A stretch of 39,527 bases of DNA from a virus, in the IMG/VR virus record IMGVR_UViG_3300037110_000054, positions 1 to 39,527 of that record; one strand, 5' to 3'. The notes under the pieces are model-generated. The model was not told where the DNA came from and searched no databases. It was given only the letters and a program-made list of their open reading frames with translations. Position 1 is the stretch's first letter; every line of letters starts with the position of its first letter. Of this stretch, positions 1 through 39,527 are shown in pieces. Position numbers and translations under genes: made by a program.

Positions 1-129
1 GAACGGTTGGCATTGAAGAATAGCCAGTGGGATTGTAAAATAAATTTGCATTATCCTGGGCAAAGGAAGTAGTGGCATCTATATAAACAATACTTCCTTG
101 TGTAAAGCTTATAGGCCCTAAATAATCTG
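1..129. repeat. Terminal direct repeat, left copy (pairs with 39399-39527)
   Basis: Bases 1-126 are identical to 39399-39524. Base 127 is C here and A at 39525, and the last two bases match. The repeat lies inside the needle-position fibre gene, whose frame continues across it. This is either an assembly overlap of a circular or circularly permuted genome, or a short true terminal repeat. P22-like phages package by headful and give permuted ends, so an assembly overlap is the simpler reading. Confidence 0.9.
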
Positions 130-616
130 TTCCTGATATTGCTGGAACTAATGAGCCTCCCGACCCCTTAATAATTCCAGAAACAGAAGTAGAGAGAGTT
201 ATAGCAGGAGTTGTTGTGGAATTAGCAACAGTTCCTACAAATCCATTAGCTGAAACAACAGATAGAGAGGTAATAGTCCCTTGTGGTATTGGAGTATAAG
301 ATAAGGAGCCAGTTCCATTATTAGTTAAAGCACCTGGAGCATTTGGTGTAGTTGCTATATTTTCAAGTGATGAGGTGAGTCCTATATTTATATTATAGCT
401 GTTTGTTCCACTACTTTGTGAGATGTTTAATCCACTTGTTGATGAAGTTGTTGTGATTGTGTTAATATAGGTACTATTTATATAATTTACTTTTGGAGCC
501 ACTATCTGATGAAAAAAAGAACGCCAAGCAGGAGTTAATATACCACTCTCATCTACGGCAGGAATACCAGATTGAGGAGGTATAATAACTAGGGAGGACA
601 CATTTACATTGGCCAT
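1..616 (-). CDS. Needle/fibre-position tail protein, N-terminal part (gene continues at 39398)
   Basis: The start ATG is at 616 and overlaps the region just before the stop of the gp10-like gene. The frame stays open to base 1 and continues without a break at 39398, ending at 38860. Joined, it encodes 384 residues. The N-terminus (IIPPQSGIPAVDESG, then LTPAWRSFF) is of a kind seen at the start of podovirus tail proteins. The middle carries SVVSANGFVGTVANSTTTP, a motif common in phage tail fibres. It occupies the place of P22 gene 26 (tail needle), between the gp10-like and gp14-like genes, but I see no clear gp26 triple coiled coil. It is probably a structural fibre or needle component; the exact role is inferred from position. 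Confidence 0.75.
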   Translation of the reverse strand, partial: MANVNVSSLVIIPPQSGIPAVDESGILTPAWRSFFHQIVAPKVNYINSTYINTITTTSSTSGLNISQSSGTNSYNINIGLTSSLENIATTPNAPGALTNNGTGSLSYTPIPQGTITSLSVVSANGFVGTVANSTTTPAITLSTSVSGIIKGSGGSLVPAISGTDYLGPISFTQGSIVYIDATTSFAQDNANLFYNPTGYSSMPTV

Positions 617-617
617 A

Positions 618-3600
618 TTATTGTCCTGTTTCTACTGGTTTGGCGCTAATTTCTGCACCAATAATAGCCAAATTAATAGGATCGGAACAAGTTATTCGCC
701 ATATTCTATCTCTGTCCATCCCCAGCTTTCTCCATATACACCGCTGAAAACGAGAACCAATAGTACCTAATGGAACATTTCTTTCATTAGAATAAGTATA
801 ACCACCATCAGAAGAGTAAGAAAGATTAATCTGTGGATCAGTTCCTATATACTCATAAATTGGTGCTCCTTCCATATAGTTAAAGGAAGCAGTATACTCT
901 GTTGGATTTATTTGTGGGGCAGTTAATGTAAAAGTGCCAGTTATTATTGCTGCTGGTTGAATAGTCACTAAAGATGTATTTTGAACTTCAGCAAATGGAG
1001 GCTGTTCAAACACAAGAAGACCCTGATTTGGTGTATAAGATACATTGTCATATGCTACAATTCCAGATGTTTGAATTAATGGAAGAAGAGCAGCTTGTGG
1101 TCCTATTTGTGCTCCCCAAACTCCAACATAAGCACTCCCGTTTCCTATATAATTTGGAGATTGACCAGGAGTTATATAGGCATTACTTACATATTCTGGA
1201 TTAACTAAAGTGAGATATGCAGAAGGAGAGGAGGCAGGGGTAGAAGGTGATTGGAAGGAAGTATCACTTGAAGAGACAATTATTGGTGTTCCTGATAGTG
1301 TATATACAGAACCATTCTGATTTAATGTTCCTGATGTAATACTTTGAACAGTAACGCCTAATGATACTCCACCACTTAAAACAGTAGCTCCTATTGTTAT
1401 TTGTCCATAAATTGGAGCATATACAAGAGTCATTTGATTACCAGAAAATGAACAATTACATTGAGCACTTGTTATATTACCTGCCACACCTGTTTCTAAA
1501 TAGGAAAGGGAACAGCGATAAATTCCAGTAAAGGAGGGTATAGGAGTTATTACAGGAGTACAGTTCACATTTGATACAATTGTTCCATTATCCAAATTAA
1601 ATATAGCAGAAGCTGGTGTGGCCGTTTCTGCTCCCAACGTCATTTGTAGATATCTTTGAGTAGTTCTTACTGCTGTGATACTTTGAGATGCTTGATTAGT
1701 CACCCACCCAGGATAACAGGAATAAGTTGAGGCAGCAGCTCCAAGAGTTCCAGTTAATAATCCAGTAATAAGTTGGTTTGGTGTTGATAATGCTGGACAA
1801 TTAACTACATCACCAATAGCTAGTGTACCATTAGCAAAGGCTGTGTTTAATGTCATAGTAAAGGTAAATAGTGGAAAAGAGCCACCTTTAACAAAAGAAG
1901 CATTACCACCTGTTAAAGTGGTATTGGTAATAGTTCCTGGCTGATTTACAAGATTTACTGCTGAGTTATTAGAAGCATATACACTAAAATTGGTTGTTTG
2001 TCCTACACTTGCTGTATATGGGATAGAGGTTTGATGAGGATTAAATGTGATATCTTCTGTTAAATAAGAACCAGAAGGAGTTTGTGTATAATCAGGTGTC
2101 ATCCATTCTCCACCAATAGCTGAAACATTAGAAAGAGACCAGATAAGTCCAAAGTTTATACTGCTAGCACATAGATTCTGATTTTTATTTGGTGCTTGCT
2201 GTTGTAGATTATTTCCTCTCCAATCATTTAAGTATATACTACCTACTGCTGATGCGTTAAATATATTAGGAACTTGAAAATTTGTTTCTACACCATTACC
2301 AGTTCCTATATTTATAATAGAAGAAGTGAGAAGAGCAGAATTTATAGTGATAGTTCCATTATTATTTAGTGTATATGAGTTAGACCAATTAGAGGAAGAA
2401 GAAGTAGAATAAACAACGACAGAACCAGTTGGAATAGCTGGTAGTCCATCATTTCCAAGAAGTGTATATGTTGGGCCACTTCCACCCATTAAAACATTTG
2501 TAGCTGTTTGAAGTGTAGGAGTTCCAGTTCCTATCTGAATTGGATATCCTATTCCGTCTAAACCTACTCCTGGTTGAACATCTAATTGAAATTGAGAATA
2601 TATCACTCTCTTTAAGGCGCCACTGGAATGCGGACTTCTTCTTTCCCGTCTAATAGGAGTACCATTGAAGGTATAGTTATTTTGATCCAATGAATATATA
2701 TTTCCATTCTGAAAGTCACCACAAAGATGTATATTACCATATCCAGTAATGAAGGAATTTGTGTGAAATTGGACTAAATCACGAGAATATACCCCATTTG
2801 AGAAGAACGCCCTCTCATGCCATTGTTTGTGTCCAATATCATAACACCATGTAGTACTTGAACTAATGTTGTTAAGACAGTAGAAAGAGTGTCCACCTTG
2901 TTGATATGTCCATGCTATTGTTTGTGAGATGTCTGGAAGAGTTAATAGCCAAGTTTCTACGGCATGGTTTGATATTCGAAGTGCCCTATAACCAAAAGCC
3001 ATAGCAACTTCAGCATAGCCTCTATCATCGTTTGTAATCCATAATAGCTGTCCACCAATTTGAGCAACAGCCCAAGGAGCATTTGTACCATGAGGAGCTG
3101 TAGCACCTGGAATTTGCTGAAAGACATTAGTAGTTTGTCCTCCACCAGTATTTTGAAATACTGCCAAACTTCTATTACCCATTATCCATACAATATCATG
3201 GTCTGAGATAATTCGCTGTACAAAGTCATTATTAAGATTTACGTTAACAATATCTAAATCACTTATATTTTGTGGATCTGATGCAAAATAGCCACTAATA
3301 GAGAAGGGTTGTGAGAAGATGAAGAAACCATCCTGAAAAGTTATAAAGGAAGAACCGACATATCCTGTTCCACTATTCATTTGATATACATTAGTGGTTC
3401 CTTCTTGAAAAACATATCCAGTAGTTGAACCATCTACTACAACAACCTGATTGATAAGTCCAGTATTTAAGACACCTTGATAATAGTTTGGCACACCATC
3501 ACATATACTAACAAATCCTGTTGAAGTTGTGAGATATGCCAAGAGTGTATGAGTAAAGGAAAGAGTGCCCAAAGCAGAGACAGAAGGAGTTAACTGATAA

Positions 3601-3839
3601 AGACCATTACCAGCTACACAATATATATAATTATTAGCAGTATGCCATAAACCACGAATAGGAGATTGTGGAAGAGAGTGTAGTAAAGTAAGACCAGGAA
3701 CAGTAGTTAACATAGTAGGCTCGTTCTCCTTACCTACCATCATTTCATCTTGATCTGGAAATAAGTTGATACATCTCTGAGCATCATAATTCAGAGAGCG
3801 GAGAGCATATGTTGGACCTAATAAGTCTTTAAGCTTCAT
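618..3839 (-). CDS. P22 gp10-like tail hub/DNA stabilisation protein, enlarged
   Basis: It encodes 1073 residues, with AAGGAAAT just upstream of the start. The N-terminus (residues 1-60: LRSLNYDAQRCINLFPD, then TTVPGLTLLHSLP) and the following roughly 400 residues resemble the P22 gp10 family, which sits below gp4 in the tail machine and keeps packaged DNA in the head. P22 gp10 is about 470 residues, so this protein is more than twice as long. The extra C-terminal half is rich in Ser, Thr, Gly and Asn and holds at least two copies (about 660-715 and 800-855) of a short beta-rich motif found in other virion proteins here. The last 60 residues (SYSSDGGYTYSNERNVPLG, RIWRITCSDP) again look like a gp10-family C-terminus. 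The additions are therefore inserts, perhaps for surface attachment (inference). Confidence 0.7.
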   Translation of the reverse strand: MKLKDLLGPTYALRSLNYDAQRCINLFPDQDEMMVGKENEPTMLTTVPGLTLLHSLPQSPIRGLWHTANNYIYCVAGNGLYQLTPSVSALGTLSFTHTLLAYLTTSTGFVSICDGVPNYYQGVLNTGLINQVVVVDGSTTGYVFQEGTTNVYQMNSGTGYVGSSFITFQDGFFIFSQPFSISGYFASDPQNISDLDIVNVNLNNDFVQRIISDHDIVWIMGNRSLAVFQNTGGGQTTNVFQQIPGATAPHGTNAPWAVAQIGGQLLWITNDDRGYAEVAMAFGYRALRISNHAVETWLLTLPDISQTIAWTYQQGGHSFYCLNNISSSTTWCYDIGHKQWHERAFFSNGVYSRDLVQFHTNSFITGYGNIHLCGDFQNGNIYSLDQNNYTFNGTPIRRERRSPHSSGALKRVIYSQFQLDVQPGVGLDGIGYPIQIGTGTPTLQTATNVLMGGSGPTYTLLGNDGLPAIPTGSVVVYSTSSSSNWSNSYTLNNNGTITINSALLTSSIINIGTGNGVETNFQVPNIFNASAVGSIYLNDWRGNNLQQQAPNKNQNLCASSINFGLIWSLSNVSAIGGEWMTPDYTQTPSGSYLTEDITFNPHQTSIPYTASVGQTTNFSVYASNNSAVNLVNQPGTITNTTLTGGNASFVKGGSFPLFTFTMTLNTAFANGTLAIGDVVNCPALSTPNQLITGLLTGTLGAAASTYSCYPGWVTNQASQSITAVRTTQRYLQMTLGAETATPASAIFNLDNGTIVSNVNCTPVITPIPSFTGIYRCSLSYLETGVAGNITSAQCNCSFSGNQMTLVYAPIYGQITIGATVLSGGVSLGVTVQSITSGTLNQNGSVYTLSGTPIIVSSSDTSFQSPSTPASSPSAYLTLVNPEYVSNAYITPGQSPNYIGNGSAYVGVWGAQIGPQAALLPLIQTSGIVAYDNVSYTPNQGLLVFEQPPFAEVQNTSLVTIQPAAIITGTFTLTAPQINPTEYTASFNYMEGAPIYEYIGTDPQINLSYSSDGGYTYSNERNVPLGTIGSRFQRCIWRKLGMDRDRIWRITCSDPINLAIIGAEISAKPVETGQ

Positions 3840-3919
3840 TATATTTCCTTATATCCTTACTTCCTTACTTTCTTATATCTGACACCAGGAAGAACCCTTC
3901 AAGGTTATCCAACTTGGCA

Positions 3920-6088
3920 TCAGGTGTGCTTCACGAGGAAGCGGGCGTAGCAGTTGGCAAGGCCGACGGTAGCTGCGCTGAACTGGGCCACCCGCGAGGA
4001 GTCGATGCCCAGCGCAGGGATGGGCGCACCGCTCGCGTTGATGAAGCCGCCTACCTCGGTCCAGCCCATGAAGGTATAGCCGGTGGGCGGTGTAACCACG
4101 GCGGTCCAGTAGACCCCGCCGGAAGGGACGAAACTGAAGTTCACGCTATATTCAGCCCAGCCATCGTAGAAGTCTCGGAAGAGATTAACCGCAGCCTGCG
4201 TGAAGGACGTGCCGGTGCCGGAGCCAAGCGCGATGCTGGGCGCGGCCATGGGGGAAACGCCGGGGTTGTCGAACCGAGCCATGTAGATATGGCTGTTGTT
4301 CTGGTAGACGTTCGCCCCAGGCGCAGTGAAGCCGTCGTTGAAGCCAAGGGCGCAGAAGCCCACGCAGCCATCGAACAGGGTGTTGGTGCCGCTGTTGGAG
4401 CAGGAACCGGTGGCGAAGAAGCCATTGACGGCCTTCAAGATCAGAGCACCCGTGCCGCGCAGGTTGCTGATGTTCACGTTCTGGAACATCCAGTTGGACA
4501 CCACCATGCTCACACCAGTAAATGCAGCGAGGCTCTGGCTCAGCCAGTAAGTTCCGGTACCCCCGGTACCCGTGGTGGAGCCGGTGCCATAGGCTGAAAT
4601 CGTGCATCCAGGAGGAATCCCAGGACTGATCAGCGTCTGCCCAGGGAGGATGGGATTAGTGGGGTAGTTCGGCGCGGAGGTCACGTTGATGGAGAACCCG
4701 CCTCCCGAGCAGACGATGGGCACGCTCTGCATGCCCGACACCGGGGTCACCTCGAGGCAGGAGCCATCATCAGAGATGGTGCCGGCATCACACTGGAGGT
4801 TGTTGATGAAGATGTTCTTGCGGGGAGAGAAGTTCGTGTTCGCAGGGTTCGCCACACCATCGAAGAACAGCACGCCCTGGCGCACATTGCCCATGGCCTT
4901 GCAATCCGTGAGCCACACGCCGTCAATGCCAGAGCCCTCACCGTAGCCCTCAAAGTTGATGCCGGAGCTGAACAGCACCCCTCCCGTGGAATCGCCCAGA
5001 TGGCCATCGGACCAGGGGAAGGTGGTGACGTAGTTGGGCGAGGCCGAGTAGGAGCAGCCAGCCATGTTCTGGCCGTTGTTGCTGAAGTTGGATCCCTCGA
5101 TCACCAGATTGGTGAAGGAGTCGAAGTTGGCCCCGCAGCCGCGGTTGTTGGTGGACTGGAGGTTCTTGATCAGAATGTTATTGAAGGCGAAGGTGTTGTC
5201 GGTGATGGGGCTAGGGGGGCTCACCACGTTGGCCCAGTCGGAGAACATCTCGAACGCGTAGCCGGCGCAGTTGGTGACGGTGCAGTCGATAACCTGCAGG
5301 TCGGATACCTGGCCCAGGATGCGCATGCCGCAACGACCGCCATCCTCAGCGGGGCCAAGGATATTGGTCTGGTTGGCCCGGTTGCCGTCCACGTAGATGT
5401 TCGTGAGCCGGATGTTCGTCTTGGGCGAAGCCAGGCCGCTGATGGTGATGGGCGAAACGAAGTCAGTGGACCCGGCCTTGGTCTTCAAATTGAAGTCGCG
5501 CATGGAGAAGTTGGACGGGAGGAACAGACTGGTTACGGTGTAGGTCAGGCCATTGCCGGTCAGCTCCCGGCCCGAAGGCGTGGCGTTTATTGCAGCCTGC
5601 AGAGCCGTGGTGTCATCACCCAGCCCGTAGGGTCCGAAATCTGCAGCTGACACCGTTTCGGCTAGTTTAGCCTCTAGCAATCGCCCCGCGGCCCCAGTGT
5701 AGGGAGCGAGATATCCAACTAACGATGAGCCCTGCCCTGCGGCGGTGGAGGCCAATTCAGCTAATACAGTATTTGAAGCAATGGTAGATGTAGTAGTTGA
5801 AATAGATTGTAAATTATCAACTGGGTAATCAGGATGTTGAACATTATTTATATCAGTCACATTAATTTTGTATGTTTGTGGCCCTAACCATATTTGAGCC
5901 TTTCCATATTGATCTAAAATAACGGGATTTGTATTAGGAACAGTTAAAGTAGCATCTGTATAAGTGGCAAGAGGAGTTAGAGTTCCAGCTTGATATGTAT
6001 ATACATGACCTCCTGCTAATGGATTATTATTAGTATCAGTCTCAAAGAAGAGAGGAGATGTTATGAGAGAAGCGGTAGAATTTGACAT
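3920..6088 (-). CDS. Tailspike with phage head-binding domain and GC-rich beta-helix body
   Basis: It encodes 722 residues; AAGGAAT precedes the ATG. Residues 1-95 (PLAGGHVYTYQAGTLTPLAT, NPVILDQYGKAQIWLGP) form a head-binding domain of the P22-tailspike type and are clearly paralogous to the start of the next gene upstream. Residues about 145-720 have an AADFGPYGLGDDTTALQAAI entry motif and Asn/Gly-rich repeats typical of right-handed beta-helix, pectate-lyase-like spikes. Such spikes often bind or cleave surface polysaccharide. Base composition changes abruptly near 5,690-5,760 (residues 112-133): the anchor is AT-rich like the phage and the body is strongly GC-rich. The gene is therefore a fusion of a resident anchor with a recently acquired receptor-binding body. 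A beta-rich insert lies near residues 460-530. The enzymatic activity and substrate cannot be read from the sequence. Confidence 0.8.
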   Translation of the reverse strand: MSNSTASLITSPLFFETDTNNNPLAGGHVYTYQAGTLTPLATYTDATLTVPNTNPVILDQYGKAQIWLGPQTYKINVTDINNVQHPDYPVDNLQSISTTTSTIASNTVLAELASTAAGQGSSLVGYLAPYTGAAGRLLEAKLAETVSAADFGPYGLGDDTTALQAAINATPSGRELTGNGLTYTVTSLFLPSNFSMRDFNLKTKAGSTDFVSPITISGLASPKTNIRLTNIYVDGNRANQTNILGPAEDGGRCGMRILGQVSDLQVIDCTVTNCAGYAFEMFSDWANVVSPPSPITDNTFAFNNILIKNLQSTNNRGCGANFDSFTNLVIEGSNFSNNGQNMAGCSYSASPNYVTTFPWSDGHLGDSTGGVLFSSGINFEGYGEGSGIDGVWLTDCKAMGNVRQGVLFFDGVANPANTNFSPRKNIFINNLQCDAGTISDDGSCLEVTPVSGMQSVPIVCSGGGFSINVTSAPNYPTNPILPGQTLISPGIPPGCTISAYGTGSTTGTGGTGTYWLSQSLAAFTGVSMVVSNWMFQNVNISNLRGTGALILKAVNGFFATGSCSNSGTNTLFDGCVGFCALGFNDGFTAPGANVYQNNSHIYMARFDNPGVSPMAAPSIALGSGTGTSFTQAAVNLFRDFYDGWAEYSVNFSFVPSGGVYWTAVVTPPTGYTFMGWTEVGGFINASGAPIPALGIDSSRVAQFSAATVGLANCYARFLVKHT

Positions 6089-6100
6089 TATTATTCCTTA

Positions 6101-8392
6101 TTAGCAGGGCATCCAGTTTAGCGCAGAGTGTTTATAAATAAATCTGTAAACTACGTTTGCTACTCCGGCTGCTGGAGCACCCAAGAATGTGGCACCAGAT
6201 GAACTCCAGGTTAGGGTAGCTACTCCTGCACTTAGAACTACAGTATAAATCGCTCCGTCAATGGATGGATCAGCAGCAGGAAAAGTGAGAGCAAGGGATG
6301 CAGCAGATGTCTGAATGTAGTTGTAGCTGTATCCTGCGGTTAGGGTATAAGTGGTGGTTGCTCCATTGTTGGTCTTGCTAGTACCCGCGAGGCCCATATA
6401 CCAAGGTTTGAAAAGACCGTTGGCATTGGTTCCATCAGTGAGGACATTAAGATACTGTCCAGAAGCATTTAACTTATTGGTAATAGTGCCGCCGTTAACC
6501 TCATAAACATTCCCACCCAGCACGCAGTTCGTGGACGAACCTGAAAGGTGTAGAGTGTTAGTCATTGTTACATTTGAGGTGGCCGAGAATATATTGTTGA
6601 AGAAGGAACATCCCTCATAGTTTCCAGTCGCCACAATACAGTCTGTGTATATAGTGGCTACCGTGGCATTGCCGTTCTTGCCAAAAGTATTACCGTCAAA
6701 TTTGCCACTACGAACGTAGTTAGTTGTATTATTGAGTCTGATACCTGCCAGCATCGTCCCACCGTCTCCAATGGTAAACTTACATCCAGTAATTTCAGGA
6801 GAAATGCAGGACTGTCCAGTTCCGTCCTGAACAATATCAACACAGACTCCACTGACAATAGTTGTGTCCAAGGTAAAGGCACAATCTCGAAACTTGACCG
6901 CATCAGAAAGGGTGCCAAAGGTAGCAATTATTTTTCCACTGGTATTGTCTAATTGGGCCAAGGCTATACCATTGAAACTAATTTGCTCATTGACCTGTCC
7001 TAGTAGATTTACTACATTGGGATTTCCATTCTTCCAGCGGCCTCCAAAACTAGCTACCTTGATATTATTATTGGCATAAAACAAACCATCAGTTGTGCCA
7101 CCGGAACCTGACCCATTCAGGGCTGCACCAAATAGATCAATACCCTCTGAATTATTTAACAAATAGATACAATTATTAACACACTGATCGCTTACATAGT
7201 CATAAACATTACATTTGCCACAAGTATTCAAGGACATTCCAATTTTACATGTGTAGACGGAAACTCTGCGAATAGTCAGGTCTAAAGCTGCAAAGACATA
7301 AATACCACTTGCTGGAATAGTAGCACCAGAAACATCCTTGCCAAACCCTTCATGACCATTAATGCCCACATTCTCAATAAGCATTTGACTGTTGGCCCAG
7401 GTAGTAACACCAGCAGTTCCTCGGTTATCATAGAGAGCAACAGCATGACCATTACCTCCAGCTCCAATCACAGCATTACCAATAATGGAGAGATTTCGCA
7501 GCACATTTCGGTTGCCATAGGAAAGAAATTTGATTAAGGGTTCAGTGCCACTAGGACCAACTACCCCATTAAGTAAAGTACTCACACTCATTCCATCCCC
7601 TTCAATTATAAGGTTCTGAGCAGTAGTGGAAACGGTAAGGGTAGAATTGATAAGATAGGAGTTTCTTGGAATGTAAACTCTTGCACCTCCAGTCATAAAG
7701 ACGCTAAGAGATGCGGCCCAGTTGATAGCAGCCTGAAAAGCAGCTGAATCATCGGTTACTCCATCACCTTTAGCACCAAAATCCATAACACTAGCAGTAC
7801 GGGCATTAACTGCATTCTGAGTTGTGGCAACAGCTCCTGAGAATGGCTGAAGTACTGTAATCAGAGCATCACCTTGTCCCGCAGAAGTAGAAGCAAGTGC
7901 ATTAGGAAGTGTATTTGCTGGGTATGATAGAGTAGAATTAAATCCAATTAATCCCTGACCCTGTGAGGTAGAAGAAGTGGAGGCTAGAGCATTAGGAAGT
8001 GTATTAGCTGGATATGATAGAGCAGAATTAAACCCTACTAATCCCTGTCCTTGTGATGTAGTTGAATAAGAAGATAGGGACAATATAAAAGAAGCATTAT
8101 CTGGACTAACATTATCAATAGGATAATGTGCTTGCTGAACTCCTGCACTATTTAATAAGTTGAAGCGATAAGCCAAATTAGACATCCAAAACACTGCCTG
8201 ACCATAATTATCAAGTATAATAGGATTTGGCATTTGAGTAGTAAGTGTATTATCAGTATAAGTAGCTTGTGGAGTAGTTGTTCCAGAAGCATAGGTATAT
8301 AGCATTCCACCAGCCAAAGGAAGCCCTGTCACATTATCTACTGCTGAGAAGAGAGGTGAGGTAGCTTGAACTGCATTTGGATTATAGGCCAT
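6101..8392 (-). CDS. Tailspike/tail fibre with pectate-lyase-like beta-helix
   Basis: It encodes 763 residues. The N-terminal head-binding domain (residues 10-95; PLAGGMLYTYASGTTTPQAT) is shared with the neighbouring tailspike. Residues 115-174 are two tandem 30-residue repeats (GQGLVGFNSALSYPANTLPN and the following residues), probably a linker or stalk. Residues 203-223 carry DFGAKGDGVTDDSAAFQAAI, the signature of pectate-lyase-like superfamily proteins, followed by a long beta-helix with Asn/Gly turns. The C-terminus (FIYKHSALNWMPC) is a small beta cap. Unlike its neighbour, the whole gene has the phage's own AT-rich composition. Two spikes with the same anchor suggest either a mixed set of spikes on one virion or alternative receptor specificities (inference). 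Confidence 0.8.
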   Translation of the reverse strand: MAYNPNAVQATSPLFSAVDNVTGLPLAGGMLYTYASGTTTPQATYTDNTLTTQMPNPIILDNYGQAVFWMSNLAYRFNLLNSAGVQQAHYPIDNVSPDNASFILSLSSYSTTSQGQGLVGFNSALSYPANTLPNALASTSSTSQGQGLIGFNSTLSYPANTLPNALASTSAGQGDALITVLQPFSGAVATTQNAVNARTASVMDFGAKGDGVTDDSAAFQAAINWAASLSVFMTGGARVYIPRNSYLINSTLTVSTTAQNLIIEGDGMSVSTLLNGVVGPSGTEPLIKFLSYGNRNVLRNLSIIGNAVIGAGGNGHAVALYDNRGTAGVTTWANSQMLIENVGINGHEGFGKDVSGATIPASGIYVFAALDLTIRRVSVYTCKIGMSLNTCGKCNVYDYVSDQCVNNCIYLLNNSEGIDLFGAALNGSGSGGTTDGLFYANNNIKVASFGGRWKNGNPNVVNLLGQVNEQISFNGIALAQLDNTSGKIIATFGTLSDAVKFRDCAFTLDTTIVSGVCVDIVQDGTGQSCISPEITGCKFTIGDGGTMLAGIRLNNTTNYVRSGKFDGNTFGKNGNATVATIYTDCIVATGNYEGCSFFNNIFSATSNVTMTNTLHLSGSSTNCVLGGNVYEVNGGTITNKLNASGQYLNVLTDGTNANGLFKPWYMGLAGTSKTNNGATTTYTLTAGYSYNYIQTSAASLALTFPAADPSIDGAIYTVVLSAGVATLTWSSSGATFLGAPAAGVANVVYRFIYKHSALNWMPC
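7883..8056 (-). repeat. Two tandem 90-bp repeats in the tailspike gene
   Basis: The words around GCATTAGGAAGTGTATT recur at a period of 90 bases (7899 and 7989). They encode two 30-residue copies with few substitutions, between the head-binding domain and the beta-helix. Expansion or contraction would change stalk length without breaking the frame. Confidence 0.85.
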
Positions 8393-8394
8393 TT

Positions 8395-8721
8395 TTACAT
8401 TCCCATCCAGGCACTAATACTACCACCAGAAAGACCAGAAACTACACATCTAAAGAAATTATAGTTTATACCAGTATTTACAGCAAACTGAGCTACATTA
8501 CCAGTTCCAGAGGTAAAGGTCATAGCACTTCCTACATTTGTCCAGTTAATTCCAGAAATTGACCCCTGAAATTGAACTGTAGCCGCTGTAGTTGATACAG
8601 AACCCACTGCTTCAAAGTGTGCTACTCCAGTTGTTGATCGCTGTAATATCCCAGGCATTGTTGAGTTGGTACTTGCTATTCCAAAGAGAGCGGGTTGAAT
8701 TATTGAACTTCCATTTGCCAT
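8395..8721 (-). CDS. Small beta-rich tail/neck protein (108 aa)
   Basis: It encodes 108 residues; AAAAGGAG precedes the ATG. The central sequence (ATVQFQGSISGINWTNVGSA) and the C-terminal YNFFRCVVSGLSGGSISAW match a type of small beta-sandwich protein often found beside tail fibre genes in phages, where it probably decorates the virion or joins fibres. It sits between the gp4-like gene and the tailspikes, and its stop lies two bases before the next gene's start. No enzymatic motif is seen, so the function is inferred only from context and general type. Confidence 0.6.
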   Translation of the reverse strand: MANGSSIIQPALFGIASTNSTMPGILQRSTTGVAHFEAVGSVSTTAATVQFQGSISGINWTNVGSAMTFTSGTGNVAQFAVNTGINYNFFRCVVSGLSGGSISAWMGM

Positions 8722-8748
8722 GCTAAACTCCTTTTAAGTTTAAGTTTA

Positions 8749-9759
8749 TTATATTCTAACTCTACCACGAGATTTCCAAACCATTGTATTATGACTACCA
8801 CCCCAGAGACTATTATATTTTATACGGGGTATTCCTTCATTTATGTTATTTATAGCAGTTCTAGCAGCCAATGCCTTCATATGAAACTCAGGAGCAAGAA
8901 CTCGTTCAAAATGAAATTCAAGTAGTTCTGCCAAAGTCATTTTCAAAGCCATAGCATAGCCAGGAGGAGCAAACACTATATCATCCAATGCTGCTATTTT
9001 GTCCAACTGGTCCCATACATATAAAACACAATTTGCTGTACTTTGTGGAATAGGCCAAAAACGCAAGTTTCTGTATGTATCAGCCGCATCATCATATACA
9101 AAAAGAGGAAATGTTGAAGAAGTATTTTTCTGTGGAACGTCTATCCAATCATCTATATCTACAATGGGTATTGACAATTCTACAGGTTGATTTGTTCCTG
9201 AAGGAAACTGTATTGACACTCTTTCTATTTTGACTGGGCGAGGTATATTCCAGTTATAATCCATAGAACTAGTAGTATTAAAAGTATTAGTATTAGGTAC
9301 AATAAAATTACATAAGCCTGCTGGAACTTGTGTAATTGCTAAAGGAGCAGTAAAAGAGAGGGTATACTGATTTCCACCAAGAATTCCAGTAATTGTTGTA
9401 TTAGGAGCAACACCAGAAGCAATAAGAACTTGTCCTGGCGCTACATTCCCTGGTGTGCCTGATACTACTGTCATCACATTGCCTAGCACATTACAAATAA
9501 AGCGATTAGTGGCTCCTACTTGATATGTTTGGATATTACTTTGAAAGGGAAGAGTATAAGGAGTTGTTGAGAAGACTGATAAATCCTCATTATCCCACTG
9601 ATCTAGCAAATCTGTGAGACTTGTTAAACCTAATTGTGTTTCAAAAGGAGTTAATGGAGAGGTAGTATCGTATATTCCAAGAAAGGAATACGCTGCTGTA
9701 ATAATATCATTAGCGACTAACTTGCCAGAAGGAGAAGCAGCGCCTGGATTTGAGGTCAT
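8749..9759 (-). CDS. P22 gp4-like tail accessory factor / head completion protein
   Basis: It encodes 336 residues; AAAGGA precedes the start. Residues 14-70 (LVANDIITAAYSFLGIYD, LTSLTDLLDQWDNEDL) match the helical start of the P22 gp4 family, the first ring that binds the portal. The C-terminal part (PPGYAMALKMTLAELLEFHF, ALAARTAINNIN) supplies the other helices. P22 gp4 is about 166 residues. The extra length comes partly from a beta-rich insert at residues about 89-142 (NVMTVVSGTPGNVAPGQVLI) of a kind found in other virion proteins of this phage, and from a further segment to about 230. Its position after the coat block agrees with P22 order. Confidence 0.75.
   Translation of the reverse strand: MTSNPGAASPSGKLVANDIITAAYSFLGIYDTTSPLTPFETQLGLTSLTDLLDQWDNEDLSVFSTTPYTLPFQSNIQTYQVGATNRFICNVLGNVMTVVSGTPGNVAPGQVLIASGVAPNTTITGILGGNQYTLSFTAPLAITQVPAGLCNFIVPNTNTFNTTSSMDYNWNIPRPVKIERVSIQFPSGTNQPVELSIPIVDIDDWIDVPQKNTSSTFPLFVYDDAADTYRNLRFWPIPQSTANCVLYVWDQLDKIAALDDIVFAPPGYAMALKMTLAELLEFHFERVLAPEFHMKALAARTAINNINEGIPRIKYNSLWGGSHNTMVWKSRGRVRI
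8750..8760 (-). promoter_or_regulatory. Near-copy of the promoter motif (GTTAGAATATA)
   Basis: It differs from the recurrent 11-mer by one base and lies 28 bases before the 108-aa tail gene, overlapping the end of the gp4-like gene. TAGAAT is also the -10 of the prepilin-cassette promoter. Confidence 0.4.
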
Positions 9760-9760
9760 T

Positions 9761-10018
9761 TTATAGTCCTTTTTTGCTTAATCTTATTTTTGCTTTTAAC
9801 AGTTCTATTAGAGCATCTTTTTCAATTATTTCTTGTTCAAGTTTTATTTTATTCTTTTTTAACAAAACACATTCTGGACATTTTTTGCTCAATTCCTCTT
9901 CTGTCCATTTGCTGTCCTTCCAATCATCTTTATCTCTAATTCCGTCTAACAGTTCTTGAGAGGGACATATAAACACCTCTCCATTTTTCTTATACATCCA
10001 TTTAGGAAAGTCTAACAT
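9761..10018 (-). CDS. Small protein with CxxC and coiled coil (85 aa)
   Basis: It encodes 85 residues; GAGG lies nine bases before the start. The start (FPKWMYKKNG, then a negatively charged stretch) resembles short phage proteins of the FPKWMYH type found among capsid genes. A CPEC pair lies near residue 48, and residues 52-80 are a Lys/Glu/Leu-rich coiled coil. It is preceded by a GTTATAATATA promoter motif and a hairpin, so it may be transcribed separately from the capsid genes. The function is unknown; a virion or assembly role is inferred from position. Confidence 0.6.
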   Translation of the reverse strand: MLDFPKWMYKKNGEVFICPSQELLDGIRDKDDWKDSKWTEEELSKKCPECVLLKKNKIKLEQEIIEKDALIELLKAKIRLSKKGL

Positions 10019-10032
10019 TTAAACCTCATATT

Positions 10033-10043
10033 TATATTATAAC
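10033..10043 (-). promoter_or_regulatory. GTTATAATATA promoter motif (extended -10)
   Basis: On the minus strand this reads TTGTTATAATATA, which contains TG-T-TATAAT, a sigma70 extended -10. It ends 15 bases before the start of the 85-aa gene. The same 11-mer occurs at six other sites in the genome, always ahead of leftward genes. No convincing -35 box is present. Confidence 0.6.
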
Positions 10044-10044
10044 A

Positions 10045-10071
10045 ATAGCCTCATTTTTTAGGTGAGGCTAT
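10045..10071. other. Perfect 9-bp hairpin upstream of a promoter motif
   Basis: ATAGCCTCA pairs with TGAGGCTAT around a nine-base loop. On the minus strand it follows the stop of the 244-aa capsid-region gene and is followed by the GTTATAATATA motif rather than a U tract. It could be an imperfect terminator or an RNA processing or stability element separating the capsid block from the tail block. Confidence 0.6.
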
Positions 10072-10093
10072 CATTCATTAATACCACTTTTTC

Positions 10094-10828
10094 TTATACG
10101 TTTATTAATCCAGCAGCCAGTAGAGCGTTAGTTAAAGCCTGAACCTGATTAACAAGGGCTTTAGCATCGGCAGCAGTATCAAAGCCAAAAGGTGTAGTGC
10201 TAGTAATACCAGAAAGAACGGTAGAAGGCACAACAAAGCTTGGATTAGATAGAATGACAGTATTCTGAGCGATTGGTAGAGGAGTTACAAGAGCAGCCTG
10301 ATTAATAGTTATGGCAGCAGCTCCAACAGTACCAGTAGCAGCACTCATCAAATAGGTTGAAGAGACAGCACCAAAAGTTCCAGATAATAGAGAAACAATC
10401 TGAAGACCAGTAGCCGGTAAGGAGGCATTAGTAACTACCTGACCAAGAGCAAAAGCAGTTCCACCAGTAGGAGCAACGGTAATGGTCATAACACCAATAC
10501 CAGCAGTGTTATTGGCAAAAGAAGCAGAAGCACCAGTAGGACCAACAACTAGAGTAGCAGGACCAGAAGCCAGATAAGTGGCTCCAATAGTATTAGCTAC
10601 ACCAGTACCAATAGGAGCGGCCTGTAAAGTTCCATAAGTGCCAAAGTTAACACCACCAACAGCCTGAATGGTGTAATACTGATTAGCTACCATACAAGAA
10701 GCAAGCTGTGAACCGCCCTGATAGAAAAAAATTGGATCAGAAGCATTAAGTCCAAGAGAACCATTAGGAGATACAACAGTTGATAATGGGGATACTGTCT
10801 GAGCAGGAGTATTTGAAGTAATAGGCAT
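10094..10828 (-). CDS. Probable capsid-associated/head fibre protein (244 aa)
   Basis: It encodes 244 residues; AAAGGAAC precedes the start. The sequence is rich in Ala, Gly, Val and Thr with beta character. Residues about 110-174 carry the recurrent beta motif (GVMTITVAPTGGTAFALGQV). The C-terminus (FGFDTAADAKALVNQVQALT and onward) is an amphipathic helix of the sort ending many phage head-fibre and decoration proteins. The gene directly follows the coat gene in transcription order, where decoration proteins are often found. P22 has no equivalent at this place. The role is inferred from position and composition. Confidence 0.55.
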   Translation of the reverse strand: MPITSNTPAQTVSPLSTVVSPNGSLGLNASDPIFFYQGGSQLASCMVANQYYTIQAVGGVNFGTYGTLQAAPIGTGVANTIGATYLASGPATLVVGPTGASASFANNTAGIGVMTITVAPTGGTAFALGQVVTNASLPATGLQIVSLLSGTFGAVSSTYLMSAATGTVGAAAITINQAALVTPLPIAQNTVILSNPSFVVPSTVLSGITSTTPFGFDTAADAKALVNQVQALTNALLAAGLINV

Positions 10829-10870
10829 ATTTTAAGTTCCTTTCACTATGTCTTTATATATTTATTAAAA

Positions 10871-12151
10871 TTATTCTACAACGATTGTAGCAAAACCCTG
10901 ACGAAGAGGAACCGCATTATATAGTGCGTCAAGTCTAAACAGGAGCTTGTGATTATAGCCATCAAGCCAGAAAAGAGTTGAGCAGCGAAGACCAGTTTCA
11001 GGATCTTTCATGCGACCAGAGAACTTATTCCCACCAGCTACACCACCAAGATTGGAGGTTTCGATTAAATCAGCCATGCAGAAAGCAATAGCTTCTTCGT
11101 GGAAAACAAGACTTTCACGAGCAATCTGACCAGTTCCAGCAGATAGTTCAGTAGCAGTTGAGAAACCCCAAGGATTGAGGTTAGCAGAACCAGTGGGTAG
11201 AGCATTAATGTTCTGTAGTGGGCCAGTTACGTGGAAGGCGGGAGAGAAAGTAATTGTAGTGCCTACCTGTGAAATAACTGTAAAGTGTTTTAATTCACTC
11301 TGCACTGCTTTACCCATTGGAGTAACGGCTGAAACACCATTGATAGTGAAATGTTCACCAGGATTAAAAGTTCCAGTCATACCAGAAACTACGATAGTAT
11401 TTCCACCATCAGTAGCACCAGAAGAGTAGAGAATAGTTCCAGACCATGTTCCAAGAGTTAATGACTGGGCATTAGCAGTAGTGCAATAATCTATACCAGC
11501 GACATGACCAATTGAACCATTTCTCCACCGGTTAGAAGTATCACTCTGAGGATTAAATAAAGTTGTAATTCCCTGCCACACATTAGCATTTGTGTGAGGA
11601 TTGAGAGCCACACTAATTTTATCATCAGTAAATACAGAAGCCTGAGTCTGCATAACAGCATAAGCATCCATGATATTCTGAGTATTAGCTAAGGGAGTTC
11701 CTGGCTTGCCTTCAAACTGATTAAATCCTGAACCCTGTGATCCTGGGTTAATAGCTGTCCAACACACATAATCCATATTCTGATACAGTGTTTTTGCCAT
11801 TGGGTCTGCTACGTTAGTATAAAATTCATCTACATTTAATGTTTGGTCAGCAACAGTTACTTCATAGTCAACACCGAGCTGTAAAAGTGGAACGGCAGTA
11901 TAATAATCGCCATAAGCACTTGGAGCAGCCGCAGGACCACTACGAAGAGTAGGGAACCACGGAGAGCGGATGTTTAGTGTAGTACCTATCTTGCCACTAT
12001 CAGGTCCACCACCCTGCGAAGAGAATGAGGATGCAAAGTCTCCATCCCATCGTCTTGCTACACGAGAAACCATTACTAAATTGTTCTTTACCTGTTTTAG
12101 AGCCTTAGCGGTTATAAAACTTTGATTGTTATATACATTTTGAATTGCCAT
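10871..12151 (-). CDS. Major capsid protein, P22 coat (gp5) type
   Basis: It encodes 426 residues, close to the 430 of P22 coat; AAAGGA precedes the start. The N-terminus (SFITAKALKQVKNNLVMVSR, RRWDGDFASS) and the middle (GTTLNIRSPWFP, LQLGVDYEVTVADQTLNVDE) fit the P22 coat family, an HK97-fold shell protein. Residues about 225-310 (TIVVSGMTGTFNPGEHFTIN) correspond to the beta-rich inserted domain of P22-like coats. The C-terminus (LRCSTLFWLDGYNHKLLFRL) is also family-like. It lies directly after the scaffold gene and will assemble with the portal into the procapsid. Confidence 0.85.
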   Translation of the reverse strand: MAIQNVYNNQSFITAKALKQVKNNLVMVSRVARRWDGDFASSFSSQGGGPDSGKIGTTLNIRSPWFPTLRSGPAAAPSAYGDYYTAVPLLQLGVDYEVTVADQTLNVDEFYTNVADPMAKTLYQNMDYVCWTAINPGSQGSGFNQFEGKPGTPLANTQNIMDAYAVMQTQASVFTDDKISVALNPHTNANVWQGITTLFNPQSDTSNRWRNGSIGHVAGIDYCTTANAQSLTLGTWSGTILYSSGATDGGNTIVVSGMTGTFNPGEHFTINGVSAVTPMGKAVQSELKHFTVISQVGTTITFSPAFHVTGPLQNINALPTGSANLNPWGFSTATELSAGTGQIARESLVFHEEAIAFCMADLIETSNLGGVAGGNKFSGRMKDPETGLRCSTLFWLDGYNHKLLFRLDALYNAVPLRQGFATIVVE

Positions 12152-12202
12152 CTGTCCATATCCTTTATGATGTTATTTGATGTTTTATATAATTAGTATT
12201 CA

Positions 12203-13147
12203 TTAGTACTCACTAAATCCAAAATTTTTAACATTGACAGTAGAAGTGCTTGTGCTAGTTTTAACAGATTTAAGAGGAGGAGGTAGCGGCTTCTTACTAC
12301 TTATATTTTCTTTCTTGTCCTTACTTGTTCCTTCACTCATATTTTCTATCCTTGCTTCAAGCTTTCCAATATGTTTAGCGGTCTTTACTGGGTCCATTTT
12401 TGCTATCTCAATTGCTTCATCTGAATTGGCTAACAGATAATACAATAGTTCACCCGAAACGTCTGATTCCATCATTAGTTTAATTGTAGTTGGATTAGCC
12501 GTCATGATACCCGATGCAACTCTTTCTGCATCCATATCTAATAGTTCCTTAGTATCTGGATATTTGTTTATTATTTCTTGAACCGTTTTTTGGAAATTTT
12601 TCTGTTTTTCTTGTCTATCCCGTAAAAATAATTTAACATCAACTTTATAGTCAATATCATTTTCACCTTGAGGATATTTAGCAAAGTCATAGGGACTAGG
12701 AGCTTCTGGATCAATTAGTACTTCTTGTCGTATGGCCTGTTGCTGTTGTTTATTGAATAGTTCTTGTGCTCTTAACTGCTCTTTTAACCTATTCTTTTCT
12801 CTAACAACTGCCTGTACTCTTAGTTCCGCATTTGTATCACGCTTATTCTTGCTGTCTTTATTACTTTTTTTGTCTTTTTCAGAAGTAGAAGCTTCTTTCT
12901 CTGCCTCTTCTTCTTCTTTCTCTTCTTCTTCTTTCTCTACTTCTACTTCTTTCTCTTCTTCTTCTTTCTCTACTTCATTCTCAGTAGTAGCATTTTCCTC
13001 GGATTCTGCTTCCATATTTTCAGTTTGTTTAGGTTTTTCTACTGACTTTTCTATTGGCTTTTCTACTATTTCTTCCTCTGTCTTACCTTTTCGTAGTACT
13101 TCTTCAAGATTTCCTATTCCAAAGGCTACATCTTTGCTATCTGGCAT
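12203..13147 (-). CDS. Scaffolding protein, P22 gp8 type
   Basis: It encodes 314 residues, close to P22 scaffold (303). It has a highly charged, low-complexity N-terminal half: residues about 55-105 are Glu/Lys repeats with EKEEEE blocks. The second half is helical (DYKVDVKLFLRDRQEKQKNF, DTKELLDMDAERVASGIM) and there is a basic C-terminal region of the type that contacts coat in P22. The gene lies between portal and coat, as in P22. Its position, size and composition support the call more than any short signature does. A GTTATAATATA motif lies about 100 bases upstream. Confidence 0.75.
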   Translation of the reverse strand: MPDSKDVAFGIGNLEEVLRKGKTEEEIVEKPIEKSVEKPKQTENMEAESEENATTENEVEKEEEEKEVEVEKEEEEKEEEEAEKEASTSEKDKKSNKDSKNKRDTNAELRVQAVVREKNRLKEQLRAQELFNKQQQQAIRQEVLIDPEAPSPYDFAKYPQGENDIDYKVDVKLFLRDRQEKQKNFQKTVQEIINKYPDTKELLDMDAERVASGIMTANPTTIKLMMESDVSGELLYYLLANSDEAIEIAKMDPVKTAKHIGKLEARIENMSEGTSKDKKENISSKKPLPPPLKSVKTSTSTSTVNVKNFGFSEY

Positions 13148-13248
13148 ATTCTTTTCCTATTTCTTTCTCATGATAATTGAAAGGTATCAAGTCCTTATAG
13201 CATGAAGTTTTTAGAGTTTCAAGAACTCTTACTAATTTCTTTATACTA

Positions 13249-13259
13249 TATATTATAAC
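13249..13259 (-). promoter_or_regulatory. GTTATAATATA promoter motif upstream of scaffold
   Basis: The minus strand reads TTGTTATAATATA, again with TG one base before TATAAT. It lies between the portal stop and the scaffold start, about 100 bases ahead of the latter. This leader is longer than at the other sites, and a small GAGTT/AACTC hairpin lies between the motif and the gene. Confidence 0.55.
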
Positions 13260-13273
13260 AAGTATAAAAATGA

Positions 13274-15439
13274 TTAAGAGGGCTGTGTTGTAGCAGAATC
13301 AGAAGATGGAACTTGAGCTGCTTGAGCTGCTTGAGCTGCCTGAGTAGCCATATCCAGTGTTGCCTGATGAGTTGCCATATTTTTTCCAAGTAAATGTTTA
13401 TGAATTTCTTTGACTATTTCATGTGTAGTGTCATTTTTTATTCTTTCTTCTAATATCTCAGCTTTAAGAACCTCCAAACTTGCCTCATGTGATAACTCTT
13501 TCTGCTGTTTAATAAGTGCTGTACTATTTTCTAATTGTGCTATCTTTAACTTTGTTGCTTCCTTATCAGCAAGTTGGGTCTCTTGTTGTAAGGTTTGTGT
13601 AAGTTGTTGTATCATTTGGTGAGATTGTTCTAATTGTTGCTGTAAAACTTGAGGATTTGGCTTTTTAGTGTCTTGTAATTGTGGAGGAAGCATTTTTTCT
13701 AGTCTTTCTTTAATGTCCTCACTTTCTGGGAAATCCATTAATCCTACTATCTTATCCATGACAAATTGCATAGTTTGAGGAGCGTGTTGCGTCAGCTCTA
13801 CAAGGAATGACATATTTTCCTGTCGTCTTGTAGCAAAGGATGGACCAGAAGAGACCACTACATCATATTCTCCAACGGTTATGTCATAAACTTCTCTAAC
13901 ACCCTCTTCTGTCATATCATTTTGGTCTTCTTCACTATCAGCATCAGGAGAACCATTAATCGTAACCAGTTTATGCTTATCATCCAACCCAATAATACGA
14001 ACAACCTCTGCTTCTGTATATACTTTTCTGATTAAATCCAATAGTTGCATACCAAGAACGGATATAGCACGACTTAAATTGTCACTGAAATTATAATGAG
14101 CTACATTTCCAGCCTGTTGTAGAGCTTTAATAGCAACTCCACTCTGGTCATTAGCCATTTTCTCGCCTAATGTTGGGTCATATATAGCATTAGACGCTTT
14201 AATATCATTCTCTAAGACTTGTAGAGCCGCCAACATACCCTGAATTGGTGGTTCTGCTGTTATTCTTTGAGGAGCAGGTAGAAATTCACCTGGACCCATA
14301 CCCTCCAACTTTACATTATAGGGTAAGTAAGGCAAGTCTAATTCGTTTACATTTGCCCAGTAATCTTTAAATTCCTCAATAGCCCCAGCAGGAACTATCC
14401 ATGGGTTATTTGGACTACGAGCAATTTGTTTCAGTATATTGGTCTGAATTGTATTGACCATTATCTGACTTTCTTTTACATTATGAACTAAACCTGAAAA
14501 CTTACGAGTGCCATTATCTAGAAGAACATCACCAAAAACAGGAATTATAGGCACATCCTTACCTGCCCATTCTGTCTGTTCTAAGATTTCTGCTGGCAAT
14601 TCAGTTCCACATGCTAGTTTATACCACTTTACTACTGGCTTCTGACATTCTCGCTTAGCCTCAATCTGTTTCAACTCACGAGCAGAACACTCATCTTCTT
14701 TCTTAACCCTTCCATTTTTTAATTTAACCAGATTATATTTTTCATATTCCTTAACAAAGTATTCACAAACTACGGTAGTTTTCTTGTCATTGTCAAACCA
14801 TTCTGGAAACTTTGACGCAATAGGATACCACTCATTATGTGAGAGAAGGGAGAGAGAAGAGTGCGGAAACTCTTGCTTAAAGGCATCATAAGTCATACAC
14901 TCCAAGATAAAAGCATACTCTATATCACTCCCATCAACTGATTTAAAAGAAGGGTCAATGTATACCATAAAAGGATTGGGTATGGCTTCTATCTTAATCC
15001 TTTGTTTAAAGGAATCCTCTTCATACTCTAAATTGAGACGAATAAAACCAATACCACCCTGAACAGCAAATTCATAAGCAGTATCATAAGCCAGATTTGC
15101 CTTACTTTGTGTTTCTATGTGCCGAATTAAGCCCTGTAAAACATTGGCAACTTTAACATCAGCCTCACCATTAACAGGAGAAACAAGTACAGCAGGTCTA
15201 TTATCCCTTTGCTGATTGACAATTGATTTAACCTGCGCATTTATTCTATCAGAAGCTATTGTTGGAGAACCTACACTATCATTCTTAACATCGTCTGGCC
15301 ACTGATTATCACTATTCAAGAAGGAAATGTCAGAAATAGACTTCTCATAGTTATTCTTCCAGGAATCTACAGCCTTCTTAAAACGCTCCTTAACACCATC
15401 TAGGAAGGGCATTTCATTCATCATGGCATCTTTTGGCAT
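13274..15439 (-). CDS. Portal protein, P22 gp1 type
   Basis: It encodes 721 residues, against 725 in P22 portal; GAGG precedes the start. The N-terminus (LDGVKERFKKAVDSWKNNYE, SDNQWPDD) and the residue 70-130 block (NQQRDNRPAVLVSPVNGEAD, YDTAYEFAVQGGIGFIRL) are characteristic of the P22-type portal family. It forms the twelve-fold ring at one capsid vertex through which terminase packages DNA and to which the gp4-like protein binds. The C-terminal 120 residues are Gln-rich and coiled-coil (QQQLEQSHQMIQQLTQTLQQ), comparable to the long helical barrel of P22 portal. An Ala/Gln repeat (AAQAAQAAQ) lies near the end. Confidence 0.9.
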   Translation of the reverse strand: MPKDAMMNEMPFLDGVKERFKKAVDSWKNNYEKSISDISFLNSDNQWPDDVKNDSVGSPTIASDRINAQVKSIVNQQRDNRPAVLVSPVNGEADVKVANVLQGLIRHIETQSKANLAYDTAYEFAVQGGIGFIRLNLEYEEDSFKQRIKIEAIPNPFMVYIDPSFKSVDGSDIEYAFILECMTYDAFKQEFPHSSLSLLSHNEWYPIASKFPEWFDNDKKTTVVCEYFVKEYEKYNLVKLKNGRVKKEDECSARELKQIEAKRECQKPVVKWYKLACGTELPAEILEQTEWAGKDVPIIPVFGDVLLDNGTRKFSGLVHNVKESQIMVNTIQTNILKQIARSPNNPWIVPAGAIEEFKDYWANVNELDLPYLPYNVKLEGMGPGEFLPAPQRITAEPPIQGMLAALQVLENDIKASNAIYDPTLGEKMANDQSGVAIKALQQAGNVAHYNFSDNLSRAISVLGMQLLDLIRKVYTEAEVVRIIGLDDKHKLVTINGSPDADSEEDQNDMTEEGVREVYDITVGEYDVVVSSGPSFATRRQENMSFLVELTQHAPQTMQFVMDKIVGLMDFPESEDIKERLEKMLPPQLQDTKKPNPQVLQQQLEQSHQMIQQLTQTLQQETQLADKEATKLKIAQLENSTALIKQQKELSHEASLEVLKAEILEERIKNDTTHEIVKEIHKHLLGKNMATHQATLDMATQAAQAAQAAQVPSSDSATTQPS

Positions 15440-15459
15440 ATTTTACTAAACCTCATATC

Positions 15460-15470
15460 TATATTATAAC
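15460..15470 (-). promoter_or_regulatory. GTTATAATATA promoter motif upstream of portal
   Basis: The 11-mer lies 20 bases before the portal start and after the TerL stop. Here the base pair ahead of TTATAAT is CG rather than TG. No clear -35 box. Confidence 0.55.
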
Positions 15471-15492
15471 GTTCTCTGTATACTTTCTTATA

Positions 15493-17139
15493 TTATCTTA
15501 TAATTTTATTGCCTCTCATAGCCGCATAATTCTGTTGTAGACGATAACCTTCTGGTAGGTGTGAAGCAGGAGATAGTGGTCGCCCATACTGATCCAAGAT
15601 AATAGAGTGGTCTGGTGAGGGTTTATTTCCATATTTATAGTTTTTAACTAGTGGAGTAATAGCATAACGAAGTGCATCAATACAATCTGAGTATTTATCC
15701 ACAATATCAGGTAGAATATGGCCAGTCTGTTTATCTACTTTGTAAGAATAGTTTTGTAGGTCATACAGAGTCTTTTCACATCTTGGATGAAGGACAATTT
15801 TATTAAAGCCACGTAATCTTGCTATACCATCCTCTATACTTCCAGGCCATTTAGGAGTAGGAAGGGCACGAGGAAAGCCATGCAAACGTAGAAAGGAGAT
15901 AGTTTCTGGACGAGAACTATCTACATACATAATATGAGTAGAAGAGCCTGGAATTGTTTTAAATCGGTCAGGCATAAGGTCTAAGTCAAGATTGGTTTCG
16001 ACAATTTCATGCTCAACATACAATCTATCCTCATATACCCAAGCCTTTAAAAGTACAGTAGGATCAATAGAAAAGCCCAGATCGCAACCATATATAGGAG
16101 ACCATAAGGTAGGATTAATTTTATCTGTAAAGTCATTAACTATATACTTACCTTTAAATACAGAAGCAACAGAATGATTAACTGGCCGACCTTCCCATTC
16201 ATGTAAGTACTTCTCAAAATCAGTAGCAGCCATCCACTCCATCTGTTTCTTTGCTTCCTCTGAAAACCATGGATTATCCCAATACTCCATTTCAATAACT
16301 ATGGCATTATCTGGGGGTTCTTGACAGATAAAGAGTTGAGATATAGGGTCTTCATCCTTATCCCTATTTAATGTAAAGTAAAGTTCGGCATTACTGGAGC
16401 GTATAGTTGGGTCAAGTTTATCCCAAGTTCGCCATGTCATTGAACTTGCTTCTTCAAACCATAAGATATCAGGAGAATCCATTGACTTGATACCCATAAT
16501 AACATCATCACTTAGTCCAGAGAAGATAAATTCAGAACCCCATTTATTCTTAATGCTGGTATCATTAATCTCAAAGAAGGCTGTTAGACCCATTTGCTGT
16601 ATAACTCTCTTAATAACAGAGTGTACAGACTGCTTAATTGCTACCTGAGTTTCACGAGCACAGAGAATACGTATCTTTCTTTGTGTAGATTTCAAAACAA
16701 GAATACGAGCAACAGATTCTGTCTTAGCACCATGTCTACCACCCCACAATACTCTATAACGTGCCGTAGTAGAGAGAAGTGGATTTACTTTTGGAGGCAG
16801 TTCTATTCTAATTTTAACATCATTATTGTTATTGCTATTATCAGGATAGGAAGATAAAGAAGAAGGAGGAGAAGATAAGGAAGGAGGTACAGGAGGTGGA
16901 GTAGGTAGAGAAGGAGGAACAGGAGGTAGAGAAGGAGGCACAACTTTCTTAGGGCGGCCTCTTTTGTGAGACATTGGCGGCTTTCTAACTCGCTTCTTCT
17001 TAGGCTTTATTTTAGTAGGTGTTGTAGGTGTTGTTATATTTGGAGTTATCATTTTAGAATTTTCAAATTTTTTATATTTTTTTTGTAATTTTGAAATTTT
17101 GCGTTTTGGGTTTAAGAGCGGTGTATTAAGCCTCCCCAT
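15493..17139 (-). CDS. Terminase large subunit with N-terminal AT-hook/proline-rich extension
   Basis: It encodes 548 residues from the first ATG. The ATPase core begins near residue 110: Walker A GGRHGAKT (133-140), Walker B DILWFEE (224-230), and coupling region around TLNRD. Nuclease acidic residues are visible in YGCDLGFSIDP (D353), MYVDSSRPE (D407) and DKYSDCIDALRYA (D481/D485). Residues 1-105 are unusual for TerL: basic and Lys-rich, with an AT-hook-like HKRGRPKK (58-65), then a run of Pro and Ser (67-98). No Shine-Dalgarno precedes the ATG at 17139 or the next two in-frame ATGs (residues 30 and 56), so the start is uncertain. The frame is open throughout the extension despite AT-rich DNA, which argues that it is translated. 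Confidence 0.9.
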   Translation of the reverse strand: MGRLNTPLLNPKRKISKLQKKYKKFENSKMITPNITTPTTPTKIKPKKKRVRKPPMSHKRGRPKKVVPPSLPPVPPSLPTPPPVPPSLSSPPSSLSSYPDNSNNNNDVKIRIELPPKVNPLLSTTARYRVLWGGRHGAKTESVARILVLKSTQRKIRILCARETQVAIKQSVHSVIKRVIQQMGLTAFFEINDTSIKNKWGSEFIFSGLSDDVIMGIKSMDSPDILWFEEASSMTWRTWDKLDPTIRSSNAELYFTLNRDKDEDPISQLFICQEPPDNAIVIEMEYWDNPWFSEEAKKQMEWMAATDFEKYLHEWEGRPVNHSVASVFKGKYIVNDFTDKINPTLWSPIYGCDLGFSIDPTVLLKAWVYEDRLYVEHEIVETNLDLDLMPDRFKTIPGSSTHIMYVDSSRPETISFLRLHGFPRALPTPKWPGSIEDGIARLRGFNKIVLHPRCEKTLYDLQNYSYKVDKQTGHILPDIVDKYSDCIDALRYAITPLVKNYKYGNKPSPDHSIILDQYGRPLSPASHLPEGYRLQQNYAAMRGNKIIR

Positions 17140-17399
17140 AAACTGGAGATGTGGCGGGTTTTTTTCTTATTGTAGCATTGATTCCATAGTGAATCCTATT
17201 ATAGTATGCTTATTGTAGTATGCTTATGTTAGGGGCTTATGAATGCTTTATTATTATCATTGGAGGAACCAGGAGATTGAGACTCATTCTCAATGTAAGT
17301 CCAATCGAATCAATCATGTCAAGGTTACATAATAGCGATTATCAAAAGCTGTATATCCTTATGATAGTAATATTTATGTGAGCTTTATATATTATGATA
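17140..17399. other. Intergenic region between terminase genes
   Basis: These 260 bases hold no convincing gene. Visible are a doubled TAGTATGCTTA word near 17204 and 17217, short hairpins (GATTC/GAATC near 17179; TGAGA/TCTCA near 17278) and a minus-strand TTGACA at 17317-17322 with a weak TTACAT -10 18 bases later. A spacer this long between small and large terminase genes is unusual in a compact phage. Confidence 0.5.
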
Positions 17400-17726
17400 C
17401 TATATGCTCGTTTCGTCGTCATTATCATTATTAATCTTGATAACCTTATCATAGTCTAATCTTTTGGTAGTAGACTCAACAAAGGTAATTGATAGGCTTG
17501 GGAGTCCACTATCACTATTAGATACTACTTGGGATTGCATTATCTTACCAATTAATGTCATAAATGCTACGGGATTAGCCTCAGCTTGTTTCTCAAAGTA
17601 TTTTACTCCACCTTTGCGAGCTAAAGCCTCTTGTATCATTTGTTTAACATTGGTAGTTAGTTTATTTGTGCTTCCTTTTGGGCGGCCCGGCCCCGGTTTA
17701 CCTATTATATTATTACCATTTTCCAT
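17400..17726 (-). CDS. Terminase small subunit
   Basis: It encodes 108 residues; AAGGAAAT precedes the ATG. The N-terminal KPGPGRPKGSTNKLTTNVKQ (AT-hook-like GRPKG, then the start of a helix) and the following EALARKGGVKYFEKQAEANP, FMTLIGKIMQSQV are typical of a group of small terminases found just ahead of large-terminase genes in podoviruses. It recognises viral DNA and recruits TerL for packaging. The acidic, Asn-rich tail (NNDNDDE) is probably disordered. A GTTATAATATA motif 28 bases upstream may start the late transcript here. Confidence 0.75.
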   Translation of the reverse strand: MENGNNIIGKPGPGRPKGSTNKLTTNVKQMIQEALARKGGVKYFEKQAEANPVAFMTLIGKIMQSQVVSNSDSGLPSLSITFVESTTKRLDYDKVIKINNDNDDETSI

Positions 17727-17729
17727 TTT

Positions 17730-17927
17730 TTATTTCCTTAATGATACTTCAATATATATTATAACAAATAGCAGTATAAGCCAATAATAGTCCAGGTGTG
17801 TATTTTTAACTACAATGATGTGGTAAAATTGCCACACCTTCTTTCTTCTTATGCCATATACACATTCCTTGTAAAAAAGAGGCATTTTCGTGTTTCCTTC
17901 GATTAATAAGTGTAGTATTCTTGCCAA
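17730..17927 (-). CDS. Doubtful small ORF upstream of small terminase (65 aa)
   Basis: An open frame of 65 codons ends four bases before the TerS start. The N-terminal half is basic (YGIRRKKVWQFYH) and the C-terminal half hydrophobic (YYWLILLFVIIYIEV). A GTTATAATATA motif and the TerS ribosome-binding site lie inside or at the end of it, and it has no good Shine-Dalgarno of its own, though an internal ATG at residue 15 follows GAAGGA. It may be a chance frame over a promoter region. Confidence 0.25.
   Translation of the reverse strand: MARILHLLIEGNTKMPLFYKECVYGIRRKKVWQFYHIIVVKNTHLDYYWLILLFVIIYIEVSLRK
17755..17765 (-). promoter_or_regulatory. GTTATAATATA promoter motif upstream of small terminase
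   Basis: The minus strand reads TTTGTTATAATATA with the TG of an extended -10. It lies 28 bases before the TerS ATG, so a transcript would begin just before the ribosome-binding site. It is the first such motif of the packaging-capsid block. Confidence 0.65.
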
Positions 17928-18158
17928 TTTCGCTTTATCCTTATCACAAGAAAGCGTTGAAAAATATAGACTCTATAACTGGCATCATCTTTGCTTATAT
18001 TATAATTGGCTAGACTCGTTCTTTGATAATTTATAATGATTATAGCATAACGGATTAGAGTGTTTTAGGGCATTCTCTTTCAGTGATATGCGAGTTATCG
18101 GCCATACTCGCTAACAATGGCCATAAGCTATAATGTAGTAAATCAAAATAGGTGCAAT
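17928..18158. other. Divergent control region between late genes and the rightward orphan gene
   Basis: No gene is seen. A near-copy of the promoter motif (ATTATAATATA, minus strand) lies at 17996-18006. On the plus strand TATAAT lies at 18129-18134, 25 bases before the orphan gene's start, without a good -35. The word AGTGTTTTAGGGCATT (18059-18074) recurs with one change in the leader of the prepilin cassette (23350-23365, opposite strand). GGCCATA is doubled at 18101 and 18119. Confidence 0.5.
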
Positions 18159-18836
18159 ATGTCAGTCATCGAAACACTCTACACCTTCGTCTCTTTCATC
18201 ACCAAGGATGCTGGTGAGCGGGCGTCAATCTACTTCCACTTTGGCGGTTCTGACCCGCTCATGATTCAGCCTACGCCCGATGCCAAAGGACCGAAGGCTG
18301 GTCGTCCCAAGCCCCAAGAGACACTGTTAGTCTCCAAACGCTTGCTCACCTCGTTCTTCCAGTCTTTCGCACCACGTGGAAGCAATAAGAACGAAGTGAG
18401 ACCTGACCAAGTGATTGACGGTATCAATAGGCTGGACGAAATGACCCTCCGAAATGAGGTGAAGAACAGTTTGGGTCTCAATACCAAGATTGTCCTTCAC
18501 AATGAGGTATCGGCAAGCTATATGGTACTGGTCAATGCGCTTGATAGAATGGCCAAAACAGAGAAGGAGTCCAATATCTATCACGTATTTTTCCTTCATA
18601 TCTATAACATGAAGGATAATGATGGAGCCTACTTCTTCCAGCCCAACACTTCCGGGGTCTCTGCCAAGACAATCAACGCTATGACCAAGGACGTTCTGAA
18701 ACACTACTTCAAGGATGGCGGGACCGATACCAATGCTACCCTTGAAAGGGTGCTGGCATACATTGAAGAGAACTGGATGGCCAGTGAGAAGGATATTCAA
18801 TTCATGGCGACTACCTACGGCCATGAACAGGAGTAG
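18159..18836 (+). CDS. Orphan rightward gene of unknown function (225 aa), GC-richer than neighbours
   Basis: I chose ATG 18159 because AGGTG lies just ahead; an upstream in-frame ATG at 18117 lies before the -10-like TATAAT. The product is soluble and mixed alpha/beta in appearance, with no signal peptide or membrane span. A basic Pro/Gly stretch (DAKGPKAGRPKPQETL) lies near residues 38-53. I do not recognise the family. It stands alone on the plus strand between two leftward blocks, has its own strong terminator, and is visibly richer in GC and less biased in codons than phage genes nearby. That is the usual picture of a moron gene expressed independently of the lytic programme. The function is unknown. 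Confidence 0.75.
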   Translation: MSVIETLYTFVSFITKDAGERASIYFHFGGSDPLMIQPTPDAKGPKAGRPKPQETLLVSKRLLTSFFQSFAPRGSNKNEVRPDQVIDGINRLDEMTLRNEVKNSLGLNTKIVLHNEVSASYMVLVNALDRMAKTEKESNIYHVFFLHIYNMKDNDGAYFFQPNTSGVSAKTINAMTKDVLKHYFKDGGTDTNATLERVLAYIEENWMASEKDIQFMATTYGHEQE

Positions 18837-18924
18837 CCAATGAGATTAATAGGCTTCATACTCCTGTTTCTTCACGTTATCTCTGCCATCTTCATTTACT
18901 GTTCATAGTATAGGATAGATCTTC

Positions 18925-18957
18925 AAAGGCTCCCGTCAACATTGGGAGCCTTTTTTT
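18925..18957 (+). terminator. Rho-independent terminator after the orphan gene
   Basis: A perfect 10-bp stem AAAGGCTCCC / GGGAGCCTTT surrounds a nine-base loop and is followed by a run of T to 18957. It lies about 90 bases after the stop of the rightward gene. Confidence 0.92.
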
Positions 18958-19175
18958 ATGCCTGTTTTTAGCTATGATTTATTTATATCTTTGCTTATAT
19001 TTACCAGGTAATTCTTGTTTTTTTCTTATTCCTACCTTCTTATCTTTACCTGGATACTATACGAAAAGTTATATATGTGAAAAGTTATGTATGAAAAGTT
19101 ATGAAAAGTTATATAGACGTGAAAATTACGAAAAATAAGAAAAGTTAAAATTGTATCTCTTACGACGAGTAGACA
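18958..19175. other. AT-rich gap between two convergent terminators
   Basis: No gene is visible. The segment is bounded by a rightward terminator on the left and a leftward terminator on the right, so it should be transcriptionally quiet. It contains the GAAAAGTTAT repeat cluster annotated separately. Confidence 0.6.
19063..19112. repeat. Cluster of four GAAAAGTTAT repeats (iteron-like)
   Basis: Perfect copies start at 19063, 19079, 19093 and 19103. Degenerate copies follow to about 19148 (GAAAATTAC, GAAAAATAA, GAAAAAGTTAA). The spacing of 16, 14 and 10 bases is irregular. The cluster is AT-rich, noncoding and shielded by terminators, as expected of a replication origin or protein-binding array, but no initiator gene is recognised. 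Confidence 0.6.
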
Positions 19176-19208
19176 AAAAAATAGCCCACTCAGTTAAGAA
19201 TGGGCTAA
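19176..19208 (-). terminator. Rho-independent terminator of the leftward 21.5-19.2 kb operon
   Basis: On the minus strand TAGCCCA and TGGGCTA pair around a twelve-base loop and are followed by seven T. It begins 14 bases after the stop of the 64-aa gene. Confidence 0.9.
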
Positions 19209-19221
19209 ATAGCACCTTATT

Positions 19222-19416
19222 TTAGGCGTCTCGTTTGATATCTTTAGTGTTGAAACTATAAAAACCTAATTCATTTTCATCGCCGCCACTAGTAAATCCT
19301 AATTTTATAAGTCTGACTACTTCATCGAATGAATCTTCTAGGTCTTGTTCTGTTATTCCTCTCATGTCAATAACAATCTTTCTATGTATTCCATTTGTTC
19401 CATTTGGTCTGCTCAT
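19222..19416 (-). CDS. Small protein of unknown function (64 aa)
   Basis: It encodes 64 residues with a strong AAAGGAG before the ATG. It is soluble, with an acidic central helix (EQDLEDSFDEVVRLIKLGF) and a Gly/Asp-rich turn after it. The family is not recognised. It is the last gene of the leftward small-gene operon and directly precedes its terminator. Confidence 0.65.
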   Translation of the reverse strand: MSRPNGTNGIHRKIVIDMRGITEQDLEDSFDEVVRLIKLGFTSGGDENELGFYSFNTKDIKRDA

Positions 19417-19475
19417 GTCTTTCTCCTTTTGTTGTTGTTGTTGTCTGCCTACTTCTTTGTTCTTTATTTCAGTGG

Positions 19476-19802
19476 CTATTCTTCTAAAAATTTCATTATT
19501 CTTTTTGTTTCTTCTATAGTTAGTCCTCTTCCATTATCGAAAACTACTGCTTTTGTTCCATTGTTGCCCTTCTTTGCTCTCTTTGTTGTTTGTGCTCTTT
19601 TTGTCATTTCTACATAATCAGCACCTGTAAAATCTCCCTTCTTTGTTCTAACATAGGAAGAAACAAAATCTTCAGGCACAAAATAGCAGCGATCAATTTG
19701 TGCTTGATATACTCCCATGTCTTTTAGTATTTCTCTTACCTCCTTCTTTGTCATTTTGTTAATTTCATCGTAATGTGCGCACCTTCCTATTATCTTTACC
19801 AT
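19476..19802 (-). CDS. Unknown basic protein (108 aa)
   Basis: It encodes 108 residues; CAGGAG precedes the start. The N-terminal half looks helical (DEINKMTKKEVREILKDMGV), followed by YFVPEDF and a Lys/Thr/Arg-rich stretch (EMTKRAQTTKRAKKGNNGTK) that could bind nucleic acid. I do not recognise the family. It is cotranscribed with the neighbouring small genes. Confidence 0.6.
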   Translation of the reverse strand: MVKIIGRCAHYDEINKMTKKEVREILKDMGVYQAQIDRCYFVPEDFVSSYVRTKKGDFTGADYVEMTKRAQTTKRAKKGNNGTKAVVFDNGRGLTIEETKRIMKFLEE

Positions 19803-19840
19803 TCTAGCTCCTGTTGTTGTGTTGTTGGTTAAAACCCTGG

Positions 19841-20176
19841 CTAACCTTTAAGAATCCACACACACCAATGAAACACACCTTCTGCAAGAACTATCCACAT
19901 TACAAGTAATAAAATGTTTTTCCAAGTGTCTCCTGTTAGTTTTAAAATCAAAATACCTAAACAACCTCCAAGTATTCTAATTTCTATTGGTGGATGAAAT
20001 CCGTAGTTTATCGTTAAAGCTATCTCTATTAAACAAAGTAAACCTAAAATTCCTAATTTTAAAACCTTTTTGATGATAACCCATGGTATTCCTGAAAGAA
20101 TACCAGAGATTTCTGATTTGAAGCGTAAAAGCAAGTAGAGACTACCAACTATGAAAATTGCTGTTCCTATTGACAT
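19841..20176 (-). CDS. Small integral membrane protein (111 aa)
   Basis: It encodes 111 residues with an excellent AGGAGG before the ATG. Hydrophobic segments lie near residues 3-20, 40-57, 68-82 and 85-108, giving three to four membrane spans. There are no catalytic motifs and the family is not recognised. In this early-type leftward operon, membrane proteins of this sort may alter the host envelope or block superinfection, but nothing in the sequence shows that directly. Confidence 0.65.
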   Translation of the reverse strand: MSIGTAIFIVGSLYLLLRFKSEISGILSGIPWVIIKKVLKLGILGLLCLIEIALTINYGFHPPIEIRILGGCLGILILKLTGDTWKNILLLVMWIVLAEGVFHWCVWILKG

Positions 20177-20190
20177 TTTACTACCTCCTG

Positions 20191-20254
20191 TTCTACTTCT
20201 TACTTCTCTACTTCTCTACTTCTCTACTTCTCTACTTCCTTACTTCTCTACTTC
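20191..20254. repeat. Polypurine/polypyrimidine microsatellite (TTCTCTACT units)
   Basis: TTCTCTACT and close variants are repeated about five to six times, giving AGTAGAGAA repeats on the coding strand. It covers the end of the 110-aa gene and the leader of the membrane-protein gene. Slippage could alter spacing between the two genes. Confidence 0.7.
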
Positions 20255-20580
20255 CATATGTTGCAAGTTTTTTTGTTGAATGGCATAAATCTCTTACCTG
20301 TATATACTGGATGATCCCAATAATACAGATGTGGATTGTTGCCATAGGATGAATAAGGTGGGCCGGCAATTATTTGTAGATACCAGCCAAGAGGGTCCAT
20401 TCTTACTGCTTCAAAGATGTTATTGCCGTAATAGATATGAACTCCTTCCTTTATCGGCATGTTGTATTGTTCTAACTCTATCTCTTGAAGCAGTATCTTA
20501 TTTACTGTCTTTGTTGTCATTGTCGTTGTCGTTGTTGTTCTTGCTACGGTCTTTTGAAGAATCATTTGCCACTTTTTCAT
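20248..20580 (-). CDS. Unknown protein (110 aa)
   Basis: It encodes 110 residues; AGGAG precedes the ATG. After a Thr-rich N-terminal stretch (ARTTTTTTMTTKTV) comes a Tyr- and Pro-rich half (MPIKEGVHIYYGNNIFEAVR, GPPYSSYGNNPHLYYWDHPV). I do not recognise a family. The Thr run comes from a short triplet repeat. Confidence 0.55.
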   Translation of the reverse strand: MKKWQMILQKTVARTTTTTTMTTKTVNKILLQEIELEQYNMPIKEGVHIYYGNNIFEAVRMDPLGWYLQIIAGPPYSSYGNNPHLYYWDHPVYTGKRFMPFNKKTCNIWK

Positions 20581-20592
20581 TTCTTCTCCTAA

Positions 20593-20624
20593 TTTCTCTA
20601 TTTCTCTATTTCTCTATTTCTCTT
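20593..20624. repeat. 8-bp microsatellite (TTTCTCTA x4)
   Basis: Three perfect copies plus one with a single change lie between the 306-aa gene and the 110-aa gene. On the coding strand this is a purine-rich TAGAGAAA repeat just ahead of the 110-aa gene's ribosome-binding site. Confidence 0.75.
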
Positions 20625-21543
20625 ACTTCTTATACTTACACCAGGATAAGAAAGAGGTTATGAGAGATACGAGATAGATACGAGAGGAAATATAATACTG
20701 ATACCACACTCTCATGTTCTCCTTCTTTACTTCTCTTGAAACAGTGAATTGTGGCTCTACCTTGTCAAATACTTGTTTGAATACCCTATCTAGTTCTGTT
20801 TCCTTTCCTTGTTTCAGTGTTCCATCTTTACTTGATACTACCTTTTCATACTTCTTATCGCCTCCATCTACTTCAATATCTCCTGACTCTATTTCTTTTT
20901 CATTGAGAGGATCTACATCATAAGCTTGTGTTGATGTAATACCTTGTTTTTCTAACATTTCAAACTCTAGGGTGCTTCCTGGTTCATCTGGATCTAAAAA
21001 GATTACATCAAAAATAGGTTCTTTTGCTTCTTTCTTCTCTTTCTGTTCTTGTATTATTGTGTTTTTCTTTTCTCTTGTGTTCATTGGTCTACATGTTCCT
21101 AATACCTTTTGGCCGCAAAATGTACGAGTTAGTGAATTACCTAAATCCAACTGCCAGATGTCTTTTAGCACTTCTACTTCATTCTTTTTCTGTAAAAGAT
21201 TGTCTAAAACAGTGGTTGCGTGTTCTAACTTAATTATCCGGCCATTGTAGTCTTTTGCGGGAGGATTGATACTCTGTAATAGCCAATTCCCAAAGGCTAT
21301 GTAAGAGATATGACAATCTTCCAATAAGTCTAACAGCTCACTGTATCCTATTTTTTGAAGAGCTGTCCTTATTACTGTGGCGGAATAGGGAGTGGCTAGA
21401 ATACCAGCAATCTCTTTCATGTGAGACTCTGATATGGCCCGCTCTTTCATCCAAGACATTTTCAGTGGTTCTCCTTCAAAGAACAGCACCTTATCCTTAT
21501 TATGCTCTCCTATACCGAAGAACTTGTTTATTTCTACTAGCAT
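20623..21543 (-). CDS. Unknown protein (306 aa)
   Basis: The start at 21543 is chosen because AGGAGGA lies six bases ahead; the frame is open for 25 more codons upstream without a ribosome-binding site. Residues 1-150 look globular and helical (HMKEIAGILATPYSATVIRT, GYSELLDLLEDCHISYIAFG). Residues 165-280 are highly charged and probably flexible. The last 28 residues include a hydrophobic segment (YYISSRIYLVSLITSFLSW) that could anchor the protein in a membrane. The family is not recognised. It is the first gene of the 21.5-19.2 kb operon, directly after two tandem terminators that close the prepilin cassette. Confidence 0.65.
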   Translation of the reverse strand: MLVEINKFFGIGEHNKDKVLFFEGEPLKMSWMKERAISESHMKEIAGILATPYSATVIRTALQKIGYSELLDLLEDCHISYIAFGNWLLQSINPPAKDYNGRIIKLEHATTVLDNLLQKKNEVEVLKDIWQLDLGNSLTRTFCGQKVLGTCRPMNTREKKNTIIQEQKEKKEAKEPIFDVIFLDPDEPGSTLEFEMLEKQGITSTQAYDVDPLNEKEIESGDIEVDGGDKKYEKVVSSKDGTLKQGKETELDRVFKQVFDKVEPQFTVSREVKKENMRVWYQYYISSRIYLVSLITSFLSWCKYKK

Positions 21544-21600
21544 ACTTCCTCCTATGAGAAGTGGTTGGATGGTTACTTTTCTACTTATTACCTTACACAC

Positions 21601-21632
21601 AAAAAGGCAGGGCATCATAAGGACACCCCGCC
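21601..21632 (-). terminator. Second terminator after the prepilin cassette
   Basis: On the minus strand GGCGGGG pairs with CCCTGCC (one G-T pair) around a thirteen-base loop, followed by five T. It lies about 20 bases after the stronger terminator, which makes a tandem stop. Confidence 0.7.
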
Positions 21633-21647
21633 AGTTAATGAGTAATT

Positions 21648-21683
21648 AAAAAAAGGGAGTGATCTATAAGAGCACCACTCCCT
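21648..21683 (-). terminator. Rho-independent terminator after the prepilin gene
   Basis: On the minus strand AGGGAGTG pairs with CACTCCCT around a fourteen-base loop, followed by seven T. It isolates the prepilin cassette from the next leftward operon. Confidence 0.9.
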
Positions 21684-21739
21684 CTATCTATCCTACTTCA
21701 AGGTGCTATTTCAAGGTTCTAAAAGCTGGCCGATAAAAG

Positions 21740-22297
21740 CTACTGTTCAAATGCAACAATCTTGACCTGAATCCCGCTGTTTTTGGTATTGACTGCGCCA
21801 GCGATGAATCCGGGAAGTGCAGCGAAAGCGGCGGTGGCGGGAAGAGGGAAGGAACAGTAGTAGGAAACCTGTCCGGTAGCAAGACCAGCAGCAGCAGAAG
21901 TAGCGGACGTATTGAGAGTGGTCATTGCGGCAGTGGTAGAAGCAACAGGATCAAGATCGCTGGCACCCTGCTGAGCCACGCTGATTCCACTATAGGCAGG
22001 CGAGCCGTTAGACCATGGATTAACTGATTTGTCTGCGTTCAACAAGGCCGATACATTGGTCATGATTGCTGATGAAGGCACTGCTGCTTGAAGCTCCTGT
22101 GACACGTTGACCATCACGTCATCCAGCTTGTTGACCATGTTGCTGACAGAAGCACGGTCTCTGGATACAGCCCTCTGATTGATGAACACCGGGAGAGCGA
22201 TGGCAGTCAGAATACCGATGATGGCAGTGACCAACAACAGTTCGATCAGGGTGAAGCCGGACATGTTGTTGTTGCGGGAGTTGTTCTTGCTCGACAT
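21740..22297 (-). CDS. Type IV prepilin-like protein carried by the phage
   Basis: It encodes 185 residues from the ATG at 22297, which has GGAG ten bases ahead. A 14-residue basic leader ends in Gly, followed by FTLIELLLVTAIIGILTAIA: Gly at -1, Phe at +1 and Glu at +5, then one long hydrophobic helix. This is the class III signal cut and N-methylated by prepilin peptidase (PilD), and the helix packs into type IV pili or type II secretion pseudopili. The remaining 140 residues, rich in Ala, Ser and Val, do not resemble a pilin I can name and contain a single Cys. The frame extends to ATG 22450, which has a strong GGAGG, so a form with 51 more residues is possible. The gene is GC-rich against its surroundings. 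It is probably of bacterial origin and would need the host's own pilus machinery. Confidence 0.85.
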   Translation of the reverse strand: MSSKNNSRNNNMSGFTLIELLLVTAIIGILTAIALPVFINQRAVSRDRASVSNMVNKLDDVMVNVSQELQAAVPSSAIMTNVSALLNADKSVNPWSNGSPAYSGISVAQQGASDLDPVASTTAAMTTLNTSATSAAAGLATGQVSYYCSFPLPATAAFAALPGFIAGAVNTKNSGIQVKIVAFEQ

Positions 22298-22446
22298 TGT
22301 AGTATCTCCGAAGAAAAAATTAGTGAGGATGAAGTTGAGCTGTTCGTTGAAAGATACCAATTTAGCAGTAGCTGTTATACTGACTAACTGGTATAAATCG
22401 CCTTCTAGCTGAACTCTCTTTATCACCGGAGATCGTATTAATGGCG

Positions 22447-22530
22447 TCATATTTCATCCTCCTTTGTTTGAACGAGATTCTTGGAGCACTTTCTCGTTAA
22501 ACTGGGAGGGCCTCTATTTAGTGGACTCAT
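22447..22530 (-). CDS. Possible small ORF (27 aa)
   Basis: The ATG at 22530 follows GGGAGG. The 27-residue basic peptide ends at a TGA that overlaps the ATG at 22450 (ATATGA), the upstream start of the prepilin frame. It could be a leader peptide coupling translation to that frame. No family is recognisable at this size. Confidence 0.35.
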   Translation of the reverse strand: MSPLNRGPPSLTRKCSKNLVQTKEDEI

Positions 22531-22534
22531 TTAT

Positions 22535-22654
22535 CTACCTCCCGAATAAGAAGGTGAGATAGGTCCAAGTCGCGTCTATTGCATCAGGTAGAAACTGTAA
22601 GATGCCAATGAGAATGGCACCAAAAACTAAACCGAGTATAACACGGTGTCGCAT
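22535..22654 (-). CDS. Single-span membrane miniprotein (39 aa)
   Basis: The ATG at 22654 follows GGAGAG, which itself overlaps the end of the zinc-ribbon gene, one base apart. The 39 residues begin MRHRVILGLVFGAILIGILQ, a basic start and one membrane span, and end with a short aromatic tail. Tight coupling to the preceding gene and the ribosome-binding site make it likely to be real. It is part of the prepilin cassette. Confidence 0.6.
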   Translation of the reverse strand: MRHRVILGLVFGAILIGILQFLPDAIDATWTYLTFLFGR

Positions 22655-22655
22655 A

Positions 22656-22925
22656 TCACTCTCCAACTTTCAGAAAGTGTCCGTTATCTTGCTTGTTATA
22701 CATCTGGCCATTCCCTAATCCTAGACCAGAACCATAAGAATCAAAGCAGGTAGGACACATTATCGACCAACTCTGCATAAACCTGATACGCCCATCAATA
22801 AAGACGGATGAGATAGGCTGTGAACAAAGATGGCATTTTTCAGGAGCAGGACCATGCCACCATTTTTTTGCGGTAGGAACTGCTTTTACCATCTTATCTT
22901 CCACTATCAGATAATGCTCTCTCAT
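22656..22925 (-). CDS. Zinc-ribbon phage protein (89 aa)
   Basis: It encodes 89 residues with AGGAGG before the ATG. Two Cys pairs (CHLC near 31-34 and CPTC near 57-60), set in WWHGPAPEKCHLC and SWSIMCPTCF, then GSGLGLGNGQMYNKQDNGHF, identify a small zinc-ribbon protein that is widespread in phages and conserved in layout. Its biochemical role is not established. It lies in the prepilin cassette between two small genes and overlaps the upstream one by 32 bases. Confidence 0.7.
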   Translation of the reverse strand: MREHYLIVEDKMVKAVPTAKKWWHGPAPEKCHLCSQPISSVFIDGRIRFMQSWSIMCPTCFDSYGSGLGLGNGQMYNKQDNGHFLKVGE

Positions 22926-23109
22926 TATTCCTCCTGTTCCAGTAGAGAATGAAGTGAGATGCCCAAAGAAATACAGTCTCTTGCCTGGAATTATGCTCTA
23001 TGTTCAATCCATTTAACATGGATGGATCACAGAAGCCGCCAGTAAGTTTGAAAATCTTGATGTAAGTTCTCTGCATCAAGTCAGGCATTAACTTTACTTT
23101 GCCCTGCAT
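22894..23109 (-). CDS. Unknown protein, first gene of the prepilin cassette (71 aa)
   Basis: The start at 23109 is chosen for its near-perfect AGGAGGTG; the frame is open further upstream but lacks a ribosome-binding site there. The 71 residues begin MQGKVKLMPDLMQRTYIKIF and contain an aromatic segment (VFLWASHFILYW). I do not recognise the family. It overlaps the zinc-ribbon gene in another frame by 32 bases, which suggests translational coupling. Confidence 0.6.
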   Translation of the reverse strand: MQGKVKLMPDLMQRTYIKIFKLTGGFCDPSMLNGLNIEHNSRQETVFLWASHFILYWNRRNNERALSDSGR

Positions 23110-23344
23110 TAGGCACCTCCTATTGGTTATTGGTTGTTGGTTGCGGGTGATTATTACTTGCAGAAGCAGACGGATATTTAGAAACAAATACACAATCTGC
23201 TTCAACCTGCAATAAATAACAGAATTACAGAATAACAAAACAATGCGCCTAGTCGAGCACTCCTAAAGTAGAAGCATCATCTAGGATAGCCTATAAAAGC
23301 TATAAATAGACTTTGCTACATTAGGGCCGAACTATTGCATGGCC

Positions 23345-23370
23345 GTGATAATGTCCTAAAACACTATCAC
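23345..23370 (-). promoter_or_regulatory. Leader hairpin and shared word of the prepilin cassette
   Basis: GTGATAATG pairs with CACTATCAC (one G-U pair) around an eight-base loop. The loop and flanks contain AGTGTTTTAGGACATT, which matches 15 of 16 bases of a word 100 bases ahead of the orphan rightward gene (18059-18074). TTATC and GGCCAT follow in both places. It could be an operator or RNA element common to the two cassettes. Confidence 0.5.
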
Positions 23371-23516
23371 ATCATTATCGCATGAGAAGAAATACAACCT
23401 ACACTAATGTAAGCTCTTCTTTTTAGCGTTTCGTTATGATAGGAAAGTTAAACATAGCCACAAGCAGATAGAACCTGCCCATAAACTTCCCATAATGTCA
23501 AGTATCCACTATACAT

Positions 23517-23545
23517 ATTCTAACATAAGTATAATTATAAGTCAA
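23517..23545 (-). promoter_or_regulatory. Sigma70-type promoter of the prepilin cassette
   Basis: On the minus strand -35 TTGACT (23540-23545), a 17-base spacer, then TG-T-TAGAAT (-10 at 23517-23522). Both boxes match the consensus at five of six positions with ideal spacing and an extended -10. It points leftward toward the cassette with a leader of about 400 bases. Confidence 0.8.
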
Positions 23546-23733
23546 GCGAAAATTCTATAAATACTTGGGGAAAAATCGACATATATACAAAATTATAGCA
23601 TTTTACAATTAATAAATCATGGAAATATACTGCCCATTATAAATAAAACATAAAATGAAAAAACCGTTATAAACCATTAATTAGCTATAAACAGCTCATT
23701 TCAATCTTATTTTAAGCTAATCTATTATTTGGA

Positions 23734-23976
23734 CTAGTCCTTTAAGCTATGATTTCCATGTCCGTTTGCTGCTGCTTCTCTCCTTCTATCCAACTCATTA
23801 GCAAAATCAGCAGCATTTTCACCAGCTATCCAGATAAAGGACGGGCAGCATGGTTGTTTCTTAAAGGAAAGTGAATGACACTCTGGACATTCTATTAATT
23901 CATCAGCACCAAAAGCTTCTAATCTATCTATTTCTATCAAATTACAGGCAGTACACCTTCTATCATATAAGCTCAT
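23734..23976 (-). CDS. FmdB-like zinc-ribbon protein (80 aa)
   Basis: It encodes 80 residues; GAGAGGAAAT precedes the ATG and lies within the end of the sigma-like gene. The start MSLYDRRCTACNLIEIDRLE with CxxC, then CPECH near 31-35 and FKKQPC, is the layout of FmdB-type regulatory zinc ribbons seen in many phages. It may modulate transcription, which would fit its pairing with the sigma-like gene just upstream (gap of one base), but this role is inferred. Confidence 0.65.
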   Translation of the reverse strand: MSLYDRRCTACNLIEIDRLEAFGADELIECPECHSLSFKKQPCCPSFIWIAGENAADFANELDRRREAAANGHGNHSLKD

Positions 23977-23977
23977 T

Positions 23978-24376
23978 TTATTTCCTCTCTTCTCTTTCTT
24001 CTCTTTCTTCTCTTTCTACTTCTCTCTCTTCTCTTTCTACTTCTTCTATCGTATATTTTAGTCGAGAATTAGTGGGATCTATGAAGCTAAGTTGAACAGT
24101 TCTACTAAGCCAATTCTTATTGTCCCTAATGTAATTCAAAGTATATCCTATGAAATAATTTGTAATCCAGGTTTTCATGGTTGTTCCTTTTCCTGCCTCA
24201 TAAGAACGAACAGCCTTTAAAAGAGCGAGCTGAAGTGTTGAAAATAAGTCATCATAATCTATATTGAATTTCTTATTATACTTTATCTTAGTATGTAGAA
24301 TATGGGTGTCTATCATTGGCAGATACTTCTTTATTACTTCTTCCTCATTATCTATTGGTACACTATATTTGTTCAT
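23978..24376 (-). CDS. Minimal sigma70-family-like protein (region 2 only)
   Basis: It encodes 132 residues; AGAGGAAAGG precedes the ATG. Residues 41-85 (YDDLFSTLQLALLKAVRSYE, MKTWITNYFIGYTLNYIRD) match the sequence pattern of sigma70 region 2: the DL...L..A.......G segment that binds the RNA polymerase clamp helices, then aromatic helices that contact -10 DNA. No region 3 or 4 is present. The last 22 residues are an Arg/Glu repeat from a microsatellite. Phage sigmas reduced this way (T4 gp55 is the known case) direct polymerase to late promoters having only a -10-like box. It may serve the GTTATAATATA sites seen here. The gene overlaps the RusA-like gene by 14 bases. Confidence 0.65.
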   Translation of the reverse strand: MNKYSVPIDNEEEVIKKYLPMIDTHILHTKIKYNKKFNIDYDDLFSTLQLALLKAVRSYEAGKGTTMKTWITNYFIGYTLNYIRDNKNWLSRTVQLSFIDPTNSRLKYTIEEVEREEREVEREEREEREERK

Positions 24377-24845
24377 GCCTTTCCTCTATTTCTTTATATA
24401 CCTGTAGCTCTACTCTCACTTTTATCTCATTGCTCTCTTTCTTAAGGGCCTCTATATGATAAATCTGTTTGTCATTCAGAGTAGGGAGAGAATGAAGATT
24501 GCACCACTCATTTATGCTATTAAAAATTAAGTCTGTCTCATTTTTAAGAAGATTGTCTAAATCGCTGCTCTTAATATCGCCCTTCTTTGTTTTCCAGGGT
24601 CGAAACATTTCTATTCTTATTGAGAGAGGACGGTTAATACAGGAAGCAAGAAAGGGAGAAAGAAAAAGAATATCCTGAGCTTCTAAGGTTAGTATTACCT
24701 CTTCTTTTCCATATTTTAAGAAGTGGTTTGTAGCATGAGAATTTACTTTACGGCCATGGGAAATGTAAGTCATGCTATTAACGCTTACCGGCTGTTCAGA
24801 ATGCTCTATTATTAGTATTTTTTCAGTACTCATTTCCTTACTCAT
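24363..24845 (-). CDS. RusA-like Holliday junction resolvase
   Basis: It encodes 160 residues; GAGG lies seven bases before the ATG. The segment at residues 72-130 (RPLSIRIEMFRPWKTKKGDI, SSDLDNLLKNETDLIFNSIN, then LNDKQIYHIEALKK) has the RusA pattern: a beta strand, then an Asp-x-Asp-Asn-Leu-x-Lys motif, a helix, and a second acidic site near the D of NDKQI. RusA enzymes cut four-way DNA junctions, and in phages they resolve recombination or replication intermediates before packaging. It sits in an operon with the sigma-like and DUF3326-like genes. Length is in the usual range, with an N-terminal extension of about 45 residues. Confidence 0.7.
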   Translation of the reverse strand: MSKEMSTEKILIIEHSEQPVSVNSMTYISHGRKVNSHATNHFLKYGKEEVILTLEAQDILFLSPFLASCINRPLSIRIEMFRPWKTKKGDIKSSDLDNLLKNETDLIFNSINEWCNLHSLPTLNDKQIYHIEALKKESNEIKVRVELQVYKEIEERHEQI

Positions 24846-24855
24846 TTCCTGGCCT

Positions 24856-25866
24856 CTAATCTAACCTAATAGTCTCATAACATATACCTTCATTTAAACA
24901 CTGTATATATCCTACTGCCTCTAAATAAGAAGAAACGTATACAACCCTCTTATCGTTTGTAGGATTTATTCTTTCCATACTCTTACTTGTATTTTCTCTA
25001 ACCATTATGATAGGTATATTGTTTTTCAGGCAAAGATTATGTGGAGTTGACCAGCACATAGGAGAAACTAGGAAGGAGATATCTGAAACAGAGAGAGAAG
25101 TAGGGAGAGAAGAAAGAGTAGGATGAATAATGGTGGGTGCTTTATGTGCACCAGAAAAGATGCAGTTTGCGTAGGTATTACTTAAAATTTCTGGTGCTTG
25201 TTGTAATCTCACTATCATACTATCATAATAAGTGTTAAAGGTGCTTTCACAGGGAGCATGAAAGCATTGTTTATTCAATTTCCTACTGACATAAGAAGAT
25301 AGGAGCTGCTCTACCTTGCCCCATGGATTTTCGTAAAGTGTTCCAGACCAGTATGATGCAGCTACTTCTTCTGGACAAGAGATGTAGGAATGAACACATA
25401 GCTGATCGTATTCTAAGTATCTAATCTGGTCTATCATTTCATCTGCACCTTCTATTTTTCCAGAAGGGAGACCATCAGCACCTATAAAGGCTTCCATTTT
25501 AAGTGGGGTATTCAATTCTACTATTTCAATATCGGCACCTAACATCCACCTACTAGCATTAACTGCATTTATATTAGCAGGAGAGACTGGTTTATTTACA
25601 GCGCAAAGAATCTTATTGTGAGTTCTACATTCTTTCAACCTTATTTCACCATAAAGAAAGCGATCAATAGTGCTTCCTTCAACGTATACTGTATTTTCAA
25701 CACCAGCATAAAAGTCAGAGGCATTACAGCCGTTTGGATTTACAATTAAAGAGGCAGAAACAGAAGATAGAAGCCGTATATAAGCACCAGCACTGGCATC
25801 TCCTGAACACTTTAGCCCTATCCCAGTTGGAAAGATACAAATTCCGTTTAACTTGTTTCCTAGCAT
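24856..25866 (-). CDS. DUF3326-like protein (336 aa)
   Basis: The start at 25866 is chosen for AAAAGGA six bases ahead; a weaker start lies 11 codons upstream. The layout matches what I know of DUF3326 proteins: IFPTGIGLKCSGDASAGAYI at the start, then LIVNPNGCNASDFYAGVENT and VYVEGSTIDRFLYGEIRL, a middle CFHAPCES, then FSGAHKAP, and near the end NIPIIMVRENTS and VVYVSSYLEAVGYIQCLNEG. The family is of unknown function and better known from cellular genomes. The repeated small-residue loops look like a ligand-binding enzyme fold. Composition is AT-rich like the phage, so it is not a recent arrival. It is the second gene of the leftward 26.5-23.7 kb operon. Confidence 0.6.
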   Translation of the reverse strand: MLGNKLNGICIFPTGIGLKCSGDASAGAYIRLLSSVSASLIVNPNGCNASDFYAGVENTVYVEGSTIDRFLYGEIRLKECRTHNKILCAVNKPVSPANINAVNASRWMLGADIEIVELNTPLKMEAFIGADGLPSGKIEGADEMIDQIRYLEYDQLCVHSYISCPEEVAASYWSGTLYENPWGKVEQLLSSYVSRKLNKQCFHAPCESTFNTYYDSMIVRLQQAPEILSNTYANCIFSGAHKAPTIIHPTLSSLPTSLSVSDISFLVSPMCWSTPHNLCLKNNIPIIMVRENTSKSMERINPTNDKRVVYVSSYLEAVGYIQCLNEGICYETIRLD

Positions 25867-26093
25867 ATTGTCCTTTTCTTCCTTCTTTACTTTCTTCATT
25901 CTATCTTCTTAACCTACTCTTTATGGATGTCATCACTATCGTTCTTCCATCCACTTTAATTTATATTTATTTACTTTCTTTCTTCTTACTTGTTTTGTAT
26001 AACCCATATTCACTCTTCTGTTTGTAAATAAGGTCTCCCCCTACAAACTAAATAAAAAGAAAAATTCTTTCTACTTAATTTAAGGGAGAGACT
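25867..26093. other. AT-rich spacer upstream of the DUF3326-like gene
   Basis: No convincing gene. A minus-strand 23-codon basic frame (MGYTKQVRRKKVNKYKLKW) ends near 25946 but has a poor ribosome-binding site. GGATG/CCATCC near 25925-25955 can form a weak hairpin. Confidence 0.4.
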
Positions 26094-26339
26094 TTGTCGT
26101 TTCACTCTTTCGTAGTAAACAACGCTCCCACGATGGCCGGGATGACTCAGGTTGCACATCGATTTGTATTCAAGGTTCTTATTTGTATTGCTTTTGTATT
26201 GCCACCGTATCAATCAGCAACTTGGATTGCGTCTTGCGTAGGCTTAGTTGCGTTTTATCTCGCAGGGTATCTCAATGTCTGTTGCTCTTACTTACTACTT
26301 ACTACTTACTACTTAATCCTCTTTACGAGGATTGGTTGA
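26094..26339 (+). CDS. Possible rightward membrane protein with TTG start (81 aa)
   Basis: A TTG at 26094 follows GGGAG by six bases; in-frame ATGs occur at residues 14 and 17. The product has two hydrophobic segments (VFKVLICIAFVLP and ATWIASCVGLVAFYLAGYL). The stretch 26090-26290 is richer in GC than its surroundings. It would run against the leftward operon and overlap the end of the 72-aa gene by 31 bases. It could be a small acquired gene or a chance frame. Confidence 0.35.
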   Translation: MSFHSFVVNNAPTMAGMTQVAHRFVFKVLICIAFVLPPYQSATWIASCVGLVAFYLAGYLNVCCSYLLLTTYYLILFTRIG

Positions 26340-26527
26340 ACCTTCTTTATAAGGATCGGAGTTAGAGACCTTTCAGTAAGTCTCGCTTCATCTTCTTTTA
26401 CATTTTGAAGATGTCTAATTGTGGCTAATTCTTCTTTCAGTCTGTTGTTTTTCATTCGGTTTCTGCTATCTGCTAACTCTTTTGCTGTTAAACTTTGTTG
26501 TGCTGTATGGCTCCATATTTGCCCCAT
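26309..26527 (-). CDS. Small charged helical protein (72 aa)
   Basis: It encodes 72 residues; GGAG lies seven bases before the ATG, and a GTTATAATATA motif lies 25 bases upstream. It is rich in Lys, Arg, Glu and Leu, largely helical (AKELADSRNRMKNNRLKEEL), with a basic C-terminus. The last codons contain a perfect AATCCTC/GAGGATT hairpin. The family is not recognised. As the first gene of the leftward operon that contains the sigma-like gene, it may be an early DNA-binding or regulatory protein (inference). Confidence 0.6.
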   Translation of the reverse strand: MGQIWSHTAQQSLTAKELADSRNRMKNNRLKEELATIRHLQNVKEDEARLTERSLTPILIKKVQPILVKRIK

Positions 26528-26551
26528 AGTTGCTCCAAATTTGTTCCTACT

Positions 26552-26562
26552 TATATTATAAC
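26552..26562 (-). promoter_or_regulatory. GTTATAATATA promoter motif of the 26.5-23.7 kb operon
   Basis: The minus strand reads GATGTTATAATATA with a TG extended -10. It lies 25 bases before the 72-aa gene in the divergent region facing the rightward operon. Because this operon encodes the sigma-like protein, the same motif would serve both the sigma-like gene and late genes. Confidence 0.65.
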
Positions 26563-26691
26563 ATCGACCGACGGACGAAAAACTTTAAAAATTTTTTTAT
26601 TTTTTCTTACTTTTTTCTTGTGCCTGCCGATACTTCAATTGTGGCGGGCATATAATTAATTATAGCCGAGCGCACACATGAGGAGAAAGAA

Positions 26692-27189
26692 ATGACCAAG
26701 ATTTGTAAGAAATGCCTAAAAGAACTGGACGATAAGAAGTTCGGAAAGGGTAGAGCAGTTTGTAATCACTGTCTTAACATCCAAAGAGGTCTTATTAACA
26801 CACCATCTAACACAGTTAACACACCATCTAACACAGTTAACACACCATCTAACACAGTTAACACACCATCTAACACAGTTAACACACCATCTAACACAGT
26901 TAACACACCTATTCATAGAATTATTGTCGTATCATCAGAAGAAGCTGAAAAGGAAGTGCCTGTTTGTCCATATCCTAATCTATCCGAATTAGAAGCAGCT
27001 ATCTCTTTCAATAAGAAGCTTGTTCAGTCATATCTTGATGACAATGATACAAAGGGCGCAAAGCAATATGTCCAGAAAGTGACTGAGTTAAAGGCGATGA
27101 GGATACAATTTAAGGGAAATGAAACAATTGAATACGCATTTACTGATTCTTTTTGGGAAGGATTGAGGAAGTTTAATGAACAAAAATAA
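26692..27189 (+). CDS. Zinc-ribbon protein with heptapeptide repeats (165 aa)
   Basis: It encodes 165 residues; GAGGAGAAAG precedes the ATG. Residues 1-30 carry two Cys pairs (CKKC at 5-8 and CNHC near 24-27), a small zinc ribbon. Residues 36-70 are five NTPSNTV heptads from a perfect 21-bp DNA repeat. The rest is helical (LSELEAAISFNKKLVQSYLD). The repeat is probably a flexible linker between the zinc ribbon and the C-terminal domain. It is the first gene of the rightward operon. A TATAAT at 26651-26656 may be its -10 box, without a clear -35. The function is unknown. Confidence 0.65.
   Translation: MTKICKKCLKELDDKKFGKGRAVCNHCLNIQRGLINTPSNTVNTPSNTVNTPSNTVNTPSNTVNTPSNTVNTPIHRIIVVSSEEAEKEVPVCPYPNLSELEAAISFNKKLVQSYLDDNDTKGAKQYVQKVTELKAMRIQFKGNETIEYAFTDSFWEGLRKFNEQK
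26797..26910 (+). repeat. Five perfect 21-bp tandem repeats
   Basis: The unit AACACACCATCTAACACAGT plus T is repeated five times to 26901 and then partly. The copies are identical, so the expansion is recent. The unit length is a multiple of three, so copy-number change keeps the frame. Confidence 0.95.
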
Positions 27190-27436
27190 CTTTGAGAAAG
27201 CACAATCTCTTCTTGATAGATATGCCGTAAAGTTAGACGCTTATTGCTTCTCTTGTATACCCGGCTTATACTTATCTGGCCTTCCAATTAAAGACCTGCA
27301 CTTAATTAAAAAGCAAAAAGAATTGCTGGATACCCTAAAATTAAGTCTTTCAGCATTAAATTATACCCTTACTAACAATTATGAGCTTAAATCAATTTCT
27401 AAAAAGGTTCAAATTAGGCTCCAGGACGTGTCATAA
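27176..27436 (+). CDS. Unknown small helical protein (86 aa)
   Basis: It encodes 86 residues. The ATG overlaps the end of the preceding gene by 14 bases, with GAGG eight bases ahead. Mostly helical (FEKAQSLLDRYAVKLDAYCF, KKQKELLDTLKLSLSALNY). The family is not recognised. The overlap implies coupled translation with the zinc-ribbon repeat protein. Confidence 0.6.
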   Translation: MNKNNFEKAQSLLDRYAVKLDAYCFSCIPGLYLSGLPIKDLHLIKKQKELLDTLKLSLSALNYTLTNNYELKSISKKVQIRLQDVS

Positions 27437-27617
27437 GTTTTAACCATACAATCACATAGCCAGCAAAGTAGCTAACTTTTTATTTCATACGGTCTCTTTA
27501 CATTACAACAATTTTAACCCTAAAAAAATTAATGGCATAACTCTTACAGTCTATATAAAATACAGATTAATAATTTTAAAACTATTAAAAAGTGTCGATG
27601 GACACTATGGAGGGATA
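27437..27617. other. Spacer with operator-like hairpin ahead of the dam genes
   Basis: About 180 AT-rich bases without a gene. At the right end, 27591-27606, AGTGTC-GATG-GACACT is a perfect 6-bp inverted repeat placed just before the ribosome-binding site of the following small ORF. Sequence around CTATATAAAATACAG (27551-27565) could supply a promoter -10. Confidence 0.5.
27591..27606. promoter_or_regulatory. Perfect inverted repeat AGTGTC-GATG-GACACT
   Basis: A six-base-pair dyad with a four-base centre ends five bases before the GGAGGG ribosome-binding site at 27609-27614. It could be an operator or an RNA hairpin affecting translation of the downstream genes. Confidence 0.55.
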
Positions 27618-27695
27618 ATGATTTACCTGCTATTACCGATATTAATACTGGGTATAAGGCATGGTTTAGTCATGGAACGTGTACAAAGACTATGA
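27618..27695 (+). CDS. Possible hydrophobic leader peptide (25 aa)
   Basis: The ATG at 27618 follows GGAGGG by three bases. The 25 residues begin MIYLLLPILILGIRHG and could insert in the membrane. Its stop overlaps another ATG, opening an 11-codon frame that ends just before the methylase. The strong ribosome-binding site is the only evidence that it is made. Confidence 0.4.
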   Translation: MIYLLLPILILGIRHGLVMERVQRL

Positions 27696-27732
27696 TTAAT
27701 GATGTAATTAAGTATGAGAGGAAATAAAAAGA

Positions 27733-28539
27733 ATGAAAGCATTTTTAAAATGGGCAGGTGGAAAAAGTAAACTTCTTCCAATAATTTTACCTGAATTAGA
27801 GGGTTTTAATAGATTGATAGAGCCGTTTGTCGGTTCTGGAGTTGTATTTCTTAATAGTAAACAAAAAGATATAATTATTAATGATTTTAATGCTGACTTA
27901 ATAACCGTATATAAAGAAATATTTAAAAATACACCATTGTTTATTACAGCAATAGATAAGCTATTTAAGGGATGTAATACACAAGAGGATTTTACCAGAT
28001 TACGAACAGAATTTAATACCTGTATAATTCCATTTAGAAGAGCTACTTTATTTGTTTATTTAAATAGACATGCATTTAACGGATTATGTAGGTATAATGC
28101 TTCTGGACAGTTTAACGTTCCATATGGTAAATACACCAATCCGTATTTTCCAGAAAAGGAGTTATTAGAATTTAGTAATTTTATAAAACAAATTAAACTT
28201 ACCTTATTGTGCGGAGATTTTTCTATACCATTGACTTTAGCTATAAAAGGAGATGTAGTATATTGTGATCCTCCTTACGTTCCAATTAACGAGACTTCTT
28301 CGTTTACAGCGTATTCTTCAGGCGGATTTTCTCTAGACCAACAAAAACAGTTAGTTGAATTGACAGAACAGGCGCAATTACGTGGTGCTAAAGTATTAAT
28401 TAGCAATCATGATACAGAGATTACACGAGAATTGTATAAAAATGCCTCAAGAATTATAGAACTTAACGTAAATAGGTCAATTTCAGCAAAAGGTGCTTCA
28501 CGAATTAAAGTAAAAGAATTAATAGCCCTTTATGAGTAA
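27733..28539 (+). CDS. dam: DNA adenine methyltransferase (Dam-like, D12 class)
   Basis: It encodes 268 residues, the usual Dam length. The N-terminal FLKWAGGKSKLLP (4-16) and motif I PFVGSGVVFLN (31-41) form the AdoMet site. NRHAFNGLCRYN (111-122) is the Dam-family segment involved in GATC recognition. The catalytic motif IV is DPPY (179-182), and ISNHDT (223-228) follows. It should transfer a methyl group to N6 of adenine, probably in GATC. No partner restriction enzyme is nearby, so it is an orphan methylase, likely protecting phage DNA or controlling its genes. The next gene overlaps its stop by eight bases. Confidence 0.9.
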   Translation: MKAFLKWAGGKSKLLPIILPELEGFNRLIEPFVGSGVVFLNSKQKDIIINDFNADLITVYKEIFKNTPLFITAIDKLFKGCNTQEDFTRLRTEFNTCIIPFRRATLFVYLNRHAFNGLCRYNASGQFNVPYGKYTNPYFPEKELLEFSNFIKQIKLTLLCGDFSIPLTLAIKGDVVYCDPPYVPINETSSFTAYSSGGFSLDQQKQLVELTEQAQLRGAKVLISNHDTEITRELYKNASRIIELNVNRSISAKGASRIKVKELIALYE

Positions 28540-28888
28540 TCAAGGAATGGCACAGATGGCTAATCAAGCAGCATTACAACAACAAGCAGTATTACAACAA
28601 CAAGCAGCATATCGACAAGCATCAGCAACATTACAAGCAGCATATCGACAAGCATCTCAAAACGCGCTTCACCCGCCTTATGATTATGCTGCTGTAGCTC
28701 AATATCTGCCGGCTGAAGATACTAGATTATTTATACGTGAGTTGGCAATTAGGCATATATCTGAAACTGATGCCAAAGCAATTATTAGAATTATAGCTGA
28801 GTATATTAGTAAAGATGACAGGGAATTAATACTAGAGCCAGAGCTAGAGACAAGCATTCTACAATGGTTAATTGAGAAACAGTCTTAA
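28532..28888 (+). CDS. Unknown protein with Gln/Ala-rich repeat N-terminus (118 aa)
   Basis: It encodes 118 residues and overlaps the end of the methylase gene. Residues 10-45 are Gln/Ala-rich with repeats of AYRQAS and QQQAVLQQQAA, probably an extended helix or flexible tail. Residues 50-118 look globular and helical (DTRLFIRELAIRHISETDAK, then AIIRIIAEYISKDDRELIL). The family is not recognised. Coupling to dam suggests coordinated expression. Confidence 0.55.
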   Translation: MSNQGMAQMANQAALQQQAVLQQQAAYRQASATLQAAYRQASQNALHPPYDYAAVAQYLPAEDTRLFIRELAIRHISETDAKAIIRIIAEYISKDDRELILEPELETSILQWLIEKQS

Positions 28889-28910
28889 ATTAAAAGAGAA
28901 AGGAAAAATA

Positions 28911-29267
28911 ATGAGAAAATACTGTAATACAATAACAGTATATGAGGACAGAGCTGTGATAGTTGTAAAAAATATACAAACTGGCGAAATTACAGGTAGC
29001 GCCTTTGTAGACCTTGTTGACTTACCTCTGGCCCAACAACATACTTGGCTAGTTAATGTCGCTGGATTTCTTCAAACTGGACCTCCTAGCAATATCACAT
29101 ATCTACATCGAACAATTCTTGGGCTACATACAAAGGATAAAATGAAAACAGAGCACATAGATGGAAATAAAGAAAATTGCCGCAGAGCTAATTTAAAGAA
29201 ATGGTCAGTAAGAGCTTTTAGAACTTTATCAGGATGGGGAGAAGGGAAGCTAACAAATGAGGCCTAA
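28911..29267 (+). CDS. HNH-type endonuclease-like protein (118 aa)
   Basis: The start at 28911 follows AAAGGA; the frame opens earlier only with a TTG inside the previous gene. Residues 66-96 (YLHRTILGL, then EHIDGNKENCRRANLKKWS) match the HNH_3-type motif: His in LHR, His-Ile-Asp-Gly-Asn, then the Arg-x-x-Asn-Leu strand. Such proteins are mostly free-standing homing endonucleases or packaging-associated nicking enzymes. The N-terminal 60 residues are beta-rich (ITVYEDRAVIVVKNIQTG), as in related phage HNH proteins. The next gene overlaps by 11 bases. Confidence 0.7.
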   Translation: MRKYCNTITVYEDRAVIVVKNIQTGEITGSAFVDLVDLPLAQQHTWLVNVAGFLQTGPPSNITYLHRTILGLHTKDKMKTEHIDGNKENCRRANLKKWSVRAFRTLSGWGEGKLTNEA

Positions 29268-29664
29268 CGAGAAAAGCAAGATTAATCAGGACAAAGAAGC
29301 ATATGGTATGGAATTAATACTGGATTTAGAAGATGTGCCAGACCAATTTTTTACAGATGAGAAGATATCAGCCTTTGTTCTAGCACTCTGTAAGCAAATT
29401 AAGATGCAACACGATCCAAGAGGGCCTATCTTATGGGGCACAAACTCTAATGAAGATGATACAGAGAATCCAAAAAGCGATGGAATCAGTTGTATACTCT
29501 TTATAGAAACAAGCAGTATAGTAGTTCACGCAATAGATAGATTGAGTAAGGTATTTATAAACTGCTTCTCATGTGCCGACTTTGATTCATTTAACGCTAT
29601 AACGTTTAGTAGAGACTACTTTAAAGGAAAAGTAGTAAATCATAGGGTAATTACTAGAATTTAA
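29257..29664 (+). CDS. AdoMet-decarboxylase-fold (SpeD-like) protein, altered active site
   Basis: It encodes 135 residues. The layout follows small bacterial AdoMet decarboxylases: MELILDLEDVPDQFF as the first strand, a helix (KISAFVLALCKQIKMQ), a loop ending DGISCILFIETSSIVVHAID, then VFINCFSCADFDSFNAI and a final strand (KVVNHRVITRI). In true SpeD the cleavage site is ESH followed by three residues and His. Here it reads ETSSIVVHA: the second Ser and the later His can be aligned, but the His after Ser is replaced. FSC near 106-108 fits the conserved Cys segment. Phage members of this family may have changed substrate or lost activity. It is the last gene of the rightward operon and its stop overlaps the convergent gene by four bases. 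Confidence 0.65.
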   Translation: MRPNEKSKINQDKEAYGMELILDLEDVPDQFFTDEKISAFVLALCKQIKMQHDPRGPILWGTNSNEDDTENPKSDGISCILFIETSSIVVHAIDRLSKVFINCFSCADFDSFNAITFSRDYFKGKVVNHRVITRI

Positions 29665-30008
29665 CTTATTACCTTCTTCTTATTAATGTAAATATAAAAA
29701 GAAAGCCTATCGTCAGCCACTCTATTAACCTCTACTATTAATCCGTCTTCTTTATAGTATCTTTCCAGAGAAAGTGCTAAAATTATAAAGGGTAATGAAA
29801 ATGCTTTCTTATCTTTGTCGTAGTATTTATCTTCAATCTCAAACTTATATTCGCCAGTTTGAATTAAGCTTATATTTATTTGTTTCGTTATTTGTATAAG
29901 TTGTGGTTTTACCATATTAATAATTCTCTGTTGTTCTATACTTTGTGGGTAGGCAAAGTTGGGGCCTATTAATAAGAGGAAGAAACACATTAATAACTTT
30001 CTTACCAC
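29661..30008 (-). CDS. Secreted small protein at the end of the lysis cassette (115 aa)
   Basis: It starts at a GTG (30008) with AGGTG just ahead and overlaps the previous gene by seven bases. Residues 1-22 (MVRKLLMCFFLLLIGPNFAY) form a signal peptide without a lipobox Cys, so it is not an ordinary outer-membrane spanin. The mature part is mixed alpha/beta (IEQQRIINMVKPQLIQITKQ, then LSFYIYINKKKVIS). Its place after the lysin suggests a periplasmic or envelope role in lysis, but no family is recognised. Confidence 0.55.
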   Translation of the reverse strand: MVRKLLMCFFLLLIGPNFAYPQSIEQQRIINMVKPQLIQITKQINISLIQTGEYKFEIEDKYYDKDKKAFSLPFIILALSLERYYKEDGLIVEVNRVADDRLSFYIYINKKKVIS

Positions 30009-30574
30009 GAGACACCTACCCCAACTGCAATAGTACTACCAAGAATTAAAGCACTCGTTGAAAGATGGGTGCTTAATTTATATTTATACTGTATTCCATA
30101 AACTATCTTCTTCTGGTATAAATCAATTCCAACCAATGGAATTATTTCATGTTTTGGATTAGCTATTACGACTTCTTTATTTAGTACTTCTTCACTTCCA
30201 TTTACGCTATACCCTGGTGCTTTGACAATAACCCTCTCATTCCCATTCTTTTCTTTAACAATATCAACTGTTTCTGGAATAGCTGGGAGGGTCGTTGTAG
30301 TTTTTTGATTGTCCTTTGGGTTTGAGGCAGTTGTTTCTTTTGTCAGGGTTACAGAAGAATGCGAGATTAGCTTGCTTCCTTTTGGAATAGCTGCTGTTGT
30401 CGTTATCTGTATTACTGGCGTTGTCGCAAGCATCAGACCTCCGTCGCTGAATTTCTGGCTTACTTCTGCCTTCACTGGTATCATCTTCTGCTTCATCATC
30501 TTGTACTCTATCAATCCGCCAGTTATCATACAAGCTATTACTACTGTTAAACTTATTTCTAATTTTGTGAACAT
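30002..30574 (-). CDS. Membrane-anchored protein in the lysis cassette (190 aa)
   Basis: It encodes 190 residues with an N-terminal span (ISLTVVIACMITGGLIEYKM) followed by a Thr/Lys-rich periplasmic stalk, then VIVKAPGYSVNG and a C-terminal beta-rich part (KKIVYGIQYKYKLSTHLSTS, ending VGVGVSW) that looks like strands of an outer-surface or barrel-like motif. It could bridge the envelope as a spanin would, but lacks a recognisable spanin coiled coil. The ribosome-binding site is weak (AAGGGA 14 bases ahead). Another 107-codon frame beginning 13 bases earlier overlaps it; I prefer this one for its membrane segment. Confidence 0.55.
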   Translation of the reverse strand: MFTKLEISLTVVIACMITGGLIEYKMMKQKMIPVKAEVSQKFSDGGLMLATTPVIQITTTAAIPKGSKLISHSSVTLTKETTASNPKDNQKTTTTLPAIPETVDIVKEKNGNERVIVKAPGYSVNGSEEVLNKEVVIANPKHEIIPLVGIDLYQKKIVYGIQYKYKLSTHLSTSALILGSTIAVGVGVSW

Positions 30575-30636
30575 TTTTTTTACTCATTTCCCTTTTTTGC
30601 CTTACTTAAATCTACACTTTACTTCTAACTTTGTTT

Positions 30637-31047
30637 TTAAGGTATAACTGTTAGCGTTGTAGGTTTCAGAGCTATAATTTTAAGCCTGTCATTATGTGGA
30701 ACTACGAGACATCCTTCTGACTCTTCTCCATAGTTTATATTCCCAGGCTCTTCTTGGCCATGAATATAAAAGCTGCCTCTCCCATATAGCTCTGGGCAGG
30801 AAATAGGAGTTAGAGGAGCAGCATTTTGACCTACATTAGCATAGCTTCCCCAGGCTCCAATAGAGTAGATTCCAGGAGGTAATGGGCCTATAGAATGTGT
30901 GTCGCAGTAGAAGGCGTTATTCTTACCTTGTAGCTTATTAGGGTTTTGCGGCACTCTTTTATTATTACCAGCATATGCAGAAGTAGTTATGATACTTCCA
31001 TCATCTTGTGTAATTATTCCAGAACTGATTTGAAAGGTTAGGTTCAT
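30637..31047 (-). CDS. Probable endolysin of the DUF2778/L,D-transpeptidase-like fold
   Basis: It encodes 136 residues. GKNNAFYCDTHSIGPLPPGI (41-60) and GRGSFYIHGQEEPG (89-102), then ESEGCLVVPHNDRLKI (109-124), give the family pattern: His96-Gly and Ser110-x-Gly-Cys113, with Cys113 the likely nucleophile. DUF2778 proteins include the Tlde1 peptidoglycan-attacking effectors, which cut or exchange peptide stems. Here, among small holin-like membrane genes and with no other lysin in sight, it is the best candidate for the phage endolysin. There is no signal peptide, so release would depend on a holin. Its ATG overlaps the stop of the gene ahead. Confidence 0.75.
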   Translation of the reverse strand: MNLTFQISSGIITQDDGSIITTSAYAGNNKRVPQNPNKLQGKNNAFYCDTHSIGPLPPGIYSIGAWGSYANVGQNAAPLTPISCPELYGRGSFYIHGQEEPGNINYGEESEGCLVVPHNDRLKIIALKPTTLTVIP

Positions 31048-31193
31048 TTCTTTCTTTCTTTCTTTTCCTTCAACTCTTTAATTTCTTCTTTCAGCTCATC
31101 ATTATAATTTAATACTTGTTCAATGACTTTTGGACGAAAATAGAAGGCTCCAAGTAAAGCACCTAAAAATAATCCTGCGAAGAACGGCACCAT
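31044..31193 (-). CDS. Single-span membrane miniprotein with charged tail (49 aa)
   Basis: The ATG at 31193 follows GAGGTG. Residues 1-19 (MVPFFAGLFLGALLGAFYF) span the membrane and the remaining 30 are a Lys/Glu coiled coil. Its stop overlaps the lysin ATG (ATGA), which gives translational coupling. It may be a small holin or antiholin. Confidence 0.65.
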   Translation of the reverse strand: MVPFFAGLFLGALLGAFYFRPKVIEQVLNYNDELKEEIKELKEKKERKK

Positions 31194-31211
31194 ATTTCAC
31201 CTCTTATATTC

Positions 31212-31424
31212 TTATACTCCCGCATTATCCTTTGAATCTGATTTGTGTAGAATCGATAAAGTGGCCAGGGAACCACTAATAGAAAGAATATGTGGACTAT
31301 CTGGATGTTTAACTACCATGTATAAAAAACCAGCAGATAAGACACCAGCAGCAAAGAGGGCTATTAGGTTCTTTGATGAAGCTGAATCTGTATTATCTAT
31401 AATTTTTCTAAGGTATTCTAACAT
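31212..31424 (-). CDS. Holin candidate (70 aa)
   Basis: It encodes 70 residues; AAGGG precedes the ATG. Two hydrophobic segments (about 21-38, LIALFAAGVLSAGFLYMV, and 44-60, HILSISGSLATLSIL), with a charged N-terminus and tail, give the size and layout of a two-span phage holin. It is encoded two genes ahead of the lysin. No sequence signature proves the role. Confidence 0.55.
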   Translation of the reverse strand: MLEYLRKIIDNTDSASSKNLIALFAAGVLSAGFLYMVVKHPDSPHILSISGSLATLSILHKSDSKDNAGV

Positions 31425-31445
31425 TTTAGCCCTTATTCTTATCCC

Positions 31446-31700
31446 TTATCTCTTATTCATCTTCATATTTCTTTCAATAAGTGTATCAATCTTATTCTCT
31501 AGCTTATCAAATCTACTATTTATTTCAGTCTTAATATCTTTCTGGCCTTCTTGAAGCTGCCCTATTTGATTTGTATGAACAGCAATAAGAGACGCCTGAT
31601 TATTACTATATACAATGAACCCTGCTAACATTACAAGACACATAATAATCGCTGATACGTTTATATTGCGGTCTAAAACCCATTTACTTTCTGTTGACAT
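31446..31700 (-). CDS. Membrane protein with coiled-coil tail in the lysis cassette (84 aa)
   Basis: It encodes 84 residues; AAAGGAAA precedes the ATG. One membrane span (about 14-31, VSAIIMCLVMLAGFIVYS) is followed by a long coiled coil (TNQIGQLQEGQKDIKTEINS, then FDKLENKIDTLIE). This resembles many short phage proteins next to holins and could be a holin partner or an inner-membrane spanin-like protein. The start overlaps the upstream stop region closely. Confidence 0.6.
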   Translation of the reverse strand: MSTESKWVLDRNINVSAIIMCLVMLAGFIVYSNNQASLIAVHTNQIGQLQEGQKDIKTEINSRFDKLENKIDTLIERNMKMNKR

Positions 31701-31702
31701 CT

Positions 31703-31828
31703 TTAATTTCCTTTATTTTTGTCCTGCTGATAATAGGCCGCTAAACTTCTTAAAGTAAAAAGTTCCTTTTCTAATTCCTCAACGTCTTCTAAAAGGTGTG
31801 CCAGTTCTCTTTTTTCTTCTTCAGTCAT
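31703..31828 (-). CDS. Small acidic helical protein (41 aa)
   Basis: The ATG at 31828 follows AAAGGTG. The 41 residues (MTEEEKRELAHLLEDVEELE and onward) form one amphipathic helix without a membrane segment. The gene ends two bases before the next start, so it belongs to the lysis operon. The function is unknown. Confidence 0.55.
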   Translation of the reverse strand: MTEEEKRELAHLLEDVEELEKELFTLRSLAAYYQQDKNKGN

Positions 31829-31895
31829 ATTATACACACCTTTCTTAATAGTGTATCTTTTTTAACACTTATTTGAACATATAGATGAGAAATAC

Positions 31896-32048
31896 TTATA
31901 GCTTTTTTACATCCTTACTTATATCATCTATTGTACTCTTGGCTTCCACTACCTCTGACTCTATTTTGGCACCATTCTTTCGATAGATTAAGATGCCTCC
32001 TACTACCAGGGCAACGGCTGCTATTGCTAATACTATAAACTCTAACAT
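31896..32048 (-). CDS. Single-span membrane miniprotein (50 aa)
   Basis: The ATG at 32048 follows AAGGAG, and a GTTATAATATA motif lies 21 bases upstream. Residues 1-20 (MLEFIVLAIAAVALVVGGIL) span the membrane and the rest is a charged helix. It is the first gene of the lysis cassette and may be a holin-like component. Confidence 0.65.
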   Translation of the reverse strand: MLEFIVLAIAAVALVVGGILIYRKNGAKIESEVVEAKSTIDDISKDVKKL

Positions 32049-32068
32049 TTTTTGTTCTCCTTAATATA

Positions 32069-32079
32069 TATATTATAAC
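32069..32079 (-). promoter_or_regulatory. GTTATAATATA promoter motif of the lysis cassette
   Basis: The 11-mer abuts the stop codon of the last ejection-block gene and lies 21 bases before the first lysis gene, giving the lysis cassette its own start site. The bases ahead are AG rather than TG. Confidence 0.6.
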
Positions 32080-32522
32080 TATACTTTTCCAAGTGAGGCA
32101 GCATTTTGTCTCACTACATTACTTAATCCGGTAGAGGCAGAATCTAAAGTTGTTGGAGAAGCGTTCATTCCCTCACCTCCAGAAAATCCTGGTGCTCTTA
32201 CTCCACTTCTTGCCAGGGTCTTTATCATATGTGGATGAACTCTTTCTTGAAGTGGTGATTTATTAGTAGCAATAGCTGGAGCATGAAAATTACCGCTTGA
32301 TTTTAATTTCATTTCATTTGTATGATTAACTTGTGCGTCCATTTGAGCATATTTAGCTGCCAAATCAAAGGAACTATTATAATTAGAGGGAGAACTTAAA
32401 GCAGGAGTTTCACCCTGTAATTGTCCTGCCTGATTTCCTTGGGGCAACAGGGACATTATATTAGCACTTTTTAGAGCTAATTGGTGTTGTTTTGGAACTG
32501 ATTGCCATGGTTGAGTTGCCAT
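32079..32522 (-). CDS. Virion-block protein of unknown function (147 aa)
   Basis: The ATG at 32522 overlaps the stop of the large ejection-protein gene. The 147 residues are low in charge and rich in Ser, Ala, Gln and Asn (ALKSANIMSLLPQGNQAGQL, SSFDLAAKYAQMDAQVNHTN). It looks like a small structural or ejected protein. No homologous family is recognised. Confidence 0.5.
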   Translation of the reverse strand: MATQPWQSVPKQHQLALKSANIMSLLPQGNQAGQLQGETPALSSPSNYNSSFDLAAKYAQMDAQVNHTNEMKLKSSGNFHAPAIATNKSPLQERVHPHMIKTLARSGVRAPGFSGGEGMNASPTTLDSASTGLSNVVRQNAASLGKV

Positions 32523-35401
32523 TATTTCACCCAACCCTTTCCACCCTTATCTGGTTTACCAATATATCCATCTTCTTTTGGCTTAATTCCTTGGGTTCCA
32601 TCTGCTGCCGTATATGCTTCTCCAGAATGAACAGCATCATATTCTGCTTTTGTACTCACTCTGTTTCTATTAGCACTATGAAATCTCATCTCATCCTCAT
32701 ATGTAAAACCTTTATTTAGCAGAGAATAAGAATCATCAGAAGGGGTTATAGGCCCTGTAATCTTTCCACCTTGAGCAGGATTCATTGAGCCTGTTAATCT
32801 TGGAGTTTGAGGTTGTATTGGTTGAGCTGGTAAAGAACCTTGGTTTGTTGTGGGAACTGGACCATATTTAGGAGTATTTAATCCACCACCAGAAGGTGTA
32901 GAACTATTTAAAGCAGGAGTTTCAGAGGAGAAACCTAAAGAAGGTTGACCAGGAGTTATTGGTGAAATATCCCTCGGACTAAAACTTATACCTCTAATTT
33001 CAGGAGCTTCTTTTAAGAATGGACTTATATCTGGATGTAAATATCTATATCCAGAGTAGGCGGGTCTTCCATACTGATATCCTGCCTTTAGTATTGCCGC
33101 AACGCCTCCAACTTCTGGGCCACCAATAACACTTCCAAGACCTCCAGCACCAAGAGTTGTCGCGGCCCGTAATCCTTGGTCTAAGAGGGATAAACCACCA
33201 GAACGAACGCCAGCTTGTGGAGCATTTCTCATAAAGTTTGTAAGATTTAATATATTATTAGTGCCGTTTCCACCATCATCTACACCACCAAAAGCGTGTC
33301 CAATCTGGTCTCTTCTGGAATGAAAATAGTCTGTTACTTTACCTAAATCTATTTCTCTGCCATTATTACCTTCCTGAATACCTCTACGAAGTATTTCAGC
33401 TCTTGCTGCTGCTTGTCCTTTGCTGCCTAACATATCAAAGTTTCTGGCAAAGCGATCTTCTGCGGTAGGATTAAATAGGCGATTAACAGCCTGATCCGCA
33501 TCTACTGCTCTAATAGTCTGAATTATTCCGCCATTTTTATTCTGATATGGTGCCACATTCTGCCTATAAAAATCAGAAGCTTTAGCAGGAGCTGGATCAC
33601 CTGGAATTACCTGTTCAGCATAAAAGTCTGCCGCATCATCTAGGGCATTTTTTCTTTGCATTAAGTTATAAGCATCAATTCTATTTCCAGATTTAACCAT
33701 TCTATCAATATCACTCTCCCATTTAGATACTTGTAATTTAGCGTCATGATAACTCATTCTTCCTGGTAATCCTTCATCATCAGTAGGAAAATCAATAGGT
33801 AGAGAAGTATCATTTTTTAGTGCTCCATTGATATTGCTCTCAATTTTGGCATAATTTGCGTTTGATACAGCCTTGTTTTCCGCTAATTTTCCCATAAACG
33901 AGGTTTTTATCATATCCAAGTTATCTGCTCCTGGTTTATTCATAGCATCTTGTAGTTGTGGTGAGAATCGATTACCAAGGGGTTTACCTGGACCAGCAAA
34001 ATCATATGGTATATTGTTTGCTTGGATAGTTGCGTCAGTATACTCCTTATTTAATATAGTTTTTAACTGCTCTCCTTGTCTCACATTGGCTTTATTTACA
34101 CCAGAGAGAGGTTCAGCAGCTAATGACTCACCAATTTTTGAAGCACCGGCATCTAAATTGCCAGTATGAATAAGTAGTGGAGTTCCGTTCTCACTAGCTT
34201 CTGTTGAAGTTGAGACTAATAATCTCTTTGCATACTCTTTAGCTGCCTGTCCTGCAACACCATCAGTTTGAGAGGCTTGATTAATTGTGTCATAGTTGTA
34301 TGCTGGTAAAGTAATTCGTGGGTCAGCCTTAGCAGCAGCAAGAACTTCTGTTGGTGTTTCGTATTGAACAGATGATATGGGTTTTTTTGTAGCATCAGCA
34401 ACTCTTTTTCCCACATAATCAGAAATTACAGCACCATTATCAGTTCCTTGTCCTACTCTATTGAATGCGTTATATCCAGCAATGCCTAATTCTCCTAAAC
34501 CAGCAAAACCAAGACCAGTAGCAGCACCAGTAGCAACAGAACCAGGAGTAGCATTCGGTTCAGCACCAGCAAATATAGTACCCCATCCAGCGCCTAAAGC
34601 TAATCTACCAAGAGTTGAGGCAGGAGCACCAGCAGCACCGGCCACATAAGTTAGTGGATTGTATGCTATATCCTTTACAAAACGTTGACCAGGAGCTATT
34701 TTATCACCCTCAGCCGCCTTTTCTTGATTAAACTTAGCAATAGTCTGCGAAGTGCTCTGATACATATCATCTGGAATTTCACCGCTTGCTTTTCCTATTT
34801 CATTACCATACCTTACAGCAGCCATAAAAGGAGAAGCGGCAACATAACGAGCATATTTATTAGGTGCCTCAGTTGGTTCCATACTTTCTTCACCATAAGC
34901 ACCAATATATGTTTGCGGAACAACAGAAGCCTTAGCCTTACCTGGATTATTAATTCCTACATCATTTGAAGAAGAAGAAAAAGAGCTGGCGGGTAAATGA
35001 AGAATTGAATTTGGTTCTACTTGTTTGAAATAATTTTGCATTTCTTCAGCAGAGTGTTGTTGAAGATTGAATGGTGAGGCATAGAAGTTCCATTTACCAT
35101 TTTCCTGTTTCCATTGTCCTCCAGCAGCATCTGGAGTACTATATTTACTTTCGGAAGAAAAGGTCATGTGATTAGGTAGTTTAAATTCATCAGTCAAATG
35201 CTGCCCATTGGATTGGTTAGGTTGTCCATATTTAGCAGTGTATCCAGCCATGTCATAATCAGGGGCGGGAGTTCCTGGCGAGACTGGTGCTTGATTTTGA
35301 GGTATTAGATGAGAAAACAGACCACCAGCAGAAGAACCACCAGATGTTGGAGGAGTGTCTTGTTGTGTCTGTTGTGGAATTAAATTATCAAATAAACCCA
35401 T
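32522..35401 (-). CDS. Large ejection/internal virion protein (P22 gp16 position, 959 aa)
   Basis: It encodes 959 residues. The N-terminus repeats GLF(D/S)(N/H)LIPQ (residues 2-9 and 27-34). Residues 75-150 (KLPNHMTFSSESKYSTPDAA, WNFYASPFNLQQHSAEEMQN, VEPNSILHLP) are a block widespread in phage virion proteins. A Gly/Ala-rich segment near 245-310 (NPLTYVAGAAGAPASTLGRL) could interact with membranes, followed by a long helical middle. The C-terminal 150 residues are Pro/Gly/Ser-rich. Position as last of three large genes matches P22 gp16, which is ejected to help DNA cross the envelope. I see no lysozyme or transglycosylase motif. Confidence 0.65.
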   Translation of the reverse strand: MGLFDNLIPQQTQQDTPPTSGGSSAGGLFSHLIPQNQAPVSPGTPAPDYDMAGYTAKYGQPNQSNGQHLTDEFKLPNHMTFSSESKYSTPDAAGGQWKQENGKWNFYASPFNLQQHSAEEMQNYFKQVEPNSILHLPASSFSSSSNDVGINNPGKAKASVVPQTYIGAYGEESMEPTEAPNKYARYVAASPFMAAVRYGNEIGKASGEIPDDMYQSTSQTIAKFNQEKAAEGDKIAPGQRFVKDIAYNPLTYVAGAAGAPASTLGRLALGAGWGTIFAGAEPNATPGSVATGAATGLGFAGLGELGIAGYNAFNRVGQGTDNGAVISDYVGKRVADATKKPISSVQYETPTEVLAAAKADPRITLPAYNYDTINQASQTDGVAGQAAKEYAKRLLVSTSTEASENGTPLLIHTGNLDAGASKIGESLAAEPLSGVNKANVRQGEQLKTILNKEYTDATIQANNIPYDFAGPGKPLGNRFSPQLQDAMNKPGADNLDMIKTSFMGKLAENKAVSNANYAKIESNINGALKNDTSLPIDFPTDDEGLPGRMSYHDAKLQVSKWESDIDRMVKSGNRIDAYNLMQRKNALDDAADFYAEQVIPGDPAPAKASDFYRQNVAPYQNKNGGIIQTIRAVDADQAVNRLFNPTAEDRFARNFDMLGSKGQAAARAEILRRGIQEGNNGREIDLGKVTDYFHSRRDQIGHAFGGVDDGGNGTNNILNLTNFMRNAPQAGVRSGGLSLLDQGLRAATTLGAGGLGSVIGGPEVGGVAAILKAGYQYGRPAYSGYRYLHPDISPFLKEAPEIRGISFSPRDISPITPGQPSLGFSSETPALNSSTPSGGGLNTPKYGPVPTTNQGSLPAQPIQPQTPRLTGSMNPAQGGKITGPITPSDDSYSLLNKGFTYEDEMRFHSANRNRVSTKAEYDAVHSGEAYTAADGTQGIKPKEDGYIGKPDKGGKGWVK

Positions 35402-35402
35402 T

Positions 35403-37466
35403 TTATAACTTTCCAGTTAAATCTACACCATATAATCGCTTTGCATCATTTATTACCGAAGCTTTGGGAGCACCAGCATTAACAGCGGCTTTAGCATCAC
35501 TTGTCACACTTTCAATGGTATGTCCTTGTGGTATTTGTGGGATTGAATTTCCACCACCAGGAGGATTGTTTCCTTGTTGAGAGCGTGGTATTTTTGTTCC
35601 TACTCTACCACCAGCATCAAAGGCTGGTAATGTTCCTGAAGGTAAACGACCACCATTAAGTTTTTTTATAATTTCTTGTGACCTGCTGTCCAATAAGGAT
35701 GTTCCTGGGTCTAAATCATCACCAAGTATTTGTCGTCTCTGTGATTCAACGGCATCAGTTAGTCCTGTCATTAGATTAGCGTATGCTTGATATACTTTCA
35801 TCTTTCTAGCAGGAGCATCGTCAAAAGACATATTCTTCATGTCCCTAAATGCTTCAGCGGCGGCAGCACCAGTTCCTTTAAACTGCTTTTCAACTTCATT
35901 AACAAGAGCAGTATGTTCCGTATTCCAAGCATTTCTGGCATTTCCACCAGATACAGACATAGAATTACCAGCCTTGTTTAAAGGAACAGCCCATATTGGT
36001 AATCCACCAATTTGCGTTCCCTCACCATCAGCCTCTATCATGGAACCAAGATGTCCGAATGTTTTCATAGCACCAGTTCTTACACCACCATTAGTTCCTG
36101 GTTGCTCACTTGCCATATCTTTTGAAAATTTCTGGGCACCTTCTATGTTAGTATCAGGAAATGCTTGATTGGCTACGGCTATTTGTGCTTGAGCCTCTTT
36201 TCTATTAGTGCTTAATTTTACATTACCAGAAGCAAGACCAGTTACCCAATTTAGTTGGGCAGGATTTAGTAGTTTTCTATACTCATCACCAGTTAACTGA
36301 CTTGTAGGAAATCCAGGAGGAACAGCAGCAGCTCCACCAGCCTCTGCTTTAACTTTAGCAGCCTCAGCAAGAGCTTTAATACCTTCAGCGGTATTCTTAA
36401 AAGATACAGAGGGTTGTACAGCAGTCTGGGCTTTTTTAAGTGCATCTTCTGCCATTTTAGAAGCATTAGAGGCTGTGCTAACATTTGCTTCAGCTTGTCT
36501 CTGCTCATTTGCTAACCATGCCTGACCTTCTCTGCTTGTTATGTCAGCGGGCCAAGATTGAGTAGCTCCTGGTTGCTGACTTTCTACTTCATTCTTGAAA
36601 CGAGCATAAGCATCAGCCTGCTGTTGTGGACGAAGATATGAAAAAGCAGCAACTTGACCTAATAATTGAGCATTTCTAGCTACTATTGTATCTTGTTTGG
36701 CCTTTTCATCAGCCGCATCACTTGCTGTCCATCCTAACATTGCATCATTAGCTTTTGCTGCTAGTGGATGAGCACCATTAGCATCAGTATAACTCATCAT
36801 TTTATCAAATAAACCCTGTCTATCAAAGGTATTATGAACAACAGCACCTGTTTGTGGATCTTTACTGTCCCAAGTATGAGATGCAGCAAAGGAGGGATTA
36901 TTTGGATCAATTGCCTTATTGGTATCTGGGTGTGTATTTAACGGAGTTCCATCTACTGGATTTTTAGATATAGCATTATCAGAAGCAGTTTTCATTGGAT
37001 TACTAGGAGCAGTAGAAGCTGGCTGTCCCTGTGGATTTCTAAATGTAGCAGGATTATTTGGATCACTTAAATTAGAGGACTGTACTTGTCCCTGTGGATT
37101 TCTAAATGTAGCAGGATTATTTGGATCACTTAAATTAGAGGACTGTACTTGTCCCTGTCCTTGGGGTGCATCGTCTCTTGTTGAGGTAAAAGCACTACTT
37201 ACCATATTACTAAAATCATTCTGTGTCTGTCTAGCAGCTTTATCGTCATCTAATTTCATTTGCCCAGATTCAATAAGCTGTTGATATACGGCATTCTGAT
37301 TAGAGGCTTGTTGTGCCTGTATTTGTTGGGTTTGATTAGCTTGAGATAGACGTTGTACTTCAGCAGATTGCGCTGTCATATCCGGATGAACACCCATCAT
37401 AGGTATATTTACTCCAGGATTATACCCCATTCCAAGACCACCAGCATATCCTTGTCCATATGGCAT
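35403..37466 (-). CDS. Ejection/internal virion protein (P22 gp20 position, 687 aa)
   Basis: It encodes 687 residues; AAAGGAAA precedes the ATG. It is rich in Gln, Ala, Asn and Ser, with a Gln-rich helical start (RLSQANQTQQIQAQQASNQN). Residues about 105-147 include a perfect duplication of a 21-residue unit starting GQVQSSNLSDPNNPATFRNP. The middle is a long Ala-rich helix (NVSTASNASKMAEDALKKAQ). The C-terminal 170 residues look more globular (RKMKVYQAYANLMTGLTDAV, then EIIKKLNGGRLPSG). Its place between the gp7-like and gp16-like genes argues for a gp20-type ejected protein. Confidence 0.65.
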   Translation of the reverse strand: MPYGQGYAGGLGMGYNPGVNIPMMGVHPDMTAQSAEVQRLSQANQTQQIQAQQASNQNAVYQQLIESGQMKLDDDKAARQTQNDFSNMVSSAFTSTRDDAPQGQGQVQSSNLSDPNNPATFRNPQGQVQSSNLSDPNNPATFRNPQGQPASTAPSNPMKTASDNAISKNPVDGTPLNTHPDTNKAIDPNNPSFAASHTWDSKDPQTGAVVHNTFDRQGLFDKMMSYTDANGAHPLAAKANDAMLGWTASDAADEKAKQDTIVARNAQLLGQVAAFSYLRPQQQADAYARFKNEVESQQPGATQSWPADITSREGQAWLANEQRQAEANVSTASNASKMAEDALKKAQTAVQPSVSFKNTAEGIKALAEAAKVKAEAGGAAAVPPGFPTSQLTGDEYRKLLNPAQLNWVTGLASGNVKLSTNRKEAQAQIAVANQAFPDTNIEGAQKFSKDMASEQPGTNGGVRTGAMKTFGHLGSMIEADGEGTQIGGLPIWAVPLNKAGNSMSVSGGNARNAWNTEHTALVNEVEKQFKGTGAAAAEAFRDMKNMSFDDAPARKMKVYQAYANLMTGLTDAVESQRRQILGDDLDPGTSLLDSRSQEIIKKLNGGRLPSGTLPAFDAGGRVGTKIPRSQQGNNPPGGGNSIPQIPQGHTIESVTSDAKAAVNAGAPKASVINDAKRLYGVDLTGKL
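37024..37158 (-). repeat. Perfect 63-bp tandem duplication in the gp20-position gene
   Basis: Two identical 63-base units (37024-37086 and 37087-37149) are followed by nine bases of a third. Identity at every base indicates a recent in-frame duplication of 21 codons. Confidence 0.95.
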
Positions 37467-37481
37467 TTTACGATTTCCTTT

Positions 37482-38372
37482 TTACAGTAAAGCAAGAGCA
37501 GCTAACGCACCGTCACTCATCAATCCACCGGCTACACTATCACCTATTACAGCACCAGCACCTTCTTCAACTCCTAGACTGGCAATACTACCACCTAATC
37601 CCATACCAGCTAGTCCTCCATCACTCATCAAGGCACCAGCACCAGATATAGAGCCAACACCTTCAGAAGTACCAAATAAGCCAGATAAGCCACTAAACAT
37701 ACTAGATAATCCAGTTCCTATTCCACCATTTTGTAGAGCCAGAGCACCAGCAGCGCCTGTAGCCATTGAGTTAAAAGAACCCATTGTTCCAGCAGCCTGA
37801 GCATTTCCAGCACTCTGTAAGTAATTACCTTGAGCAGCACTTTGTCCAGCAGCAAGATTTCCCAAATTAGCTGTGGCATTTAATCCCTGTTGAGCACCAT
37901 TAGCAAATTGTGTATAATTTTGCTGTTGATTTGATGTATAATTTTGTAGTGCCTGTTGATAAGCATTTCCAGCATTTTGTTGAGCATATCCCATAGCAGC
38001 CTTTTGACCACCACCACTTAATGCACCACCACGAACAGACTGGGCATTACTTATAGCATTTAATCCCTGAGACATATTAAAAGCATAAGCAGGATTTTGC
38101 TGGAACTGGGTCTGAGAAAAAGGCGCATTAAGTGCTCCCTGTCCTACACCATTACCAAGACCACCCTGTAATTCTTGATATGCTTGTTGTCCACCCTGAA
38201 TATATGGATTATAATTAGCAGCTACTTGGTTGTATCTTTGATTAGATTGAGCCATAGCAGCTTGTTCTGCATTTAATTGAGCAGAAGCGGCTTTTGATGC
38301 AGCATTAGCACCAGTTATACCACCAACCACATCTCCTAAAGCATTTCCAACACTTGAAAATACATTACCCAT
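37482..38372 (-). CDS. DNA ejection protein (P22 gp7 position, 296 aa)
   Basis: It encodes 296 residues; AAAGGA precedes the ATG and a GTTATAATATA motif lies 18 bases upstream. The block at residues 90-185 (GLNAISNAQSVRGGALSGGG, QKAAMGYAQQNAGNAYQQAL, then NLGNLAAGQSA) is typical of podovirus DNA transfer proteins of the P22 gp7 kind, which leave the virion first and help form the channel. The C-terminal 90 residues are Gly/Ala-rich and hydrophobic (GLSSMFSGLSGLFGT), suited to membrane insertion. It is the first of three ejection genes in P22 order. Confidence 0.75.
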   Translation of the reverse strand: MGNVFSSVGNALGDVVGGITGANAASKAASAQLNAEQAAMAQSNQRYNQVAANYNPYIQGGQQAYQELQGGLGNGVGQGALNAPFSQTQFQQNPAYAFNMSQGLNAISNAQSVRGGALSGGGQKAAMGYAQQNAGNAYQQALQNYTSNQQQNYTQFANGAQQGLNATANLGNLAAGQSAAQGNYLQSAGNAQAAGTMGSFNSMATGAAGALALQNGGIGTGLSSMFSGLSGLFGTSEGVGSISGAGALMSDGGLAGMGLGGSIASLGVEEGAGAVIGDSVAGGLMSDGALAALALL

Positions 38373-38375
38373 TTC

Positions 38376-38828
38376 TTATTCCTTTACATATATATTATAA
38401 CTACTTACTCCGTGCTCTTTTCCGTTTTTTAGCCAGCCCTTTACTTCCTTCTTATATAATGTAAATCCAACGTTCTTTACTAGTCTTTGTGCTAATTCAT
38501 TATTATTTGCCACTGTTGCCCAAAGAGTGTGATACTTCGTTGTCTTTTTAATATACTTAATAACTCCCTTACATATTTCTATTGTTTTGCCATATGCTTC
38601 TGGAAAAAATGCTAAATGAAGATATAGATTTTTATTTTCTGTTGGTATTCCTATAATTACTCCCATCAATCTTTCATTCTCAAAGCATCCTATATATAAA
38701 TAAGAGAGGTTGTATGGAATTGATAAATCTCCATCATATAAATCATCACAAATCCATGGGAGATTGTTTGGCAGATGAAATATGAAGTTTACTAGTTCTA
38801 TATCATTTATTAGTTGATAGGTATACAT
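38376..38828 (-). CDS. GNAT-like protein (P22 gp14 position, 150 aa)
   Basis: The start at 38828 is chosen because the frame upstream overlaps the fibre gene and a purine-rich AGAAGAGAAG tract precedes this ATG. The 150 residues have a GNAT acetyltransferase-like layout: IGCFENERLMGVIIGIPTEN as strands, LYLHLAFFPEAYGKTIEICK as the acceptor strand and helix, ATVANNNELAQRLVKNVGFT as the C-terminal motif. P22 gp14 occupies the same place and belongs to a GNAT-like phage family (DUF2824) needed for virion infectivity. An enzyme activity is not established for that family. Confidence 0.7.
   Translation of the reverse strand: MYTYQLINDIELVNFIFHLPNNLPWICDDLYDGDLSIPYNLSYLYIGCFENERLMGVIIGIPTENKNLYLHLAFFPEAYGKTIEICKGVIKYIKKTTKYHTLWATVANNNELAQRLVKNVGFTLYKKEVKGWLKNGKEHGVSSYNIYVKE
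38391..38401 (-). promoter_or_regulatory. GTTATAATATA promoter motif of the ejection block
   Basis: The 11-mer lies 18 bases before the gp7-like gene and overlaps the end region of the GNAT-like gene. The bases ahead are AG. It would give the ejection genes their own transcript start. Confidence 0.6.
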
Positions 38829-38837
38829 ATTTATTAT

Positions 38838-38860
38838 TCTCTTCTCTTCTCTTCTCTTCT
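38838..38860. repeat. CTTCT microsatellite ahead of the GNAT-like gene
   Basis: CTTCT is repeated four times (AGAAG on the coding strand) between the fibre stop and the GNAT-like start, in the place of the ribosome-binding site. Slippage could change translation efficiency. Confidence 0.65.
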
Positions 38861-39527
38861 TAACCCACAATCCAGGCTGAACCATTATAAAAAACAGGGA
38901 TAACAACCGCACCACCACCAACAACAGCAGCACCAAAGGTTGGCGCTAAAGCATTATTTACCAGGGCTTTCATGCCCTGAGTTCCAGCAGGTAATGAACC
39001 AACAGCATATACGGGAACAATAACAGGAGCAGCAAATGTAGCAACTTGATTTGCTCCCAGAGTTAGTGCTGTTGTTAGAGTAGCAGAACCAGAAGGAACT
39101 GTTTGAAATACTAAATTACCACCAAGAGTTGTTGAGGTAAAATTATCTTGTGAGTAGGAACGTATAGCAGCACAAGAACCCACAACATCTGAAGTATTAT
39201 ATGATCCACCAAACTCAAGAGAACCAACCCTGTTTCCAGTTGTTACAGCAGCACCAGTAGGAATATAGCCCAGCATAACCGTTACGCCACCAGTAAAGGA
39301 TTGAACTGTGCTTACATTATGAAAGTGAGTAGTTACACCGGAAGAAACATAAAACTGAAAACCAGCATCTATAGGATTTGCTCCCCTTGGACCAAATTGA
39401 ACGGTTGGCATTGAAGAATAGCCAGTGGGATTGTAAAATAAATTTGCATTATCCTGGGCAAAGGAAGTAGTGGCATCTATATAAACAATACTTCCTTGTG
39501 TAAAGCTTATAGGCCCTAAATAATATG
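38860..39527 (-). CDS. Needle/fibre-position tail protein, C-terminal part (continues from base 1)
   Basis: This is the 3' part of the 384-residue gene whose start lies at 616. The stretch 39399-39527 duplicates bases 1-129. An internal ATG at 39411 is not the true start, because the frame is open through the end of the window and joins in frame with 1-616. The C-terminus (ALVNNALAPTFGAAVVGGGA, then VIPVFYNGSAWIVG) is a short beta module ending many phage tail proteins. The central part (TTALTLGANQVATFAAPVIV) is beta-fibre-like. Confidence 0.75.
   Translation of the reverse strand, partial: YYLGPISFTQGSIVYIDATTSFAQDNANLFYNPTGYSSMPTVQFGPRGANPIDAGFQFYVSSGVTTHFHNVSTVQSFTGGVTVMLGYIPTGAAVTTGNRVGSLEFGGSYNTSDVVGSCAAIRSYSQDNFTSTTLGGNLVFQTVPSGSATLTTALTLGANQVATFAAPVIVPVYAVGSLPAGTQGMKALVNNALAPTFGAAVVGGGAVVIPVFYNGSAWIVG
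39399..39527. repeat. Terminal direct repeat, right copy (pairs with 1-129)
   Basis: This is the second copy of the 129-base end repeat, with a single mismatch at 39525. In the minus-strand gene the mismatch changes an aspartate codon to tyrosine. A mismatch this close to a contig end is most likely a sequencing or assembly error, or a variant in the phage population. Confidence 0.9.

Follow-up and report, generated by a model that had tools for sequence, protein, structure and literature searches.

A sigma-70 region 2 protein and candidate -10-only late promoters in a P22-type phage genome

The virus record analysed here (IMGVR_UViG_3300037110_000054; the whole stretch of 39,527 nucleotides is referred to below as the window) repeats its first 129 bases at its end with one mismatch, and the 39.5-kb record is therefore probably a complete genome. 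The portal, coat and terminase are of the P22 type and lie far from those of known phages (the best identity for the portal is 37%); the P22-like character proposed in the original prediction is thus borne out by the capsid and portal genes. The host was not identified, since no relative of the coat protein was present in the prokaryote genome collection and no tRNA was found in the genome. Around a tail-spike-like gene (3920-6088) the GC content rises to about 57%, compared with 35-40% in the rest of the genome, which suggests that this region was recently acquired. A perfect 21-bp tandem repeat of 5.5 copies (26795-26909) is located within the open reading frame 26692-27189.

The open reading frame at 23978-24376 that was first singled out as sigma-like is present and encodes a product of 132 residues (P0001), but it lies on the minus strand, the plus strand being interrupted by stops over the same interval. 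Its assignment rests on open-reading-frame calls, family matches and homologues. Upstream, its start is overlapped by the end of a gene for a RusA-like Holliday junction resolvase (24363-24845, minus strand; Pfam RusA E-value of 5.2e-4, just under the cut-off, and PHROG_140 E-value of 0.0014), an order that is also kept in L005. Directly downstream, with a single base between the two genes, family matches identify an FmdB-type zinc-ribbon protein (23734-23976, minus strand). Two genes upstream of the sigma gene, the phage encodes a DUF3326 protein (24856-25899, minus strand; E-value of 4.7e-43).

Residues 39-87 of P0001 match the Pfam family Sigma70_r2 (PF04542) with 25.1 bits (E-value of 1.5e-5), above the curated cut-off of 24 bits. 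The FliA_WhiG model gives a longer match (residues 14-114, E-value of 4.5e-9), which spans only model positions 1-93 of 224 and scores 36.4 bits against 189.6. A PHROG sigma factor family is also matched (E-value of 3.9e-7), and the best sequence matches in the PDB are FliA structures (E-value of 4.7e-5). The predicted structure (mean pLDDT of 71, with residues 88 to 110 of low confidence) resembles region 2 of Pseudomonas aeruginosa sigma28, with a Z-score of 11.3 and an r.m.s.d. of 2.0 over 77 residues (model residues 8-87), and the top structure matches listed for it are sigma factors. The structure match and the Pfam match together place the region 2 codons at 24116-24355 (minus strand), confirming P0001 as a sigma-70 region 2 protein over approximately residues 8-87.

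No model match to region 4 was found in P0001 or anywhere in the genome at the sensitivity of Pfam, which at that sensitivity also rules out a region 4 hidden on a separate chain, and the body of region 3 was likewise not found in P0001 or in the genome. A short stretch following region 2 (residues 89-97, WLSRTVQLS) is similar to region 2.5/3.0 and resembles the beginning of FliA region 3.0. The original description of a protein with region 2 and nothing of regions 3 and 4 is consequently supported for region 2, by sequence and fold, and for region 4, which is undetected, but was slightly too strong for region 3. The two most distant homologues retain the R-x-V-Q-L pattern of this stretch, and L005 does not. 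The C-terminus is a charged tail (EREEREE...) encoded by a tandem repeat (23981-24048, minus strand). We infer that this tail is unlikely to carry the function of P0001, as it is a non-conserved repeat expansion that is absent from the homologues.

Related phages were gathered by searches with the terminase, portal and coat. When viral contigs were searched directly with P0001, with a two-sequence alignment or with the L005 homologue, just one homologue was obtained; the remaining homologues were reached via the coat gene, and phage GenBank records gave only weak sigma matches. The homologue in G004 (135 residues) shares 50% identity with P0001, and those in G013 (111 residues) and G014 (about 109 residues) were detected with E-values of about 1e-10 to 1e-11. 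Against Sigma70_r2 the homologues score 18.9-23.2 bits, just below the cut-off. The model of the G013 homologue (pLDDT of 81.6) has only sigma factors among its top matches and resembles region 2 of Escherichia coli sigma70 (Z-score of 11.7 over 88 residues). The two most distant homologues stop just after region 2 and, judged from these sequences, the family is single-domain. A region-2-only sigma is thus kept in four lineages (the window, G004, G013 and G014), and P0001 appears to be among the smallest sigma proteins described, with a single domain in about 110-135 residues.

The window contains seven exact copies of the -10-like element GTTATAATATA, all on the minus (late) strand, compared with a mean of 0.04 and a maximum of 2 in dinucleotide shuffles. 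Each is a candidate -10-only promoter. The copy at 38391-38401 precedes a late virion gene (37482-38372); sites are also found before its orthologue in G013, with one site in L018. The copy at 32069-32079 precedes a short open reading frame that starts at 32048, with the lysis region next, and that at 26552-26562 precedes 26309-26527, upstream of the block in which the sigma gene is located. The element at 17755-17765 lies before a terminase small subunit-like gene (17400-17726), and L020 has GTTATAATGTA at the equivalent position before the same gene. The remaining copies precede the portal gene (15460-15470, before 13274-15439), the scaffold gene (13249-13259, before 12203-13147) and the gene at 9761-10018 (10033-10043, right after a hairpin-like sequence). 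The distance from the end of the element to the start codon is 14-28 nucleotides in six of the seven cases and 101 nucleotides for the scaffold, a spacing that leaves space for a leader and a ribosome site. Some late genes of the window have no nearby site, such as the gp10-like gene at 618-3839.

The claim of a recurrent -10-like motif without -35 boxes ahead of late genes is upheld by these counts and by an alignment of 16 sites drawn from three lineages, the window and two relatives. The best match to a -35 signal in these sites (2.94 matches) is no better than that in shuffled upstream DNA (2.97 matches). Little information is present outside the element, and the information within it is inflated because the sites were selected by the element itself. 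All sites of the window, A and B lineages have G at the extended -10 position, and the T of TGn occurs in six of the 16 sites. A general sigma70 promoter scan gave no excess over shuffles and no convincing sigma70 promoter, and thus did not help to place early promoters.

The co-occurrence of protein and sites was followed in the window, A, B, G013 and G014 lineages, B being represented by a fragment (G002) that does not cover the sigma region, and in two comparison records without a detected sigma, G008 (37 kb) and the fragment G011. TATAAT precedes the portal gene in all five lineages (four with the sigma, plus G002) and the scaffold gene in all five, and the post-coat gene in four of five; before each of these genes it is absent from G008 and G011. 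In every comparison of orthologous sites, all six positions of the hexamer agree with the window, while the 40 nucleotides upstream are only 22-42% identical. In lineage A, a repeat expansion lies between the element and the portal gene. The bases flanking TATAAT differ in G013 and G014, where the sigma has diverged too. On the late strand of G013 (GC content of 54%) TATAAT occurs 13 times, compared with twice on the other strand; G008 has 14 and five copies, respectively, but not before the portal, scaffold or post-coat genes. Its terminase and portal genes nearly abut, and its scaffold leader is kept without the element. Both the sigma and the exact element are missing from four P22-like phages that are more distantly related. 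When TATAAT ahead of late genes was tallied over whole genomes with a crude gene caller, the signal was clear in the window and G013 and weak in AT-rich fragments; this tally was replaced by the ortholog-by-ortholog table summarized above.

The number of independent events behind this pattern is small. Coat and portal trees leave the branching of sigma-bearing and sigma-lacking lineages as an unresolved trichotomy and do not show whether the sigma-less lineage lost the system; the co-occurrence therefore counts few independent events (about three lineages). That no sigma was detected in G008 and G011 could be due to incompleteness of the contigs or to divergence of the sigma, and absence from fragments is weak evidence.

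Three further features were observed in these genomes. In L022 (2228-2264) the -10 element occurs in three tandem copies, 13 nucleotides apart, before the portal gene. In L041 (G008 contig positions 33575-34788) repeated TATAATACT sites occur within a single region at a distance from the late genes. The scaffold leader of the window (13148-13250, minus strand) contains a GAG..CTC hairpin followed by GGACTTGA(T/G)ACC..TCATG, an element that is conserved in seven of seven related phages, whether or not they have the sigma, and has no Rfam match. It is possibly a structured RNA and might be involved in scaffold autoregulation.

The computed evidence comprises the region 2 homology and fold, the lack of a detectable region 4, an enriched and positionally conserved motif without a -35 signal and the co-occurrence of protein and sites. 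We consider it likely that P0001 is a region 2 phage sigma that reads single -10-element late promoters with the host core RNA polymerase. P0001 would be seated through region 2 on the beta-prime clamp helices of the host core enzyme, and a single -10-type element would be recognized, GTTATAATATA in the window phage and other TATAAT-centred forms in its relatives; both the polymerase binding and the direct recognition of the motif are inferred. Without region 4, the protein would have no need of a -35 element. Separate late units could be started in this way, namely the terminase, the portal, the scaffold and coat, the post-coat genes, the ejection and tail genes and the lysis region, although late timing is also an inference. 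The element at 26552-26562, upstream of the sigma-containing block, hints at positive feedback, which again is only inferred. The proposal of a minimal late-transcription system built from this protein and these sites is accordingly strengthened by a sigma kept in four lineages and by sites that persist in diverged flanks and are absent where no sigma was detected, with polymerase binding and recognition remaining unproven.

The main rival to a phage-encoded reader is host sigma70. Sequence alone does not exclude it, because the TATAAT core is the host sigma70 -10 consensus, matched perfectly by the hexamer; with the preceding G, which is invariant in the window, A and B lineages, the sites fit (extended) -10 promoters, and there are no transcript data. 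The copies of GTTATAATATA would then be ordinary extended -10 promoters and P0001 a competitor or modulator at the sigma region 2 site of the polymerase. We regard this as unlikely: the T of TGn is not conserved, the flanking bases change in the very lineages (G013 and G014) in which the sigma has also diverged, and relatives in which no sigma was detected do not have the sites ahead of the corresponding genes. The site set as a whole also has no -35 signal, and a complete lack of -35 elements across a whole set of sigma70 promoters is unusual.

A different division of labour, in which the region 2 chain is one half of a two-piece factor and the FmdB-type zinc-ribbon protein replaces region 4 or gp33 at the beta flap or upstream DNA, would fit the position of the zinc-ribbon gene, which is found downstream of the sigma gene in all four sigma-bearing phages (the very next gene in three lineages, the next but one in G013), as well as the precedent of T4, in which gp33 binds the flap and assists gp55 (PMC7892883). 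Four records in which no sigma was detected (G008, G009, G010 and G011) also carry the zinc-ribbon gene, which therefore has a sigma-independent use; a partnership of this kind seems improbable to us. That P0001 is merely what is left of a once full-length sigma gene, decaying and without function, is suggested by little more than the repeat expansion in its tail and is scarcely credible, given that homologues at 25-60% identity in independent lineages keep an intact single-domain open reading frame and invariant residues.

The reading that we prefer, a region 2 phage sigma acting at single-element late promoters, has counterparts in other phages. T4 gp55 is a small phage sigma with region 2 and without region 4 that serves a short single-element late promoter at -10 (PMC2988020, PMC7892883) and has been called the smallest member of the sigma70 family (PMC2988020). 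The window shares with it the region 2 domain without region 4 and short -10-only late promoters (putative here, their activity untested), and gp55 (7d7c_F) is among the structure matches of the G013 homologue (Z-score of 10.2, r.m.s.d. of 4.3). The two differ in length (185 residues for gp55, 109-135 in the new family), and in the alignment the new family has no tail like the clamp-binding end of gp55 (SLDFLYEAND). The two most distant homologues, which stop where region 2 is complete, leave no space for the helix-loop-helix of gp55, and no sliding clamp or gp33 gene was recognized among the scanned genes. Homology to gp55 was not supported (hhalign probability below 1%), and the precedent originally invoked therefore holds as a functional analogy, with no homology found beyond the region 2 fold. 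The podophage sigma phiEco32 gp36 has likewise been reported as having no region 4 homology; it reads a single-element promoter (tAATGTAtA) located ahead of middle and late genes (PMC8948821). It is larger (214 residues), its promoter sequence is different and phiEco32 is an unrelated 77-kb podophage; a comparison with A1 gave no homology (hhalign probability below 1%), the region 2 signal being only weak.

By both sequence and fold, the family nearest to region 2 of P0001 is sigma28 (FliA/WhiG), from which P0001 differs in the lack of regions 3 and 4, in promoters without a -35 element and in its phage late-gene setting. The window's portal and coat proteins are distantly related to those of the P22 type. 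In Salmonella phage P22 the late genes are controlled by an antiterminator, whereas the window has its own sigma and multiple putative late promoters; no P22-like phage with a late sigma was found in the literature searched.

A stronger form of the proposal can be entertained only tentatively, and we think it rather less likely to be true than false: that P0001 exemplifies a natural, self-sufficient sigma consisting of region 2 alone (as short as about 110 residues), the smallest known, that works without region 4, a helix-loop-helix, a clamp or a coactivator and serves a P22-type phage at several late promoters of a single element each. More generally, the system would offer a minimal test case for what is required of a sigma in promoter opening, with one domain and an element of 6-11 bases, and would represent, beside T4 gp55 and phiEco32 gp36 and apparently independent of both, a third phage route to late transcription from -10-only promoters. 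The phage probably redirects the host RNA polymerase to its own late promoters, and virion modules of the P22 type could then be driven by a sigma switch rather than by antitermination.
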